From Lachnospiraceae bacterium (GTDB lineage Bacteria; Bacillota; Clostridia; Lachnospirales; Lachnospiraceae): a stretch of 64,000 bases of DNA. The translations under genes and the position numbers were made by a program. How positions within the stretch are numbered: position 1 is the stretch's first letter; the number at the start of each line of letters is the position of its first letter. The notes beneath the pieces were generated by a model. The model was given only the letters and a program-made list of their open reading frames with translations. It had not been told where the DNA came from and made no database searches. The DNA is taken from the NCBI GenBank assembly GCA_015057525.1, contig SVEE01000005.1, positions 1 to 64,000 of the forward strand, given 5' to 3'. Shown piece after piece: positions 1 through 64,000 of this stretch.

Positions 1-74
1 TATTTGATATGAGTGAATATTTTGAAAAGGCTCCACAAATCAAAAGAACACTTGCTATAAGAGGTGCTGCATAG
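1..74 (+). CDS. 3' end of an unidentified protein gene (partial)
   Basis: An open frame enters from the left edge and ends at the TAG at 72-74. The readable tail is FDMSEYFEKAPQIKRTLAIR followed by GAA and the stop. It is convergent with groL. The tail is too short for me to assign a family, and the start lies outside the window. It is called a gene because the frame is open to the window edge and the composition looks like coding sequence, but 24 codons give weak support. Confidence 0.5.
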   Translation, partial: FDMSEYFEKAPQIKRTLAIRGAA

Positions 75-115
75 CACATGAATTAATTAACCGAAAGGAA
101 TTTACACACAAAAAT

Positions 116-225
116 GGACTTGACTAAGATTTTTTCTATATACCCTATTGTCAATTATTTCCTTACATAAATGTATCGAAATTGGAAATGTTGGGTATAT
201 ATAATATTTTTTTCTCTATAGACCC
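116..225. repeat. Dispersed 33-nt inverted unit, locus A (two copies)
   Basis: The unit at 193-225 begins GGGTATATA and ends CTCTATAGACCC, exactly 33 nt. A shorter relative at 116-145 ends TTTTTTCTATATACCC. Both resemble the 33-nt units at 17511-17543 and 17604-17636 and the 32-nt unit at 48409-48440. Each unit has complementary GGGTnTATA and TATAnACCC-type ends, so it can form a hairpin. The paired layout with a spacer of about 47 nt matches locus B. Confidence 0.6.
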
Positions 226-277
226 AATTGCCATATTAAATTAACCTGAGCAGTGCTCATTACTTCCCTTTATTACT

Positions 278-414
278 CCTGAGCCCAGACTACCTCGTCT
301 TCGTTTCACTTCGACTCGGTATTGGGCTTCGCCCAATGCCAGAAATAAAGAAAGACTTCGTATGAGTGCAAGCACTCTACGAAGTCTTTCTTTATTTCTA
401 ACGCTGGGCTCAGG
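278..414. repeat. Nested inverted repeat downstream of groL
   Basis: An 11-bp outer stem (CCTGAGCCCAG at 278-288 with its complement at 404-414) encloses two hairpins. The first is ATTGGGC-TTC-GCCCAAT at 321-337. The second is a perfect 22-bp stem, 341-362 with 378-399, topped by GAGTGC-AA-GCACTC. It lies 4 bp beyond the groL stop, so it may act as a terminator or an mRNA 3' stabiliser. The multi-branched layout is larger than an ordinary terminator, and no U-tract follows. Confidence 0.75.
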
Positions 415-418
415 GTAA

Positions 419-2059
<1,641 letters not shown>

Positions 2060-2119
2060 CTAGTTATATCAATTTTATTTATAAGATATTTAAAACATTT
2101 GCATATCTTAGTGGATTTC

Positions 2120-2422
<303 letters not shown>

Positions 2423-2440
2423 TTATTAATCTTATTTGTT

Positions 2441-2467
2441 TTAGCACTCACTTCATCCGAGTGCTAA
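2441..2467. promoter_or_regulatory. CIRCE operator (HrcA site) of groESL
   Basis: A perfect TTAGCACTC-N9-GAGTGCTAA inverted repeat lies just downstream of the groS promoter. This is the consensus CIRCE element bound by the heat-shock repressor HrcA. hrcA itself is not in this window. Confidence 0.97.
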
Positions 2468-2477
2468 CATATTTTAT

Positions 2478-2505
2478 ATTGTACCTATTTTCTGGAAAAA
2501 ATCAA
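2478..2505 (-). promoter_or_regulatory. Promoter of groS-groL
   Basis: On the minus strand, TTGATT (2500-2505) and TACAAT (2478-2483) are separated by 16 bp, a near-consensus vegetative promoter. The CIRCE element begins about 10 bp downstream of the -10 box, the usual position for repression by HrcA. Confidence 0.75.
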
Positions 2506-2586
2506 CCCTTTTATGGTAATTTAACAAATAATACACAATTTTATTTTCGGAATCATTTTTATATCCAAATTTGAACCATAAAAAAC

Positions 2587-3465
2587 TTACTTGCCAAGGC
2601 CATTTTCTCGCCCATAATGGAATAAATATTGTTGTGCATAACCTGCATATTTCCCAAATTTTTCATAGGCAAAGCTTTCAATTACTTCCTTTTTTGTATC
2701 CTGATTAAAATACATATACTCCATAATTCTTTTCATCCAAACATCAACAGGAAAAGCATCTGTAAAACCAAGACCAAACAGCAATACACAATTGGCAACC
2801 TTCTCGCCTACTCCTTTTATTGTCATAAGCTTTTCTCTTGCCTCATCAGCTGTCATACCAAGAAGTATATCCGCCGTAATCTCCCCACTATAAACTTTTT
2901 CTACAGCATTTCTAATATATGGTGCTCTAAATCCAACCTTACATTCCCTCAGTTCCTCCTCGCTTACCTCATAAAGCCTTTCAACTGTTGGAAATGTATA
3001 TCCTGTAAAATTATTATCAAGAACAACTCTGTTGCCATAACGCTCAGATAATGTATGCACTATCTGTTTTATATGAGGAATCTGCTTGTTTTGGGATATG
3101 ATAAATGAAATAAGTGTTTCAAAAAACTCCTGTCTCAATATTCGTATGCCCTGTTTAGCTTCTACAGCTTGTAATAATCTTTCATCCACAGATAAAATAT
3201 GCGACTTTATAATGGCATAATCTGTGTCTAAATCAAAATAAGATTTCCAAATATTTTCATAATCTTCCATTGATGTATTAAATAAAGTTATTCTAGTATT
3301 GCCTTCCTGTTTCACATGCAGAACTCGTCCATAAGCAGACAAAACATATTCCTTTTCATCTATCTTGTTAAAGTGGAAACATTGGCCACATTCCAGCACG
3401 TCTTCAATGTCAAAATCTTTAATCTCATCAATTATTAGATTTTTATCTTCACTGTAAATATTCAT
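2587..3465 (-). CDS. ogg: 8-oxoguanine DNA glycosylase (OGG1-like, HhH-GPD)
   Basis: A base-excision repair enzyme that removes 8-oxoguanine and nicks the abasic site. The N-terminal part (DIEDVLECGQCFHF) matches the OGG N-domain. The C-terminal half is a HhH-GPD fold with the hairpin GVGEKVANC, carrying the Schiff-base lysine near residue 222, and PVDVWMKR with the catalytic aspartate about 19 residues later. About 292 aa is normal for bacterial OGG proteins. The track start at 3471 is only 1 nt from the GGGAG ribosome site, so the second ATG at 3465 is preferred. It is monocistronic, with a divergent gene upstream. Confidence 0.93.
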   Translation of the reverse strand: MNIYSEDKNLIIDEIKDFDIEDVLECGQCFHFNKIDEKEYVLSAYGRVLHVKQEGNTRITLFNTSMEDYENIWKSYFDLDTDYAIIKSHILSVDERLLQAVEAKQGIRILRQEFFETLISFIISQNKQIPHIKQIVHTLSERYGNRVVLDNNFTGYTFPTVERLYEVSEEELRECKVGFRAPYIRNAVEKVYSGEITADILLGMTADEAREKLMTIKGVGEKVANCVLLFGLGFTDAFPVDVWMKRIMEYMYFNQDTKKEVIESFAYEKFGKYAGYAQQYLFHYGRENGLGK

Positions 3466-3573
3466 ATTCATACTCCCTAAAAAATATGACTATATTTTCT
3501 TATCTTAGTTTGTTTTTTAACCAGTTGTATTATATAATATTATCAACTATAAATCCATAAAAAGGAGAAAAAT

Positions 3574-4290
3574 ATGGCCGAACAATTATACACTATTCCC
3601 GTTAACGACGCATTTGACTCAGAGTGTGAATGTCCAATATGCGCCATGCATAAGGAACTAGAGCAAAATGCCATCGAATATACCATGGGACCAAGCTATA
3701 TGGAGGATGACAACAGAGCATTGACAGATAAATTAGGCTTTTGTAGTCACCATGTGCGTATACTATATGGTGAAAAAAACCGCTTAGGTCTTGCCCTTAT
3801 GTTGAAAACTCATACAGATAAAACTATTAAGGATTTAAAGGCACTTAGCGAGAATAAACCTATTGCTTCTGGTGGTCTTTTCAAAAAGCAAGTTGCATCA
3901 TCAGTTGGTGACTACATTAAACAGCTTGAGGACAGTTGTTTTATATGCGATAGAATCAACGGAACATTTAACAGATATATAGATACTATTTTCCACTTAT
4001 GGAAGAAAGAACCTAGTTTCAAAGACAAGTTTAAAAACTGCAAGGGTTTTTGTACATATCATTACGGAATCTTATATGATTATGGGAGCACAAAACTTTC
4101 TAAGGACGCCTATCAAGAGTTCTTAGATATTTTAAACAAGGTATACTTCGACAATATGGAACGCGTTAACGGAGATATAGGATGGTTCATCGACAAATTT
4201 GACTATAGATTCAAAAACGAACCATGGAAAAATTCAAAAGACGCTCTCCCACGAGGAATCATCAAGACAAACCATACCATAATAGAATAG
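3574..4290 (+). CDS. DUF6062 family cysteine/histidine-rich protein
   Basis: A 238-residue cytoplasmic protein with no signal peptide or membrane segment. It shows two copies of one pattern: CPIC (about residue 20) followed by GFCSHH, then CFIC (about 124) followed by GFCTYH. This suggests two zinc-binding or redox-sensitive half-sites. The family, common in Lachnospiraceae, is recognised but its function is unknown. An AAAGGAG ribosome site precedes the ATG. It stands alone, divergent from ogg and convergent with the amidase gene. Confidence 0.88.
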   Translation: MAEQLYTIPVNDAFDSECECPICAMHKELEQNAIEYTMGPSYMEDDNRALTDKLGFCSHHVRILYGEKNRLGLALMLKTHTDKTIKDLKALSENKPIASGGLFKKQVASSVGDYIKQLEDSCFICDRINGTFNRYIDTIFHLWKKEPSFKDKFKNCKGFCTYHYGILYDYGSTKLSKDAYQEFLDILNKVYFDNMERVNGDIGWFIDKFDYRFKNEPWKNSKDALPRGIIKTNHTIIE

Positions 4291-4302
4291 TTTTGCGTAA
4301 AT

Positions 4303-4341
4303 AAAGAGAAGCAAGTGCTTATCTAGCACTCGCTTCTCTTT
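4303..4341. terminator. Bidirectional terminator
   Basis: A 17-bp stem with one mismatch (AAAGAGAAGC... with ...GCTTCTCTTT) and a 5-nt loop. It has A-rich and T-rich flanks that serve both the plus-strand DUF6062 gene and the convergent minus-strand gene. The right arm lies inside the last codons of the latter. Confidence 0.85.
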
Positions 4342-5029
4342 TACTACTATCTATAAATGTAGCTGCAATTTCAGCCACCTGTTTAGTAGTTGTTTCCATT
4401 ATACCCTTTTTCTCTATATAATTGCCATTCTTATCTTTAGGGTAATTCTCCTTTAAGTAATCCCTATATTGATTAAGCTTTCCTTCATAAATAAACTCCA
4501 ACTCATCCCATACTCTGAAATCTTCAGGTCTGGCAAGTCCTGGTTTTTTGTTAAACATTTTGACTCCAGCCTTATCTAATACATGGAAAACGAACTGCGA
4601 ACAAAAATAATTATATTTTCTTTCAACAGCCTTGTTAAACACAACACCAAATATACCAATGTAATTATAACCATAAAAGGCTCTATCCTTTTTAAATTTT
4701 TCTAATATCTCAAGAACCTTTCTATGTTGTTCCTCAGTTATCCATAATCTTGCAATTTTACATGTAGTTCCTACATCTCTACCAAAAACTCCAGTGGTTA
4801 TATCCTCAGAAATAAATCCACAGTCAAATGGATTTCTGAGTTTCTTTCTAGCAAAACTATACATCTCCTTAAGTTCCAAATCTAAAGCAAGTGATGTATG
4901 AGCATATGGCTCTCTGGTCCACATTTTAATAACTGTAGACGGTAATGTCGATGTTTTAGACACTAATATATACACACATTTAGTTTTTCTATTTGATTTT
5001 TTCTTCTTTTTCGAAGTTTTATTAGCCAT
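4319..5029 (-). CDS. YiiX/YebB-like permuted papain amidase family protein
   Basis: A 236-residue protein with a lysine-rich N-terminus and no clear signal peptide. The candidate catalytic residues are the histidine in YAHTSLAL (about 43) and the cysteine in YNYFCSQFV (about 143). This is the circularly permuted order seen in NlpC/P60-related C92/YiiX enzymes, which cleave amide or ester bonds. The substrate is unknown. It lies 21 bp after the DUF2225 gene in the glnS operon, and its last codons form half of a terminator shared with the convergent gene. Confidence 0.75.
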   Translation of the reverse strand: MANKTSKKKKKSNRKTKCVYILVSKTSTLPSTVIKMWTREPYAHTSLALDLELKEMYSFARKKLRNPFDCGFISEDITTGVFGRDVGTTCKIARLWITEEQHRKVLEILEKFKKDRAFYGYNYIGIFGVVFNKAVERKYNYFCSQFVFHVLDKAGVKMFNKKPGLARPEDFRVWDELEFIYEGKLNQYRDYLKENYPKDKNGNYIEKKGIMETTTKQVAEIAATFIDSSKREASAR

Positions 5030-5050
5030 AAAACACCCCAGTATTTTGAT

Positions 5051-5914
5051 TTATCTGAAAGCAGATTTCTTGTTCACTTCTTCTTTTATTATTTCTTTAA
5101 GTTTTAATGCTTCTTCCTTTAATCTGTTATTGGTAGTCCTTGATGTAATAACATCTCCAAGAAGCTTAATCGCCTCATCGTGCTTTTTAAGTCTTCTTGC
5201 CAAATCAGACAATACATATTTAAGTGTATTTTCATCCATTCCTGCAATAGGAAATTGCTCACTGGAAATAGCTCTAACAAATCCTTCGTATGCATTTTGA
5301 ACACATTCTAATTCGTCCTTATACAATTCTTTAAATTCCTCACTCTGAGGGTCAAGTGTTAAGCGCTTTCCTCTAATAACCCAAGCAAGTTTAAGACATG
5401 TATAGGCTCTCTCTCCATTCTTAGCCTGTTTAACCATAGAACATATTAGAGCAAGCTTATAACGTGTAATTGCATAGTCATATGAATATATATCATCTGT
5501 ACAGCTATCAAGTCCTCTAAATGACATTCCCACCTGTTCATGAATAGTCTTAATTTGTCTAGATGAGAGCTTACCAAAATATCTTGAAAGAGATGAATAT
5601 CCACACTTATCACAAGCAATTACATCATACTTAAGTGGGTCCATAAACTCATATATTGGTCTAAGATCCATATCCTTGTCTACAATTTTAATTTTGCCCG
5701 CTCTTACACACTTAGCCACAAAACTCATATCACAGACCGGACATGTAAACCTCTTATCAAAAAGCACTTCCGATTCTCTTTCTTCAGGAGTCTTCTGATT
5801 AACTTCAGATTCTACCTTATTATAGGCAGAAGTCACTTTATTTTCTTCAATTATACTACTTGTGTCCTTGTATTTTCCAAGGCCAAATTTATCCATTCCT
5901 GAAAAAAGTCCCAT
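5051..5914 (-). CDS. DUF2225 family zinc-ribbon-like protein
   Basis: A 287-residue cytoplasmic protein. CPVC (about residue 58) and CDKCGYSS (about 101) form a probable zinc site, followed by a helical region resembling TPR-like repeats. This is the DUF2225 layout, common in clostridia and without known function. It begins 10 bp after the glnS stop and precedes the amidase-like gene, so the three genes probably form one transcript. The ATG follows a TAGGAGG ribosome site. Confidence 0.88.
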   Translation of the reverse strand: MGLFSGMDKFGLGKYKDTSSIIEENKVTSAYNKVESEVNQKTPEERESEVLFDKRFTCPVCDMSFVAKCVRAGKIKIVDKDMDLRPIYEFMDPLKYDVIACDKCGYSSLSRYFGKLSSRQIKTIHEQVGMSFRGLDSCTDDIYSYDYAITRYKLALICSMVKQAKNGERAYTCLKLAWVIRGKRLTLDPQSEEFKELYKDELECVQNAYEGFVRAISSEQFPIAGMDENTLKYVLSDLARRLKKHDEAIKLLGDVITSRTTNNRLKEEALKLKEIIKEEVNKKSAFR

Positions 5915-5924
5915 GCTTTACCTC

Positions 5925-7586
5925 CTAATTTGGTTTGTAAGAACTTTTAAGAGATACAATTCTGTTAAATACTAACTTATCTTCTGTTGTATCCTTTATA
6001 TCCACACAAAAATAGCCATGTCTTAAGAACTGGAAAGAATCACCTTTCTTTGCATCTGCAAAAGCTGCCTCAAGCTTACAATTTGAAAGAACTGTCTTAG
6101 AGTTAGGGTTAAAATTCAATGTTCCGTCATCATTTAACTTACCCTTCTCTTCATCAACTAAATTCTCATATAATCTAACCTCTGCATCAACTGCACTCTC
6201 TGCTGATACCCAGTGGATGGTACCCTTTACCTTACGTCCTTCAAATCCAGAACCACTTCTTGTCTCTGGATCATAAGTACAATGTACCTCTGTTATATTA
6301 CCATTCTCATCCTTCTTAAAATCCACACATTTAACAAAGTATGCACCTTTAAGTCTAACCTCATTACCTGGGAACAATCTAAAATATTTCTTAGGTGGTT
6401 CCTCCATGAAGTCCTCTCTTTCAATGTAAAGTTCTCTGCTAAATGCTACTTTTCTAGTACCTCCATCAGGATTCTCCTGGTTGTTATCTATATCAAAGTA
6501 CTCAACCTGACCTTCTGGATAGTTATCAATCACAAGTTTAATCGGGTCAATTACAGCCATCATTCTGTTAGCCTTAAGCTTAAGATCTTCTCTTATACAG
6601 TACTCAAGCATAGCATAATCTGATGAACTCTGCGCCTTAGATACACCAGACAACTCCATAAACAACTTGATTGATTCTGGAGTAAATCCTCTTCTTCTTA
6701 GTGCAGAAAGAGAAACAAGTCTTGGGTCATCCCATCCATCAACCACACCATCTTCAACAAGTTTTTTGATATATCTCTTACCTGTAACAACATTAGTAAG
6801 ATAAAGCTTAGCAAATTCAATCTGTCTAGGTGGATTCTCGTATTCAAGCTCTGTCACAACCCAATCATAGAGTGGTCTGTGGTCCTCAAACTCAAGAGTA
6901 CAAATAGAATGAGTAATTCCTTCTATTGCATCCTCAATTGGATGTGCAAAGTCATACATAGGATAGATACACCACTTATCTCCTGTATTATGGTGAGTCA
7001 TTCTAGCAATACGATAGATAACTGGATCTCTCATATTAATGTTAGGACTCGCCATATCTATTTTAGCTCTAAGAACCTTTGAGCCATCTGGGAATTCACC
7101 ATTTTTCATAGCCTCAAAAAGCTGTAAATTTTCTTCAACTGTTCTGTCTCTATATGGACTGTTTTTACCAGGATTTTCAAAATCTCCTCTATATTCTCTG
7201 ATTTCCTCAGCTGAAAGATCGCATACAAATGCTTTGCCTTTCTTAATAAGTTTAACAGCAGCCTCATACATAGCATCAAAATAATCAGATGCAAAGAAAA
7301 CCTTGTCTCCAAAATCTGCACCTAACCATTTGATATCGTCAGTTATAGACTGAACAAATTCTGTCTTTTCCTTAGTTGGATTTGTATCATCAAATCTAAA
7401 ATTAAATGTTCCGTTATATTTTTTAGCAAGACCATAGTTTAAAAGTATAGACTTAGCGTGTCCAATATGAAGATAACCGTTTGGTTCTGGTGGGAATCTT
7501 GTTACAACCTTAGTATATTTTCCCTCTTTTAAGTCCTTATCTATTTCCTGCTCTATAAAATTTCTTGAGATAACTTCGCCTTCCAT
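5925..7586 (-). CDS. glnS: Glutaminyl-tRNA synthetase
   Basis: A class I synthetase that charges tRNA-Gln directly. The catalytic core carries [15 protein letters not shown], with the HIGH motif near residue 40, and the characteristic [19 protein letters not shown]. The C-terminal beta-barrels for anticodon recognition are present. 553 aa is the usual bacterial length. The KMSKS position reads [11 protein letters not shown], a variant of MSKRK. Many Firmicutes lack GlnRS and use GatCAB, so this gene marks a lineage that acquired one. A strong GAGGAGGC site precedes the ATG. I saw no T-box in the 90-bp leader. Confidence 0.98.
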
Positions 7587-7676
7587 GTAAGCCTCCTCAT
7601 CCTCTTTTTTAATAAATTTACACCGTTTCTAATAATATCACTATTTGTTAATTACGTCAATTTTACAGCTATAAGC

Positions 7677-9587
7677 TTAGTGTTGTGATTCATCACTAAA
7701 TGCACTGTCTTTGTCCACATCATAGTTTTCTTTAATTTTTGAATTTATTGCTGCAGACTGTTTTTCAAACTCATTGTATGCTTCATCCTGAGTTTTTCTT
7801 TCAGTTTCTTCCTTATCTAAATCAACAATCTCAGAAATCACTTGTACATCTATCCTTGATGTATCATCATCAGATGGGTCAGTATCTTGAAGCTTTATAG
7901 TATCTATAGGTGCATTTACATCTACAGTCTCCTCTTCTTCAACATCGTTTTCATTTTTCGCCTCTATAATTTCTTCTTCTATAGATTTACCCTGTTTTTT
8001 CTTAGATTTCTTATCTTCTTTTACATCACCTATTGTATCAAGAGCCTCATGATTGACCTTTCCTCCTGTAACATTTACAAGCTGTTCAATCATTACCTCC
8101 GCATCTTCCAATTCATTCTTATACTTCTTTGATTTGATTCCAACACTTATAAGAATTACTATCAACAGAAGAATTAAAGCTCCTGCACCTATACAAATAT
8201 ATAACACATTCTGCTTAGTGAAAAATGTTTCTTCCTTAGGCTCGGTAGGCACATCTGTCATGGTTGCATCTGAAGCTGTTGCTGTGTACATTATGTTTCC
8301 ATCCTCAACCATTCCTGAATATCTAAGAAACGTTCCTTCTGCCATATCGTAAAGATAAAAGCCCTCTTCAGCGTCAATATTCATAGCATATACTACATAT
8401 ATATCACTGTCAGTGATGCTAGAGGATTTAAACGCGGAAACCTTCTTACCATTAATTGTAATCTCTTCCGGTGTAAATGTGGCAGGAACCGTAACATCAT
8501 CTGGAACAGACATAATAATATATCTATTATAATTTGGGGAATACTCATTGTACGGAATAAATTCGTCTGTCTCTGCTCTATATATATACCAGTAGTTCTT
8601 AAGGTTCTCGTCCTGCAAACACACAAGAACAATCTTTTTGTTTGGGGATTCAAATGCCAAAACCTCCCAATCCTTATACTGCATTGTGGTTGACGAATAG
8701 CCTTCTGGAACACTAAGTCCTAAAACATCTGTAATAAATGTATACTCTGTTCCATCAATAGTAGCCTTTGCTACACCAGCCTCGTCACCTACGATTACAT
8801 TTAAAATATAAATCTTAACAGCACCATTTTCAGCAGTTACAATAACTTTAACTGTATTTGAACCCGGCTTTAATTCATCTGCTCCTGTAACATTTGTAGA
8901 TGCGTTACTATCTTCTGTTTCAGCACTTACTATTATGCTTGTTTGATCCTCTTCCAAATTAACTGTATACGATGTAACATCATATGAAAATTCTGGTTCA
9001 AGTTCTCCCGGAGAAACCTGAAGAGACACAAGATTGCAGTTAGCTGACTTTTGTTCTTCTGTAGTTTCATCATCAGAAGGCGCCTCCGTAGTTGGAGCTT
9101 GTGTGGTTGGTTCATCGTTGGAAGGTGCTTCTGTAGTTGGTGCCTCTGTTGTAGGCTCTTCCGTTGCAACAGTTACATTTGCACCAGCATGAGAAATAGA
9201 AAGCTGATTATAATCTATATCATAAACCTCTGTTCCACTTGTAGATACATAACAGTTTCCATTGCCAACAGCTGTAAATGTAAGTGTTGTGGAACCTGTT
9301 CCACCACAAAGAGTGATTGTTCCTCCAGAGCCATTTGCCTGAGCAGCACCACTGCCTGACACAAACTGAAGAACACTTGCATCATAGGTCAAATAAATAG
9401 TGTACTGGGAAACAGTAGAACCGCTTACAGAAACCGTAACAGATACATTCTGCCCAATACTTACACTACTAGAGGACAATGCTATAACAACAGATGCATC
9501 CTCTGCTTTAGAATCAATAAATGGTAAATTTATACCCATAATCAAAATCAGAAATACCGCTATTATGTTCCTTAACTTCTTAAACAT
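7677..9587 (-). CDS. Membrane-anchored cohesin-domain surface protein
   Basis: A type I membrane protein of 636 aa. After a signal peptide comes a cohesin-type domain (about residues 30-140: ASVVIALSSSSVSIG...YDASVLQFVSG), a Thr/Pro/Glu-rich linker with TTEAPTTEAP repeats, and a cadherin-like beta-sandwich (about 185-265). A further extracellular region follows, then one membrane helix (about 468-490) and an acidic cytoplasmic tail of about 140 aa. The track starts five codons upstream, but GGAGG falls inside those codons, so the ATG at 9587 is used. It follows a dockerin-bearing hydrolase by 18 bp, so it is the likely docking partner. The cytoplasmic tail has no recognised domain. Confidence 0.85.
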   Translation of the reverse strand: MFKKLRNIIAVFLILIMGINLPFIDSKAEDASVVIALSSSSVSIGQNVSVTVSVSGSTVSQYTIYLTYDASVLQFVSGSGAAQANGSGGTITLCGGTGSTTLTFTAVGNGNCYVSTSGTEVYDIDYNQLSISHAGANVTVATEEPTTEAPTTEAPSNDEPTTQAPTTEAPSDDETTEEQKSANCNLVSLQVSPGELEPEFSYDVTSYTVNLEEDQTSIIVSAETEDSNASTNVTGADELKPGSNTVKVIVTAENGAVKIYILNVIVGDEAGVAKATIDGTEYTFITDVLGLSVPEGYSSTTMQYKDWEVLAFESPNKKIVLVCLQDENLKNYWYIYRAETDEFIPYNEYSPNYNRYIIMSVPDDVTVPATFTPEEITINGKKVSAFKSSSITDSDIYVVYAMNIDAEEGFYLYDMAEGTFLRYSGMVEDGNIMYTATASDATMTDVPTEPKEETFFTKQNVLYICIGAGALILLLIVILISVGIKSKKYKNELEDAEVMIEQLVNVTGGKVNHEALDTIGDVKEDKKSKKKQGKSIEEEIIEAKNENDVEEEETVDVNAPIDTIKLQDTDPSDDDTSRIDVQVISEIVDLDKEETERKTQDEAYNEFEKQSAAINSKIKENYDVDKDSAFSDESQH

Positions 9588-9605
9588 ATTCTTCCTCCAC
9601 ATGTA

Positions 9606-11474
9606 CTAATTAGTAATAATTTCTAGACCAACTATATGTCTTTGTATTCTAACGATGTCTAAAACCGATATTTTACCATCCTGATTTAAATCTCCTACAG
9701 CCATTATATTTTCATCTGAAGCATCAAGTCCAACTATAATACGCTGTAGCTTAACAATATCCAATACATTTATCTTACCATCACCATTAAGGTCTCCTAC
9801 AGACGAAACGGTAGGTGTTGTATCTGTTGTTGTATCAGAGGCTGTGCCTCTTACTACAGTAAGAGTATATGTTCTTACATTACCACTTTGAGCAGTAACA
9901 TTAATCGTTATTTTGTTTGTTCCTAGCGCTAGGCTAATAGAACCAGTACCTGAAATCTTGGCATAACTATTAACAGTTGAAGCTGATACAACTATTCTAT
10001 CTACAGATTCAGGTATAATAAGTGAATATTCCGTTGTGTTATTTATGCTAAATGAAGGTGTAAGAGAATATCCATCTACAGTAAGGCTACTCAACCAATT
10101 ATTGGGGTTTCCAGAATCCGCAGGCTTAGAGCATGCAGTATCAGGCATGTTGTTATATACTGGAATTTCGAAAACCATGGAGGAACCAAGTAAATTATTT
10201 TTCTTGTATGCATCATAGTTTGTAAGACATTCTGAAGCAGGTGCCTGCACATTACTCATGTACTGGTGACTAAACAGACATGACTGATTAGTTACATTGA
10301 ACTTCTGCGTATAAAGTGTATTTTGTCCAACAGAAATATATGATGTTCCTAAAAACTGAGCACCACCAATTATTGATTTAGATACTGAATTCCATGGTCT
10401 TCCGTAAGAACCTGACTTAGACGCCCAATCAAGACCTTTCAATACCGCTGAACCATCAGCAGAATCATAGGCACCTATATTATAATAATTATATATTCCA
10501 GGATACTGAGCACTTGAACCATTAGCTGCAATACCTGCTGTTGCTCCCATTTCTATTCTGATTCTTGATGCAATGTGATATGGACTTACTCCACTTTGGG
10601 CAGCAGCATCCATAATTATCTGAGCATATGTCTTTGTTTCCCCCTGTGGTACAGTATTGGACATAAATGTCCCTTGAAGAATCGCTTCAACACCAAGTTC
10701 ATTTTGCACGCCCTGCTGATAAGATAAGCTCTCAAATACAAATATATAATTCTCATAAAGATATGTTCTTGGGTCAAGATAATATGTAACTAATTCATCT
10801 GACGCTGCAAACCATGTGGAACCATCATATGGACTCCACTTATCTGTAGCACAATTATAACCTACAGATGTAGAACGCCAGTTGTAATGAGGATAACTAC
10901 TTGAAGTACCAACAAGATTTTTCACCTGACCAGTTTTATTACATTCATTATCAAGAAGTGTCTTCCACTCTATTCCAGTCTGAACTGCTCTAAACTCCCA
11001 ATTAGGGTATTTCTCATGTATTGCTCTGAGCATAACCTTGTAGCTTTCTGGAAAGCCCTCTGCTGCCAATTTCGCTTCAAAGTCTGTATCACCTGAAGGT
11101 GTAGCAGGCGTTTCAGGTTGAACAGACGGTTGCTCTTCTGGCTGGGTTTCATTTATAACAACATACTGAGACGATACATAACCTGTATATCCTATACCGT
11201 TATAAGTCAAAGAAACCTGATACCAAGCAGAATTAGTAGTATCTAATATTGTAAGCTCATTTCCTCCATGTAAAAAAATAACATTTCCATTATTATCCTT
11301 TATGGGATTTCCCCCTGGCGTTTCTCTAAAATATACATAACTTGCATTATCTTTTATCTTTCCTGTAGTCGCCGCATAAGAATCCATATCATGGCAAACT
11401 GGATTGACCAATAAAAGCACCATAACAAACGCCATCACCATATATATTGTTTTAAACGTTCTTTTGTGACTCAT
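9606..11474 (-). CDS. Secreted N-acetylglucosaminidase with SH3b, cadherin-like and dockerin domains
   Basis: A 622-residue exported peptidoglycan hydrolase candidate. Domain order: signal peptide (cut near DSYA-A, about 35), SH3b wall-binding domain (about 38-110), linker, glucosaminidase domain (about 130-445; PNWEFRAVQTGIEWKTLL and ASRIRIEMGATAG, probably with the catalytic glutamate), cadherin-like beta-sandwich (about 462-548), and a C-terminal type I dockerin. The dockerin has two calcium-loop repeats, DLNGDGKINVLDIVKLQRII and DLNQDGKISVLDIVRIQRHI. The ATG has GGAG 7 nt upstream. The next gene encodes a membrane cohesin, which suggests in-operon cohesin-dockerin tethering. Confidence 0.9.
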   Translation of the reverse strand: MSHKRTFKTIYMVMAFVMVLLLVNPVCHDMDSYAATTGKIKDNASYVYFRETPGGNPIKDNNGNVIFLHGGNELTILDTTNSAWYQVSLTYNGIGYTGYVSSQYVVINETQPEEQPSVQPETPATPSGDTDFEAKLAAEGFPESYKVMLRAIHEKYPNWEFRAVQTGIEWKTLLDNECNKTGQVKNLVGTSSSYPHYNWRSTSVGYNCATDKWSPYDGSTWFAASDELVTYYLDPRTYLYENYIFVFESLSYQQGVQNELGVEAILQGTFMSNTVPQGETKTYAQIIMDAAAQSGVSPYHIASRIRIEMGATAGIAANGSSAQYPGIYNYYNIGAYDSADGSAVLKGLDWASKSGSYGRPWNSVSKSIIGGAQFLGTSYISVGQNTLYTQKFNVTNQSCLFSHQYMSNVQAPASECLTNYDAYKKNNLLGSSMVFEIPVYNNMPDTACSKPADSGNPNNWLSSLTVDGYSLTPSFSINNTTEYSLIIPESVDRIVVSASTVNSYAKISGTGSISLALGTNKITINVTAQSGNVRTYTLTVVRGTASDTTTDTTPTVSSVGDLNGDGKINVLDIVKLQRIIVGLDASDENIMAVGDLNQDGKISVLDIVRIQRHIVGLEIITN

Positions 11475-11595
11475 TCTAATACTCCATAAATTATGTAAAC
11501 TTAAACAAACTTATACATGTACAAGTATAACACAATATATTGTAGTTGCAAAGAAAAATATATACAAATCCCCCTATTTCTCATGTTTTTTTCAC

Positions 11596-11635
11596 AATAA
11601 AGAAGGATGGATTAAATAATCCATCCTTCTTTATT
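11596..11635 (-). terminator. Terminator of the leucine-rich-repeat gene
   Basis: A perfect 18-bp inverted repeat (AATAAAGAAGGATGGATT and its complement) with a 4-nt loop, 6 bp downstream of the LRR gene stop. Confidence 0.85.
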
Positions 11636-11641
11636 AATCTC

Positions 11642-13816
11642 CTAGTACAATGCAACTCCATTGCCCTGCATATAACAAAGTCTCCCTTCCCAGTCATATG
11701 TGTATGTATTAACCATAAGGGTTCCATCCGCATTAGCATATCCAAAGCCACCTGCTGCCCCTTCCCAAGGTGTTCCATCTGCACACATCACAGTATCTGA
11801 GAATTGGAACCAATTGTCTCGTTCTAATACACCATATGGGTTTGCATAATAAAGATTCTTTCCTTCTTTATCATAAGTAACAACATCTACATAAAGGTAA
11901 CCATTCACATCAAAGAAACAGTAATCATCTACTTTTTCACCTGCTATAGTCACTTTTATATTGGCAAAGTCGCTGAATACTTCATGACCGTTTTCATCAA
12001 AATATATTATATGCTCTCCATCCGGATGATATGTAAGTCTATCCATCATAGGAGAACCATCATACTGAAGATAATATGTGTATATACCATCACAGAAGAA
12101 TGCATCTGTTATGCGCACCCCATCTAATTCATAATAATATACTCCATTTGCATCTTTCTCAAATGTTCCACCATTTACAGTTATATTATAATATGGTACG
12201 ATCTTCGCTGCACTTATAACAAATGGGATATTATTATCCTTTGCATACTGTTCTAACGAACCACCTGCATATCCGTATATAGTCAACGCATCACTATATA
12301 AAAATGCATCTGCATCAATTTTTACCTCTGAGCGGAGAATCTCTAATTTCTCGAGTTCACCACAATAATGGAACGCATATCCGGCAATATACTCAACAGT
12401 ATCAGGTAATTTAACCTCTTTGAGGCTTACGCAGGTACTAAACGCCCAATCATATATTTCTGTAACAGTATCAGAAATTGTAACTTTTTCTAAATTAATG
12501 CAATCCTTAAATGCAGAACCACCAATTCTGGTTACACCTTCTTCTATTATGACTTCCTTAACAGCATTTTTATATTTGCTGTAAAGATTAATGTCATTAA
12601 AATAAATATTGTCAACACTTAAATCCCTGCAATCATCAAACATAGGGCCTGTTCCTGATATAGTAAGCTTACCTGTATTCTCAAATGTCCATGTCACATT
12701 TTCTCCAATCTTGCCTGTCTCGACAACACATGGAGTAAGAATTTTACCTTCACCCTCTAACTTATAGAACAAAATACCATTTTCATTTGCAAATGTCTGA
12801 GCTTTGCTTCCCTCATATCCCATAATTGTTACATTCTCACAATTTTTGAATACATGAGCACCAAATGAATGTACTGATGCCGGAATCATAATATTTTCAA
12901 GACTTGTACAATTCGAAAAAGCATCTAAATCAATACAATATACCTGATCAGGAATCACAATAGTCTTAAGCTTTATACATGCATTAAAGGCATTCACACC
13001 TATATACTGAATCGAATTTGATAAAACAACCTCCTCCAAATCCGAACAAATATAAAATGCATCGGCAGGAATTTCTGTAAGAACACCCGCAATATTTATA
13101 CTCTTCACATGAGACATGCAAAATGCTCCACGCTCAATTTTCTCTAAAGTTGATGGTAACACAAGTTCTGTATCTGTTGTGAAAGCTGCTCCAAATGCAT
13201 CCTCTCCAATCACCTTAAGCCCCTCATTAAATTGGATACCCTCAAGACTCTCACATCCCCAAAAAGCCTTTGTACCAATAGATTCAAGTGTAGAAGGTAA
13301 CTTTATATCTTTCAACACTACACAAGAACGGAAAACACTGTCTTCAATTGCTGTTATTCCCTCAGGAACAATAACTGACTCTAGGGCACAACCTTCAAAT
13401 GCAAAACCACCTATTGACTCTAATGACTCTGGGAAATTAATATTCTTTAAGCTACTGCAACGGTTAAATGCATATCCACCAATACTCTTAAGCGTTCCCG
13501 GCAAAGAAACTGTTGTAATATTTTCACAGAAATTAAACATATTACAAGCCACAGAAGTCACACCTTCATCAATAACAATGGTCTTAATAATATCTCGATA
13601 ATCATTAAATTCATCAATTAAATCAACATACATATCTCCTGAACCGTAAATATGTAGATTACCCTCAGCATCTAATTCCCAATATACGTTTTCACCACAC
13701 TGACCACTTGCCATAGTTGCCGCCTTGGTATCTGTCACTACGAGCGAAAATGCCATAAACATAGACACCATACCAAGTAAAGTGCTTTTAATTATATGCC
13801 TTACTTTTCTATTCAT
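11642..13816 (-). CDS. BspA-type leucine-rich repeat surface protein
   Basis: A secreted protein of about 724 aa with a signal peptide ending near TDTKA-A. It has two modules, each opening with a GENVxW...G...I.G.G strand segment (SGQCGENVYWE and GKIGENVTWTF), followed by LRR_5 repeats of the form F..C..L..I.LP..L..IG..AF. About ten repeats are in the first module and three in the second. The C-terminal 180 aa (YNITVNGGTFEK..., LYYANPYGVL, LCYMQGNGVALY) look like aromatic wall- or glycan-binding repeats. It is probably an adhesin or binding protein. The start is set at 13816 because GGGAGG precedes that ATG by 5 nt. It is transcribed alone. Confidence 0.88.
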   Translation of the reverse strand: MNRKVRHIIKSTLLGMVSMFMAFSLVVTDTKAATMASGQCGENVYWELDAEGNLHIYGSGDMYVDLIDEFNDYRDIIKTIVIDEGVTSVACNMFNFCENITTVSLPGTLKSIGGYAFNRCSSLKNINFPESLESIGGFAFEGCALESVIVPEGITAIEDSVFRSCVVLKDIKLPSTLESIGTKAFWGCESLEGIQFNEGLKVIGEDAFGAAFTTDTELVLPSTLEKIERGAFCMSHVKSINIAGVLTEIPADAFYICSDLEEVVLSNSIQYIGVNAFNACIKLKTIVIPDQVYCIDLDAFSNCTSLENIMIPASVHSFGAHVFKNCENVTIMGYEGSKAQTFANENGILFYKLEGEGKILTPCVVETGKIGENVTWTFENTGKLTISGTGPMFDDCRDLSVDNIYFNDINLYSKYKNAVKEVIIEEGVTRIGGSAFKDCINLEKVTISDTVTEIYDWAFSTCVSLKEVKLPDTVEYIAGYAFHYCGELEKLEILRSEVKIDADAFLYSDALTIYGYAGGSLEQYAKDNNIPFVISAAKIVPYYNITVNGGTFEKDANGVYYYELDGVRITDAFFCDGIYTYYLQYDGSPMMDRLTYHPDGEHIIYFDENGHEVFSDFANIKVTIAGEKVDDYCFFDVNGYLYVDVVTYDKEGKNLYYANPYGVLERDNWFQFSDTVMCADGTPWEGAAGGFGYANADGTLMVNTYTYDWEGRLCYMQGNGVALY

Positions 13817-13909
13817 ATTAACCTCCCAATATAACAAAAAAATAGTACATCAATCATAACATTTCTTTCATATAAAGTAAATCAATATATAACATTAAAA
13901 CATTTTAAC

Positions 13910-13942
13910 AAAAAAGCTTCCGAAGAAAATCCTCGAAAGCTT
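13910..13942 (-). terminator. Terminator after tRNA-Thr
   Basis: On the minus strand, AAGCTTTCGA pairs with TCGGAAGCTT and is followed by TTTTTTG, a standard intrinsic terminator immediately after the tRNA. Confidence 0.75.
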
Positions 13943-13948
13943 AAATCA

Positions 13949-14021
13949 AGCTGTTAACGGGAATCGAACCCGTGACCTCCTCACTACCAATGAGGTGCGC
14001 TACCGACTGTGCCATAACAGC
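13949..14021 (-). tRNA. tRNA-Thr (anticodon GGT)
   Basis: Read on the minus strand, the acceptor stem GCTGTTA pairs with TAACAGC and the anticodon arm is CCTCA-TTGGTAG-TGAGG, giving anticodon GGT. The T-arm ACGGG-TTCGATT-CCCGT is intact. The discriminator base is U, as in many threonine tRNAs. CCA is not encoded; TGATTT follows. Confidence 0.96.
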
Positions 14022-14096
14022 TTATATAAAATACAACCATGATGATAGTTGATTTATTTTCTCATGTCAAGAAAAGATTTTATTATATTTTTTTAG

Positions 14097-14693
14097 CTAT
14101 TTGCTTAATTTATTTCTTATTCTTTGTAAAGCATTATCTATAGACTTAGGTGTCTTATTTAACTTTAACGCTATATCAGCATATGACATACCATCCAAAA
14201 ACATTCCCAAAACTTTATTTTCTAATGGACTAAGCTCCGACTTAATTCTATTAATAAGTACAGATTGTTGTTCCTTAGCAATAATCATTTCTTCTGGATT
14301 AGACTCCTTTGTCTCTGCTTCTAAGTCATCAGCCAACACAGAACCATACTCATCTGATTCCGCATATATTGAAATATATGAATTAAGAGGTATATGTTTT
14401 TTTCTGTTTGAGGCACTGATAGCAGTCTTAATCTGTCTTCTAATACACAATGTTGCAAATGTGCTAAAGGCAGCTCCCTTGTCTGGCTCATAATCTCTTA
14501 TTGCCTTAAAGAGACCTATCATACCCTCTTGTGTTAAATCCTCTGTTTCAGCGCCTATAATATACACTGTTCTTATTTCTTTTTTGACAATGCCTCCATA
14601 TTTTTTCATCATAAATTCCATAGCGGCATCATCTTTGTCCGATATTAGTTCTATGATTTCATTGTCCGTAAGCTTATCGTAATCTACTCGCAT
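14097..14693 (-). CDS. sigH: RNA polymerase sigma factor SigH (sporulation / transition state)
   Basis: A sigma-70 family factor of about 198 aa. Region 2 contains TEDLTQEGMIGLFKAIRDYEPDKGAAFSTFA, typical of SigH. The C-terminal region 4 helix-turn-helix reads LDGMSYADIALKLNKTPKSIDNALQRIRNKL. SigH drives early sporulation and stationary-phase genes in spore formers. The track start at 14705 is a TTG. I prefer the ATG at 14693 (MRVDYDKL), with GGTGG just upstream. It follows rlmB in the cysS-mrnC-rlmB-sigH order conserved in clostridia and bacilli. Confidence 0.93.
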   Translation of the reverse strand: MRVDYDKLTDNEIIELISDKDDAAMEFMMKKYGGIVKKEIRTVYIIGAETEDLTQEGMIGLFKAIRDYEPDKGAAFSTFATLCIRRQIKTAISASNRKKHIPLNSYISIYAESDEYGSVLADDLEAETKESNPEEMIIAKEQQSVLINRIKSELSPLENKVLGMFLDGMSYADIALKLNKTPKSIDNALQRIRNKLSK

Positions 14694-14723
14694 TTTTCCA
14701 CCCAAGCAAAATAAATCCCCAAT

Positions 14724-15500
14724 TTATTTCTTCAATCTCTGTCTTACTACCTCGTAAGCAAGTACTCCCGCTGCAACAGATGCATTAAGAGAATCAATAT
14801 CACCCTTCATTGGTATTGATACAACATAGTCACATTTTTCTCTAACTAGTCTACTTACACCATTACCCTCATTGCCAATTACGAGACCTATTGAGCCTGT
14901 AAGATTACAATCGTACATGGTCTGACCACCCATATCTGCACAGGCAAACCACATTCCTCTTGCTTTTAATTCTTCTATTGTCTTGGAAATATTTGTAACC
15001 TTAGCAACTGGAGTATAATTAATCGCTCCCGCTGAAGCCTTAACAACAGTGGATGTGAGTCCTGCAGCTCTTCTCTTAGGGATAATCACACCGTGAGCAC
15101 CACACAAATTAGCAGTTCTAATAATAGCTCCAAGATTATGTGGGTCTTCTATCTCATCTAAAATAAACACAAATGGGTCTTCGCCTTTTTCCTGGGCTTT
15201 AGCAAATATATCTTCTACATCTGCGTATTCATATGCTGAACATATCGCTATAACACCCTGATGTTTCTTATCTCTAGACATTTGATCAAGCTTATCTTTG
15301 GACACAAAATTAACTATTACATCCTTTTTCTTAGCATCTCTCAAGATAGAGCTTATAACACCATCTCTTGCACCGTCCTGAATATAAAGCTTATCCACAG
15401 TTTTTCCTGAACGAAAAGCTTCAAGAACCGCATTTCTTCCCTCTATAAAATGGTCATTTTGTTCTTGTTCAAAATTATTATTTTCCATTTCAGACACCAT
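14724..15500 (-). CDS. rlmB: 23S rRNA (guanosine-2'-O)-methyltransferase RlmB (SpoU/TrmH family)
   Basis: A 258-residue rRNA methylase that modifies the 23S rRNA peptidyl-transferase region using SAM. It has the small N-terminal substrate-binding domain and the knotted SPOUT domain with all three motifs: LDEIEDPHNLGAIIRTANLCG, VIGNEGNGVSRLV and IPMKGDIDSLNASVAAGVLAYE. It lies about 38 bp downstream of mrnC. The ribosome site for either candidate ATG (15500 or 15488) is weak, so the exact start is uncertain. Confidence 0.95.
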   Translation of the reverse strand: MVSEMENNNFEQEQNDHFIEGRNAVLEAFRSGKTVDKLYIQDGARDGVISSILRDAKKKDVIVNFVSKDKLDQMSRDKKHQGVIAICSAYEYADVEDIFAKAQEKGEDPFVFILDEIEDPHNLGAIIRTANLCGAHGVIIPKRRAAGLTSTVVKASAGAINYTPVAKVTNISKTIEELKARGMWFACADMGGQTMYDCNLTGSIGLVIGNEGNGVSRLVREKCDYVVSIPMKGDIDSLNASVAAGVLAYEVVRQRLKK

Positions 15501-15538
15501 GACATAAAGTCATGCATTCCTTTCTACATATATAGTAT

Positions 15539-15970
15539 CTATGCCTCATATAACGCTATCATCCTATCAACAAACCCATTAAGTCGTTCATAGTCACCTT
15601 TAAGATATAAATACCCAAAAAGTGCTTCAAGACCTGTGGCCTTTCTATACTCGCCCATAGTAGCATTCTTGGCCTTAGAATGAGTTGTGGCATTTCTACC
15701 TCTCTTATAAATATCAAGTTCATCAGAAGCAAGCTCATTTATTATATAATCAACGAACTTAGCCTGATTAACAGCTTTAACAATAGCACTTACATCCTTA
15801 TGATACTTATATGTTTGTTTATTTACATTCTTAACGAAATGTGTCTTAACCATAAGGTCAAGCACACTATCTCCCACATAAGCAAGAGTGAGAGGTGAAT
15901 ATTGATATGCATTTATACTATTATCTTTATTCGCAGCATCTGCCTGCATATTATTTATGCTCTCTTCCAT
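15539..15970 (-). CDS. mrnC: Mini-ribonuclease 3 (23S rRNA maturation)
   Basis: A 143-residue RNase III-type nuclease lacking a dsRNA-binding domain. The catalytic signature [16 protein letters not shown] and the second acidic helix [19 protein letters not shown] are both present. Mini-III trims the ends of 23S rRNA precursor. Its start overlaps the end of cysS by 16 nt and it precedes rlmB, the classic Firmicutes arrangement. Confidence 0.96.
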
Positions 15971-17364
15971 CTTACGCCTTCTCTTGTATCCTCTAAGATA
16001 ATTCCCTTCTCTGTAAGGAGATTTCTTATTTCATCTGCACGTGCAAAATTCTTAGCTTTTCTTGCATCCTGTCTTTCCTGAATAAGATTCTCTATCTCCT
16101 CATCAAGTAAAACAGCCTCTTCCTTAACATTAATACCAAGGATATCACATAAAAGCTTAAGTGTATCATATGCTTTCTCAGCATATGCCTTTGTGCTTTC
16201 TCCTGCAACAATTGATGTGTTAACTAACTTAACAAGTTCAAACACTACAGAAATAGCATCTGCTGTGTTAAGGTCATCTTCCATTGCATCCTCATACTTC
16301 TTAACAAATGCATCAATAGCCAAAACATTTTCAGTTTCAGTTGCAGTCATATCTCCTTCCACACCTGCGGATACAGCCTCTTCAATTCTTGCGGCAGCAG
16401 TCTTTATTCTATCCAAGCCATTCTTTGAAGACTCGACTAACTCTGCTGAGAAATTGAGTGGACTTCTATAGTGTGCTGAAAGCATAAAGAATCTGATAAC
16501 CTGAAGGTCATACTTATCTCCAATTTCTCTAACTGTAAAGAAGTTACCCAGAGACTTAGACATCTTCTCATTATCAATCTTAAGGAATCCATTATGCATC
16601 CAGTATCTAGCAAATTCCTTATCGTTCGCAGCCTCACTCTGAGCTATTTCATTCTCATGGTGTGGGAAAATAAGATCCTCTCCACCAGCGTGAATATCAA
16701 TAACGTCACCAATATATTTTTTAGACATAACTGAACACTCAAGATGCCAGCCAGGTCTACCCTCACCCCAAGGTGATGGCCAAGATGGCTCGCCCTCTTT
16801 CTTTGGTTTCCAAAGAACGAAGTCAAGAGTATCCTCCTTTTCATCCTGTCCTGAAACAAGAAGCTCTCTGTTACCACCTCTTAAATCATCCAAGTTCTTC
16901 TTAGAAAGCTTACCATAATCAGAGAATTTTCTAGTTCTGAAATAAACTGTTCCATTAACCTCATACGCATAATCTTTCTCAATAAGAGTCTGAACCATGG
17001 CAATCATGTCGTCTATTTCTTCAGTTGCCTTTGGATGTGTAGTAGCTTCCTTTACATTAAGAGAAGCCATATCCTTCTTACACTCCTCGATAAATCTCTC
17101 AGAGATAACTGTAGACTCTACTCCCTCAGCTATTGCTTTCTTGATAATCTTGTCATCTACATCAGTAAAGTTAGATACATAGTTTACCTCGTACCCCTTG
17201 TACTCAAAGTATCTTCTAAGTGTATCAAAAACTATCATTGGTCTTGCATTACCAATGTGTATATAATCGTAAACTGTAGGACCACATACATAGATGCCTA
17301 CCTTGCCCTCATTTATAGGAGTAAATTCATCTTTCTTTCTAGTTAAAGTATTAAATATCTTCAT
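15955..17364 (-). CDS. cysS: Cysteinyl-tRNA synthetase
   Basis: A class I synthetase of 469 aa. The signatures are [21 protein letters not shown] (HIGH variant), the zinc-site histidines and cysteines around [10 protein letters not shown] and [13 protein letters not shown], and [10 protein letters not shown]. The C-terminal DALR-type helical region ends [12 protein letters not shown]. It is the first gene of cysS-mrnC-rlmB-sigH, with a good promoter upstream and no T-box seen. Confidence 0.98.
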
Positions 17365-17452
17365 TATAAATCTCCTTGTACGTTTGAAACGTCATCCTTT
17401 CAAATATATAACTGTTAAATATAGCTATCCCACTATAAAATAACCTTATTAT

Positions 17453-17481
17453 AAGATATTCTAAACACGTTTCTTTGTCAA
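17453..17481 (-). promoter_or_regulatory. Promoter of the cysS operon
   Basis: On the minus strand, TTGACA (17476-17481) and TATCTT (17453-17458) are separated by 17 bp, about 90 bp upstream of the cysS ATG. The short leader leaves no room for a T-box riboswitch. Confidence 0.7.
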
Positions 17482-17510
17482 CCGAAACTTACAATATACA
17501 AGTAGTTCAT

Positions 17511-17636
17511 GGGTCTATACAAAATTTCTTATCATCCAGACCCAAAATTTTTCCAAATTTTATTATAATCCTTACCTTCATAACATGCTTGTGGGGACTC
17601 TGTGGGTCTGGAAAGAAACTTTTTCTCTATATACCC
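17511..17636. repeat. Dispersed 33-nt inverted unit, locus B (two facing copies)
   Basis: Unit B1 (17511-17543) starts GGGTCTATACAAAATTTCTT and ends ATCCAGACCC. Unit B2 (17604-17636) is the same type in the opposite orientation: GGGTCTGGAAAGAAACTTTT followed by CTCTATATACCC. Both are exactly 33 nt and are separated by 60 nt. The first 20 bases of B1 differ from those of the unit at 48409 by one base. Confidence 0.75.
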
Positions 17637-17743
17637 ACATTCTCCTTCGATAAACAATATTCCAAAACAACAAACTTCATTTCACATGAACAGTGCTTCA
17701 AAACAGCAATTTTTATCCCATACAACTGTTGTTGAAATTAAAC

Positions 17744-17773
17744 AAAAAAGAGCCTGCTTCGCAAGCAGGCTCC
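17744..17773 (-). terminator. Terminator of htpG
   Basis: Stem GAGCCTGCTT-GCG-AAGCAGGCTC followed by TTTTTT on the minus strand, 65 bp beyond the htpG stop. Confidence 0.88.
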
Positions 17774-17837
17774 TTGTTCAAACAAGCAAAATACTATAAA
17801 TAATTTAATATTTAAGTTTCACATTGCTAGATTCATC

Positions 17838-19784
17838 CTATATCAACAATCCAAGTATCTCATTACTTCTTGCAACAAATGCAGTCATAGCTTCTGGGCT
17901 AAGTGGCTTGTTTGCTATAACAGCTAAATCATAAAGCTGACAACAAATCTTATCTGTGTGCTCTCCCTCTGGATTATCGAGAACATACTTAACAAGCTTA
18001 TTTCCTGCATTGAGAACTAATGTCTCTCCCTCACCACCAAACATTGATGGGTCCATGGCACCACCCATGCTATATGCCTTCATCATCTCTATCATACGTC
18101 TTTGTTCTTCTGAAAGAGTAAGCATAGATGAGATAGCCTCGTTCTTAAGGTTCTCAACCTTAACATTAAGCTTATCATTGCCAGTAGCCTTCTTAAATAC
18201 CTCAGAAAGCTTATCTGTGTATTCCTTAGTCTGCTCCTCAGTAAGTGCTTCACCCACAAAATTATCCGAAAGATCAGCATCTATACGAAGGAACTTAACA
18301 TTTTCATTCTTAGCCTCAAGGTGAGTGATATATGGATTATCAATGTTGTGTACAAGATACACAGCATCCATTCCCTCTTCCTTGAACATATTTATATACT
18401 GAGATTGTGCCTGCTCATCTGATACATAGAACACCTTGTTCTCGTATTTTTCCTTACCTGCCTCAAGATACTCTGGAAGTGTAAGATATTTGCCCTCTAA
18501 ATTCTTGAAAAGCATATAGTCTGTCATCTTATCACAGAACTTCTCATCTCTTAAGCATCCAAATTTAATGAATGGACTGATATCATCCCAATACTTCTCA
18601 TAATTTTCTTTATCAGTCTTACACATACCAGAAAGCTTGTCAGCTACCTTCTTAGTAATGTAATCTGAAATCTTCTTTACAAAACCATCGTTCTGCAATG
18701 CACTTCTTGATACATTAAGTGGAAGGTCCGGACAATCAATAACACCTTTGAGAAGGAGTAAGAACTCTGGGATTACTTCCTTAATGTTATCAGCTATAAA
18801 CACCTGATTATTGTAAAGCTTTATCATACCCTCAAGCTGGTCGTACTGATTATTAATCTTAGGGAAATACAAGATTCCCTTTAAGTTAAATGGATAATCC
18901 ATATTAAGGTGTATCCAGAAAAGAGGCTTCTTGAAATCTAAAAATACCTTCTGATAGAACTCAATATATTCCTCATCTGTACAATCCTTAGGCTGTTTCA
19001 TCCAAAGTGGATTAGTATCGTTGAGAGGCTTTCTCTCTGGCTTTTTGCTTTCTTTATCCTCTGATGCCTTATCATCTTTTTTCTCGTCGCCAATTAATTC
19101 ATCATCTGGATCAACCTCTATATACTTTTCTGCCTTTTCTTCGTTATCCATAGTATCTTCATTGATAAAATAGATATTGTATGGCATAAATGCACAATAT
19201 TTCTGAATTACTTCTCTTACTCTATATTCATTAGCAAATTCATAACACTCATCATTTAAATATAATGTTATGGCTGTTCCTCTTGTGTCATCATCACTTT
19301 CGGACATAGAGTATTCAGTACCACCATCACACTCCCAGAATACAGGCTTAGCATCCTTCTGATATGAACAAGTTTCAATTGTAACCTTGTCTGCTACCAT
19401 GAATGCAGAATAAAATCCAAGACCAAAATGTCCTATAATCTGGTCGTCATTCGCTTTATCTTTATATTTGTTTATGAAATCTGTGGCACCTGAGAAAGCT
19501 ATCTGATTAATATACTTATCAACCTCCTCAGCAGTCATACCGATTCCATTATCAACAAATGTAAGAGTTTTATCTTTAGCAGAGGCATATACCTCTATCT
19601 TGTACTCTTCACCCTCAATCTCTTCATAATCTCCCATAAGAGAAAGCTTCTTAAGCTTAGTTATGGCATCACAGCCATTAGAAATAAGCTCTCTAATAAA
19701 AATATCATGGTCTGAATATAACCATTTCTTTATAATTGGAAAAATATTTTCACTGTTAATTGATAAACTTCCCTGCTTTTGCAT
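17838..19784 (-). CDS. htpG: Molecular chaperone HtpG (Hsp90)
   Basis: An Hsp90-family ATP-dependent chaperone of 648 aa. The N-terminal GHKL ATPase has FIRELISNGCDAITKLKKL, TFVDNGIGMT and IGHFGLGFYSAFMVADKV. The middle domain contains LPLNVSRSALQND, and the C-terminal dimerisation domain is complete. A charged linker (KKDDKASEDKESKKPERK) separates the domains. The track start at 19793 touches the AGGAGG ribosome site, so the ATG at 19784 (MQKQGSLSIN) is chosen. It is monocistronic, with its own promoter and a CIRCE element upstream, so HrcA control is likely. Confidence 0.97.
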   Translation of the reverse strand: MQKQGSLSINSENIFPIIKKWLYSDHDIFIRELISNGCDAITKLKKLSLMGDYEEIEGEEYKIEVYASAKDKTLTFVDNGIGMTAEEVDKYINQIAFSGATDFINKYKDKANDDQIIGHFGLGFYSAFMVADKVTIETCSYQKDAKPVFWECDGGTEYSMSESDDDTRGTAITLYLNDECYEFANEYRVREVIQKYCAFMPYNIYFINEDTMDNEEKAEKYIEVDPDDELIGDEKKDDKASEDKESKKPERKPLNDTNPLWMKQPKDCTDEEYIEFYQKVFLDFKKPLFWIHLNMDYPFNLKGILYFPKINNQYDQLEGMIKLYNNQVFIADNIKEVIPEFLLLLKGVIDCPDLPLNVSRSALQNDGFVKKISDYITKKVADKLSGMCKTDKENYEKYWDDISPFIKFGCLRDEKFCDKMTDYMLFKNLEGKYLTLPEYLEAGKEKYENKVFYVSDEQAQSQYINMFKEEGMDAVYLVHNIDNPYITHLEAKNENVKFLRIDADLSDNFVGEALTEEQTKEYTDKLSEVFKKATGNDKLNVKVENLKNEAISSMLTLSEEQRRMIEMMKAYSMGGAMDPSMFGGEGETLVLNAGNKLVKYVLDNPEGEHTDKICCQLYDLAVIANKPLSPEAMTAFVARSNEILGLLI

Positions 19785-19840
19785 CAATATCAACCTCCTA
19801 AAACTACATAAGTATTATCAATTTTTGTTCTATACGAAGT

Positions 19841-19869
19841 ATAATAATACTCTTGTAATTGAATGTCAA
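19841..19869 (-). promoter_or_regulatory. Promoter of htpG
   Basis: On the minus strand, TTGACA (19864-19869) and TATTAT (19841-19846) are 17 bp apart and lie 57 bp before the htpG ATG. The CIRCE repeat ends 7 bp upstream of this -35 box rather than over the start site. Confidence 0.75.
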
Positions 19870-19876
19870 GAAAAAA

Positions 19877-19903
19877 TTAGCACTCAACTATCGCGAGTGC
19901 TAA
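19877..19903. promoter_or_regulatory. CIRCE operator (HrcA site) upstream of htpG
   Basis: A perfect TTAGCACTC-N9-GAGTGCTAA, identical in both arms to the groESL operator. It lies 93 bp upstream of the htpG ATG and just upstream of the -35 box of the best promoter. It implies HrcA control of htpG. Confidence 0.93.
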
Positions 19904-19923
19904 CAATTTAATAATTAAACATT

Positions 19924-20382
19924 TTATATATAATATTTCTCTACAGTTTCATCCCATAAATGCTCCAATGTTTTGTCCAAAGTAAACACCTTGAGGGATG
20001 TACCTGTTGTAACTGTAAGTTCACCATTTTCATAATACATGTTTAAAAATAAGGCTCCTACATCCTGAGGATTAACAGGTAGATTATTCATCTCAACTAA
20101 ACGTTCAATATTTTCTCTATTAAACATCAATATAAGTTTGAAGCTTATAGGCAACCTTTTCCCTTTTATAAGCTCAAATATAGTGTGCTTAATGTCCCTC
20201 CAACTAACATACTCCTGAGTTTCTTCATGGGAATCAAAAAAATCTTTGTTTAGTTTACCATTTATATAGTAATCCATAGACACTTTAAGTCTTGTCTCAA
20301 ACATATAAAAACTGTCATATTTCTCATTGACAAGAAGCTCATTCATAAATGTCTTTATATCTTCTACCTGATAACTTTTCAT
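19924..20382 (-). CDS. DUF5721 family protein
   Basis: A 152-residue cytoplasmic protein with no membrane segment or known catalytic motif. It begins MKSYQVEDIKTFMNELLVNEKYDSF and is alpha/beta in composition. I recognise the family as a clostridial protein of unknown function, with moderate certainty. It starts 6 bp after the stop of the membrane transglutaminase gene and probably shares its transcript. The htpG CIRCE begins just 20 bp beyond its stop. Confidence 0.72.
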   Translation of the reverse strand: MKSYQVEDIKTFMNELLVNEKYDSFYMFETRLKVSMDYYINGKLNKDFFDSHEETQEYVSWRDIKHTIFELIKGKRLPISFKLILMFNRENIERLVEMNNLPVNPQDVGALFLNMYYENGELTVTTGTSLKVFTLDKTLEHLWDETVEKYYI

Positions 20383-20388
20383 CTTACA

Positions 20389-21495
20389 TTATTCCTTCTG
20401 ATTCAAGTATATTGTTATAACGTGGTCATCACCATATTCTAATATACCTAATTGATAAGACTCAATTCCAGGTATTTCAAATATAAATCCCATGTCATAT
20501 GCGTCTTCGCTATAGTCCGTAGCAACCACTTCTACTATTCCGTTGCTGTTACGTGAAGCCTCAAATGTAACCTTGTTCTTGAAGCTTACATAATCTCCCA
20601 CGCTATTATTTACTTCAAAATAATTATAATCATCGCTTTCACAAGGCTCATAGTCTCCATCTTCCCATTCATGCTCATTGTCCATAACGTCATCAGTAAC
20701 ATTAAAATACATATGACTGACAAAAGATCCCTTATCTGGCAATGGGTCATCCCATGTAGCATCCACATGATACCAGTTTCCATCTAATTTAACTCTGTTC
20801 CAAGCATGTAAAACATCATTACCCCAGCCAGTCATAATATCATTCTCAATACCTACACAATTAAGCAATAAAGCCATAGCCTCTGCATAACCATTGCATA
20901 CAGCAGTCTTCTGTACCAATGCACCGTATGCACAAAAAGCATATTCCTTGGAATGTTCTACGAATCCATACTGACAATTAGCAACTATATAATCATGAAT
21001 AGCTAATTCCTTTTCGTAGTCTGTCATATTAGGAGCAATAATTGTCTTTAATATAAGGACAACTTCGTCATACAGCTTTTTAGCTGCAGGCCTGTCAGAA
21101 GGTATTCCCTCTCCATATACATATTTACGATAAACATAGTAATTATCAGAAATATCATATACAAATTTAACCTTCATTCCACCACGAATCTTATCCGTTA
21201 CGGCATAACGTTCAACAACACCATTAAGACTACATATATAGTCATTAATTTGATTTATTTCTTCTTCAGTTACACCCTTGACATAAAAGGTTCCACTGCT
21301 CTTGCCGCTATCTATCTGGTCATTAATCATATTTGTAAGTTCAACCAGGTTATACGCCGTAGAATCCTTATTCATGTAAGCCCCGATTTCCCAACCAAAA
21401 AAATAGGCAACAAAAACAACTACAATTATAAGAACTGGAACAGCATAATATATCTTACCTTTTTCGTCACTTAAATTGCTACTCCTCAGTGCCAT
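20389..21495 (-). CDS. Membrane-anchored transglutaminase-like protein
   Basis: A 368-residue protein with a single N-terminal membrane helix (about 14-36) and an extracellular transglutaminase-like domain. The triad candidates are the cysteine in KTAVCNGYAEAMALLL, the histidine in DVLHAWNRVKLDGNWYH and the aspartate in HVDATWDDP, all present. Such domains act as wall proteases or peptide cross-linkers in Firmicutes; the substrate here is unknown. Its ATG overlaps the end of a small membrane-peptide gene by 17 nt, and DUF5721 follows by 6 bp, so the three form an operon. Confidence 0.88.
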   Translation of the reverse strand: MALRSSNLSDEKGKIYYAVPVLIIVVVFVAYFFGWEIGAYMNKDSTAYNLVELTNMINDQIDSGKSSGTFYVKGVTEEEINQINDYICSLNGVVERYAVTDKIRGGMKVKFVYDISDNYYVYRKYVYGEGIPSDRPAAKKLYDEVVLILKTIIAPNMTDYEKELAIHDYIVANCQYGFVEHSKEYAFCAYGALVQKTAVCNGYAEAMALLLNCVGIENDIMTGWGNDVLHAWNRVKLDGNWYHVDATWDDPLPDKGSFVSHMYFNVTDDVMDNEHEWEDGDYEPCESDDYNYFEVNNSVGDYVSFKNKVTFEASRNSNGIVEVVATDYSEDAYDMGFIFEIPGIESYQLGILEYGDDHVITIYLNQKE

Positions 21496-21643
21496 TTATA
21501 TCATCATCCTCATCATCCTTTATATTCTTTCCTGTAATAATTAAAACAACCATAAGAACAACTGATACTATAAGACATATAGCAATAAGTAATGGTTTGC
21601 CATGATCTCCGGTTGCCGCCATAAGTAATGATAGTAATTCCAT
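21479..21643 (-). CDS. 54-residue membrane peptide resembling an isolated sorting-signal tail
   Basis: Too short for the ORF track. It starts at the ATG at 21643 behind GGGAAGG (8 nt upstream) and ends at the TAG at 21479-21481. The product MELLSLLMAATGDHGKPLLI continues into a 20-residue hydrophobic helix, then GKN and an acidic tail. The ATGD-hydrophobic-Lys order resembles the LPxTGD sortase tail without the rest of a surface protein, but the acidic C-terminus is atypical for a sorting signal. It overlaps the transglutaminase start by 17 nt, which suggests translational coupling. Confidence 0.7.
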   Translation of the reverse strand: MELLSLLMAATGDHGKPLLIAICLIVSVVLMVVLIITGKNIKDDEDDDINGTEE

Positions 21644-21857
21644 ATTCGCTACCTTCCCTTTCTACTAATAAATGTATTTCATAAAATCTTTCTATTTATT
21701 ATAAAACATTATTTATATTTTAATAGATATATTTTTTCAAGGCAACCATTTTATTATATAATTATTCTTGATGACTTATGGAATATGTTGTAAAATGTCT
21801 TTTTAGATATATAAAACTATGATTAAATTTACAAAATAAGAATGTGAGGTATATATT

Positions 21858-23243
21858 ATGGCACAGCTTTGGGGCGGTCGTTTTACCAAAGAAACAGATA
21901 AATTAGTGTACAACTTTAATGCGTCAATCTCATTTGACCAAAAATTCTACAGACAAGACATAAGAGGAAGTATTGCTCACGTTACTATGCTTGCTTCTTC
22001 TGGTATTCTAACTGATGAAGAAAAAGACCAGATTATAGCAGGACTTAATGGTATTCTTGCTGATGTTGAAAACGGTACTTTAGAAATCACAGACGAATAT
22101 GAGGATATTCACAGCTTCGTTGAAGCTAATCTTATTTCACGTATCGGAGATGTAGGCAAAAAGCTTCACACAGGACGTTCACGTAACGACCAGGTCGCTC
22201 TCGATATGAAATTATATACAAGAGACGAATTGACTGAGGTTAAAAAGCTTGTTGCTGAATTAATAAAGGTTCTTCATAAACTTATGAAAGATAATACAGA
22301 AACATACATGCCAGGTTTCACTCATCTTCAGAAAGCCCAGCCAGTTACATTTGCACACCATGTAGGTGCTTACATGGAAATGTTTAAGCGTGATTACAGT
22401 CGTTTAAATGATATATACGACCGTATGAACTATTGTCCTCTTGGCTCAGGTGCCTTAGCTGGAACCACTTATCCTTTAGATAGAAAGTTAACTGCTAAGC
22501 TTCTTGATTTCTATGGACCTACACTAAACAGCATGGATTCTGTATCTGACAGAGATTATGTAATAGAGATGCTATCAGCCTTCTCGACTATTATGATGCA
22601 TCTTTCAAGATTCTCAGAGGAAATTATAATTTGGAACTCCAACGAGTACCAGTTTGTTGAGCTTGATGATGCATATAGCACAGGAAGCTCTATTATGCCA
22701 CAGAAGAAAAATCCTGATATTGCAGAGCTTGTAAGAGGTAAGACAGGGCGTGTTTACGCAGCTCTCACTTCTATTCTTACAACAATGAAGGGTATACCTC
22801 TTGCTTACAACAAGGATATGCAGGAGGATAAGGAACTTACATTTGATGCAATTGACACAGTTAAAGGCTGTCTCGCACTCTTCACAGGTATGATTTCAAC
22901 TATGAAATTAAATAAACCAATTATGGAAAAGAGTGCTATGAACGGATTCACTAACGCAACAGATGCCGCAGACTATCTTGTTAACCACGGCGTTCCTTTC
23001 AGAGATGCTCATGGCATAGTTGGTCAGCTTGTTTTGTACTGCTTAGATAAGAATATCTCTCTTCTTGATATGACACTTGAAGAATACAAAGCAATAAGTC
23101 CTGTATTTGAGGAGGATATTTATCAGGCCATAAGCTTAGAGGAATGCGTAAGCAAGAGGAATACTATTGGCGCACCAGGCAAAGAAGCCATCATGGAAGT
23201 TATTGAAATAAACGAAAAATTCATAAAGGAACTTGACAGCTAG
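21858..23243 (+). CDS. argH: Argininosuccinate lyase
   Basis: Catalyses the last step of arginine synthesis, splitting argininosuccinate into arginine and fumarate. 461 aa is the usual length. The signatures are AQLWGGRF at the start, [13 protein letters not shown], and the fumarase/lyase signature [12 protein letters not shown]. The ATG follows GTGAGG. argG is not adjacent; instead a small gene of unknown function follows at 12 bp and appears co-transcribed. Confidence 0.98.
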
Positions 23244-23254
23244 GAGGCGATTTA

Positions 23255-23515
23255 ATGAATAACACTACAAAGCAAAAATATGAACTTGCAAGAAAAATGC
23301 TCAAGGGTAAAATCGAAATTGATGAGGTTGCTCTTATGACTGGTCTTGACAAAACTGTTCTTGAGAAGCTTAACGAAGAAATCAATCCACACAATTCAGA
23401 TGTTGAAATATTAAAGAATCTTGATACAGTAGACTTGAACATAGGAGAGATTCTTATTGATAATCTCCCACCTGAGGATTTGGAATTAGAAGGCTTCCAT
23501 GAGGAAGAAAACTAG
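23255..23515 (+). CDS. Small acidic protein coupled to argH (unknown function)
   Basis: An 86-residue acidic protein with a strong ribosome site (TAGGAGG, 7 nt before the ATG) 12 bp after the argH stop. Residues 10-40 (ELARKMLKGKIEIDEVALMT followed by GLDKTVLEKL) look like a helix-turn-helix-like segment similar to the C-terminal repeat of Rpn/PD-(D/E)XK proteins. The rest is acidic and probably unstructured. No family is recognised. It is convergent with the YolD-like gene. Confidence 0.7.
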   Translation: MNNTTKQKYELARKMLKGKIEIDEVALMTGLDKTVLEKLNEEINPHNSDVEILKNLDTVDLNIGEILIDNLPPEDLELEGFHEEEN

Positions 23516-23839
23516 TTATCTTATAATATCAAACACATCATTAAAATTTATTTTAGTGTTAACAATTTTTATATAACCGGCAGACGTGTCTATCTTGGAT
23601 ACCATGCCGGTTATTTTAATATACTCATCTGTATCATAATATACTACAGTAACTATATCCTTAAGCTGAACTTCCTTTAATGTGACATCCAACTCTTCTT
23701 TCATATCTTCAGACAGTTCAATCTTAGGAACAACTATCTTCTCTTTTTCTCTAAGAGCATTCTCATATCCTTTTAATGCAGCAAAAGGCATGAACTGTTT
23801 TGCCCTGTCTTCTCGACTCATTTTGCCTCTAATCACCAC
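23516..23839 (-). CDS. YolD-like protein, partner of the Y-family polymerase
   Basis: A protein of about 107 aa. The motif GKMSREDRAKQFMPFAALKGYE is typical of YolD-like proteins, which are commonly paired with UmuC/UvrX-type translesion polymerases. The track start at 23890 lies inside the polymerase gene. I prefer a GTG at 23839 because GGAGG sits 8 nt upstream and the coding overlap with the polymerase falls to 11 nt. The function of YolD is not settled; a regulatory or accessory role in translesion synthesis is inferred from context. Confidence 0.82.
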   Translation of the reverse strand: MVIRGKMSREDRAKQFMPFAALKGYENALREKEKIVVPKIELSEDMKEELDVTLKEVQLKDIVTVVYYDTDEYIKITGMVSKIDTSAGYIKIVNTKINFNDVFDIIR

Positions 23840-25094
23840 TTTTATGTCCTCCGATTTGACGATTTCTCTCCATAGCAGTTGCGTTTTCACTTAAATTCAT
23901 TCCCTTAAGAATAGCATTCTTACCAAATTTTTTCTTAATATCTATCATGGCTTTTTGAAGTTTGTTTTCTTTCTCCAAATCAGCCGGGTCATTAAACAAA
24001 TCATATTGCTGATACATTTCATCCACAAGGTTGTTGAAGGAAATGTTAATTCTCTTTATAGGCGAAAACCTATCTACTATTCTATCATATAACTGTTCAA
24101 TATAAGGAAGTATAACCTTTGCCGAGCTTGTAGGTATACTTGTGGTAATACTTCCCCTGGCAGGATCCTTTCCATAAATATTAGAATATCCCACATACAT
24201 AGTAATAGAGCTGGTTATAAGACCTCTATCAACTAAATCAAGGCAAAGCATATCTGCCATCTCCTTGGCAATAAGCTTTCCTCCTGCAAAATCATAATCA
24301 CAAGAAAGCACCTGACCACTTGTTATGGAATTACTTTTTGGTTTAAATGTTTTTATATCTTCCATAGTTGTAGTCTCTCTACCCCATGCATGGTCAATAA
24401 GTAGCTCTGCATCAATACCAAACCATTTATATAGATAATCTTCATTAGTTCTTGTAATATCACCCATTGTATGTATGCCATACTTTTCGAGACGTTTTGC
24501 TATACCTGGTCCCACTCTCCAAAAATCTGTAATAGGTTTATGATTCCACAAAGTATCCCTATATAATTTTTCATCCAAATAACCTATATTATCCTCTACA
24601 TGTTTAGCAGTTATATCCAGAGCTATTTTTGCAAGGTATAAATTAGTACCAATTCCACAGGTTGCTGTAATTCCTGTGGTTGCATACACGTCTCCCATTA
24701 TTTTTTGTGCCAGTTCCTTAGGAGACATTCCATACATGGTGAGATAATCTGTGACATCCATGAAAACCTCATCAATAGAATATACATGTATATCCTCTTT
24801 TGAGATATACTTTAAATACACCGAATAAATGTTGGCGGAATAATCGATGTAAAGTTGCATTCTCGGAGTTGCCATAATATAATCCACGTTAGGTGGAATC
24901 TGAAAAACTCTACATCTATTTTTAATACCTAAAGCTTTCATACTGGGAGATATAGCAAGGCATATGGTTTTTTCAGTTCTCTCTGCATCCGCCACAACAA
25001 GATTGGTTGTAAGTGGATCAAGACCTCTTTCCACGCACTCAACAGATGCATAAAACGACTTTAAATCTATGCATATATACATTCTATTATCCAT
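23829..25094 (-). CDS. Y-family DNA polymerase (UmuC/UvrX-like)
   Basis: A 421-residue translesion polymerase. The catalytic motifs are CIDLKSFYASVECVERGLDP and YSIDEVFMDVTDYL, with a helix-hairpin-helix thumb region (VGPGIAKRLEKYGIHTMGDI) and a little-finger domain at the C-terminus. The AER/TICLAISP segment and the linked YolD gene place it in the YqjW/UvrX group rather than with classic DinB. The AGGGAG site is 15 nt from the first ATG, so translation efficiency or the exact start is uncertain. No LexA box was confirmed. Confidence 0.93.
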   Translation of the reverse strand: MDNRMYICIDLKSFYASVECVERGLDPLTTNLVVADAERTEKTICLAISPSMKALGIKNRCRVFQIPPNVDYIMATPRMQLYIDYSANIYSVYLKYISKEDIHVYSIDEVFMDVTDYLTMYGMSPKELAQKIMGDVYATTGITATCGIGTNLYLAKIALDITAKHVEDNIGYLDEKLYRDTLWNHKPITDFWRVGPGIAKRLEKYGIHTMGDITRTNEDYLYKWFGIDAELLIDHAWGRETTTMEDIKTFKPKSNSITSGQVLSCDYDFAGGKLIAKEMADMLCLDLVDRGLITSSITMYVGYSNIYGKDPARGSITTSIPTSSAKVILPYIEQLYDRIVDRFSPIKRINISFNNLVDEMYQQYDLFNDPADLEKENKLQKAMIDIKKKFGKNAILKGMNLSENATAMERNRQIGGHKSGD

Positions 25095-25120
25095 ATAAAA
25101 CCGTGTTTCTCCCTTCTATG

Positions 25121-25158
25121 TAACATTACCAGCCGAAAGAAATCGGCTGGTAATGTTA
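25121..25158. repeat. Perfect 16-bp inverted repeat at the sigG / polymerase junction
   Basis: TAACATTACCAGCCGA (25121-25136) and its exact complement (25143-25158) with a 6-nt loop. It overlaps the sigG stop codon and lies 27 bp upstream of the polymerase ATG. On the minus strand no T-tract follows, so it is a weak fit for an intrinsic terminator and could be a leader hairpin for the polymerase. Confidence 0.75.
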
Positions 25159-25935
25159 TTTTAAATAATTTCTCATAGTTTTTAAAGCATTTTTTTCTAA
25201 ACGACTTACTTGTGCCTGGGAAATAGCTATTTCCTCTGCCACCTCAGTCTGAGTCTTACCTTCAAAAAATCTAAGTTTAATTATATTGTATTCTCTATCA
25301 TCTAACTTTTTCATAGCTTCATCCAAGGATATGTCATCAACCCACTTATCTTCTTTATTCTTTTTGTCACTTACCTGATCCATAAGATAAAGAACATCCT
25401 GTCCTTCCTGAAACACAGGCTCATATAGGGACATAGGCGTTGCGATTGCATCCATGGCATTAACTATGTCCTCCTTAGGTATATCTATCTCCTTTGAAAT
25501 TTCTTCTATAGTTGGCTCTCTGTCAAATTTCTTTGTTAGCATATCTCTTGCATATATTGCCTTATAAGCTATATCTCTAAGGGATCTGGAAACCCTTATT
25601 GCGTTATTGTCTCTTAGGTATCTTCGGCACTCTCCTAAAATCATAGGCACAGCGTAAGTGGAAAATTTTACCTGTAAGCTTCTGTCGAAATTATCTAGGG
25701 CTTTTATTAACCCAATGCACCCTACTTGAAACAAATCATCTGCACATTCAGCATTATTTGCACCAAATCGTTGAATAACGCTTAACACCAATCTTAAGTT
25801 TCCATTTATAAACTCTTCACGTGCCTTCATATCACCTTTATCTATTCGCTCAAACAAAGCATCTTTTTCTTCATCACTAAGTAAAGGAAGCTTTGCTGTA
25901 TTTACTCCACATATCATGACCTTATTTACAGCCAT
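25156..25935 (-). CDS. sigG: Forespore sigma factor SigG
   Basis: A 259-residue sigma-70 family factor. The N-terminus NKVMICGVNTAKLPLLS is the SigG hallmark contacted by anti-sigma factors. Region 2 reads ADDLFQVGCIGLIKALDNFD, region 3 is present, and region 4 ends ISQAQVSRLEKNALKTMRNY. SigG directs late forespore genes. The track start is a TTG two codons upstream; the ATG at 25935 has AAGGAGG 9 nt before it. sigE is not adjacent, unlike in Bacillus. It suggests a spore-forming lineage. Confidence 0.95.
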   Translation of the reverse strand: MAVNKVMICGVNTAKLPLLSDEEKDALFERIDKGDMKAREEFINGNLRLVLSVIQRFGANNAECADDLFQVGCIGLIKALDNFDRSLQVKFSTYAVPMILGECRRYLRDNNAIRVSRSLRDIAYKAIYARDMLTKKFDREPTIEEISKEIDIPKEDIVNAMDAIATPMSLYEPVFQEGQDVLYLMDQVSDKKNKEDKWVDDISLDEAMKKLDDREYNIIKLRFFEGKTQTEVAEEIAISQAQVSRLEKNALKTMRNYLK

Positions 25936-26126
25936 ATTCAAGTTCCTCCTTCAGTAATATCTACTGTAAAGGATTTACAAATGTGGTATTTTCTATTCAA
26001 TTTTTTATATGGGATATTTTGGGTAATAAAAAGTTGCATTTCCCTTGACATCTAAAAGAAAATGTAACAAAATATCTATGTGCCTTGCACATGGAAAATA
26101 CAATAAAACTCAGAAGAAGGTAACTT

Positions 26127-27596
26127 ATGAAAATAGGATTTGATAACGACAAATACTTAAAAATGCAGTCTGAGCACATAAAGGAAAGAATTGGTAAGTT
26201 TGACAACAAGCTTTACCTTGAATTTGGTGGCAAATTATTCGATGATTTCCACGCTTCAAGAGTTCTTCCTGGCTTTGCCGCAGACAGTAAATTACAGATG
26301 CTCATGCAACTTGCTGACCAAGCAGAAATAGTTATGGTTGTAAGTGCTGATGATATTGAAAAAAACAAAATCCGTGAAGACTTAGGTATTACCTATGACC
26401 TTGATGTAATTAGATTGGTAGATGAATTCCGTTCGAGAGGTCTTTATGTAGGAAGCGTTGTTCTCACCAAATACGCTGAACAAAGAAGCGCTATCCTCTT
26501 CCGCAAGAGATTAGAAGGTCTTGGAATTAAGGTTTACCACCACTATTTGATTCCTGGCTATCCAACTAACATTCCTCTCATCGTAAGTGAAGAAGGATAT
26601 GGCAAGAATGATTATATAGAAACAACCAGACCTTTAGTTGTTGTTACAGCACCTGGTCCTGGTAGTGGCAAGATGAGTACCTGTCTCTCACAGCTCTATC
26701 ACGAACTCAAGCATGGTGTTCGTGCAGGATATGCAAAATACGAGACCTTCCCTATTTGGAATCTTCCTCTTGACCATCCTGTTAACCTTGCTTACGAGGC
26801 AGCTACTGCAGACCTAAATGACCTCAATATGATTGACCCATATCACCTTAAAGCATATGGTGTCACTACAGTTAACTACAACAGAGATGTAGAGATCTTC
26901 CCTGTTCTCAACGCTATATTTACTAAAATATATGGAAGTAATCCATATGCTTCCCCTACAGATATGGGGGTAAATATGGCAGGTAACTGCATATTTGATG
27001 ATATGGCATGTCGCGAAGCTTCTCGCCAGGAGATAATCCGCAGATATTATCAGGCAGTTGCAGGCGTTGCTGAAGGTAAACGTGAACAGGATGAGGTTAA
27101 TAAAATCCAAAGACTTATGAGTCAGGAAAATCTTTCAGTAAACGACAGAACTACTGTTATACCTGCTCACAAAAGAGCCGAGCTTACAGATGGCCCTGCC
27201 GCTGCTATTGAGCTTTCCGACGGTACAATCATTACAGGTAAAACTGGTGACTTGCTTGGAGCCAGCTCAGCTGCATTACTTAACGCAATTAAGGTTCTTG
27301 CTGGAATTCCACATGAGAGCATGATACTCTCCCCTGAATCAATTGCACCTATCCAAAAACTAAAAACCCAATATCTTGGAAGCCGAAACCCTAGATTGCA
27401 CACAGACGAGGTTCTTATTGCTCTATCTGTTACAGCAGCGAACAATGATGAAGCAGCACTTGCATTAAAGCAACTTCCTAAACTAAAGGGATGCCAGGTA
27501 CACTCTACTGTTATACTTTCTGATGTGGACAAAAAAACATTTAAAAAGCTTGAATGTGATGTTACCTACGAGCCTAAAACAGACAAAATCAAATAA
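26127..27596 (+). CDS. DUF1846 family protein
   Basis: A 489-residue cytoplasmic protein matching the DUF1846/UPF0371 family over its whole length: MKIGFDNDKYLKMQSEHI, LEFGGKLFDDFHASRVLPGF, VVTAPGPGSGKMSTCLSQLYHELK and SNPYASPTDMGVNMAG. The GPGSGKM segment resembles a P-loop. The biochemical role is unknown, though its conservation in gut Firmicutes is wide. AGAAGG precedes the ATG. It is monocistronic, divergent from sigG, and ends in a clear bidirectional terminator. Confidence 0.94.
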   Translation: MKIGFDNDKYLKMQSEHIKERIGKFDNKLYLEFGGKLFDDFHASRVLPGFAADSKLQMLMQLADQAEIVMVVSADDIEKNKIREDLGITYDLDVIRLVDEFRSRGLYVGSVVLTKYAEQRSAILFRKRLEGLGIKVYHHYLIPGYPTNIPLIVSEEGYGKNDYIETTRPLVVVTAPGPGSGKMSTCLSQLYHELKHGVRAGYAKYETFPIWNLPLDHPVNLAYEAATADLNDLNMIDPYHLKAYGVTTVNYNRDVEIFPVLNAIFTKIYGSNPYASPTDMGVNMAGNCIFDDMACREASRQEIIRRYYQAVAGVAEGKREQDEVNKIQRLMSQENLSVNDRTTVIPAHKRAELTDGPAAAIELSDGTIITGKTGDLLGASSAALLNAIKVLAGIPHESMILSPESIAPIQKLKTQYLGSRNPRLHTDEVLIALSVTAANNDEAALALKQLPKLKGCQVHSTVILSDVDKKTFKKLECDVTYEPKTDKIK

Positions 27597-27628
27597 AAAA
27601 ATACGGTGTATTATACACCGTATTTTTT
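27595..27628. terminator. Bidirectional terminator
   Basis: Stem ATACGGTGTA-TTA-TACACCGTAT with A6 before and T6 after. It serves the plus-strand DUF1846 gene and the convergent antiporter gene. Confidence 0.92.
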
Positions 27629-27640
27629 ATTTATCATTAA

Positions 27641-28981
27641 TTATTTATTCTTTGTTGGTACTAGGAAAATAAATACAAGGGAACTTAAAAGTAACATATA
27701 TGGATAAAGGAGATTTGGCATTATTTCAAAAGCAGAAACAGTTGCTCCCATCTCAGCAGCTGCTGATATTGCAACAAGCATCTGTGCACCATATGGGATA
27801 ACTCCCTGAAATATACAAGAGAATGTATCTAATATGGATGCCGCTTTCTTAGGTGATATATTATAAGTATCCGACATTTCTTTAGCAATTGGGTTTGCCA
27901 TAACAATAGCAACTGTATTATTTGCAGTAGCTATATCCATTGCTCCTACCAAAAGTCCCATACCAAGCTGTCCACCCTTATTTCCTTTAAATACTCTCTT
28001 AATAAGATTAAGCAACGCTACAAATCCGCCATTTTCATGAATTAAAGCACATATGGCTGAAACTAATATTGCAACCATTGCGGTTTCAAACATTCCAGAT
28101 ACACCAGAGCCCATATTACCTATAATTTCAACAAACCCTACATTACCTGCAGTAAGCATTATTATAATTCCACTTACAATTCCTATAAGCAATACAACAA
28201 ATACATTTATTCCTACTATACCACCAAGCAAAACAAGTACGTATGGTATAACCTGCACAAGATTATAATCCTGTGTTATTGTTTCATTAACCTCTGTACC
28301 CATAGACTTAATGAATATTATAACCAAAGTTACTAATGCTGCTGGAAAAGCAATCCAGAAATTTGCATTAAATTTATCCTTCATCGCACATCCCTGACCG
28401 TTACATGCTGCAATAGTTGTATCTGATATAAATGATAAATTGTCTCCAAACATAGCTCCACCAACTACTGCACCAAGGCAAAGTGGTACGCCAAATCCTG
28501 AACCATTAGCAACTGCTATAGAAATTGGAGCAATAAGGGTTATAGTTCCAACAGATGTTCCCATGGCAAGGGAAACAAAACTACTAACCACAAAAAGCAC
28601 CATAACAGCATATTCTGCCGGAATAACAGAAAGAAGACAGTAAGCTACACTCTCTGCACTACTTCTTCCCACAACTCCTACGAAAACACCTGCAACAAGG
28701 AAAATAAGAATCATTGTAATAATATTCTTATCACCTAATCCTTTAGCCATAATACTAAGTTTTTCATCGAATGTAACCTTTGAATTCTGCAAGCATGCAA
28801 CAAGTAATGCAACTAAAAATGCCACAACTATAGGTATATTATAGAAACCCATAGATATATCCATTACATATTCAAAAGTTATACCTAGTCCAAGATATAG
28901 AACTATAAATACACCTATTGGAAGCAATGCAATGAATTTACCTTTCTTTGTATTGTCTTGTTCTTTAATATTATTATCCAT
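27641..28981 (-). CDS. NhaC-family Na+/H+ antiporter
   Basis: A 446-residue inner-membrane transporter with about eleven hydrophobic helices. Typical NhaC-superfamily segments are SLAMGTSVGTITLIAPISIAV, GAVVGGAMFGDNLSFISDTT and, near the end, SILDTFSCIFQGVIPYGAQ. Members exchange Na+ or organic substrates for H+; the exact substrate cannot be told from sequence. It follows the HAD phosphatase gene by 11 bp and is probably co-transcribed with it. Confidence 0.9.
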   Translation of the reverse strand: MDNNIKEQDNTKKGKFIALLPIGVFIVLYLGLGITFEYVMDISMGFYNIPIVVAFLVALLVACLQNSKVTFDEKLSIMAKGLGDKNIITMILIFLVAGVFVGVVGRSSAESVAYCLLSVIPAEYAVMVLFVVSSFVSLAMGTSVGTITLIAPISIAVANGSGFGVPLCLGAVVGGAMFGDNLSFISDTTIAACNGQGCAMKDKFNANFWIAFPAALVTLVIIFIKSMGTEVNETITQDYNLVQVIPYVLVLLGGIVGINVFVVLLIGIVSGIIIMLTAGNVGFVEIIGNMGSGVSGMFETAMVAILVSAICALIHENGGFVALLNLIKRVFKGNKGGQLGMGLLVGAMDIATANNTVAIVMANPIAKEMSDTYNISPKKAASILDTFSCIFQGVIPYGAQMLVAISAAAEMGATVSAFEIMPNLLYPYMLLLSSLVFIFLVPTKNK

Positions 28982-28992
28982 AATACTCCCCT

Positions 28993-29661
28993 TTAATTTT
29001 TTAGTATTTTTATAAAGTAATCTTTCACTTCAACAAGAGAAGGAAGAATTATTTTCGTAATTTCTTTCATTTCATCATTAGGTTCCAGTAAATCTGGAAC
29101 CATTATTCCATTTATACCAGCTCTATAAAGTGCTCTCACACCATTAAATGAATCCTCTATTCCATATGATTCCTCCGGCTTTACATCAAGACACTCACAA
29201 GCTTTCAAATATATATCAGGTTCGGGTTTGCTGTTAACCACCATATCTCCACCTATTACTACGTCAAAATATTCTAAAATTCCAGCATCCTTAAGTTCAG
29301 CGTTTACAACTTCACTTCTGGTAGATGATGCTAAACCTATTTTTATAGATTTTGATTTTAGGTAACATAGAAGCTCATCAATTCCTTTTTTCTTAGGTAA
29401 TTTTCCTCCACCATATCTAGAATGAAACAAATCAGACATTTCCTTTTTGTACTCGTCATAAGGAAATTTTTCACCATATCTTTCAAGCATTTTTTGTCTT
29501 GTTACAACTCTGTTAAGACCAAAACATTCATAGCAGGCGTCCTCTATATCAGGAATGTTATATTTATCCGCAACAACTTTCCAGCATTCTATAACTAATT
29601 TTTCTGAATCAAATATCACTCCATCCATATCAAATATTACCGCATTTATATTATTTGACAC
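28993..29661 (-). CDS. HAD-family phosphatase (beta-phosphoglucomutase-like subgroup)
   Basis: A 222-residue HAD-IA hydrolase. Motif I is FDMDGVIFDSEK with both aspartates, motif II is GLASSTRSE, the motif III lysine is in NSKPEPDIYLKACECL, and motif IV is GIEDSFNGVRAL. It has a small helical cap. The substrate is probably a sugar phosphate or related metabolite, not assignable from sequence. The start is a GTG with AAGGAGG 8 nt upstream. It is first in an operon with the NhaC-type antiporter. Confidence 0.92.
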   Translation of the reverse strand: MSNNINAVIFDMDGVIFDSEKLVIECWKVVADKYNIPDIEDACYECFGLNRVVTRQKMLERYGEKFPYDEYKKEMSDLFHSRYGGGKLPKKKGIDELLCYLKSKSIKIGLASSTRSEVVNAELKDAGILEYFDVVIGGDMVVNSKPEPDIYLKACECLDVKPEESYGIEDSFNGVRALYRAGINGIMVPDLLEPNDEMKEITKIILPSLVEVKDYFIKILKN

Positions 29662-29767
29662 TTCTAAGACCTCCTTGCTACTACCATTATATTAACAGAT
29701 GACCATATAACAAGCCTAAATAAGCTAATCACATGGTCATCTATTTAATAATATTCAGCTGATTATT

Positions 29768-30565
29768 TTACCACTGTGATACGTACCAGCCACCATCCAT
29801 TTTAAATACAAGAAGTGTGTCAGTATCCTCTTCCCAGCTATCATAATAGCCATCGTAATATTCATAATCAATATCGCATACATACATTTCTGTTATGTTG
29901 CACTCTACATCATACATATCTTCAAAAGATTCATTGAAGACATCGATATCAGAATCCGACATTTCATCTTCATCTACGATTTCGATATTCTTTACATCTT
30001 CCCAATCTGAATACAAGCCTTCAAAATACATATCCTCTACTTCATCATAGAGTTCATCTCTTGTATAACCTTCTGCATCAAGAAGTGCATCTAATAAGTC
30101 ATCAGTGTACATACATGCAACTACAGTTTCAGCATCCTCTTCTACCATGGCATTGTAATATGACTCTAAAACCTCTTGTTTTGTTCCATTCTGAAATCCT
30201 GTTGAGCTACTTCCACTATCTTTTTTGTTGTTTAATAATACAATTGCAAGTATTACACCTACAACTGCAAGTAATGCTACAATAAGTACAACAATAATAA
30301 CTGTCTTATTAGCCTGCTTAGGTGCTGGAGCTGATGTTACAGTATATGGCTGAGTATATCCCATCTGTGACTGATCATATCCAGACTGTTGCTGATTATA
30401 CCCCATCTGTTGCTGATTATATCCCATCTGCGGTTGGTTATATCCCATCTGCTGCTGGTTATATCCCATCTGTGGTTGAGCATTTACCATCTGTGCCGTT
30501 CCACATATATGGCAAGATGAAGCCCAGTCCTCTAAAGAAGCACCACAATTAGTACAATTCTTCAT
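29768..30565 (-). CDS. Zinc-ribbon membrane protein with QMGYNQ repeats (paralogue 1)
   Basis: A protein of 265 aa. It has an N-terminal zinc ribbon (CTNCGASLEDWASSCHICG), a Gln/Tyr/Met-rich linker with six QMGYNQ-type repeats, one membrane helix (about 90-112), and an acidic extracellular domain that begins TKQEVLESYYNAMVEEDAET and ends GGWYVSQW. The outer part resembles NTF2/DUF4878-like folds. The zinc ribbon should be cytoplasmic. The start is moved to 30565 (GGGAGG 7 nt upstream). The next gene upstream encodes a paralogue. Function unknown. Confidence 0.82.
   Translation of the reverse strand: MKNCTNCGASLEDWASSCHICGTAQMVNAQPQMGYNQQQMGYNQPQMGYNQQQMGYNQQQSGYDQSQMGYTQPYTVTSAPAPKQANKTVIIVVLIVALLAVVGVILAIVLLNNKKDSGSSSTGFQNGTKQEVLESYYNAMVEEDAETVVACMYTDDLLDALLDAEGYTRDELYDEVEDMYFEGLYSDWEDVKNIEIVDEDEMSDSDIDVFNESFEDMYDVECNITEMYVCDIDYEYYDGYYDSWEEDTDTLLVFKMDGGWYVSQW
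30350..30475 (-). repeat. Six 21-bp tandem repeats inside a zinc-ribbon protein gene
   Basis: Units of the form CTGATTATATCCCATCTGTTG repeat six times without a gap and encode the QMGYNQQ heptads of the linker. They stay in frame and vary mainly at third positions. Confidence 0.9.
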
Positions 30566-30595
30566 GTTATTTCCTCCCATTACTTTATACTATTT

Positions 30596-30629
30596 TAAAA
30601 ATACAGGGCACTTTAGGCCCTGTATTTTA
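30596..30629 (-). terminator. Terminator of the second zinc-ribbon gene
   Basis: Stem AAATACAGGGC with GCCCTGTATTT, loop ACTTTAG-like, 8 bp after the stop of the 31401 gene and followed by T-rich sequence on the minus strand. Confidence 0.8.
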
Positions 30630-30636
30630 TCTTATT

Positions 30637-31401
30637 TTACCAAACGTACCACTTACCGCCAGTCTTATATACAACTACTGTATCTTCTTCATCGTAGTAC
30701 TCTTCATCCCAATCATCCCACTCTTCATACTCGATTTCTACCTCGTATGCAGCTGTGATATTTGGAGTGTAATCATATAACTTTCTGAAAGCTTTCTCCA
30801 TGTCTTCTCTGTCATCTTTGTCAAGCTTATCAGTATCCTGAATCTCGATATTCTTTACCTTGTAATCATCATAGTAATAATCGAGCCACTCTTCCTCATA
30901 CTCTTCATAAAGCTCCTTCTTGCTGTCATAATCTTCTTCCTTAACGATAGCCTTAATCATCTTGTTAGAATACTGTGCCTGCATGTAAGCCTTACCATCC
31001 TGATCCATAAGTGCTTCGAAATAATCTTCAATAGCACCCTTCTTTGTCAAACTACCAGGTCCAAATAACTTTGTAACAAATACTATAAGAATAATAAGTA
31101 CCACCGCTGCAGCAGCTGCGATTAAGATCTTAGGATCAACCTTCTTAACAGCTGAAGCTACCTGATTACCAGCATCCTTTAACTGATCAGCAAACTGATT
31201 CTGCTGTGGCTGAGCATATCCTCCCTGTGGCTGCATTGGTTGCATACCTGGCTGCATTGGCTGCATACCTGGCTGCATTGGCTGAGCATATCCTCCCTGT
31301 GGCTGCTGATTAAAATTAGCCTGTGGCTGACCACTTCCGCAGTTATTGCAAACGCTAGCTGCATCATCTAAAGCTGCACCACAATTAACGCAATTTTTCA
31401 T
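30637..31401 (-). CDS. Zinc-ribbon membrane protein with GMQPMQP repeats (paralogue 2)
   Basis: A 254-residue paralogue of the neighbouring protein with the same layout: zinc ribbon CVNCGAALDDAASVCNNCG, a repeat linker built here from GMQPMQP heptads, one membrane helix (about 93-112), and an extracellular domain beginning GAIEDYFEALMDQDGKAYMQ and ending GGKWYVW. Linker repeats differ in sequence between the paralogues although both are 7 residues long. The ATG has GGAGG upstream. Probable tandem duplication; function unknown. Confidence 0.83.
   Translation of the reverse strand: MKNCVNCGAALDDAASVCNNCGSGQPQANFNQQPQGGYAQPMQPGMQPMQPGMQPMQPQGGYAQPQQNQFADQLKDAGNQVASAVKKVDPKILIAAAAAVVLIILIVFVTKLFGPGSLTKKGAIEDYFEALMDQDGKAYMQAQYSNKMIKAIVKEEDYDSKKELYEEYEEEWLDYYYDDYKVKNIEIQDTDKLDKDDREDMEKAFRKLYDYTPNITAAYEVEIEYEEWDDWDEEYYDEEDTVVVYKTGGKWYVW
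31207..31306 (-). repeat. 21-bp tandem repeats in the second zinc-ribbon gene
   Basis: Two and a half units of GGCTGCATTGGCTGCATACC (31229-31285) encode GMQPMQP. They are flanked by a second repeat (GCTGAGCATATCCTCCCTGT) at both ends that encodes PQGGYAQP. Confidence 0.85.
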
Positions 31402-31593
31402 GTTGTTTCCTCCCTTAAATTCTCTCTTTTTGTATATATATCACCTTATAGATGAAATATTACCATATTTAGCCATCTTCACTGATTGTATTCAATATCA
31501 ATAGTTTCGTCAAAAAACTAAAATCTACTTTAGTATATCATCAAACAACTTAATCTTCAACATAATTTTCCATGTTTTAATTTTATAAAGTTG

Positions 31594-33012
31594 CTATCTT
31601 GATATAGCATCTTCAATTGATGACTTAGATGATGACTTTCCATAGTTCTCAACATCAACCTTGCTTCGTACCATATGAGTAAGACAACCATTTCCATTTA
31701 TGCATCCACCTTGACACGCCATACCTTCAATAAAGTTTCCATCAAGCATATTGCGTTTAAGCTTTAGCAATGCTACCTTACACTCCTCAATACCATCACA
31801 AATAATCGGTTTAACCTCAAAGTCCTCAACACCTTGTTCCTTTACGCCTTCCTTTACTGCCTCAGAAAGCCCTCCTGTGCGAGCAAATATTCTACCGAAA
31901 TAAGATGCATCATCAAGGCTTGTTTCCTCTAATGTTGTTATATCAATATCCTTACTATCAAGCAATGCTTGAAGCTCCTCAAAAGTAATAACAGTATCTA
32001 CATACTTTGAAACATCCTCACGCTGTAGTTCCATTTTCTTTGCAGTACATGGACCAATAAACACTACCTTTGCAGTTGGATCCATGTCCTTGATATGTTT
32101 TCCTATCATTGCCATAGGTGAAAGTGTTGTGGATACATATGGAAGTAAATCTGGATGATTCTTAGTTATAAATGAAACAAATGCCGGGCAACATGAACTT
32201 GTCATAATTCCTTTTTCTTTAAGTTCTTCTGTCTCCTTCCATGTTACCAGGTCTGCACCAAGAGCGACCTCAACAACCTCATCAAAACCAAGTTCTTTAA
32301 TACCTGTTATAACCTGACCATTTTTTGCATATATAAATTGACCTGCTATTGCTGGTGCAACAGCTGCATATGTCTTGTAATTATTACCATTATCACTACC
32401 CTTAATCATATCTATTACATCAAGAATATATGACTTCTCGTTAATTGCTCCAAATGGACATTGGAAAACACAAGCTCCACAGGATACACACTTATCATTA
32501 TCTATCTTGGCAGCGTAATCCTCGTTCATGGTAATGGCACCAACCTTACAGGCCTGCTGACAAGGTCTCTTATAATTTTGTATTGCACTGTAAGGACAAA
32601 CCTTTGCACATGCTCCACATTCCTTACATTTGCTCTTGTCTATAACCGCCTTTTGATGCTCGTCTATTGTGATTGCACCAAACTTGCAGGCATCAGCACA
32701 TCTATGAGCAAGGCATCCTCTACAAGTTCTTGTCACTTCATATCCACCTACGGGACATTCATCACAAGCAATTTCACATACTTCTATAACATTCTTTATG
32801 TCTTTGTTTCCGCCCATAGCAAGCTTAACACGCTCACTAACGATAGCTCGCTCTTTATATACACAGCATCTCATGGTTGGCTTTTTGCCTGGAATAATAA
32901 TTTCAGGTATATTTAATATTCCCTCTAGCAAATTACCTTCCCATGCCATACGAGCTGTTTCCTTTAATACTCTATACTTTAAATCCTGTATTCTCGTATC
33001 AAACTTTCTCAT
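31594..33012 (-). CDS. [FeFe] hydrogenase-like iron-sulfur protein (group B type)
   Basis: A 472-residue soluble protein. The N-terminal half holds cysteine clusters for several 4Fe-4S centres (CRGCLAHRCADAC, CKECGACAKVCPYSA, CVSCGACVFQCPFGA). The C-terminal hydrogenase domain has three H-cluster loops: TSSCCPAFV, GPCTAKKMEL and MACQGGCINGNG. The extra N-terminal region and short C-terminus fit group B enzymes, whose catalytic bias is poorly known. It could make or consume H2 or act as a redox sensor. A GGAG site precedes the ATG. It lies 23 bp after pncB. Confidence 0.88.
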   Translation of the reverse strand: MRKFDTRIQDLKYRVLKETARMAWEGNLLEGILNIPEIIIPGKKPTMRCCVYKERAIVSERVKLAMGGNKDIKNVIEVCEIACDECPVGGYEVTRTCRGCLAHRCADACKFGAITIDEHQKAVIDKSKCKECGACAKVCPYSAIQNYKRPCQQACKVGAITMNEDYAAKIDNDKCVSCGACVFQCPFGAINEKSYILDVIDMIKGSDNGNNYKTYAAVAPAIAGQFIYAKNGQVITGIKELGFDEVVEVALGADLVTWKETEELKEKGIMTSSCCPAFVSFITKNHPDLLPYVSTTLSPMAMIGKHIKDMDPTAKVVFIGPCTAKKMELQREDVSKYVDTVITFEELQALLDSKDIDITTLEETSLDDASYFGRIFARTGGLSEAVKEGVKEQGVEDFEVKPIICDGIEECKVALLKLKRNMLDGNFIEGMACQGGCINGNGCLTHMVRSKVDVENYGKSSSKSSIEDAISR

Positions 33013-33035
33013 AGGTTTCTCCTAATTAATATATT

Positions 33036-34478
33036 TTAGTAATCCTTCTTTAACATGTTATCTTTTATTCCGTAAAGTTTCTCAGATAAATCAACATAAT
33101 GAGTGTGTGGATTTTCATATCTTTGTTCCTCTTCCCACACCTGATTCTTAAGCTGATAAGCTACATAATCTCTCACTTCAGATAAACTAGGTTGTTTATA
33201 TACCAATTCGCCATCCTTAAAAATAGTCTGTTGTAGTTCCTTTATCTGTACATTTTCAAACTTCATCTTCTTCCAAGGTTTGACAGGGTCAACATATGAA
33301 AATGGTTTCGAATCATCTATTTCCTCATCATACAATGTAAGTAAATCAGCTAAACCATATCCTGTTTCCTTACTGTAAACTCTCCAAAGTTTCTTTCTTC
33401 CTGGATTAGTAATCTTCTCTATATTTTCAGAAATTTTAATCTTTGGTTCAAAAATACCATCTGAATTTTGAACTGCTACCAGCTTATATACTCCGCCAAA
33501 TACAGGGTCAGACTTTGAAGTTATCATTCTTTCACCTACTCCATAGGAATCAATTTTAGCCCCCTGTTTCTGCAATGACTTAATAAGAAACTCATCAATG
33601 CTGTTTGAAACCACAATCTTGCACTCCTGCATACCTTCTGCGTCAAACATTTTTCTAAGTTTTTTAGAAAAATACGCTAAATCACCACTATCTATTCTTA
33701 CACCCTTGAGACGCTTACCCATTGGTTCAAGAACTTCCTTCGCTACCTTAATTGCATTAACTGCTCCACTCTTAAGTATATCGTAGGTATCAATAAGAAG
33801 AGTACAGTTATCAGGGTATACCTCAGCGTATGCCTTGAAAGCTTCGTACTCAGAATCAAAAAACTGAATCCAGCTGTGCGCCATAGTACCTATTGCAGGT
33901 ATTCCAAACTGTTCATCTGCTATAACCGTCGCCGTAGCATTGGCACCACCAATATAAGCTGCTCTGGCACCTAATGTTGCCGCATCTGCCCCATGAGCAC
34001 GTCTTGCACCAAATTCCATAACTATAGAACCTGCATCACCAGCAGCTCTACATATACGAGATGCCTTTGTTGCTATTAGAGATTGGAAGTTAATAGTAAG
34101 AAGAAGCATTGTCTCAATAAGTTGAGCCTCAATAACAGGTGCAGTAACAGTAACTATTGGTGTATTAGGATATACTATAGTTCCCTCTGGTACTGCATCT
34201 ATGGTTCCTGTAAATTTAAAATTAGCTAAATATTCAAGAAACTCTTCTGAAAATTCTCCCTTACTTCTCAAATATGCAATATCTTCTTTAGTAAATTTCA
34301 TGTTCTGGATATATTCTATAAATTGTTCAAGACCAGCCGACACAACAAATCCGCCGTTATCAGGATTTCTACGATAAAACATATCAAATACAACTTTTTT
34401 ATCTTTAAATCCTTTTACAAAATATCCGTTAGACATTGTAAGCTCATAATAATCCATTAACATAGTTAAATTTCTCAT
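33036..34478 (-). CDS. pncB: Nicotinate phosphoribosyltransferase
   Basis: A 480-residue enzyme of NAD salvage that joins nicotinate to PRPP with ATP. It opens LTMLMDYYELTMSNGYF and contains FGARRAHGADAATLGARAAY, GTMAHSWIQFF and VRIDSGDL, all typical of bacterial NAPRTase. Only 1 bp separates it from the HAD phosphatase stop upstream, and the ribosome site is weak, so translational coupling is likely. Confidence 0.96.
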   Translation of the reverse strand: MRNLTMLMDYYELTMSNGYFVKGFKDKKVVFDMFYRRNPDNGGFVVSAGLEQFIEYIQNMKFTKEDIAYLRSKGEFSEEFLEYLANFKFTGTIDAVPEGTIVYPNTPIVTVTAPVIEAQLIETMLLLTINFQSLIATKASRICRAAGDAGSIVMEFGARRAHGADAATLGARAAYIGGANATATVIADEQFGIPAIGTMAHSWIQFFDSEYEAFKAYAEVYPDNCTLLIDTYDILKSGAVNAIKVAKEVLEPMGKRLKGVRIDSGDLAYFSKKLRKMFDAEGMQECKIVVSNSIDEFLIKSLQKQGAKIDSYGVGERMITSKSDPVFGGVYKLVAVQNSDGIFEPKIKISENIEKITNPGRKKLWRVYSKETGYGLADLLTLYDEEIDDSKPFSYVDPVKPWKKMKFENVQIKELQQTIFKDGELVYKQPSLSEVRDYVAYQLKNQVWEEEQRYENPHTHYVDLSEKLYGIKDNMLKKDY

Positions 34479-34479
34479 A

Positions 34480-35130
34480 TTAGCCTATCACCAACCTTTC
34501 AATATCCTCTGGGTTCTTTGCAAACACCTTTGCCCCCTGTTCAACAAGATAATCCTCATCTCTAAAGCCCCAAAGCACTGCAATACAGTCAAGCCCGGCA
34601 TTTTTAGCTGTTTCAAGATCAACCTCTGAATCACCTACATAAACTGTATCTTCCTTGCTACTTCCAAGCAATTCCAGTGCCTTATAACAAGAATCAGGTT
34701 CTGGTTTTCTAGCCATACCAGGCGTATCTCCCAAAGCATACTCTAAAACATCACTAAAGAACTTATCTTTTAACACATCCACAGCTTCCTGTACCTTGTT
34801 AGATACTATCGCCATTTTAATACCTTTTAGCTTTAACCGTTTCATTAATTCTATCATTCCATCATAAGGAACTGTTTTATCCTGATTATGAATATCATAA
34901 TATTCTTTAAAAGCCTTAAAGGCTATCTCAAACTCTTCTTCCGTAGCATTATCTGGAGATGATTTTTTCATAAGCACTCTGATACCATTACCTAAGAAGC
35001 TTCTTACATCCTTCTTGCTTCTTTCTTTCCAACCCATAGTTCTCATTGCAAAATTAACGCTATCTGTCAAATCATCTAAAGTGTCTAATAATGTTCCGTC
35101 CAAATCAAAAATAACTGTACTGTAGCCCAT
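34480..35130 (-). CDS. HAD-family phosphatase (phosphoglycolate phosphatase-like)
   Basis: A 216-residue HAD-IA hydrolase: motif I FDLDGTLLDTLDDL, motif II AIVSNK, lysine in MARKPEPDSCYKALELLG, motif IV VYVGDSEVDLETAKNAG. It is close to the Gph/PpaX group, which hydrolyses phosphoglycolate or pyrophosphate-type substrates; the real substrate is not shown. It is directly coupled to pncB, which may suggest a nucleotide-salvage or PRPP-linked role. Confidence 0.92.
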   Translation of the reverse strand: MGYSTVIFDLDGTLLDTLDDLTDSVNFAMRTMGWKERSKKDVRSFLGNGIRVLMKKSSPDNATEEEFEIAFKAFKEYYDIHNQDKTVPYDGMIELMKRLKLKGIKMAIVSNKVQEAVDVLKDKFFSDVLEYALGDTPGMARKPEPDSCYKALELLGSSKEDTVYVGDSEVDLETAKNAGLDCIAVLWGFRDEDYLVEQGAKVFAKNPEDIERLVIG

Positions 35131-35287
35131 ATAAGTCCTCCTAAGTATTACGACCTTTCATTAATCATTGGATATTATATCACTTTAACACTATATTTCC
35201 AATGAATAAAAGAAAAATACTTATTGTAAAAAACAGTCAATAATTTTATAATTTATTTATTAAATTTTATGATTATGAGGTTACCTT

Positions 35288-37483
35288 GTGAATAAAAAAA
35301 TTGAAGTTGAACATACAAAAATTAATAACAAAAATATAGTTAATGAACTATTCAGTGAAGCAACACCAATTCTTGACAGGCGAATTTTTCTTACTATATA
35401 TACAAGTAGTCTTATGACTACTTTATTGCTAGCTATTATATGTGTGGCCAGAATCCCATCAACAAATTTAAAGATTGCATCTATTTTATTAGCGATTTTA
35501 ATTTTTACCTTGAGTTATATAACATACTTAAAAAAGAAATACTATATTTCACATTTATTTCCTATAGTTGCAAACTTCTTTGTATTTTTTCCAATTATCT
35601 ATTTTAAGGTAGATGATGATGATTTTTACATAATATGTATGCTCGTATATGCTTTTATGACATCTTTGTTGCTGTATCACCATACAGCCAAATATAAGCT
35701 CGCCATGGATAATGTTAAAAAATATATGCAGGCAAAAAACGAGGAACATGATGAGTTTTACGCAAATGTTAATCACGAGCTTCGTACTCCCCTTCATGTA
35801 ATGATGGGTATGAACGAAATGATTATGCGTGAAAGTAATGTTCCAAATATAACTGAATATGCAATCAATTCCCATAAGGCTGGAGACCATTTACAGACTC
35901 TCATCAACAAGCTTTTAGTGTATTCACAGCTTGGTCCGGGTAAGCATTCTCCTATGAATGTAGAATTTTCTCTCCCAATAATAATTGATACCTACACTAT
36001 GGGTTTCAAAAAAAGTAGTTCTCAGCAAGGAATAAATTTTGTAATAAATATTATTCCCACCTTACCAGATACACTTATAGGTGACAACATACTCTTACGA
36101 CAGGTTATATATAATTTAACCACAGGAATGTTTAATATATCAGACACAGGAACTGTTACCAGCAATTTTTTCTGGGACAGAAACAATGACCAACAGGGAG
36201 TCTTGCATTTTGACATAAGTGTATCAGATGTAGATATAACTGATTCCGATTACGACAACACAGAGCTAGATTTAAAAACTATAGGTGATATTCTTGATAT
36301 TATGAATGGTTCCCTTAAGTTAACTCGTCATGGTGAAACAGGCTCACAAATAAAGGTTTATATGCCATTTGACACCAACCAACATCAGCATATAAGTAAA
36401 TCCACATCTTATGAATATAACACTAATGATGCAGACTTCACCGCATCTAATGCAAGAATACTAATCGTAGATGACACCGAGATGAATATTAAGGTTTTCT
36501 CCCTACTTTTAAAAAGAAGCCTAATAAAAATAGACTCCGCCCTCAATGGCTATGATGCATTAAAGCTTATATCCCAAAATAAATACCATATGATATTTAT
36601 TGATTATATGATGCCTGGTATGAATGGAGCCGAATTATACGAACAAATAAAACAAAATCATCCTAACGTTATTGAAACAACACCTATATTTGCAATTTCT
36701 GCAAATACAGCTACTGAAACCAGAGAGACATTACTTTCTCTTGGTTTTGACGGATATCTTCCAAAACCCATTGAAAGTAGCCAACTTGACTACATAATCA
36801 AAACAAATCTGACTCAGGACCTGGTTGATACTATTGAAAAATCTATTTCAAATTCAGGTAACAGTCACAATTATGAGAATTTCACTAACATACTATCCAA
36901 CTATGATATTGACATGTCATCAGGCTTAAAATACATGAACAATGATATAGTACAATATGCAAATGTTGCAGAACTAATTGTAAAGAATTATCCAAAGACT
37001 CATACACACATTGAATCACTATATGCCCAGGGAAATATAAAAGACTTTGGTATATCAGTTCATGCCTTAAAAGGTAATGCAAAATACATAGGTGCAACTA
37101 CTCTATACAATATTGCATATACTTTAGAAACAAGATCAGGAATGAATGAAGAAAAATTTATTGAACTTTCTCTCCCACTGCTATATTATGAATGGAGAAA
37201 GGTAATTAATGGATTAACATTATTTTTAAAAGATTACTCTCAATCAGAATATGCCACTTCTAATATATCTGAATATGAAAGTATAAACACCGAGAGTTAT
37301 CTCGAACAGCTTATTGACTACGTAGACGATTTACATCCAGAACCGGCAATCAAACTAATCCAAAAAGTTATAGACCAGCATATTGCTGTGGAACAAGAAG
37401 ATAAGCTACAGAGCATCATAGATTATCTTGAGGATTTTGAATACGAACGCGCAATGGATATACTAAAGGAGATGAATTTATGA
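35288..37483 (+). CDS. Hybrid sensor protein with HisKA, degraded ATPase, receiver and HPt domains
   Basis: A 731-residue membrane protein. It has four or more membrane helices (about 35-130), a HisKA helix with His163 (NVNHELRTPLHVMM), a poorly conserved ATPase-like region (about 250-360), a receiver (Asp439 in FIDYMMPGMNG, Lys493 in LPKPI) and a C-terminal HPt domain (His592 in SVHALKGNAKYIGA). The ATPase region lacks the usual N-box asparagine pattern (it reads NLTTGMFN) and has no DxGxG or GLGL motif, so autophosphorylation is doubtful. The start is a GTG behind GAGG. It overlaps the regulator gene by 4 nt. Confidence 0.85.
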   Translation: MNKKIEVEHTKINNKNIVNELFSEATPILDRRIFLTIYTSSLMTTLLLAIICVARIPSTNLKIASILLAILIFTLSYITYLKKKYYISHLFPIVANFFVFFPIIYFKVDDDDFYIICMLVYAFMTSLLLYHHTAKYKLAMDNVKKYMQAKNEEHDEFYANVNHELRTPLHVMMGMNEMIMRESNVPNITEYAINSHKAGDHLQTLINKLLVYSQLGPGKHSPMNVEFSLPIIIDTYTMGFKKSSSQQGINFVINIIPTLPDTLIGDNILLRQVIYNLTTGMFNISDTGTVTSNFFWDRNNDQQGVLHFDISVSDVDITDSDYDNTELDLKTIGDILDIMNGSLKLTRHGETGSQIKVYMPFDTNQHQHISKSTSYEYNTNDADFTASNARILIVDDTEMNIKVFSLLLKRSLIKIDSALNGYDALKLISQNKYHMIFIDYMMPGMNGAELYEQIKQNHPNVIETTPIFAISANTATETRETLLSLGFDGYLPKPIESSQLDYIIKTNLTQDLVDTIEKSISNSGNSHNYENFTNILSNYDIDMSSGLKYMNNDIVQYANVAELIVKNYPKTHTHIESLYAQGNIKDFGISVHALKGNAKYIGATTLYNIAYTLETRSGMNEEKFIELSLPLLYYEWRKVINGLTLFLKDYSQSEYATSNISEYESINTESYLEQLIDYVDDLHPEPAIKLIQKVIDQHIAVEQEDKLQSIIDYLEDFEYERAMDILKEMNL

Positions 37484-38124
37484 ATCAAAAATCCAGACTA
37501 ATGATTATCGATGACGATGTTTCTCTATTAAAAACAGTAGAACATATTTTAATTGAACAGGGTTATATTGTAAGTCTCGCAAAATCAGGTAAACAGGCTA
37601 TATCTGCCATAGAAAAAGGCAATATTCCTGATTTAATCCTACTTGATATTGCAATGCCGGAAATGGACGGCTACGCTACCTTTAATGCTATCAAGCAGTT
37701 ACACAATATACCTATTATATTCCTTACAAGCTTAGAAAACATGCAGGCCGAACTTACTGGTCTTGAGCTTGGGGCTATTGATTACATAACAAAACCATTT
37801 GTAACTGATATTCTCCTTGCGCGAATCAAAAATCATCTGAGAAACATTTACAGATATGCGCCAATCCAAGAAAGTACTGCTGCTATCGGTGAAACTGATA
37901 AACTCACAGTTACACTTGATCGTTCTAAACTCGATAATATGAAGGCTCTCCTTACTGAATCCGAATATAAGGTGGGCAAAATGATAGCTCTCGGATATTC
38001 CAATCAGGAAATAGCCTCTGAGCTTAACTATTCATACAGCTATGTAAAGAAAATAGCATATAGAATATTTGACAAGCTACAAATTAGCAAAAGGCACGAA
38101 CTTAGACCTTATTTTACAAAATAA
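37480..38124 (+). CDS. Response regulator with LuxR-type DNA-binding domain
   Basis: A 214-residue regulator. The receiver carries the acidic pocket IDDD, the phospho-acceptor Asp56 (LLDIAMPEMDGY) and Lys105 (YITKPF). The C-terminal helix-turn-helix (LTESEYKVGKMIALGYSNQE followed by IASELNYSYSYVKKIAYRIF) is LuxR/NarL-like. Its ATG overlaps the sensor stop (ATGA), so the two are translated together. The sensor's HPt domain is the likely phosphate donor or sink. Confidence 0.92.
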   Translation: MNQKSRLMIIDDDVSLLKTVEHILIEQGYIVSLAKSGKQAISAIEKGNIPDLILLDIAMPEMDGYATFNAIKQLHNIPIIFLTSLENMQAELTGLELGAIDYITKPFVTDILLARIKNHLRNIYRYAPIQESTAAIGETDKLTVTLDRSKLDNMKALLTESEYKVGKMIALGYSNQEIASELNYSYSYVKKIAYRIFDKLQISKRHELRPYFTK

Positions 38125-38127
38125 AAA

Positions 38128-38168
38128 ACAGCCAGTCTATTACCTGTATCAAGGTAATAAACTGGCTT
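38128..38168. terminator. Bidirectional terminator
   Basis: Stem AGCCAGT-CT-ATTACCT with AGGTAAT-AA-ACTGGCT, A6 before and T4 after. It serves the regulator gene and the convergent typA. Confidence 0.85.
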
Positions 38169-38174
38169 TTATAT

Positions 38175-40013
38175 TTATTGATTCTGCATAGCTCTTTTAG
38201 CTCTCATACGCATTGTAGGGTCGAGTATTTTCTTTCTGATACGTATAGTTTTAGGAGTTATCTCTAAAAGCTCATCTGTATCAATAAAGTCAAGTGCCTG
38301 TTCCAAGCTTAATATTCTAGGTGGAGTAAGCTTAAGTGCTTCGTCTGAACCAGATGCTCTTGTATTAGTAAGCTGTTTCTTCTTACATACATTAACCTCT
38401 ATATCCTCTGAACGTCCACACTGACCTACAACCATACCACCATATACCTGTTCACCAGGTCCAATAAAAAGTGTACCTCTCTCCTGAGCATTGAAAAGTC
38501 CGTAGGTAATCGACTCACCTGACTCAAATGCAATAAGTGAGCCTTGGCTTCTATACATCATATCTCCCTTATATGGCTGATATCCATCGAAAATAGTATT
38601 TATAATACCATTTCCCTTAGTTGCTGTAAGAAAATCACCTCTAAATCCAATAAGACCACGAGATGGTATTGAAAACTCAAGTCTTGTTGTACCTGTTCCT
38701 GTAGGAGCCATGCCCTGAAGCTCACCCTTACGATTATTAAGCATATTTATAACTGTACCTGAAAATTCATCTGGTACATCAATTACAGCTATTTCAAAAG
38801 GCTCAAGTTTCTTTCCTTTTTCGTCTTCCTTGTAAATAACCTCTGCCTTACTAACAGCAAACTCATAACCCTCACGACGCATATTCTCAATGAGAACTGA
38901 TAAGTGAAGTTCTCCACGTCCTGAAACCTTAAAGCTCTCTGTTGTATCTGTTTCCTCAACCCTGAGAGATACATCTGTATTTAATTCTCTAAAAAGTCTA
39001 TCTCTCAAATGTCTTGAAGTTACAAACTTACCATCTTTACCTGCAAGAGGCGAATCATTTACCATAAAATGCATTGCAATTGTTGGCTCAGATATTTTTT
39101 GGAATGGAATTGGGTCAGGATTCTCAGGTGAACAGATTGTATCTCCAATCTTAATATCAGCAATACCTGATATAGCGACAATAGAACCAACTCCTGCCTC
39201 ATTAACTTCAACTTTATTGAGACCTTCAAACTCATAAAGCTTACCAATCTTAATCTTTAGCTTTCTGTCATGCTCATGATCATTTACAATAATCGCTTCC
39301 TGATTAAGCTTAATTGTTCCGTTGTCTACCTTACCAACACCTATTCTACCAACATATTCATTATAATCAATAGTGCTTATAAGAATCTGAGTTCCAGCAT
39401 CAGGGTCACCCTCTGGAGCAGGAATAGAATTAATTATAGTCTCAAAAAGAGGCTTCATATCTGTTCCTCTCTCATCAACAGAAAGTGATGCAAAACCTGA
39501 CTTTGCAGATGCATAAACAAACGGACAATCAAGCTGCTTGTCATTTGCATCAAGCTCGAGCAAAAGCTCAAGAACTTCCTCTTCTACCTCTTCTGGTCTT
39601 GCCTCTGGTCTATCTATCTTATTTATACAAACGATTACATTTAAATCAAGTTCAAGAGCCTTCTTAAGAACAAACTTAGTCTGTGGCATAGCACCTTCAA
39701 ATGCATCTACCACTAAAATAACTCCGTTAACCATCTTAAGAACACGTTCAACCTCACCACCAAAATCAGCATGTCCCGGTGTATCAATAATATTAATCTT
39801 AGTTGTTCCGTAAGTTACAGCAGTATTCTTTGAAAGAATTGTGATTCCTCTTTCTCTTTCAATATCATTTGAGTCCATTACTCTCTCTGCAACTTCCTGA
39901 TTCTCACGAAAAACTCCACTTTGCTTCAAAAGTTCGTCTACTAATGTTGTTTTACCATGGTCAACATGAGCAATAATTGCTATGTTTCTTACATCTTCTC
40001 TTGTTATCTTCAT
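38175..40013 (-). CDS. typA: Translational GTPase TypA/BipA
   Basis: A 612-residue ribosome-associated GTPase related to EF-G, involved in ribosome assembly and stress or cold adaptation. G1 is AHVDHGKTTLVDELL, G2 ERERGITILSKNTAV, G3 DTPGHADFGGEVERVL, G4 NKID. Domains III and V and the unique C-terminal domain are complete. GAGG precedes the ATG by 8 nt. It is monocistronic. Confidence 0.98.
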   Translation of the reverse strand: MKITREDVRNIAIIAHVDHGKTTLVDELLKQSGVFRENQEVAERVMDSNDIERERGITILSKNTAVTYGTTKINIIDTPGHADFGGEVERVLKMVNGVILVVDAFEGAMPQTKFVLKKALELDLNVIVCINKIDRPEARPEEVEEEVLELLLELDANDKQLDCPFVYASAKSGFASLSVDERGTDMKPLFETIINSIPAPEGDPDAGTQILISTIDYNEYVGRIGVGKVDNGTIKLNQEAIIVNDHEHDRKLKIKIGKLYEFEGLNKVEVNEAGVGSIVAISGIADIKIGDTICSPENPDPIPFQKISEPTIAMHFMVNDSPLAGKDGKFVTSRHLRDRLFRELNTDVSLRVEETDTTESFKVSGRGELHLSVLIENMRREGYEFAVSKAEVIYKEDEKGKKLEPFEIAVIDVPDEFSGTVINMLNNRKGELQGMAPTGTGTTRLEFSIPSRGLIGFRGDFLTATKGNGIINTIFDGYQPYKGDMMYRSQGSLIAFESGESITYGLFNAQERGTLFIGPGEQVYGGMVVGQCGRSEDIEVNVCKKKQLTNTRASGSDEALKLTPPRILSLEQALDFIDTDELLEITPKTIRIRKKILDPTMRMRAKRAMQNQ

Positions 40014-40151
40014 AATATAACCTCTTTTTCATCACAAGATAAATGCAATTCACCATAAGACGAATTGCATTATTTTTTCAAACTGTGTAATTGTAGCACA
40101 GTGTTATTAAGTTTTCAACAATATTTATTTACCTAATTGATATTATTCCAA

Positions 40152-40610
40152 TTATCGATTTCTATACAGACTTATCAAATTATATACCATAGGTCCAAAG
40201 ATACATATAAGCTCGAACGCCAAGAACCACACTGGTAATGGTTTTCCTATTGATATGAAAACTGTAATCATGGTAAATGATAACACCATTACGAATTTGA
40301 TGGTTACAAGCATTCTTTTTATTATTGCATATACTCTCGCACTATTTTCAGGTGTAACCTTAACGCCTGTATTCCACGCCCCAGGAATAGCCTCAATGAA
40401 AGCCATCATTCCGTATAAAAGCCACGAAAAGATAGGCATAATAATGATTTCAACTTTATCTCCCATTCGGTCTATCTCTCCCCCTGCATTGAAATGCATA
40501 GGAACTTCATCAGGTATATTATCCCAAGTAACAATAAGCCATACAATTGTACCTACTAACATCACAAGACATAAAATATTTATGATTCTATATATTATCT
40601 TTTTATTCAT
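40152..40610 (-). CDS. DUF1648 family membrane protein
   Basis: A 152-residue protein with four predicted membrane helices. The motif IPDEVPMHFNAGGEIDRMG is the DUF1648 signature, found in SdpI-like immunity and other small membrane proteins. It is the last gene of a probable PadR-led membrane operon and lies 14 bp after the preceding gene. Function unknown; a signal-transducing or immunity-like role is speculative. Confidence 0.88.
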   Translation of the reverse strand: MNKKIIYRIINILCLVMLVGTIVWLIVTWDNIPDEVPMHFNAGGEIDRMGDKVEIIIMPIFSWLLYGMMAFIEAIPGAWNTGVKVTPENSARVYAIIKRMLVTIKFVMVLSFTMITVFISIGKPLPVWFLAFELICIFGPMVYNLISLYRNR

Positions 40611-40624
40611 ATGTATAACCTCCG

Positions 40625-40948
40625 CTATTCCTTATATTTTTTCTCCACAAAAATATATATGACACAAATTGCTATTGCAAGAAACATACTTCCTAGAATA
40701 GATAACACTATCAAAGGCGAATTTTGTCCGCCAAATATGAGGGGCAAACCTAAAAGAAGCATTCCAACAGCAAAGAAAAACCATATTTTTGCAACCGCTC
40801 TGTTATATGCCTTTACATTTTTTACCTTAGGGGGCTCAGCCTGTGCCCAAAAGCCCATAGGTTCTTTTTTATTCCATGCAATTATCCCTATAACCACAAA
40901 TAATAGCGAGCATAATGCCCAGATTACAAAGCCTATTATTCTTCCCAT
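40625..40948 (-). CDS. Small three-helix membrane protein (unknown)
   Basis: A 107-residue protein with about three hydrophobic helices: near the N-terminus, around WFFFAVGMLLLGLPLIFGG, and near the C-terminus. It ends in a lysine-rich tail. No family is named with confidence. The ATG at 40948 is preferred over 40954 because AAAGGAG is 8 nt upstream of the former. It sits between the DUF1700-type gene and the DUF1648 gene, and all are likely co-transcribed. Confidence 0.78.
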   Translation of the reverse strand: MGRIIGFVIWALCSLLFVVIGIIAWNKKEPMGFWAQAEPPKVKNVKAYNRAVAKIWFFFAVGMLLLGLPLIFGGQNSPLIVLSILGSMFLAIAICVIYIFVEKKYKE

Positions 40949-40968
40949 AAACATTCTCCTTTCATAAT

Positions 40969-41838
40969 CTACATCATATATAATCCAACAATCAACCTAC
41001 TGGCATCATACATAATCGTATAGGTTACACCAATATTCTCATACATAGTTTTTATTTGCACAACTGTAAAGTTTTGTCCATTTTGGACAACCTCCTGAGT
41101 AAATATATTGCCTATAGACTCAAGCTCTCCCCAATCCTCACACAAGTAATTTTTAGCTTCCTGCATATATTCTTTAGTCATATACTGTTTCATCTCATCT
41201 GCACAATATTCATCACACAATGTTTCGTAATCATCAATTGAAACTAAATTAATAATCTCTTCACTTATAATTTCTTTCCAGTTTTCATCAGTTATCTCCA
41301 CAGTTGTTTCATTATTTTGACTTATTGAAATATCATCTCTTATAAAAAATATTATTCCAAAGCTAACCATTAAAATAATAATTGCAACCATATTTTTAAT
41401 CTTATGTTTAGAAGCAAAATATATATTAGTTATAATAAATAAAACAACTGTTAAAATATATAACCAAAATGGTTCTTTAATCTTACCTGCAAAAAAGACT
41501 GATATGGGACCATCCGAATTCACAAAAGATATTGCTCCTGCCTCTGGAAGTGCTATCATGCATACAACAGAAGTAATAAAAGCAATCACTACAATAACAG
41601 TTAGTAAAATTCCTATTATATCCTTCTTTAATAATAAGTTTTCATCTGTATTCTCAATTATATTTTTTATGATTTCTTCAATATCGCCTTGGTTTTCTAC
41701 AGCCTCTTCCTCTGTCATTCCATTTTCAATCATATCAGATATAATCTCATCATAATCATTTATATATTTATCTCTTTCTGTTTTAACAAGCTTACTTAAC
41801 CCCTTACATAAGCTTTTTAAAAATTGATTTTTATTCAT
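40969..41838 (-). CDS. DUF1700-like membrane protein with C-terminal DUF3887-like domain
   Basis: A 289-residue protein. Residues 1-68 (FLKSLCKGLSKLVKTERDKY followed by INDYDEIISDM and the TEEEAV segment) match the DUF1700 start, normally found next to PadR regulators. Three membrane helices follow (about 74-168), and then an extracellular domain (about 190-289) with MTKEYMQEAKNYLCEDWGEL and FTVVQIKTMYEN, resembling DUF3887. It overlaps padR by 8 nt. It is probably the main target of PadR control, perhaps acting at the membrane; the function is not established. Confidence 0.82.
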   Translation of the reverse strand: MNKNQFLKSLCKGLSKLVKTERDKYINDYDEIISDMIENGMTEEEAVENQGDIEEIIKNIIENTDENLLLKKDIIGILLTVIVVIAFITSVVCMIALPEAGAISFVNSDGPISVFFAGKIKEPFWLYILTVVLFIITNIYFASKHKIKNMVAIIILMVSFGIIFFIRDDISISQNNETTVEITDENWKEIISEEIINLVSIDDYETLCDEYCADEMKQYMTKEYMQEAKNYLCEDWGELESIGNIFTQEVVQNGQNFTVVQIKTMYENIGVTYTIMYDASRLIVGLYMM

Positions 41839-42148
41839 CTAAATCCCCTCCTGTAATAAAATCGAACACACGAAGCATCTTAATTTTATCAGCTTTAAAT
41901 TCATTCAAAGAATCATAGCCTATATCTGTAATTGAATAATATTTTCTAATTCGGTTGTTATGCTCTGTGTTGTACGATTCAACCTTGTGCTCAGACTCTA
42001 ATCTTCGTAAAATCGGATACAAGGTGGACTCAGATATATCTATATATTCAGAAACATCCTTAATTATCTGATATCCGTATGAATCTTCTTTACGCAATGC
42101 AGCAAGAACACATAATTCAAGCAATCCTTTTCGTAATTGAACATCCAT
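41831..42148 (-). CDS. PadR-family transcriptional repressor
   Basis: A 105-residue winged-helix regulator. MDVQLRKGLLELCVLAALRK, DSYGYQIIKDVSEYIDISES and STLYPILRRLESEHKVES are PadR signatures. It is the first gene of the padR-DUF1700-DUF1648 operon. A promoter with an inverted repeat over the -10 box lies immediately upstream, fitting autorepression. GGGAGG precedes the ATG. Confidence 0.95.
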   Translation of the reverse strand: MDVQLRKGLLELCVLAALRKEDSYGYQIIKDVSEYIDISESTLYPILRRLESEHKVESYNTEHNNRIRKYYSITDIGYDSLNEFKADKIKMLRVFDFITGGDLDE

Positions 42149-42168
42149 ATCAACACCTCCCTATGCAC

Positions 42169-42200
42169 AATACTATACAATACATAGTATTATGTGTCAA
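42169..42200 (-). promoter_or_regulatory. padR promoter with overlapping palindromic operator
   Basis: On the minus strand, TTGACA (42195-42200) and TATAGT (42172-42177) are 17 bp apart. The inverted repeat AATACTAT-N7-ATAGTATT (42169-42191) covers the -10 box and part of the spacer, a good position for autorepression by PadR. Confidence 0.75.
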
Positions 42201-42220
42201 GGGGTATTGCATAAATTATT

Positions 42221-42464
42221 ATGCCAAGTGGTTGGATGACAATTTGGTATGGGAGTTTGTACATAATATATAAATTAGCAGACATTTTGACTGCGTTCTT
42301 AGCGACTGGCGAAATCCACCAGTTACTTAAGACTTAGGCTCGAAGGCATTCCTGAGAGTCTTAGTCGTAGTTACTGATTAGTTTGTCAGCGCGTTGCAGT
42401 TGTCTGCTAATTTAATATTATATACAAGTTCCTGCACCAATTTGTTCATCCAACCACTTGGCAT
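42221..42464. mobile_element. MITE-like element with 64-bp terminal inverted repeats
   Basis: The left arm (42221-42284, starting ATGCCAAGTGGTTGGATGA) and right arm (42401-42464) are imperfect inverted copies of equal length, identical over the outer 19 bases and over the inner AAATTAGCAGACA. The 116-bp interior has its own hairpins (ACTGG...CCAGT and TAAGAC...GTCTTA). No transposase frame is present. A clear target-site duplication is not visible. Alternatively it could be a structured RNA. Confidence 0.75.
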
Positions 42465-42476
42465 AGAATTCAAAAA

Positions 42477-42508
42477 AAAACCGCCGTGGAACATCCACGA
42501 CGGTTTTG
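42477..42508 (-). terminator. Terminator of the AIM24 gene pair
   Basis: Stem AAAACCGCCGTGG with CCACGACGGTTTT (one mismatch), loop AACAT, followed by TTTTTTT on the minus strand, 12 bp after the stop. Confidence 0.88.
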
Positions 42509-42519
42509 ATTATATGTAT

Positions 42520-43410
42520 TTAGTTAAAGAAATCTAATACCTTAGATACAGCCTGAATTGTATCAACTGCATCATTTTGTGCCCCAGGTGTACCTGTCTG
42601 GCCTGTAGATGCATTCTCAGTTGGAGCTGTCTGACCTGCCGAAGGAACTAATGTAGACTTAACAGGAGCCATCCAAACCTTACCTGTACCTCTGTATACA
42701 TTAACAAGACCTTCTTTAGATAAAGCTGAGCCAACTAAGCTCTTGCCAGATTTTTCTACTGTAAATTCAAGACTGCCTGACCATGCTATAGCCATATTTC
42801 CATCAATCTTTAACACATCATTCTGAAGATTAATTTCAAAAAGTTCTTCCTTTGGAACTATACTTTCTAATGCACAAATACCTGCACCATTAAGGCTTAA
42901 GTTAAATAATCCTTCTCCGCCAAATACTGCAGATGAAACATTGGTTCTTGCAACAACCTTCTGCTGAAGTGAGCTATCACAAGCAAGGAAAAGTCCATCA
43001 TCAAGAACGATTGAGCCACCCCATTCTGCTACATCTGTAAGGAGAATATGTCTGAATGTAGGCTCAAGCATCATCTGACCATATCCAGTGTACTCTGGCT
43101 TAATAGCACTTTCATTAGTTACAACTGATGAAGCTAACTTACCAAAGAAATCACCTATACCTTTAACACCCGTAGCGGCATTGACATTACCACTCATCCA
43201 CTGCATTGCGCCAGCCTGAACTGTATAGCCATTGCCATTAAGATTAAGAAGTAACTGTCGCTTATTAACTTTCATCTTAGAGCAATAATACTCTATCTTA
43301 GATGTATCTGCAGTAACACTCATATCCTTCTTGTACTGAACAACAGTCATTCCGCCCATCTGTGCAACTGCTTCTGCATTACCACTATTAAATAAACTTT
43401 GATATACCAT
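42520..43410 (-). CDS. AIM24 family protein (second copy, with C-terminal extension)
   Basis: A 296-residue protein of the AIM24/TIGR00266 family. It shows the repeated beta-rich core with KPEYTGYGQMMLEPTFRHIL, LDDGLFLACDSSLQQKV, GGEGLFNLSLNGAGICALES and NMAIAWSGSLEFTVEKS. A low-complexity tail of about 45 residues (SAGQTAPTENASTGQTGTPG and onward) is absent from the upstream paralogue. The role of bacterial AIM24 proteins is unknown; a membrane- or envelope-associated role is sometimes proposed. It lies 13 bp after the first copy, with an AAGGAGG site. Confidence 0.93.
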   Translation of the reverse strand: MVYQSLFNSGNAEAVAQMGGMTVVQYKKDMSVTADTSKIEYYCSKMKVNKRQLLLNLNGNGYTVQAGAMQWMSGNVNAATGVKGIGDFFGKLASSVVTNESAIKPEYTGYGQMMLEPTFRHILLTDVAEWGGSIVLDDGLFLACDSSLQQKVVARTNVSSAVFGGEGLFNLSLNGAGICALESIVPKEELFEINLQNDVLKIDGNMAIAWSGSLEFTVEKSGKSLVGSALSKEGLVNVYRGTGKVWMAPVKSTLVPSAGQTAPTENASTGQTGTPGAQNDAVDTIQAVSKVLDFFN

Positions 43411-43423
43411 AAGCTACCTCCTT

Positions 43424-44182
43424 TTACTTCTCAGTAGGAGCCATAAGTATAGAACCTGTACCACGATATACGTTAACAAGTCCTTCACCTGATGCAGCTG
43501 AACCGATTAAGCTCTTAGTAGACTTCTCTACAGTAAACTCTAAGCTTCCTGACCATGCTATAGCCATATTTCCATCAATCTTAACAACATCATCCTGAAG
43601 ATTGAACTGAATTAATTCTTCCTGTGGAACTGGACTTTCAAGTACTGCAATACCCTGACCCATAAGAGATAAGTTGAATAAACCTTCTCCACCTAATACT
43701 GCTGATGAAATATTTGAACGTCCAACAACCTTATGCTGAAGAGTACTATCCGATGCAAGGAAAAGACCATCCTGAAGAACAATTGAACCCCACTGTGCTA
43801 CATCAAGCATAATAATATGTTTGTATGTAGGCTCAAGCATAAGCATACCCTGACCTGAGTATTCTGGCTTAACAGCTGACTCTCCTGTCACTGCACCGCC
43901 AACCATCTTGCCAAGGAAGTTACCCACACCCTTAACGCCTGATGACATATTTACATTACCAAGCATCCACTGCATAGCACCTGACTGTACAGTACATCCT
44001 GTGTTATTCAACTCTACTAAGACCTGTCTTTTTCTTACATTCATTTCTGAAGCAAAATAAGCTGTCTCTGCAGTAAAAGGAGACACTGAAAGATCCTTCT
44101 CGTGTTCAAAAACCTTGTACTGACCTAACTGGCTAATACACTTCATATTATTGTTGTCATAAAAATTACCAATCTGAAACAT
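43424..44182 (-). CDS. AIM24 family protein (first copy)
   Basis: A 252-residue paralogue of the next gene with the same core motifs: KPEYSGQGMLMLEPTYKHII, LQDGLFLASDSTLQHKVVGR, GGEGLFNLSLMGQGIAVLES and NMAIAWSGSLEFTVEKS. It lacks the C-terminal tail. No signal peptide or membrane helix is seen. It is first in a two-gene operon; GGGAGGG precedes the ATG. High mutual similarity suggests a local duplication, perhaps forming a hetero-oligomer. Confidence 0.93.
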   Translation of the reverse strand: MFQIGNFYDNNNMKCISQLGQYKVFEHEKDLSVSPFTAETAYFASEMNVRKRQVLVELNNTGCTVQSGAMQWMLGNVNMSSGVKGVGNFLGKMVGGAVTGESAVKPEYSGQGMLMLEPTYKHIIMLDVAQWGSIVLQDGLFLASDSTLQHKVVGRSNISSAVLGGEGLFNLSLMGQGIAVLESPVPQEELIQFNLQDDVVKIDGNMAIAWSGSLEFTVEKSTKSLIGSAASGEGLVNVYRGTGSILMAPTEK

Positions 44183-44350
44183 TTTAACCCTCCCATAATA
44201 TATATTTATTTGATATTTCCTTAGTATCTTATTGCAGTTTTTACATAATAAGAACCAAGTGAATAATCAATTTAAATTATATCACTTGGCTCGAATTTTG
44301 TCATTTATTATATTTAAACTTTAAACATTATTTTGACAAATAGTTGAAAT

Positions 44351-46108
44351 TTAATGTGCAAACTGTGAATTATAAAGATTAAAATAAAATCCTTTCTCTG
44401 CAAGAAGCTCTTTATGGGAGCCCTGCTCAATAATATTTCCATCCTTCATAACAAGAATTACATCAGCCTCTTTTATAGTGGATAAACGATGTGCAACAAT
44501 AAAGCTTGTTCTGCCCTGCATCATCTTATTAAATGCCTTTTGAATTCTTATTTCAGTCATTGTATCGATGGATGAGGTTGCCTCATCAAGTATAAGCATT
44601 GGTGGAAGCAAGAGCATAACTCTTGTTATACATAAAAGCTGTTTTTGTCCCTGGGAAAGATTTCCGCCATCCTCTGTTATGACTGTGTCATATCCATTAG
44701 GTAAACGCTTGATAAAGCTGTGAGAATGAGCTTTCTTTGCTGCCGCTATTATTTCCTCATCTGTGGCATTAGGATTACCATAGGCAATATTTTCCTTTAT
44801 GGTTCCTGACTTAAGCCAGGTTTCCTGAAGCACCATACCGTAATTATCACGAAGACTATTTCTTGTTATATTTCTTATATCACTGCCATCAACCTTAATA
44901 CTTCCGTCTTTTACATCATAAAATCTCATCAAAAGGTTGATAAGTGTACTCTTTCCACAACCTGTAGGACCAACTATAGCAACTCTCATACCAGGCTTTA
45001 CTTTAAGATTCAAGTCCTTTATAAGCTCTTTTTCTGGTACATAAGAGAAATCAACATGTTCAATATCTATTGCACCAGTAGCCTCTTTTAATTCTATTGC
45101 ATCTGCCGGCTCTTCTACTTCTGGTTCTTCATCTATGAGTTCAAATACTCTACCTGCACAGGCAAGTGCATTTTGAAGTTCTGTTATAACGTTTGATATC
45201 TCATTAAATGGCTTAGTATACTGATTCGCATAGCTTAAAAAGCATGTAAGCTGTCCTATACTAAGTTTTCCCGATATAGCAGAAAATGCACCTATAATTC
45301 CAACTGCTGTATATACCAAGCTGTTTACAAATCTTGTACAAGGATTTGTAAGGGATGAGTAAAATGTAGCACTCATGCTATCTTTTTCAAGAACATCATT
45401 AATTTTTCCAAATCTTTCTAAAGCATCATCCTCGTAGCCGAAGGCCTGAACAATTTTTTGTTGTCCAATCATTTCATCTACAAGGGCAGTAAGCTCTCCT
45501 CTTGACTCTGACTGGCTCTTGAATAAATTGTAGGTTCTCTTTGCAATAAATGATGCAACAAAAAGTGAAACTGGTGTTAAAACAACAACTACAAGCGCTA
45601 TTGGAACATTTATATAAAGCATAAATCCAAGAGTTCCAATGATTGTTATTACACCTGTAAAAAGCTGAGTAAAACCCATAAGTAAACCATCAGCAAACTG
45701 GTCAATATCCGATACAATTCTACTTACAATATCTCCATGCTGATGTGAATCAATGTAAGAAAGAGGTAACTTTTCAAGATGATTAAAGGCTTCTATTCTT
45801 ATATCCTTAACCACATGATAAGTAATATGGTTATTTAAAATATTCATAATCCACTGTGTAATAACAGTTACAACCATGGCGATTATGAAAAGCACAATAT
45901 AATGTTTAACCTTATCAAAATCAATCTGGCCAGGACCTACCAATTGATCTATTGCTTCACCAGTAAGAATAGGACCTATAAGTGTTGCAACCACCGAAGC
46001 TGTTGCACAAACAAAGGAAAGTATAACAAAAAACATATATTTTTTAATATACTTAAGCACTCTGCTTATAGTTGATTTATTAGATGGCTTATTTGTTTTG
46101 TTACTCAT
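44351..46108 (-). CDS. ABC exporter subunit, canonical Walker B (heterodimer half 2)
   Basis: A 585-residue fused membrane-ATPase subunit with six helices (about 30-330) and a nucleotide-binding domain. Walker A is GPTGCGKSTLINLLM, and Walker B MLILDEATSSID has the catalytic glutamate. The signature is altered to NLSQGQKQLLCITRVML. Together with the upstream gene it should form a heterodimeric multidrug- or lipid-type exporter with one active and one degenerate ATP site. It overlaps the partner by 8 nt. The substrate is unknown. Confidence 0.95.
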   Translation of the reverse strand: MSNKTNKPSNKSTISRVLKYIKKYMFFVILSFVCATASVVATLIGPILTGEAIDQLVGPGQIDFDKVKHYIVLFIIAMVVTVITQWIMNILNNHITYHVVKDIRIEAFNHLEKLPLSYIDSHQHGDIVSRIVSDIDQFADGLLMGFTQLFTGVITIIGTLGFMLYINVPIALVVVVLTPVSLFVASFIAKRTYNLFKSQSESRGELTALVDEMIGQQKIVQAFGYEDDALERFGKINDVLEKDSMSATFYSSLTNPCTRFVNSLVYTAVGIIGAFSAISGKLSIGQLTCFLSYANQYTKPFNEISNVITELQNALACAGRVFELIDEEPEVEEPADAIELKEATGAIDIEHVDFSYVPEKELIKDLNLKVKPGMRVAIVGPTGCGKSTLINLLMRFYDVKDGSIKVDGSDIRNITRNSLRDNYGMVLQETWLKSGTIKENIAYGNPNATDEEIIAAAKKAHSHSFIKRLPNGYDTVITEDGGNLSQGQKQLLCITRVMLLLPPMLILDEATSSIDTMTEIRIQKAFNKMMQGRTSFIVAHRLSTIKEADVILVMKDGNIIEQGSHKELLAEKGFYFNLYNSQFAH

Positions 46109-47834
46109 GAGTGCTCACCTCCTCTTTATTTTGTGATGAGCAAATTTCCTGATATACCTCACAGGATTTAAGCAACTCATCATGAGTTCCAATTCCTTCA
46201 ACCTTTCCATCCTCAAGCACAACTATTTTGTCAGCATGCATAATAGATGAGGAGCGCTGAGAAACTATAAACACTGTCATATTATCAGTCTTTTCTCTAA
46301 TAGCCATTCTAAGTGCTGCATCTGTGGCGTAATCAAGTGCAGATGAGCTATCATCTAATATTAAAATCTCAGGTTTTTTCACAAGGGCTCTCGCTATTGT
46401 AAGTCTCTGTTTTTGTCCGCCGGAAAGATTTTTGGCTCCCTGATTAAGAACAAATTTAGTTCCGCCCTCTTTGCCTTCGACAAACTCTTTAGCTTGAGCT
46501 ATGTCTAATGCCATATCTATTTCCTCAGCAGTGGCATCTGCCTTACCCCATTTTAAGTTATCCTCTATTGTACCTGAGAAAAGTACAGCCTTCTGAGGCA
46601 CTATTCCAATCTTATCTCTAAGCTGCTCCTTAGGGTAATCATTAATATCTACACCGTCAATTAAAAGCTTACCCGCTGTGCAATCATAAAATCTAGGAAT
46701 AAGATTTATCAATGAAGACTTACCAGAACCAGTACCACCAATGATACCAATTGTGTCACCTCTATTTACAGTTAAGTTTAATCCCTCTATGGAAGCTTCC
46801 TTTGCGTTCTTATAGCAAAGTCCCGCACCAACAAACTCAAGTTTAGGTGCACCATTTACAGGTGTTACTTTCTCCTTCTTATATTCTTGTGAGCTCTTTT
46901 TCTCAAAAACTGCGGACAATCTGTTTGCACATGCAACAGCCTTAGTCTCAAGAATAATCAAATTGGCAAGCTTAACAAGCTCTACAAGAATCTGCGACAT
47001 ATAATTTACAAGTGCATATACATCACCCTGAAGAAGTATTCCATCATCAACCTGTCCTGCACCAATCCAAACAAGCGCCGCTATAGAAAGGTTGACAACC
47101 GCATAAGTAAGTGGATTAAGGAATGTGGAAATTCCGCCTACTATAAGCTGCCATTTAGTAAGCAAGCTTGTTGACTCATTGAAATCTGACTTTTCATTTT
47201 CCTCCTGACCAAATGCACGTATAACTCTTGCACCTGCCAGATTCTCTCTTGTCTTAAGAAGTACATCGTCGAGATTTGCCTGTACTTTTTTGTAAAGTGG
47301 TATTGAAACAAGCATTATTCCAAACACTATTACTATAAGTGCTGGAAGTGTCACTAAGAAAACCTTTGCAGATATAATATCTACAGTAAATGCCATAATT
47401 GTAGCACCAAAAACAATAAACGGTGACCTTAGGAATAATCTAAGAAACATATTAACACCATTTTGAACCTGATTAACATCGCTTGTCATACGAGTAATAA
47501 GTGTCGAGCTACCCATCTCATCAATCTCTGTATACGACAAAGACTCTATATGCTTAAACAAATCATATCTAAGCTCTTTTCCTACTCCCATAGCTGTTTT
47601 TGCTGAAAAATACTGAGCTGTAATTGAGCATGCAAGTCCAACAAGTCCAAGCAAAATCATAATAACAGCCATTTTATAAATATAAGGCTTATCGTTATTT
47701 TTGATACCGTTATCAATGATAGCTGCCATAACAAGGGGTACAAGAAGCTCAAAGCTCGCCTCAAGCATCTTAAACAAAGGAGCCAAAATAGCTTTTACTT
47801 TGTAATTTTTAAAGTATTTCATCAGATGTTTCAT
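46101..47834 (-). CDS. ABC exporter subunit, degenerate Walker B (heterodimer half 1)
   Basis: A 577-residue membrane-ATPase subunit. Walker A is GGTGSGKSSLINLIPR and the signature NLSGGQKQRLTIARAL is intact. Walker B is ILILDDSSSALD, with aspartate in place of the catalytic glutamate. This complements the partner, whose signature is degenerate: the canonical heterodimer asymmetry. GGAGAG precedes the ATG. It is divergent from the DUF1292 gene and translated first in the pair. Confidence 0.95.
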   Translation of the reverse strand: MKHLMKYFKNYKVKAILAPLFKMLEASFELLVPLVMAAIIDNGIKNNDKPYIYKMAVIMILLGLVGLACSITAQYFSAKTAMGVGKELRYDLFKHIESLSYTEIDEMGSSTLITRMTSDVNQVQNGVNMFLRLFLRSPFIVFGATIMAFTVDIISAKVFLVTLPALIVIVFGIMLVSIPLYKKVQANLDDVLLKTRENLAGARVIRAFGQEENEKSDFNESTSLLTKWQLIVGGISTFLNPLTYAVVNLSIAALVWIGAGQVDDGILLQGDVYALVNYMSQILVELVKLANLIILETKAVACANRLSAVFEKKSSQEYKKEKVTPVNGAPKLEFVGAGLCYKNAKEASIEGLNLTVNRGDTIGIIGGTGSGKSSLINLIPRFYDCTAGKLLIDGVDINDYPKEQLRDKIGIVPQKAVLFSGTIEDNLKWGKADATAEEIDMALDIAQAKEFVEGKEGGTKFVLNQGAKNLSGGQKQRLTIARALVKKPEILILDDSSSALDYATDAALRMAIREKTDNMTVFIVSQRSSSIMHADKIVVLEDGKVEGIGTHDELLKSCEVYQEICSSQNKEEVSTHE

Positions 47835-47973
47835 AACTACTCTCCGTTTATATTTTGTTTTTATAACATGTCATCTTAATTACTCTGTATTTATATTTAA
47901 TATTGACCTGTTTTCAATTTTACATTAAACTATCATATAATGAATGGTAAATTTTTTCAAGGAGGAATACCAC

Positions 47974-48288
47974 ATGGGTGATAATATCAATAACAACGAA
48001 GAATTTGACGAGGCAACTGTCTCTATGACTTTAGAGGACGGAACAGAGCTTGAATGTGATGTAATTGCTATTTTCCCAGTTAACGGAAGAGACTATATTG
48101 CTCTTCTCCCTAACAAAGTAATTGATGGATATGAGGAGAATGAAGTATTTCTTTACAGATATTCCGAGATTGGTGAGGATAACATTGACCTCTCACAGAT
48201 AGAGTCTGAGGAGGAATATGAAGCTGTTGCAGATGCATTCGATGAACTTTTAGATGAGGAAGAGTTTAACGAGCTTGCGGATGAGTAA
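47974..48288 (+). CDS. DUF1292 family protein
   Basis: A 104-residue acidic cytoplasmic protein: VSMTLEDGTELECDVIAIFP and DYIALLPNKVIDGYEENEVF fit DUF1292, a small Firmicutes family of unknown function. The ORF track starts ten codons upstream, but AAGGAGG lies 9 nt before the ATG at 47974, which is chosen. It is monocistronic with a good terminator. Confidence 0.92.
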   Translation: MGDNINNNEEFDEATVSMTLEDGTELECDVIAIFPVNGRDYIALLPNKVIDGYEENEVFLYRYSEIGEDNIDLSQIESEEEYEAVADAFDELLDEEEFNELADE

Positions 48289-48307
48289 AAAGCAAGCTTT
48301 ACGCTTA

Positions 48308-48345
48308 ATAAAAGCCAGAACAGGACAACCTGCTCTGGCTTTTTT
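48308..48345 (+). terminator. Terminator of the DUF1292 gene
   Basis: Stem AGCCAGAACAGG with CCTGCTCTGGCT (one mismatch), loop ACAA, followed by TTTTTT. Confidence 0.88.
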
Positions 48346-48408
48346 ATTTGAAATATGCATTAAAATACTCTTCATACCCAAGAAAGTTATATGTTCTCGC
48401 ATACCTTT

Positions 48409-48440
48409 GGGTCTATGCAAAATTTCTTCCTCTCAGACCC
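48409..48440. repeat. Dispersed 33-nt inverted unit, locus C
   Basis: A 32-nt unit beginning GGGTCTATGCAAAATTTCTT and ending CTCAGACCC, almost identical in its first 20 bases to the unit at 17511. A possible degenerate partner ends CTCTTCATACCC at about 48378, which would repeat the paired layout of loci A and B. Confidence 0.72.
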
Positions 48441-48454
48441 CAACATACATAATT

Positions 48455-49231
48455 TTAATCTTCTCTCTCTAATCGCACAAGATTTTCTGTTGTACCTTCT
48501 TCCAGTTTCTTATCTCCTGTTACATTAAAACCCTGCCTTTCATAAAAAGAAATCGCTCGAATATTCTTTTCCAATGCCCACAAATAATTTACATGATGTT
48601 CATTGATAGCATATTTCACCAAAGTAGCTCCTATTGTTTTCCCTTGAAGTACAGGTTCAACAAATAATTTTTTAATCTCATGATTTTTTATTTCAATTAC
48701 ACCTTTAATTGAGCCATCATCATACACCCACATACTTTCAACAGATTCCCTATATGCATCTACAAGATTTTCTACCTGCATCTCATTAAAATAAAACTCA
48801 TCATCTTGAAATATTGGATAAAAATTCAGTCTGTAATTAAAAACAATCATCTCGGCAATTCTTGATAAATCATCAAATGTAGCTTGTCTAATATATTTCA
48901 AACTTCCCAACGTTTCCTTAAATATTATTTTCAACGTTTCATATGGTATGTCCTGTTTTAAATATATCTGTAACATGCCTTTAGGAGAGATTTTATAACC
49001 TGATAATTCTTTTTTATGCTTAGCTACTGCATTTGCCTCAATATTGATATGATCCTTAAATGGAATAAGTCTTACAAATGATTCTCCCACATAATAGCTT
49101 GGTAATTTCGCCCACAATTTTTCTTGTAGGCTACACGACACACTATCATAAATCAACTGTCTTAAATTATTGTACATTTCAATAATTTCATCGGGATATT
49201 TATTTACATATTCCTGTACCTGCACATTCAT
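48455..49231 (-). CDS. DUF1801-GNAT fusion acetyltransferase
   Basis: A 258-residue cytoplasmic protein. The N-terminal part (about 1-108) matches the DUF1801/YdhG fold (MNVQVQEYVNKYPDEIIEMY; EKLWAKLPSYYVG). The C-terminal part (about 112-258) is a GNAT acetyltransferase with IKKLFVEPVLQGKTIGATLV (acetyl-CoA loop) and NIRAISFYERQGF. The two are usually separate proteins. GAGG lies 8 nt before the ATG at 49231, five codons inside the track ORF. It follows the AraC-type gene by about 25 bp. The substrate is unknown. Confidence 0.85.
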   Translation of the reverse strand: MNVQVQEYVNKYPDEIIEMYNNLRQLIYDSVSCSLQEKLWAKLPSYYVGESFVRLIPFKDHINIEANAVAKHKKELSGYKISPKGMLQIYLKQDIPYETLKIIFKETLGSLKYIRQATFDDLSRIAEMIVFNYRLNFYPIFQDDEFYFNEMQVENLVDAYRESVESMWVYDDGSIKGVIEIKNHEIKKLFVEPVLQGKTIGATLVKYAINEHHVNYLWALEKNIRAISFYERQGFNVTGDKKLEEGTTENLVRLERED

Positions 49232-49255
49232 CTGAATACCTCGCATATTTTTTAA

Positions 49256-50155
49256 TTACTTTCTTTTTACTGGAATCCAAATTGCACTGTGATAATCAGA
49301 ATCTGTTTTCTCTCCATTTACACAGTCATACCATTCAACATTTGCATTACCGCTAATTTCGTAATCAGGGTTTCCCGGAAGCCATTCTTTAAATATTCTT
49401 GTATTAAGTGATTGTAGTGCATCTGGTATCGCACCTATACAGTCAAATACTGCCCACTCTCCCTGTGGGAACTCATACAGCATCATTCCTTCTGGGACTT
49501 CGCCTCCAGTATATTTACCTGCTATAAGATAAGTAAATTTGCCTTGCTTAGCTGCCTCTCCCTCGTCGATGCAAATTCCATATTCGCCAATACAATTATC
49601 TATTAAAGCTTTTTCCTGTGGATTTGCAGGTGGATTGCCCGCGTATACATTTGCAGCATATTTCTCACATATTTCATCCCAATACTTAGGAATTTCCTCA
49701 TAAGCCGTATCAAAAGAGAATTCCCTCGCAAAACCAATCACCTTAAAACCAAACATTTTTGTAATTTTATAGTCCATCTTATCTCCTCCTTGAACTGTTA
49801 TCTTGACATTCAACGGAAGAAAGGTTCTTATACAACCACCCTGCTTTATCTGCATAGGTGAAAGTCCATGAAATCTTGTAAATGCTTTTGTGAAGCTGTC
49901 CGGGGTATCATATCCGTAGTCATAAGCCACATCTATTATCTTTTTATCTCCCTTCTTTATATCAAGAGCTGCCAGATATAGCTTTCGGTTACGAATGTAC
50001 TCCGAAACAGAGTAACCTGTCATAATCAAAAAACCTCTTTGAAAATGTAACGGAGATAGATACACTTGCTCTGACACATCCTGCGCACTGATGTTTTCCT
50101 GCAAATGCTCCTCTATATATTCAATTGATTTTCTGATTGCTGTTAGCCACTCCAT
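49256..50155 (-). CDS. AraC-family regulator with GyrI-like effector-binding domain
   Basis: A 299-residue regulator. Two helix-turn-helix units occupy residues 1-105 (QDVSEQVYLSPLHFQRGFLI; IIDVAYDYGYDTPDSFTKAF). The C-terminal half (from MDYKITKMFGFKVIGFARE) is a GyrI/Rob-like small-molecule binding domain. The track ORF begins 61 codons upstream inside the methyltransferase gene; the ATG at 50155, with AAGGAAG upstream, removes the overlap. It lies just downstream of the methyltransferase gene and probably senses a drug-like or metabolite ligand. Confidence 0.92.
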   Translation of the reverse strand: MEWLTAIRKSIEYIEEHLQENISAQDVSEQVYLSPLHFQRGFLIMTGYSVSEYIRNRKLYLAALDIKKGDKKIIDVAYDYGYDTPDSFTKAFTRFHGLSPMQIKQGGCIRTFLPLNVKITVQGGDKMDYKITKMFGFKVIGFAREFSFDTAYEEIPKYWDEICEKYAANVYAGNPPANPQEKALIDNCIGEYGICIDEGEAAKQGKFTYLIAGKYTGGEVPEGMMLYEFPQGEWAVFDCIGAIPDALQSLNTRIFKEWLPGNPDYEISGNANVEWYDCVNGEKTDSDYHSAIWIPVKRK

Positions 50156-50261
50156 ATATTCATCTTCCTTTCTTCTGTTTAAACAGATGATACACCTTAG
50201 AAGAAATAAAATCTTGTCATTTGAAATTCGTTTTTGTCCGTAAGTTATTTTTTGTATGGTA

Positions 50262-51029
50262 TTATAAATGTTTCTTTTTGCTGTGTACAAGCATCTGAAA
50301 CTCATGCTGACTTGCAGGAATATTCGTATATCCCGCAAATGCTTCTAATACCACCATATCTCGTTCTTCCATAATTTCTTTTATCTCAGCAAGCGTATAA
50401 ACACGTGTAGGGTCACCCTCTACTATTTCTGGCTTTGTCATAGTTTCTCCATATGTAAAATCCTGATTCCCAAACATCATAATACGCGTATCCGGATTCC
50501 ACTCAAACTCCGAAAGAGAGACTGCATACTCTCCTACCTCCCAAAGTTTCACTGGAAAATGAGCACAGGCATAATCCCCACACACTAAATCACACACATG
50601 TTGACCACCATCCTTTAGTGCTCTACTGATAATATCAAAAATTTTCTGATTTTCTTCTTCATTTTCCAGATATCCAATTGCACCATCTGCCAAATTTAAC
50701 ACTATATCAAATTCATCACAAAATTTAACCTCACGTATATCATTACAGATAAAAGAAACATTAGTAAGACCCATTTCCTTCGCGCTCTTTTTTGCATCTT
50801 CAATGTAAATTTCCGTAATGTCTACCCCTACAACCTCGTAACCTCTTTTTGCAAATTCCAGTGCATGTCTGCCATATCCACACGCCAAATCCAGAATCCG
50901 TTCTGTTCCATTTAAATTACACAAATCAATTAAGTAGTCCACCTCATTAGAAGTATTCTCTACCCATGACATATTCTTGATGTCCAATGTCCAATCCTTC
51001 TTATACCAATCCGAAGCCTTTGCTTTCAT
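50262..51029 (-). CDS. Class I SAM-dependent methyltransferase
   Basis: A 255-residue methyltransferase with the Rossmann motifs: motif I RILDLACGYGRHALEFAKRG, acidic loop VVGVDITEIYIEDA, motif II CNDIREVKFCDEFDIVLNLA. It begins MKAKASDWYKKDWTLD. The substrate is not apparent. The ribosome site is rather distant (GAGG, 13 nt), so the start is moderately certain. It lies upstream of the AraC-type regulator gene and downstream of a repeat cluster. Confidence 0.9.
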   Translation of the reverse strand: MKAKASDWYKKDWTLDIKNMSWVENTSNEVDYLIDLCNLNGTERILDLACGYGRHALEFAKRGYEVVGVDITEIYIEDAKKSAKEMGLTNVSFICNDIREVKFCDEFDIVLNLADGAIGYLENEEENQKIFDIISRALKDGGQHVCDLVCGDYACAHFPVKLWEVGEYAVSLSEFEWNPDTRIMMFGNQDFTYGETMTKPEIVEGDPTRVYTLAEIKEIMEERDMVVLEAFAGYTNIPASQHEFQMLVHSKKKHL

Positions 51030-51468
51030 ATCATAATACCATCCTCTGTAAGTTATATATACTCTTTAAGTAGTTGTTCTGTATCTCAATTACAAACTGA
51101 AATTTTGCACATAGTAATGTGTCGACATGGATCATATGTAAGCTTTTACATATATATTACTCAATACATAGAAATTATCCGTAAATATACAACTTTACAC
51201 GTTCTTTTTGTACTACAATCATCCTTCTTTACGGATAATTATTCCCATTTTCTCTTATTTCTCCGTATATATTTTGACTTTATAGCATTTTTTGAAATTT
51301 TTTATCCTAATTTTACGGACAAATTCATACATGCTAGATTATTTATCCGTAATCCTAATCTCAATAGATAAAATATCATTTTTATTCTCCAATGGTTTTA
51401 CAGATATGTCAGTCATCATATAGTTTTTATCCGTATAACATCAGACTCTACCTAATACTAAAACCTTA
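51030..51468. other. 439-bp AT-rich intergenic region with repeat cluster E1
   Basis: No gene is supported; the track ORFs at 51105 and 51392 run across the repeats and lack ribosome sites. The region from 51175 to 51436 holds five TTATCCGTAA/TTACGGAYAA-type motifs in both orientations. The part next to the methyltransferase (51030-51110) should contain its promoter, but I could not fix one. Confidence 0.7.
51175..51436. repeat. TTATCCGTAA inverted-repeat cluster E1
   Basis: Motifs: TTATCCGTAA at 51175 and 51343, TTACGGATAA at 51229, TTACGGACAA at 51313, TTATCCGTAT at 51427, plus CTCCGTATAT near 51261. Adjacent opposite motifs can pair as hairpins of about 40-65 nt. The module TTTTACGGACAAAT...TTATCCGT recurs in cluster E2 at 55.9 kb. 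Confidence 0.78.
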
Positions 51469-51981
51469 TTATTCTTCTTCCCTTAACAAAGAATACATTT
51501 TCATATCCATAACTTTACCATTCTTTATGGCGTTGCTTCTTAATGTTCCTTCATATTGGAAACCTGCCTTTTCAAGAACTCGACATGACCCCATATTACA
51601 AGAAAAAGGCTCTGCATAAATTCGAATAATGTCACTATGTTCAAATACATATTCACATATTTGTTTAACTGCTTCTGTCATAAAGCCTTTTCCCCAATAT
51701 TCTTCTGCAATATAATATCCCATTTCAGCCGTTTGTCTATGAATATTTTGCTGACGAAAAACACCTATACTACCAATTGCTTTATCGTCTAACGTAATAG
51801 CAAATGCAAACGTATCATTCTCATTTGCAGATAACATGCTTGATATATAATCGTTTGCGTCTTGTTCTAAATAAGGATACGGTAAACCATCTCTGAGATT
51901 ATCTTGCACCTTTCTATTTGATAATGCTTTAGCCAAGTCCTTTGCATCTGACAGTTTCCATTTTCTAATTTTACATTTCAT
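51469..51981 (-). CDS. GNAT-family N-acetyltransferase (RimJ/RimL type)
   Basis: A 170-residue acetyltransferase. EMGYYIAEEYWGKGFMTEAV is the acetyl-CoA-binding segment, and NMGSCRVLEKAGFQYEGTLR is the typical C-terminal motif of the RimJ/RimL-like group that acetylates N-termini or small molecules. GGGAG precedes the ATG. It stands between repeat cluster E1 and the ars-type genes, on the same strand. Confidence 0.94.
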   Translation of the reverse strand: MKCKIRKWKLSDAKDLAKALSNRKVQDNLRDGLPYPYLEQDANDYISSMLSANENDTFAFAITLDDKAIGSIGVFRQQNIHRQTAEMGYYIAEEYWGKGFMTEAVKQICEYVFEHSDIIRIYAEPFSCNMGSCRVLEKAGFQYEGTLRSNAIKNGKVMDMKMYSLLREEE

Positions 51982-52037
51982 AACCTTACTCCCTACTTCT
52001 ACAAATTAAAAATCATTTGCTTTTTCTACATGTGTCA

Positions 52038-52985
52038 TTATATCATACTCTCTTTATCCTTTAATTGTAAAATCTTACTTTCAATCTCTTTTATTATTAT
52101 TTTAAATTCTTCATCTGATTTTCCCGTAGGGTCTTCCAATCCCCAATCATCATCAAAACCTCTTTCAATAAAAGGGCATCCAACATTGCACCCCATAGAA
52201 ATTGCTACATCTGGGCTTGGAATGTCCGTAATCAATTTTGAATACTGAGTCTTCTCCATGTCTATTCCATATAACTCTTTCATGATTCTGACTGCATCCT
52301 GATTTATTTGTGGTTTTGTCTCTGTTCCAGCCGAAAAAGATTCAAACACATCTGACGCCAAGTGTCTGCCCAATGCCTCTGCTATCTGACTGCGACATGA
52401 ATTATGCACACATATAAATGCGACTTTCTTTTTAGGCTTTTTATAAAATGGGCATTTTCCTTTAATACACTGCTCATTTTTTTCATTAAAACAACACTCA
52501 ATATTATTGTATTCTAATTCAACATCATAATTTTCATTTATGTATTGTATCGCTTTCTGAAAACTGAGAAATGCATTCCTCTTGCAACATCTAGGTCCAC
52601 CTACCTGCGATAAACTATATAATGCCTTAGATGTAAACTCCATGTGCTTTCCCCATGAAGCATCAGATGTCAAAGGTCCTGTTCCATCAATAATAGAAAG
52701 AGCTGCACCCATAGAACTTACAGCACCACAGACCCCCCACATGCCACAAGTTGCCCCTGGCATTTGTAATCCTCTCTTCATAAGTTCATTCAAACTACTA
52801 GGCAAATCAATATTTCCACCTGCATTATAAAACGCTGTCAACAAAGAAGCGCCATCTAAAACATGATGTTCCGGTCCATGTATCCTGACAAAATCCATTT
52901 GAGCCAAATTATAAAATATATCTATAGGATTTGTACCCTTCTCCTTTAAACATGCTTCAATAATCTTCTTTACTCTTTCTTCCAT
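52038..52985 (-). CDS. DUF5714-arsenate reductase (LMW phosphatase-type ArsC) fusion
   Basis: A 315-residue two-domain protein. The N-terminal part (about 1-180) fits DUF5714: IHGPEHHVLDGASLLTAFYN, GATCGMWGVCGAVSSMGAAL, VGGPRCCKRNAFLSF, with several conserved cysteines. The C-terminal part (about 187-310) is a thioredoxin-linked arsenate reductase related to low-molecular-weight phosphatases: the P-loop FICVHNSCRSQIAEALG and then MGCNVGCPF with two further cysteines, and WGLEDPTGKSDEEF. It should reduce arsenate to arsenite. It starts 2 bp after the arsR stop. No arsenite pump is adjacent. Confidence 0.9.
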   Translation of the reverse strand: MEERVKKIIEACLKEKGTNPIDIFYNLAQMDFVRIHGPEHHVLDGASLLTAFYNAGGNIDLPSSLNELMKRGLQMPGATCGMWGVCGAVSSMGAALSIIDGTGPLTSDASWGKHMEFTSKALYSLSQVGGPRCCKRNAFLSFQKAIQYINENYDVELEYNNIECCFNEKNEQCIKGKCPFYKKPKKKVAFICVHNSCRSQIAEALGRHLASDVFESFSAGTETKPQINQDAVRIMKELYGIDMEKTQYSKLITDIPSPDVAISMGCNVGCPFIERGFDDDWGLEDPTGKSDEEFKIIIKEIESKILQLKDKESMI

Positions 52986-52987
52986 GA

Positions 52988-53263
52988 TTATTTCACCTTC
53001 CCTACCAAGCTTATAAAATCGCTAAATTCACGCCAAACTTCATCATTTATAGAATAGTGATGCCATTTTCCCACTTTCTTATCATTTACCAAACCACAAT
53101 CACACAAAATCTTCATATGATGTGATAAAGTTGGTTGCGTAATATCAAATGCTTCTAATAACTTACAGCCACACTTTTCTCCATCAGATAACATTTGTAC
53201 AATCTGCAAACGATTGCAATCTCCCAACGCCTTACACATGGTTGCTATATCTATTGTATTCAT
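52988..53263 (-). CDS. arsR: ArsR/SmtB-family repressor
   Basis: A 91-residue winged-helix metalloregulator: MCKALGDCNRLQIVQMLSDG, CGCKLLEAFDITQPTLSHHM (recognition helix) and VNDKKVGKWHHYSI. The cysteine pair CGC just before the DNA-binding helix matches the arsenic-sensing CxC of ArsR. It is first in an operon with the DUF5714-ArsC fusion. GTGAGG precedes the ATG, and a promoter with inverted repeats lies upstream. Confidence 0.93.
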   Translation of the reverse strand: MNTIDIATMCKALGDCNRLQIVQMLSDGEKCGCKLLEAFDITQPTLSHHMKILCDCGLVNDKKVGKWHHYSINDEVWREFSDFISLVGKVK

Positions 53264-53282
53264 TCTGCTTTACCTCACATTG

Positions 53283-53328
53283 ATATCTATCTATGTATAG
53301 ATGTATCAGATATATAGATATTTGTCAA
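53283..53328 (-). promoter_or_regulatory. arsR promoter and probable operator
   Basis: On the minus strand, TTGACA (53323-53328) is followed after 17 bp by TACATC (53300-53305), a weak -10 box. The inverted repeat ATATCTAT (53283-53290) / ATAGATAT (53314-53321), with a further TCTATnnATAGA-like centre, overlaps the promoter and is a likely ArsR site. Confidence 0.6.
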
Positions 53329-53340
53329 TGTGTCGACATA

Positions 53341-53383
53341 AAAAAATTCCTATACCTTATATAAAAGTATAGGAACTTTTTAT
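53341..53383 (-). terminator. Terminator of the lipoprotein gene
   Basis: Stem TTCCTATAC with GTATAGGAA (loop about 12 nt), flanked by A6 and T5, so it could work in both directions. It lies about 75 bp beyond the lipoprotein stop. Confidence 0.7.
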
Positions 53384-53455
53384 GTTTTTAATAAATTCTA
53401 GAAACTTAAAGTTTTCTCACGCTTTATTTTTCTCAGATAGTTTTAACCTATCATA

Positions 53456-54259
53456 TTAATATTTTTTATAAAATACAATAGGTTCGCCTTCCATTGTTAA
53501 AGTAAGAACACCACTTTCAATTATTGCTGTACCTTCTACGTATTCCATCACGTCCTCTACTCCGTCTGTAACTATCTTATCAGGATATATGTACAAGAGC
53601 ACTTGGCTTGCATTATCAGTAATTCCCACCTCATAATATCCACTAATCACCTGATTTACTTCTCCACTTGTAGTCATCTCAAAAGTACCATCCTCTGATA
53701 CAATAAATGTTGATTCACCGGAATCATAGGTTCTAACATACTCGCCATAATAATCCACAGCATATATATCAAATAATTCTGAACCATCAGTTTTTACCAT
53801 ATATGTAGTTACTGTTGTCATATTACCCTCTTCCAAGAGCATCTTAACATAAATCACATAATACTGGCTGCCATCTCTTTCCTCAAGTTCATCGGCAGGA
53901 ATATAGCTATAATCGTCTCCCATCTCTTCTCTAACCAAATTAATTGCTTCATCTACTGTGATGACTGTTTCATCCTCCGAAGTATCACTATCTTCTGTTG
54001 TCTCAGTTGTTGTAGAAACGTCTACTGTTGTAGAAGAATCTACTGTCGTAGTAACACTCTCTGTTGTTGTTTCCTCTGTTGTTTCCTCTGCCGTTGTAAC
54101 ATTTGCCTCCGTTGTTGTCTCCGCTGTTGTTACAACATTTGCGGTTGTTGCTTTTTCTGTTACTTTACCTGTTTCCTCCTTACTACCACAGGCTGTCAAA
54201 GTCAACGCCATCAGTCCAACCAAAAAAATCTTTACGCAGGAATGTTTCAAAAATTTCAT
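53456..54259 (-). CDS. Lipoprotein with Thr/Glu-rich linker (unknown function)
   Basis: A 267-residue exported lipoprotein. The signal peptide ends in the lipobox LTLTACGS (cysteine near residue 24). A linker of about 70 residues of repeated TTE/TTV (TTTESVTTTVDSSTTVDVST) follows, then a folded region beginning TVDEAINLVREEMGDDYSYI and a second beta-rich part (about 185-265). The start at 54259 has GGAGG 9 nt upstream. The function is not recognised. It is transcribed alone on the minus strand. Confidence 0.85.
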   Translation of the reverse strand: MKFLKHSCVKIFLVGLMALTLTACGSKEETGKVTEKATTANVVTTAETTTEANVTTAEETTEETTTESVTTTVDSSTTVDVSTTTETTEDSDTSEDETVITVDEAINLVREEMGDDYSYIPADELEERDGSQYYVIYVKMLLEEGNMTTVTTYMVKTDGSELFDIYAVDYYGEYVRTYDSGESTFIVSEDGTFEMTTSGEVNQVISGYYEVGITDNASQVLLYIYPDKIVTDGVEDVMEYVEGTAIIESGVLTLTMEGEPIVFYKKY

Positions 54260-54481
54260 TTTAAGTACCTCCATCTAATTAGATATTTTAATATAATATT
54301 TTTCAGCTGTAAGTATACTATATTTTTTTTCAATATTATTAGCATGCGTATAAAAAGTATGTTTTTGCGTATAAAAATTGAGATATCTACTACAGGATAA
54401 ATAAAAAATCATCTTGAATCATGTACAGCGTCGTCACATCTAATACTTCTCCAAACAACATTACATGTTTTTTTAATAAAA

Positions 54482-55225
54482 TTAACCATTCACATATACG
54501 CAAATCACAACAACTGCAGTGATAACAATGAAAATCATTCCCACCTTAAATCCACCGATTTTTCTCGCTTTTCCAGCTATAGGGTCATATATGCATCGCG
54601 GATTTTCCGGTGAAATCATAATCTCTCTTACTTCTCCTAGCTTTGCATATCCTTTATTTGCATAGACACTTTCACAACTACGATAAACTTTATCTCCATA
54701 CATATATTCAAAAATTGACCTCTTTGTATTTAATTTTCCAGTCCCAGAAGCAGATTGGTGGGAGATACATTTTCCTTGAACACGTTCCGTCAGATATTTC
54801 TTTGCGGCAAATGCTGTACGAAATTCACTCATACACAGACCTATACCTACTACAAAAAACAGGGATAAAAAAATCATATCCTTATACGTTAAAGATGGTA
54901 GAAATATTTTACGGGTGATAATACCTATAGTACTTAACCCAATTAATATGACAAGCAAAATCGCAAAAAATCCTACCAACCCACGATTGAGTGGCGATGG
55001 TCCTGAGTTTCCGCCTACAACTGAGTTCAATCCTATTCTATTAGTTCCACCAAAATTCGCCTGGCTCGCATCACCCAAAGACATATGTCCGTTTTTTACC
55101 TCTATACCTAAGGAATTGATATCATCTGGGTTAAGACTCTCTATTCCACTTTCACGAATCTTCTGCACCAGTTCTGGATCTGATATAGTCATCCTTAAAA
55201 AATTGTTTTGTTCTTCCATTTTCAT
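54482..55225 (-). CDS. DUF3592-like membrane protein
   Basis: A 247-residue protein. The N-terminal cytoplasmic part contains DPELVQKIRESGIESLNPDD. Membrane helices lie at about 83-105 and 118-136, followed by a beta-rich loop (SIFEYMYGDKVYRSCESVYA; ISPENPRCIYDP) and a last helix. The loop pattern resembles DUF3592 proteins. GAGGGGAG precedes the ATG. It is the third of three minus-strand genes with short gaps. Function unknown. Confidence 0.72.
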   Translation of the reverse strand: MKMEEQNNFLRMTISDPELVQKIRESGIESLNPDDINSLGIEVKNGHMSLGDASQANFGGTNRIGLNSVVGGNSGPSPLNRGLVGFFAILLVILIGLSTIGIITRKIFLPSLTYKDMIFLSLFFVVGIGLCMSEFRTAFAAKKYLTERVQGKCISHQSASGTGKLNTKRSIFEYMYGDKVYRSCESVYANKGYAKLGEVREIMISPENPRCIYDPIAGKARKIGGFKVGMIFIVITAVVVICVYVNG

Positions 55226-55240
55226 AAATTTCTCCCCTCA

Positions 55241-55561
55241 TTACAGCCTATCTCTTTCACAATTTGGCATATAATATGCTTTAATCAAAAAAATCCCCAT
55301 CAACATTGTAAAGAAGCTTATTCCAAAATATGTAGTTTTAGGTTCATCTGGCTTTTCAGAGTTAATGTAAACCGCACATTCTTTTCCATCTTTCATTGTA
55401 AATGCATTGAAACCATAGAGTCCTATATCCTCATAGAGCTCATCATCATATTCATAAGTGATATATGCTACTTTCCTATTGTGAGCTCCTGTTTTTCGAA
55501 CATCAATGATTCCTTCTACCCTATCATATGTGGCAATATAAAAAATGCTGAATCCTATCAA
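55241..55561 (-). CDS. DUF3592-like membrane protein, start uncertain
   Basis: At least 106 residues: a short N-terminal hydrophobic stretch, a beta-rich middle (VAYITYEYDDELYEDIGLYG; ECAVYINSEKPDEP) and a C-terminal helix, resembling DUF3592. The track start is a TTG inside what looks like the first membrane helix. The frame continues upstream for about 11 codons encoding hydrophobic residues (LFVVVGLVL) to a stop, but offers no ATG, GTG or TTG there. Either the start codon was lost or an unusual start is used. A GTGAGG lies at the right distance from that hydrophobic region. Confidence 0.6.
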   Translation of the reverse strand: MIGFSIFYIATYDRVEGIIDVRKTGAHNRKVAYITYEYDDELYEDIGLYGFNAFTMKDGKECAVYINSEKPDEPKTTYFGISFFTMLMGIFLIKAYYMPNCERDRL

Positions 55562-55575
55562 AACAAGTCCAACAA

Positions 55576-55881
55576 CTACAAATAATGTTCCTCACCATAT
55601 AAATGCTCTTGATGAATCTTTTCCTCTCTTATTTGATTAAGCAATTGTATTTTATCGAGTAGGAGGGCGATAGTTTTTCTCATTTGATTTTCAACTTCCA
55701 CATCATATTCCGTACATCTTCCGATTTCCCAAAGGGCAAAATCGTACATCGTACCATTACGTCTCAAATCTCCTATTTTCCAAGTCTTTTCTGGAGTAAG
55801 ATTTAATAATTTAGAAACATCATCAGGATTAAAATTTCCAACTATCTTGAAATATGTATTGCAACTATTTCGAGTACTCAT
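55576..55881 (-). CDS. DUF4279 family protein
   Basis: A 101-residue cytoplasmic protein. STRNSCNTYFKIVGNFNPDD, LLNLTPEKTWKIGDLRRNGT and YDFALWEIGR are the DUF4279 features; the family is of unknown function and often found near toxin-immunity or small accessory genes. The start at 55881 has GGAGG 5 nt upstream, four codons inside the track ORF. Its stop lies close to the apparent start region of the next gene. Confidence 0.88.
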   Translation of the reverse strand: MSTRNSCNTYFKIVGNFNPDDVSKLLNLTPEKTWKIGDLRRNGTMYDFALWEIGRCTEYDVEVENQMRKTIALLLDKIQLLNQIREEKIHQEHLYGEEHYL

Positions 55882-56265
55882 ATGCACCTCCACATATTTT
55901 AAATTCTCACATACTCTTCATTCATCGCACACTAGCATTTTACGGACAAATCATTCAATAACTATAAATTATCCGTGATTTCTGTAAAATAATACACTAT
56001 TTTTTTGTCATTCCATATCTTTATACGGATAACACCATTATTTTAATTGTTTTCTACGTATTATTTTACATCTCAATCTTATTTTTTAGATTTTTTCGAA
56101 TATATGTTACGTAGAAATATACTTTACTGACCAATTTCTCCGTATTTGTATGATCTCTAAACAAATAAATTTACTCTTTTATTATTCTTTTACGGATAAT
56201 TCATATATCATATATGTTTTTATCCGTAAAATCCCATAATCCCGCAACAGAAAATACATTCTCCC
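55882..56265. other. 384-bp AT-rich intergenic region with repeat cluster E2
   Basis: No gene is seen. The stretch 55940-56229 is a repeat cluster related to E1 at 51.2 kb. The 58 bp nearest the DUF4279 start may hold its promoter, but none is clear. Confidence 0.7.
55940..56229. repeat. TTATCCGTAA inverted-repeat cluster E2
   Basis: It opens with TTACGGACAA (55940) facing TTATCCGTGA (55969) and closes with TTACGGATAA (56190) facing TTATCCGTAA (56220); ATACGGATAA lies near 56023. Further in, TTTCTACGTA (about 56051) and TTACGTAGAAA (about 56107) also pair. The opening module closely matches 51311-51352 in E1. Confidence 0.78.
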
Positions 56266-57411
56266 CTAATACAACCAAAGAAAATTATTATCTGTACTTA
56301 AAAACTCTATGTTATTTATAAACAGCACATTCTCTATACCATTCTCTTTAGCAAGTTTGCTTACACTATCATGGTAATATCTCAAATCCACTACTATTAT
56401 CTCACTATAATTATCTGCCAGCAGTGGCAAAAAGCTATGAGCATACGAATCCTTCACAACAAGAAGCTTTCCGTTATCTTCTGACACTGCGTTGCTTGTT
56501 ATTTTTATAATAGAGTGATTTCCATCTAAATAAGTTGTATATTTGTCCTTTATTTCCAAATTCTCATAATTATATAATGAGTCTGACGTCCAACCTTCGT
56601 CTAAATACTCAACGGTATATTCGCCATCAGGTTTGTGATAAAGCAATACTTCATCTGGCTCTGCGCTAAAGGTTGGAACATTTGAATAAAGTGTTCCATA
56701 GAACTCATCACTTGCCACTTCGATATCATATACATCTGACAAATCAAAATCAGTATTATTTGCAAATTCAGAAGAATCCTCTATTCCCACAAATTCACAG
56801 TAAGACTCGTATCCTATATACGCCCCTTGCATTGTCCAGTGGTGGTCTGTTTTGTAATAAATATACTCATCTTTATTTGCCATAAGCTCATCAAAACAAT
56901 CTGTTACTGCTATCTCATCTGATACACTTCCATAGATATACGCAAGCACCTCTGACTGATCATAGCAGGATGCGTAAGAAGGAAGCCTGTCCTCATACAC
57001 GTAGCAAGCGTTTGGAATAAGCAACCATGTGCAGTTTAAGTCAGAATTTGCCTCTGCAAATTCATTTACATAGGAAACGTTAGTTCCAAGCTGATTGTAC
57101 GGATTTTGATAATCCTGAATAAGCATATCCTCCGCAAAATAAACACCATTGATATACTTTTGATTAAGTGCCAGATTCTCAGTAACTTTAAGCTTTACGA
57201 GAAAATCCTTAAATATAATCTGGTCACTCATATATTTTTCAAAGTTCTTTGTAAACTCTCCGTTTACTATGCTTTCTCCAGTAATTTCAGGAAATTTAGT
57301 AAGATTTCTATTTTCCATATCCGAAAAATCTCTGTCCTTTGCTATAACTGAGCCAAAGGCAAACACACAAATAAACGCAAGAAAACTAATTGTAAGAATT
57401 TTATTCCTCAT
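56266..57411 (-). CDS. DHHW family protein (AlgJ/AlgX-like O-acetylation partner)
   Basis: A 381-residue protein with an N-terminal membrane anchor (about 5-24) and an extracellular SGNH-like domain. RDFSDMENRNLTKFPEITGE and YMSDQIIFKDFLVKLK are typical starts. The KTDHHWTMQGAYIGY segment carries the DHHW motif, and VVKDSYAHSFLPLL carries the serine-type motif. Such proteins transfer or handle acetyl groups on surface polysaccharides together with an MBOAT protein, which is encoded 11 bp upstream. The polymer is unknown. Confidence 0.9.
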   Translation of the reverse strand: MRNKILTISFLAFICVFAFGSVIAKDRDFSDMENRNLTKFPEITGESIVNGEFTKNFEKYMSDQIIFKDFLVKLKVTENLALNQKYINGVYFAEDMLIQDYQNPYNQLGTNVSYVNEFAEANSDLNCTWLLIPNACYVYEDRLPSYASCYDQSEVLAYIYGSVSDEIAVTDCFDELMANKDEYIYYKTDHHWTMQGAYIGYESYCEFVGIEDSSEFANNTDFDLSDVYDIEVASDEFYGTLYSNVPTFSAEPDEVLLYHKPDGEYTVEYLDEGWTSDSLYNYENLEIKDKYTTYLDGNHSIIKITSNAVSEDNGKLLVVKDSYAHSFLPLLADNYSEIIVVDLRYYHDSVSKLAKENGIENVLFINNIEFLSTDNNFLWLY

Positions 57412-57422
57412 GTGCTTACCTC

Positions 57423-58847
57423 CTAAAATCTAAAATACAGGAATGGATTAAAGGCTTCTCCTGCCAAAAAAGCAACAGAAAGTACTGCCATTCCAATTAA
57501 AACAACACTTTCTATAAGTCCTGAAGCAACCTCTGATTTATTTGACATCTTATCCATAAACTTAGCTACAAGCTTCTTTGGAAATGGTGTTGCTGCCACA
57601 AAAGCAATAAGCAAAAACATTCCATAGGAAATCAAATAGAACATAGTTGTATCGTTGGCAAAGGCCAAACCATTTAATCCAAACATATTAAATACCGCAG
57701 TCTTTAATGCAGGCAACTTGTCATATGCAAAAATAACCCATCCTAAATTTATGAAAAACAATGCATATATATGTGAAACAAGCTTTGGCATTTTCTCAAT
57801 CCATTTTCCAAGCCACATTTTTTCAACTGTAAGCAGGACAAAATAATAGATCCCCCAGATAACAAAATTCCATGCTGCACCATGCCAAATACCGGTAAGC
57901 AGCCAGACAATAAATATATTTCTTAATGTTTTAACCTTACCACACCTATTTCCTCCCAAAGGAATATACACATAATCTCTAAACCATGTACTAAGTGAAA
58001 TATGCCATCTTCTCCAAAACTCAGTAATGCTTTTTGAAATATAAGGATAGTCAAAATTCTCAAGGAACTTAAAACCAAACATTCTCCCTAAACCAATTGC
58101 CATATCTGAATATCCTGAAAAATCAAAATAAATCTGTATAGAAAATGCTATAGCCGAAATCCAAGCCAGTACCACCGTATTGTCATTAGCTGATAATTTT
58201 GAGATACTGTCTACTATTTCTCCTGCCATATTTGCAATAAGTACCTTTTTGCCAAGTCCAAGGATAAAACGTCTTACACCCTCGCCAAAATCATCAATGC
58301 TTTCTTTTCTCACATCTAACTGCTCTGCAACTGTCTCATATCTGACAATTGGTCCTGCAATAAGCTGTGGAAATAAAGTAATATATGCTGCAAGATTTAT
58401 AATATTTTTCTGACATTTTGCCTTATCTCTGTAAACATCTACCGTATATGAGAGAATCTGAAATGTATAAAATGATATACCTATTGGGAGCTCAAGTCCT
58501 AAAGTCTTTATGTTTATACTTGGTATATTGTTGATTGTATCCGCAAAGAAGTCAAAATACTTAAAGAAAAACAGCACACCAAGATTAATCACTACTGACA
58601 TAACAACTGCAAGCTTGGCCATTTTTACATTGTCCTTGCACATGAATTTATCAACCATAATTCCACCAATATATCCAACTAATATTGATGCAATCATGAC
58701 AAATACATACTTTGGTTCACCCCATGCATAGAATAAAAGGCTAAAAAGCATTAAAACAAAATTTTTAAGAAATCTTGGACTTATATAATAAACCAATAAA
58801 ACTATTGGTAAAAATGCAAATAAAAATGTAATACTTGAAAAAACCAT
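57423..58847 (-). CDS. MBOAT family O-acyltransferase (AlgI/DltB-like)
   Basis: A 474-residue membrane enzyme with about ten helices. SSITFLFAFLPIVLLVYYIS at the start, SFYTFQILSYTVDVYRDKAK, FPQLIAGPIVRYE, WRRWHISLSTWFRDYVYIPL and TGIWHGAAWNFVIWG (catalytic histidine) are family hallmarks. It moves acyl groups, probably acetyl, across the membrane onto an extracellular polymer. It is first in a two-gene operon with the DHHW protein. No dltA/dltC genes are nearby, so polysaccharide O-acetylation is more likely than teichoic-acid alanylation. Confidence 0.95.
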   Translation of the reverse strand: MVFSSITFLFAFLPIVLLVYYISPRFLKNFVLMLFSLLFYAWGEPKYVFVMIASILVGYIGGIMVDKFMCKDNVKMAKLAVVMSVVINLGVLFFFKYFDFFADTINNIPSINIKTLGLELPIGISFYTFQILSYTVDVYRDKAKCQKNIINLAAYITLFPQLIAGPIVRYETVAEQLDVRKESIDDFGEGVRRFILGLGKKVLIANMAGEIVDSISKLSANDNTVVLAWISAIAFSIQIYFDFSGYSDMAIGLGRMFGFKFLENFDYPYISKSITEFWRRWHISLSTWFRDYVYIPLGGNRCGKVKTLRNIFIVWLLTGIWHGAAWNFVIWGIYYFVLLTVEKMWLGKWIEKMPKLVSHIYALFFINLGWVIFAYDKLPALKTAVFNMFGLNGLAFANDTTMFYLISYGMFLLIAFVAATPFPKKLVAKFMDKMSNKSEVASGLIESVVLIGMAVLSVAFLAGEAFNPFLYFRF

Positions 58848-58950
58848 CTTTAAAACCTCATCTTTTTCGATGTATTAATAATAATATTTATTTTAAAATA
58901 CTGCAACACAATATTTTATGTAAACAAAGCAAAAATACATTAAAATAATT

Positions 58951-60801
58951 TTATTTCAAACTATCATTCTCTTTAAAATATTTATTTATCTCCCTTACAT
59001 ATCTGCTTGAATCCTTAGCTTTCTCATGAATAAGCTTAGGGGTAAATATATAAAGCTTATGCCTTGCTCTAGTCATAGCAACATAAAACATTCTTCTTTC
59101 CTCTTCCAGGTCGGAATCAGATTTTGCCTTCTTATACGGACATATTCCTTCAACTGCGTCAATTATATAAACACAATCAAACTCAAGCCCCTTAGCACTA
59201 TGCATAGTCATAAGATTTATTCCCTTAGTAGTCTTTTTCTTTTCCTGTTGCCTTTTCATAACCTCAGTATAATCAGCTATAAATTCAAACAAAGCTTCGT
59301 AACTTTCCACATCCTTTATCATTGCCGCAAATTCATCAAGCACATCAAGCAACTCACCTGCATCAAGCTGTCTATACTCTGCATATTTTCTAACATAATC
59401 GTCAAATCCCACTCCATTTCTTATGAAATTAAGTGCAGGATATGGTCTCATCTTTTTTATAAGTTTCATATCAGCCATGAATTTGTCCAGATTATCCACA
59501 GCATAATCTTTATCACGAAGTCTCCATCTTATCTGGTCATAATCAATTTTCTCTTCCAAAAGTACATCTCTGCTTATATATCTGCTAGGCTTATTCATTA
59601 TTCTGAGAAATGTGGCTCTGCTGTTATCACCCATAGCAATCCTCATGTAATCGAGAACATTTGACACTATAAAGTGTTCAAATATATTTGGTAAGGAATC
59701 GCTTATTGTATATGGAATATTAAAGCTGTCAAGTCTATATGCAAGGCGTCTTGGTTGTATATTAGTTCTATACAAAACAGCCTGTTTCTCATATGGAATA
59801 CCCTCTGCCACATTATCTTTTATCAGCTTTATTACCATGGCATTTTCCTCTGCCACATTTTTAGTAGATATAATTTTGACAATACCATCCTGTAAACTGG
59901 TAGAAACAAGTTTTTTCTTAAATCTCTTATTATTTCCTGCTATAACTCTTGATGATAAAAAGGTTATACTCTTGTCACATCTATAATTTGTTCCAAGCTC
60001 AATCTTTCTGGCGTCCTTAAAATCTTCTAAAAATCTATGCATTATCTCTGGTCTGGCACCTCTAAATCCATAAACTGACTGATCGTCATCTCCAACCACA
60101 AATATATTGTTTCGTGGCATTGCAATAAGCTTTATTGTCTCATATTGAATTTTATTACTGTCCTGAAATTCATCAACCATAATATACTTAAATATACTTC
60201 TACATTTATCAAGAATGTCTTTTCTGGAAGAAAGAAGTTCATAGCACATGACAAGCATATCATCAAAATCAATTAAACCTTTTCTTCTCTTCTCGCTTTC
60301 GAAAGCTCTATATATTTTTCTAAATCCATCAGCGGGAAGGTTTGCACTATAATAATCCTCAATGTCAAGCATATCGCATTTAACAAAGCTTATTTGCGCC
60401 AAAATATCAGATATAATATCCTCTTTATTGTCATAAGAAAGAGATATTCTATCCATCAATTCGCTAATAATTTTTCTTTTTTCCTCTTCTTGAATAATAC
60501 TTGAATTCTGCAGATTATAAGCAGTTTTAATAATCCAGAAAAAAATAGAATGAAAGGTTCCGAACCTGACATGATAGTCATGACCTTTTGTTAATTCCTT
60601 GAATCTTGTTTCCATTTCAAGGCTTGCAGCTCTTGTAAATGTAATAACAAGAATATCTGCGGGAGAAACTCCCGCAGATTCTATTAAATACTTAATTCTT
60701 CTAGTTATGGTTGTTGTCTTACCGGAACCAGGACCTGCCACTACAAGACAAGCTCCCTCATTATGCATGGTTGCACTTTTTTGTTCCTCACTAAGTTTCA
60801 T
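58951..60801 (-). CDS. UvrD/Rep-family ATP-dependent DNA helicase
   Basis: A 616-residue superfamily 1 helicase: Walker A VVAGPGSGKTTTITRR, motif II VDEFQDSNKIQYE, motif III GDDDQSVYGFRGA, LGTNYRCD (motif IV region), motif V TMHSAKGLEFDCVYI and motif VI EERRMFYVAMTRARHKLYI. It is shorter than PcrA (about 730 aa), lacking part of the 2B and C-terminal regions, so it is probably a second, PcrA-like helicase. It begins 2 bp after the SEC-C gene. Confidence 0.94.
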   Translation of the reverse strand: MKLSEEQKSATMHNEGACLVVAGPGSGKTTTITRRIKYLIESAGVSPADILVITFTRAASLEMETRFKELTKGHDYHVRFGTFHSIFFWIIKTAYNLQNSSIIQEEEKRKIISELMDRISLSYDNKEDIISDILAQISFVKCDMLDIEDYYSANLPADGFRKIYRAFESEKRRKGLIDFDDMLVMCYELLSSRKDILDKCRSIFKYIMVDEFQDSNKIQYETIKLIAMPRNNIFVVGDDDQSVYGFRGARPEIMHRFLEDFKDARKIELGTNYRCDKSITFLSSRVIAGNNKRFKKKLVSTSLQDGIVKIISTKNVAEENAMVIKLIKDNVAEGIPYEKQAVLYRTNIQPRRLAYRLDSFNIPYTISDSLPNIFEHFIVSNVLDYMRIAMGDNSRATFLRIMNKPSRYISRDVLLEEKIDYDQIRWRLRDKDYAVDNLDKFMADMKLIKKMRPYPALNFIRNGVGFDDYVRKYAEYRQLDAGELLDVLDEFAAMIKDVESYEALFEFIADYTEVMKRQQEKKKTTKGINLMTMHSAKGLEFDCVYIIDAVEGICPYKKAKSDSDLEEERRMFYVAMTRARHKLYIFTPKLIHEKAKDSSRYVREINKYFKENDSLK

Positions 60802-60803
60802 AA

Positions 60804-61307
60804 TTAGTTAGCTCCACAACACTTCTTAAACTTCTTGCCACTTCCGCATGGACATGGATCGTTTCTTCCAACCTTTGGTGGCTTAACAACTGTCTTAGAT
60901 GACTTCTCAATCTTGTATAATTCTTTTCTTCTCTCAGCAGTGATAATGCTATCCCACTGTGGAAGAGTATATAACCACTCTGCATTACATCCAACCATGT
61001 TCATGTAAAGCTTCTCTGGATCATAAGCAAGAGAAACCTGAGTATCCTCCTCAAGGTCATCTACATTATTAGGCTGTACAAGACTTTCTTCTATACCATC
61101 AAGGAAACCTACCATTAACTCAATAGTCATATTGTACTTTTCTGCAAGTTCCTTAACTGTACCTTTAACAACTTCCTTTGGATTGCTGAGAAGTTCTTCA
61201 TAAATAGCCTTCTCGCGCTGGAAATAATCTAACCAAAATTCTTTACCTTCAGGTGTTCTGTCATCAAGACCATATGCATGATCTCTCCAATCTTTTAATA
61301 AACTCAT
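60804..61307 (-). CDS. SEC-C zinc-motif protein
   Basis: A 167-residue cytoplasmic protein with a helical body and the C-terminal zinc motif [20 protein letters not shown], as in the SecA tail and many small clostridial proteins. The motif mediates binding to ribosomes or proteins. The body ([40 protein letters not shown]) is not assigned. It is coupled to the helicase gene (2 bp gap), which suggests joint expression. TAGGAG precedes the ATG. Confidence 0.9.
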
Positions 61308-61376
61308 AATTTCACTCCTATTAGATTTATCTTATAGTTTTGTAAATTTACACTGTAGTAGAGTATAACAAACTAT

Positions 61377-61658
61377 CTATTCTTTTTCAATATTTTCTTT
61401 TTCTAAATCTACATCTTGAATAGCACTTTCCTCATTTTCATTAACTGAAGAAAGGACCTTTCCAATCCATAAAAATACATACATAAAAATAGGTACGATT
61501 ATACAAAGCCACAAGCATCCCATAAAATATTTACTGCCAGTAATTCCTGTAATAAATGTAGCAATAATTAATGCAATTATAATTATAATTCCTACCCACG
61601 CTAAAATTCTGGCTGTTTTTTTCTTGGATAGCTTTGATATATATTTGTTATCACTCAT
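61377..61658 (-). CDS. Small two-helix membrane protein (unknown)
   Basis: A 93-residue protein with hydrophobic helices at about 14-36 and 45-67, a lysine-rich N-terminus and an acidic C-terminal tail ending VDLEKENIEKE. No family is recognised. AAGGAG precedes the ATG. It starts 11 bp after the ABC permease gene and is probably the last gene of that operon. Confidence 0.75.
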   Translation of the reverse strand: MSDNKYISKLSKKKTARILAWVGIIIIIALIIATFITGITGSKYFMGCLWLCIIVPIFMYVFLWIGKVLSSVNENEESAIQDVDLEKENIEKE

Positions 61659-61669
61659 ATTAATTCTCC

Positions 61670-62944
61670 TTATTCGTATCTGAGTGCATCGATTGGATTA
61701 AGATTTGCAGCCTTAACCGATGGAATAAATCCAAATACAATTCCTATTACCACTGAAAAAAGTACTGATACAAGAATTGCTGCTCCACTTATTGCTACAG
61801 GAACAGCTGCAATATTTGAAATTAGGTATGCAAGGCCAATTCCCGCTCCTACTCCTAATACTCCACCTAAGCTTGTTAAAACTGCTGCCTCAGTCAAAAA
61901 CTGAGCTAAAATAACTTTCTTTCTTGCTCCTAACGCCTTCTTAAGACCAATTTCTCTTGTTCTTTCTGTAACCGACACAAGCATAATATTCATTACACCT
62001 ATACCACCTACAATAAGAGATATACTTGCAATCCATATAAGCTGTTGACTAGTAGATGCACTAACCTCTTGAAGAGCCTTTGCCTTCTCTAATAAATCCT
62101 CACTCTTGTAAGTGTAGCTTTGTCCTGATTCACTACCATCATCCACTATATTAATATGACTATTAAGTACATCCGCTGTACCTCTTCCAGCCAAAGTCAT
62201 ATCTTCTGTAGATTTTGCTTTTATTACAACATTATATGGCTCATCAAAACCGTATATCATTGGCCACACAGAATCAGTGACAAATATTTTGCCTGAAACC
62301 TCTTCTCCATAATAGGTATACCAGTCATAGTAGGATTCTACGGTAGGTTCAAAACCTGACTGCTGCTCTACAACACCTATTACAACATAGGTTTCTCCCA
62401 TTATTTCTATGGTTGCTCCCAAAGGATTTTCACCACCGAACAATGTACTAACGGCAGTTGTATCAAGAACTACAAATTTATTAAACTCTTCTCTATCAAT
62501 GTCTCTAAAGAATCTACCCTTTGTGACAACATATCCTGTCACCGAAAAATAATCCTCATCCACACCTAATATTGTTGCATTTGATAAGGTTTTATCCTTG
62601 TAATATATTCCTTCATACATTACACCTCTTCTATATGCAGAAACTCCAGCAACCTGCTCAATCTCCATAATTTCCTCTTTGATGTCATCATCTATCATTG
62701 GCATCCCATCCGGTGTCATGGAGTCACCTGAGTAATATTCCCATTCACCTGCATATAATTGAACCTCCACCAGGTTGTCACCTGAGCCAACGAGATTCTC
62801 TTTTATCTGCTCACTTGTTCCTTTTATTGTTGATACTATGGCAATAATGGCAGCTATACCGATTATAATTCCTAACATTGTAAGAAAGGAACGCATCTTA
62901 TGTGCCCATATGCCTTGAAATGATAATCTTATATTTTCTAACAT
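61670..62944 (-). CDS. MacB-type ABC transporter permease (FtsX fold)
   Basis: A 424-residue permease. It has an N-terminal helix (FLTMLGIIIGIAAIIAIVST), a large extracellular MacB-PCD domain (about 45-290), and three C-terminal helices with NIMLVSVTERTREIGLKKALGARK and FGFIPSVKAANLNPIDALRY, the family's closing motif. It has no ATPase domain, so a separate ATPase is needed; none is encoded downstream within the window, and it may lie beyond the right edge. It is 13 bp after the adaptor gene. The role is probably export of a peptide or drug, or envelope-stress handling. Confidence 0.93.
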   Translation of the reverse strand: MLENIRLSFQGIWAHKMRSFLTMLGIIIGIAAIIAIVSTIKGTSEQIKENLVGSGDNLVEVQLYAGEWEYYSGDSMTPDGMPMIDDDIKEEIMEIEQVAGVSAYRRGVMYEGIYYKDKTLSNATILGVDEDYFSVTGYVVTKGRFFRDIDREEFNKFVVLDTTAVSTLFGGENPLGATIEIMGETYVVIGVVEQQSGFEPTVESYYDWYTYYGEEVSGKIFVTDSVWPMIYGFDEPYNVVIKAKSTEDMTLAGRGTADVLNSHINIVDDGSESGQSYTYKSEDLLEKAKALQEVSASTSQQLIWIASISLIVGGIGVMNIMLVSVTERTREIGLKKALGARKKVILAQFLTEAAVLTSLGGVLGVGAGIGLAYLISNIAAVPVAISGAAILVSVLFSVVIGIVFGFIPSVKAANLNPIDALRYE

Positions 62945-62957
62945 ATTATATTCCTTT

Positions 62958-64000
62958 CTATTGGTATAGTACGTCTATACTTTCTTGCACAGTATTTACA
63001 CCTTCTACAGCATCGGCAGAATACGGAAATGCAATGTAATCATTAGGGCTAAGACCTCCTTTAATTTCAATCATACTACCCCAAAGGATTTCGCCAGTTG
63101 CCACATAAGTCTTAACTAGCTTGCCATCCAATTCTTTCATTACATAGTAATTACCATTTTCTTTTCTAACCATTGCCATTTCAATGTAAAATGAATCTGA
63201 CATTTCCGCCGAAGAATCCATGAGCATAACCTCCATATACATACCCTGGGATAAATCTTCACCACCATTGATTGTGATGGTTACAGGATAAAAGGATTCC
63301 TCAGCCGCACTATAATTATATCCACTAGACGGAATATCTCCAATATGAGTTATGGTTCCATCGTAAACCATGCCATTATCATAACAATTGAGAAGAACCA
63401 TATCACCTTCCTGAATTGACATTAAATCTAACTCACCAATTGCAGTTTCAACAGTATATCCCTCTGTTCCACTTATAACAATAAACGGTTCGTTATTTAA
63501 TATGGCAGTTTCTTGGTCTACAACTTTTTTAACTACCCCATCAAAATTACACACAACTTCGCCGGTTGAAAACTGATATTCCATAATCTGTAATTCGATT
63601 AACTGCAATTGATAGTCAATAGTAAGTCTTGAAATTTCTGCTTTTTTCTCTTTTATAGCAAGTGCAAGTTCCTCCACAGTATATGTGATTTCTTCAGGCT
63701 CTCCCTCTGACTGAGTATCCTCAGGCGTACCCTCTGGTGTAGTCACATCTGCTTCTGGAGCCACAGGCTGTTCAGTGTTTGCCGGTTCTTCTGTACTCGC
63801 TGGTTGCTCTGTGTTCGTAGGCTCCTCTGTACTTGTAGGCTCCTGAGGTGTTGCATCAGTAGGGGTAGCACTCTCCCCTCCCGTAGGTATTTCAGGTGTT
63901 TCCGTAGTATCTGGAACTTCTGTTGTTGGCACCTCTGTTGTTGGTTCCTCTGGAACAGGTGGTACCACAGGTGGCTGAACAGGAACTGTATTGTTTAATT
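62958..64000 (-). CDS. HlyD/MacA-like membrane-fusion (adaptor) protein, 5' end outside window
   Basis: The frame is open to the right edge, so the start is missing; the track start at 63968 is an internal GTG. The visible part has a Pro/Thr/Glu-rich stretch of about 110 residues (TSTEEPTNTEQPASTEEPAN), then one coiled-coil arm (ELALAIKEKKAEISRLTIDY), the lipoyl-like half (VVCNFDGVVKKVVDQETAIL), beta-barrel parts and a C-terminal membrane-proximal domain. The disordered stretch seems to replace the tip of the adaptor hairpin. It is upstream of the MacB-like permease in one operon. Confidence 0.85.
   Translation of the reverse strand, partial: LNNTVPVQPPVVPPVPEEPTTEVPTTEVPDTTETPEIPTGGESATPTDATPQEPTSTEEPTNTEQPASTEEPANTEQPVAPEADVTTPEGTPEDTQSEGEPEEITYTVEELALAIKEKKAEISRLTIDYQLQLIELQIMEYQFSTGEVVCNFDGVVKKVVDQETAILNNEPFIVISGTEGYTVETAIGELDLMSIQEGDMVLLNCYDNGMVYDGTITHIGDIPSSGYNYSAAEESFYPVTITINGGEDLSQGMYMEVMLMDSSAEMSDSFYIEMAMVRKENGNYYVMKELDGKLVKTYVATGEILWGSMIEIKGGLSPNDYIAFPYSADAVEGVNTVQESIDVLYQ

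What the first reader, a model, noticed from the sequence alone, without database searches (positions are those of the whole stretch)
7677..11474. Adjacent dockerin-bearing glucosaminidase and membrane-anchored cohesin: a possible non-cellulosomal wall-hydrolase tether
Seen: the 9606-11474 product ends in two complete calcium-loop repeats (DLNGDGKINVLDIV, DLNQDGKISVLDIV), and the gene 18 bp downstream encodes a cohesin-type domain followed by a linker, a cadherin-like domain, one membrane helix and an acidic cytoplasmic tail. Known: type I dockerins bind cohesins with high affinity in cellulosomes. Inference: here the pair would hold a peptidoglycan hydrolase at the membrane face, with the 140-residue cytoplasmic tail linking hydrolase position or state to the cell interior. 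No polysaccharide-degrading enzyme is nearby.
Basis: partly seen in the sequence, partly recalled or inferred. Interest (0 to 1): 0.72.

Follow-up and report, generated by a model that had tools for sequence, protein, structure and literature searches.

The report
Cohesin–dockerin tether for wall-cutting enzyme
In gut Lachnospiraceae, the lock-and-key protein pair known from cellulose-digesting complexes appears to have been reused as a one-to-one tether that holds a cell-wall-cutting enzyme at the bacterium's own membrane; this is predicted from comparative sequence evidence and has not been shown by a binding assay.

Summary
Gene 9606-11474(-) encodes a secreted SH3 / SagB-like GH73 glucosaminidase / cadherin-like / type I dockerin protein. 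Gene 7677-9587(-), 18 bp downstream with its own GGAGG site, encodes cohesin / cadherin-like / an undescribed conserved domain / one membrane helix / an acidic tail. This genome (97% complete) has one dockerin and one cohesin, so no cellulosome explains the pair. The pair is adjacent in 34 of 36 same-genus genomes; the other two are 64-71% complete. Across 130 Lachnospiraceae genera, 25 have a dockerin-bearing GH73 directly upstream of the partner, and in 21 it carries the genome's only dockerin. Dockerin divergence tracks cohesin divergence (partial r 0.43, p 0.001), not the enzyme domain on its own chain. Three species have moved the dockerin and one genus has a different glucosaminidase; both keep the partner. 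Not shown: binding (AlphaFold2 docking was inconclusive), activity, or signalling. The dockerin is not universal: about 20 genera keep enzyme and partner without a recognisable one, and 29 have the partner alone, often beside LytR-CpsA-Psr ligases. Best reading: a dedicated wall-hydrolase tether that works like SagB-SpdC but with cellulosome-type parts.

The parts
9606..11474 (-). Secreted glucosaminidase gene, 622 aa: signal peptide, SH3-like, SagB-like GH73, cadherin-like, dockerin
11160..11273 (-). SH3-like domain (residues 68-105)
   Evidence: Pfam SH3_3 E 3e-5, below curated cut-off; 50 of 59 relatives match SH3_3
10155..11126 (-). GH73 catalytic region (about residues 117-440); predicted catalytic Glu308 at 10551-10553
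   Evidence: SagB alignment; E308 invariant
9849..10094 (-). Cadherin-like beta-sandwich before the dockerin (residues 461-542)
   Evidence: PF12733 E 3e-8
9615..9797 (-). Type I dockerin, two calcium loops (residues 560-620); the only dockerin in the genome
   Evidence: PF00404 E 4e-9; single genome hit
7677..9587 (-). Membrane-anchored cohesin gene (partner), 636 aa from the ATG with the Shine-Dalgarno site
9594..9598 (-). GGAGG ribosome-binding site of the partner gene
   Evidence: sequence
9159..9497 (-). Cohesin domain; the only cohesin in the genome
   Evidence: Foldseek 2jh2/2w1n/6kgf cohesins
9048..9158 (-). TTEAP-rich linker
   Evidence: translation
8796..9026 (-). Cadherin-like beta-sandwich of the partner
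   Evidence: PF12733 E 1e-7
8307..8771 (-). Membrane-proximal all-beta domain, undescribed, conserved across the family
   Evidence: no significant PDB fold match
8142..8216 (-). Single transmembrane helix, followed by a lysine-rich stretch (cytoplasmic side)
   Evidence: hydropathy and alignment
7680..8141 (-). Acidic cytoplasmic tail, about 150 aa, poorly conserved except its tip
7698..7724 (-). Conserved tail-tip motif YDVDKDSAF; its only occurrence in the genome

Best explanation
The two genes form an operon for a one-to-one, non-cellulosomal tether. The dockerin at the C-terminus of the secreted SagB-like glucosaminidase binds, probably in a calcium-dependent way and in either of two orientations, the cohesin at the outer end of a single-pass membrane protein. 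The enzyme is thereby held a short distance outside the membrane, where new glycan strands emerge, and would trim or release them much as SagB does when scaffolded by SpdC in S. aureus. The cadherin-like modules act as spacers, the membrane-proximal domain is a conserved part of the stalk or a sensor, and the cytoplasmic tip may dock the assembly to an internal partner. Shown here: domain content, uniqueness in the genome, conserved adjacency, specific co-divergence, symmetric dockerin repeats. Inferred: binding, hydrolysis of the cell's own peptidoglycan, nascent-strand role, calcium control, cytoplasmic docking.
For: Exactly one dockerin and one cohesin (own cohesin profile at E<=1 also finds one) in a 97% complete genome, in adjacent genes with no terminator-like site between them. 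Same order and strand, gaps -17 to 191 bp, in the genus: 34 of 36 genomes. In 130 Lachnospiraceae genera, 45 of 62 with this GH73 have the partner directly downstream, 25 of these with a Pfam dockerin; in 21 it is the genome's only one (my tally). Partial Mantel: dockerin-cohesin r 0.43, p 0.001; dockerin versus its own catalytic domain 0.10; dockerin versus the partner's other domain 0.01; holds by rank, within the genus and without divergent clades. Loop positions 9-11 are identical in both repeats in 70, 85 and 91% against 26-35% expected. Dockerin relocated between SH3 and GH73 in three species, partner kept. A non-orthologous glucosaminidase (PF01832) with a dockerin beside the partner. 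The closest solved enzyme is SagB, which a membrane protein scaffolds (PMC10581084).
Against: AlphaFold2 on the read-through dockerin-cohesin chain gave confident modules but pTM only 0.51, so docking is not predicted (the intervening signal peptide may interfere). About 20 genera keep enzyme and partner adjacent without a recognisable dockerin, and 29 genera have the partner without this enzyme. Nine Ruminococcus/Oscillospiraceae loci carry the GH73-dockerin with no partner within the stretch held. The cohesin scores only just above the Pfam cut-off. Related sequences can inflate Mantel tests. No expression, binding or activity data exist.
Confidence: 0.74

Rival explanations
1. The partner is a general cell-envelope scaffold of Lachnospiraceae whose ancestral role does not involve dockerins; its cohesin-like domain binds other ligands, and the dockerin on the GH73 is one of several later ways of attaching a wall enzyme to it.
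For: 29 of 84 genera with the partner lack this GH73. In at least eight GH73-less loci the gene upstream is a LytR-CpsA-Psr ligase, in one a ChW glucosaminidase. GH73 enzymes without a dockerin still sit upstream of the partner, several sharing a C-terminal PGGSNVTIVP-like tail.
Against: Does not by itself explain the specific dockerin-cohesin co-divergence or the 21 genera whose only dockerin is in the pair. It is compatible with the best explanation as a wider frame.
Confidence: 0.4
2. An ordinary but reduced cellulosome or mucinolysome: the pair is a leftover of a polysaccharide-degrading complex.
For: Uses the same two modules; some Lachnospiraceae genomes do carry 22-27 dockerins (G349, G313).
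Against: One dockerin and one cohesin in this genome. The conserved enzyme is a peptidoglycan-type glucosaminidase in 25 genera, not a plant or mucin polysaccharide enzyme. Extra dockerins in same-genus relatives sit on a CHAP/amidase wall protein, a transglutaminase and LRR proteins.
Confidence: 0.04
3. The enzyme is released and acts on other bacteria or free wall fragments; the dockerin binds cohesins on neighbouring cells, or the cohesin captures foreign dockerins.
For: The enzyme has a signal peptide and no visible membrane anchor of its own; gut communities hold many dockerin-bearing proteins.
Against: Pair-specific co-divergence and near-invariable adjacency point to a partner in the same cell.
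Confidence: 0.08
4. Adjacency without interaction: two wall proteins co-transcribed, with the calcium loops of the dockerin serving only to stabilise the enzyme.
For: The enzyme-partner linkage persists without a dockerin in about 20 genera. AlphaFold2 did not dock the modules confidently.
Against: Dockerin divergence follows the cohesin rather than its own catalytic domain. Recognition positions vary in step in both repeats. The dockerin survived relocation and enzyme replacement.
Confidence: 0.12

Closest known systems
S. aureus SagB-SpdC peptidoglycan-release complex (PDB 6u0o; PMC10581084)
   Same: A GH73 glucosaminidase of the same kind, with the catalytic Glu aligned, proposed to be held and oriented by a membrane protein.
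   Different: [quoted passage not shown] here the proposed scaffold is a single-pass protein with a cohesin, and the enzyme has a dockerin instead of being membrane-associated by itself.
R. flavefaciens RflaF_05439 (NlpC/P60 modules plus X-dockerin) on the sortase-anchored ScaE cohesin (PMC3573020)
   Same: Precedent for a putative peptidoglycan-type peptidase attached to the cell surface by dockerin-cohesin.
   Different: Belongs to a large cellulosome with over 220 dockerin proteins; the cohesin is covalently wall-anchored and shared; different enzyme family; not a dedicated adjacent pair.
Non-cellulosomal cohesin modules of Clostridium perfringens glycoside hydrolases (PDB 2jh2, 2w1n, 2vo8)
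   Same: Closest solved folds to the partner's cohesin; cohesins used outside cellulosomes.
   Different: Those modules are in secreted carbohydrate-active enzymes (2w1n GH84, 2vo8 GH33); here the cohesin is on a membrane protein with a cytoplasmic tail and the client is a wall hydrolase.
Minimal cellulosomes and mucinolysomes (PMC7157769, PMC12997984)
   Same: Calcium-loop dockerins and cohesins assembling enzymes at the cell surface.
   Different: Scaffoldins with several cohesins and many dockerin enzymes for nutrient polysaccharides; here one of each, on a peptidoglycan-type glucosaminidase.

Membership tests
Cohesin-dockerin interaction pair | Dockerin with two F-hand calcium-loop repeats | tested here: met
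   PF00404 E 4e-9, both loops intact
Cohesin-dockerin interaction pair | Cohesin beta-sandwich fold | tested here: met
   Pfam 24.5 bits vs cut-off 24.1; AlphaFold2 model matches solved cohesins, best E 2e-8
Cohesin-dockerin interaction pair | The two modules form a complex | tested here: inconclusive
   pTM 0.51 for the read-through chain; co-divergence supports it indirectly
Cohesin-dockerin interaction pair | Calcium-dependent high-affinity binding in vitro | not testable with these tools
   needs purified modules
Type I dockerin with dual binding mode | Recognition residues repeated symmetrically in both loops | tested here: met
   positions 9-11 identical in 70-91% of 53 dockerins vs 26-35% expected; symmetry criterion as in PMC7157769
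Cellulosome | Scaffoldin with several cohesins | tested here: not met
   one cohesin in the genome
Cellulosome | Several dockerin-bearing polysaccharide-degrading enzymes | tested here: not met
   one dockerin in the genome, on a GH73
SagB-SpdC peptidoglycan-release complex | SagB-type GH73 domain with catalytic Glu | tested here: met
   E308 invariant; NCBIfam SagB 47 bits, far below its 425-bit cut-off, so related but not SagB itself
SagB-SpdC peptidoglycan-release complex | Integral CAAX-protease-like partner | tested here: not met
   partner has one membrane helix and a cohesin; no such Pfam match
SagB-SpdC peptidoglycan-release complex | Cleaves nascent glycan strands | not testable with these tools
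   needs enzyme assay

The most novel reading that the evidence does not exclude
A family-wide trans-membrane control system for wall remodelling: a cohesin receptor with an undescribed membrane-proximal domain and a conserved cytoplasmic docking tip captures interchangeable wall enzymes (SagB-like GH73, other glucosaminidases, perhaps LytR-CpsA-Psr ligases) through a dockerin or a substitute tail, coupling extracellular hydrolysis to an internal partner.
Probability: 0.27. Interest if true: 0.85.

Novelty: new variant of a known kind. Interest (0 to 1): 0.68.

Why it matters
Cohesin-dockerin pairs are known chiefly as the assembly principle of cellulosomes. A dedicated one-to-one version that holds a peptidoglycan glucosaminidase at the membrane, found in many genera of common gut bacteria without any cellulosome, would show the module doing housekeeping work on the cell's own wall. 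It would make directly testable how these bacteria position a potentially lethal wall-cutting enzyme. It also warns annotators not to read a lone dockerin as evidence of fibre degradation: the paired enzyme of Vescimonas fastidiosa carries a 'polysaccharide catabolic process' tag.

Tried and rejected
Structure of the complex: the two genes happen to be in frame across the TAG stop, so a read-through chain was folded with 33 sequences; the modules were good, docking not confident (pTM 0.51), and no coordinates were available to inspect. Fold search of the membrane-proximal domain: no PDB match better than E 0.15. A first regular expression for the tail tip was wrong and was replaced. Promoter scans gave no more hits than shuffles, so no promoter is claimed. 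The cellulosome reading was tested by genome-wide dockerin and cohesin searches and rejected. The paper on the SagB-SpdC structure is not held; its content is taken from PMC10581084. Literature searches found no description of this pair, in an open-access library only.
Full report
OBSERVATION. Both genes are present at the stated coordinates on the minus strand. The upstream product (9606-11474, 622 aa) has a signal peptide, an SH3-like region, a glucosaminidase region, a cadherin-like domain (PF12733) and a type I dockerin (PF00404, residues 560-614, E 4e-9). Pfam's PF01832 does not recognise the enzyme, but NCBIfam's SagB model does (E 1.4e-12), and the best solved relatives are S. aureus SagB, alone (6fxp) and with SpdC (6u0o), E 5e-11. 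In the alignment the Glu of SagB's LLETGA motif pairs with E308, which is invariant in 59 relatives; that this Glu is catalytic is established GH73 knowledge, from memory.

The downstream gene most likely starts at ATG 9587, preceded by GGAGG, 18 bp after the stop of the first gene. No terminator-like site lies between them on this strand. The AlphaFold2 model of the cohesin matches solved cohesins, first those of Clostridium perfringens (best E 2e-8), then C. acetobutylicum, Archaeoglobus and others.

IS IT A CELLULOSOME? No. In this 2.35 Mb genome (97% complete) Dockerin_1 matches once, Cohesin matches once, and a cohesin profile built here finds only the same place at E<=1. The 24 other window ORFs scanned are housekeeping, transport or surface functions with no polysaccharide-degrading enzyme.

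CONSERVATION IN THE GENUS. The two genes are adjacent, in this order and on one strand, in 33 of 36 same-genus genomes, with gaps of -17 to 191 bp. In a 34th, the pair is cut by a contig end with the start of the partner still visible. The two genomes without a match are 64% and 71% complete. Named records of the genus include Eubacterium sp. MSJ-21.

CONSERVATION BEYOND IT. A scan of named genomes found 478 relatives of the enzyme and kept 80. By a dockerin profile made here, 73 of the 80 carry a dockerin (my count), and nearly all Lachnospiraceae loci, including Lachnospira multipara and L. pectinoschiza, have the partner downstream. In a sample of 130 Lachnospiraceae genera (tallies made by hand from the printed places), 62 have the GH73 and 84 have the partner's membrane-proximal domain. 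In 45 the two are adjacent. In 25 of these 45 a Pfam dockerin lies in the GH73 frame, and in 21 genera that is the only dockerin in the genome. Outside the family the pair occurs in Vescimonas fastidiosa, Oscillospiraceae (NZ_AP023416.1, 10 bp apart).

SPECIFIC CO-DIVERGENCE. For 73 pairs, distance matrices were made for the dockerin, cohesin, catalytic domain and membrane-proximal domain. Controlling for the other two domains, dockerin and cohesin correlate at r 0.43 (p 0.001). The dockerin correlates with its own catalytic domain at only 0.10 and with the partner's other domain at 0.01. The result holds with ranks (0.46), within the genus (0.53) and without the most divergent groups (0.37), though in that last subset the dockerin-catalytic correlation rises to 0.19. 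Mantel tests on related sequences overstate significance, so the contrast between domains matters more than the p value.

DOCKERIN SYMMETRY. In 53 dockerins, loop positions 9, 10 and 11 are identical in the two repeats in 70, 85 and 91% of cases, against 26, 27 and 35% if the second repeat is taken from another protein; the neighbouring position 8 shows no such excess. Positions 7, 17, 18 and 21 also exceed expectation. Symmetric recognition residues are the accepted sign of a dual binding mode, asymmetric ones of a single mode (PMC7157769). Shared ancestry within proteins, such as gene conversion between repeats, could contribute.

NATURAL EXPERIMENTS. In three species of the genus the dockerin lies between SH3 and GH73 instead of at the C-terminus, and the cohesin gene still follows. 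Five species carry a distinct dockerin type (NYK in the loops) and a correspondingly distinct cohesin. In genus g193 the dockerin upstream of the partner is on a different glucosaminidase (PF01832, E 4e-17). In one same-genus species a second dockerin sits on a CHAP/amidase protein with peptidoglycan-binding domains.

WHAT DOES NOT FIT NEATLY. About 20 genera have enzyme and partner adjacent without a Pfam dockerin; 17 of those fetched also lack one by my profile, and seven of them share a C-terminal tail like PGGSNVTIVP that might be a substitute docking peptide (untested). Twenty-nine genera have the partner without the GH73; of 20 fetched, at least eight have a LytR-CpsA-Psr gene directly upstream by Pfam and one a ChW glucosaminidase. 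Nine Ruminococcus/Oscillospiraceae loci have GH73-dockerin with no partner within the stretch held, several at contig ends. So the partner looks like a broader envelope scaffold, and dockerin-cohesin is one way, not the only way, to attach to it. Whether the dockerin was gained or lost was not determined.

STRUCTURE. The read-through dockerin-cohesin chain gave mean pLDDT 87 but pTM 0.51, so AlphaFold2 did not place the modules confidently; the intervening signal peptide forms a helix continuous with the dockerin and may interfere. The membrane-proximal domain is predicted with confidence as all-beta (pLDDT 91, pTM 0.67) and has no significant PDB fold match (best E 0.15).

CYTOPLASMIC TAIL. 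The tail is poorly conserved except its end. Of 105 distinct partners with a tail of 35 residues or more, 36 end in an acidic-aromatic tip such as DDDFEFIDL and 34 carry a DSAF-type tip, against a mean of 2.1 in shuffled tails (the expressions were chosen after seeing the data, so this overstates the case). Each motif occurs once in its genome, in the partner (in four genomes). Fifteen partners have almost no tail, some in dockerin-bearing pairs, so signalling cannot be essential to the tether.

MECHANISM. The best-supported reading is a tether: the dockerin captures the membrane-bound cohesin and keeps the glucosaminidase near the membrane, as SpdC does for SagB, whose complex is proposed to cleave nascent glycan strands and release them from the membrane (PMC10581084). 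Shown: the parts, their uniqueness, linkage and co-divergence. Inferred: binding, calcium dependence, substrate, and any link to the cell interior. The nearest precedent is R. flavefaciens RflaF_05439, an NlpC/P60 protein with an X-dockerin on the wall-anchored ScaE cohesin (PMC3573020), but that lies within a large cellulosome.

VERDICT. A real, conserved, non-cellulosomal use of cohesin-dockerin, a new variant of a known kind. No earlier description was found in the open-access library searched, which does not cover most subscription journals.

Noticed in passing
window 8307-8771: Membrane-proximal domain of the partner: no Pfam family, no significant PDB fold match, yet found in 84 of 130 Lachnospiraceae genera and in Oscillospiraceae.
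   Followed up: partly
L201-L207: GH73 enzymes without a dockerin, with roughly 100-250 aa inserted inside the catalytic region and a conserved C-terminal PGGSNVTIVP-like tail, still directly upstream of the partner gene.
   Followed up: partly
L180, L181, L183, L185, L192-L195: The partner gene lies directly downstream of a LytR-CpsA-Psr wall-polymer ligase in genera lacking the GH73.
   Followed up: partly
L098 and L099 (same genus): Additional dockerins on a CHAP/amidase protein with peptidoglycan-binding domains, a transglutaminase-like protein and LRR proteins; whether they bind the single cohesin is unknown.
   Followed up: partly
L246 (Vescimonas fastidiosa NZ_AP023416.1 503342-506849): The same gene pair in a named strain outside Lachnospiraceae, annotated only as dockerin and cadherin-like proteins.
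   Followed up: yes
window 11642-13837: Secreted BspA-type leucine-rich-repeat protein immediately upstream of the pair, 168 bp away.
   Followed up: no
window 56266-58847: DHHW/AlgX-like gene next to an MBOAT acyltransferase gene, a layout seen in surface-polysaccharide O-acetylation.
   Followed up: no
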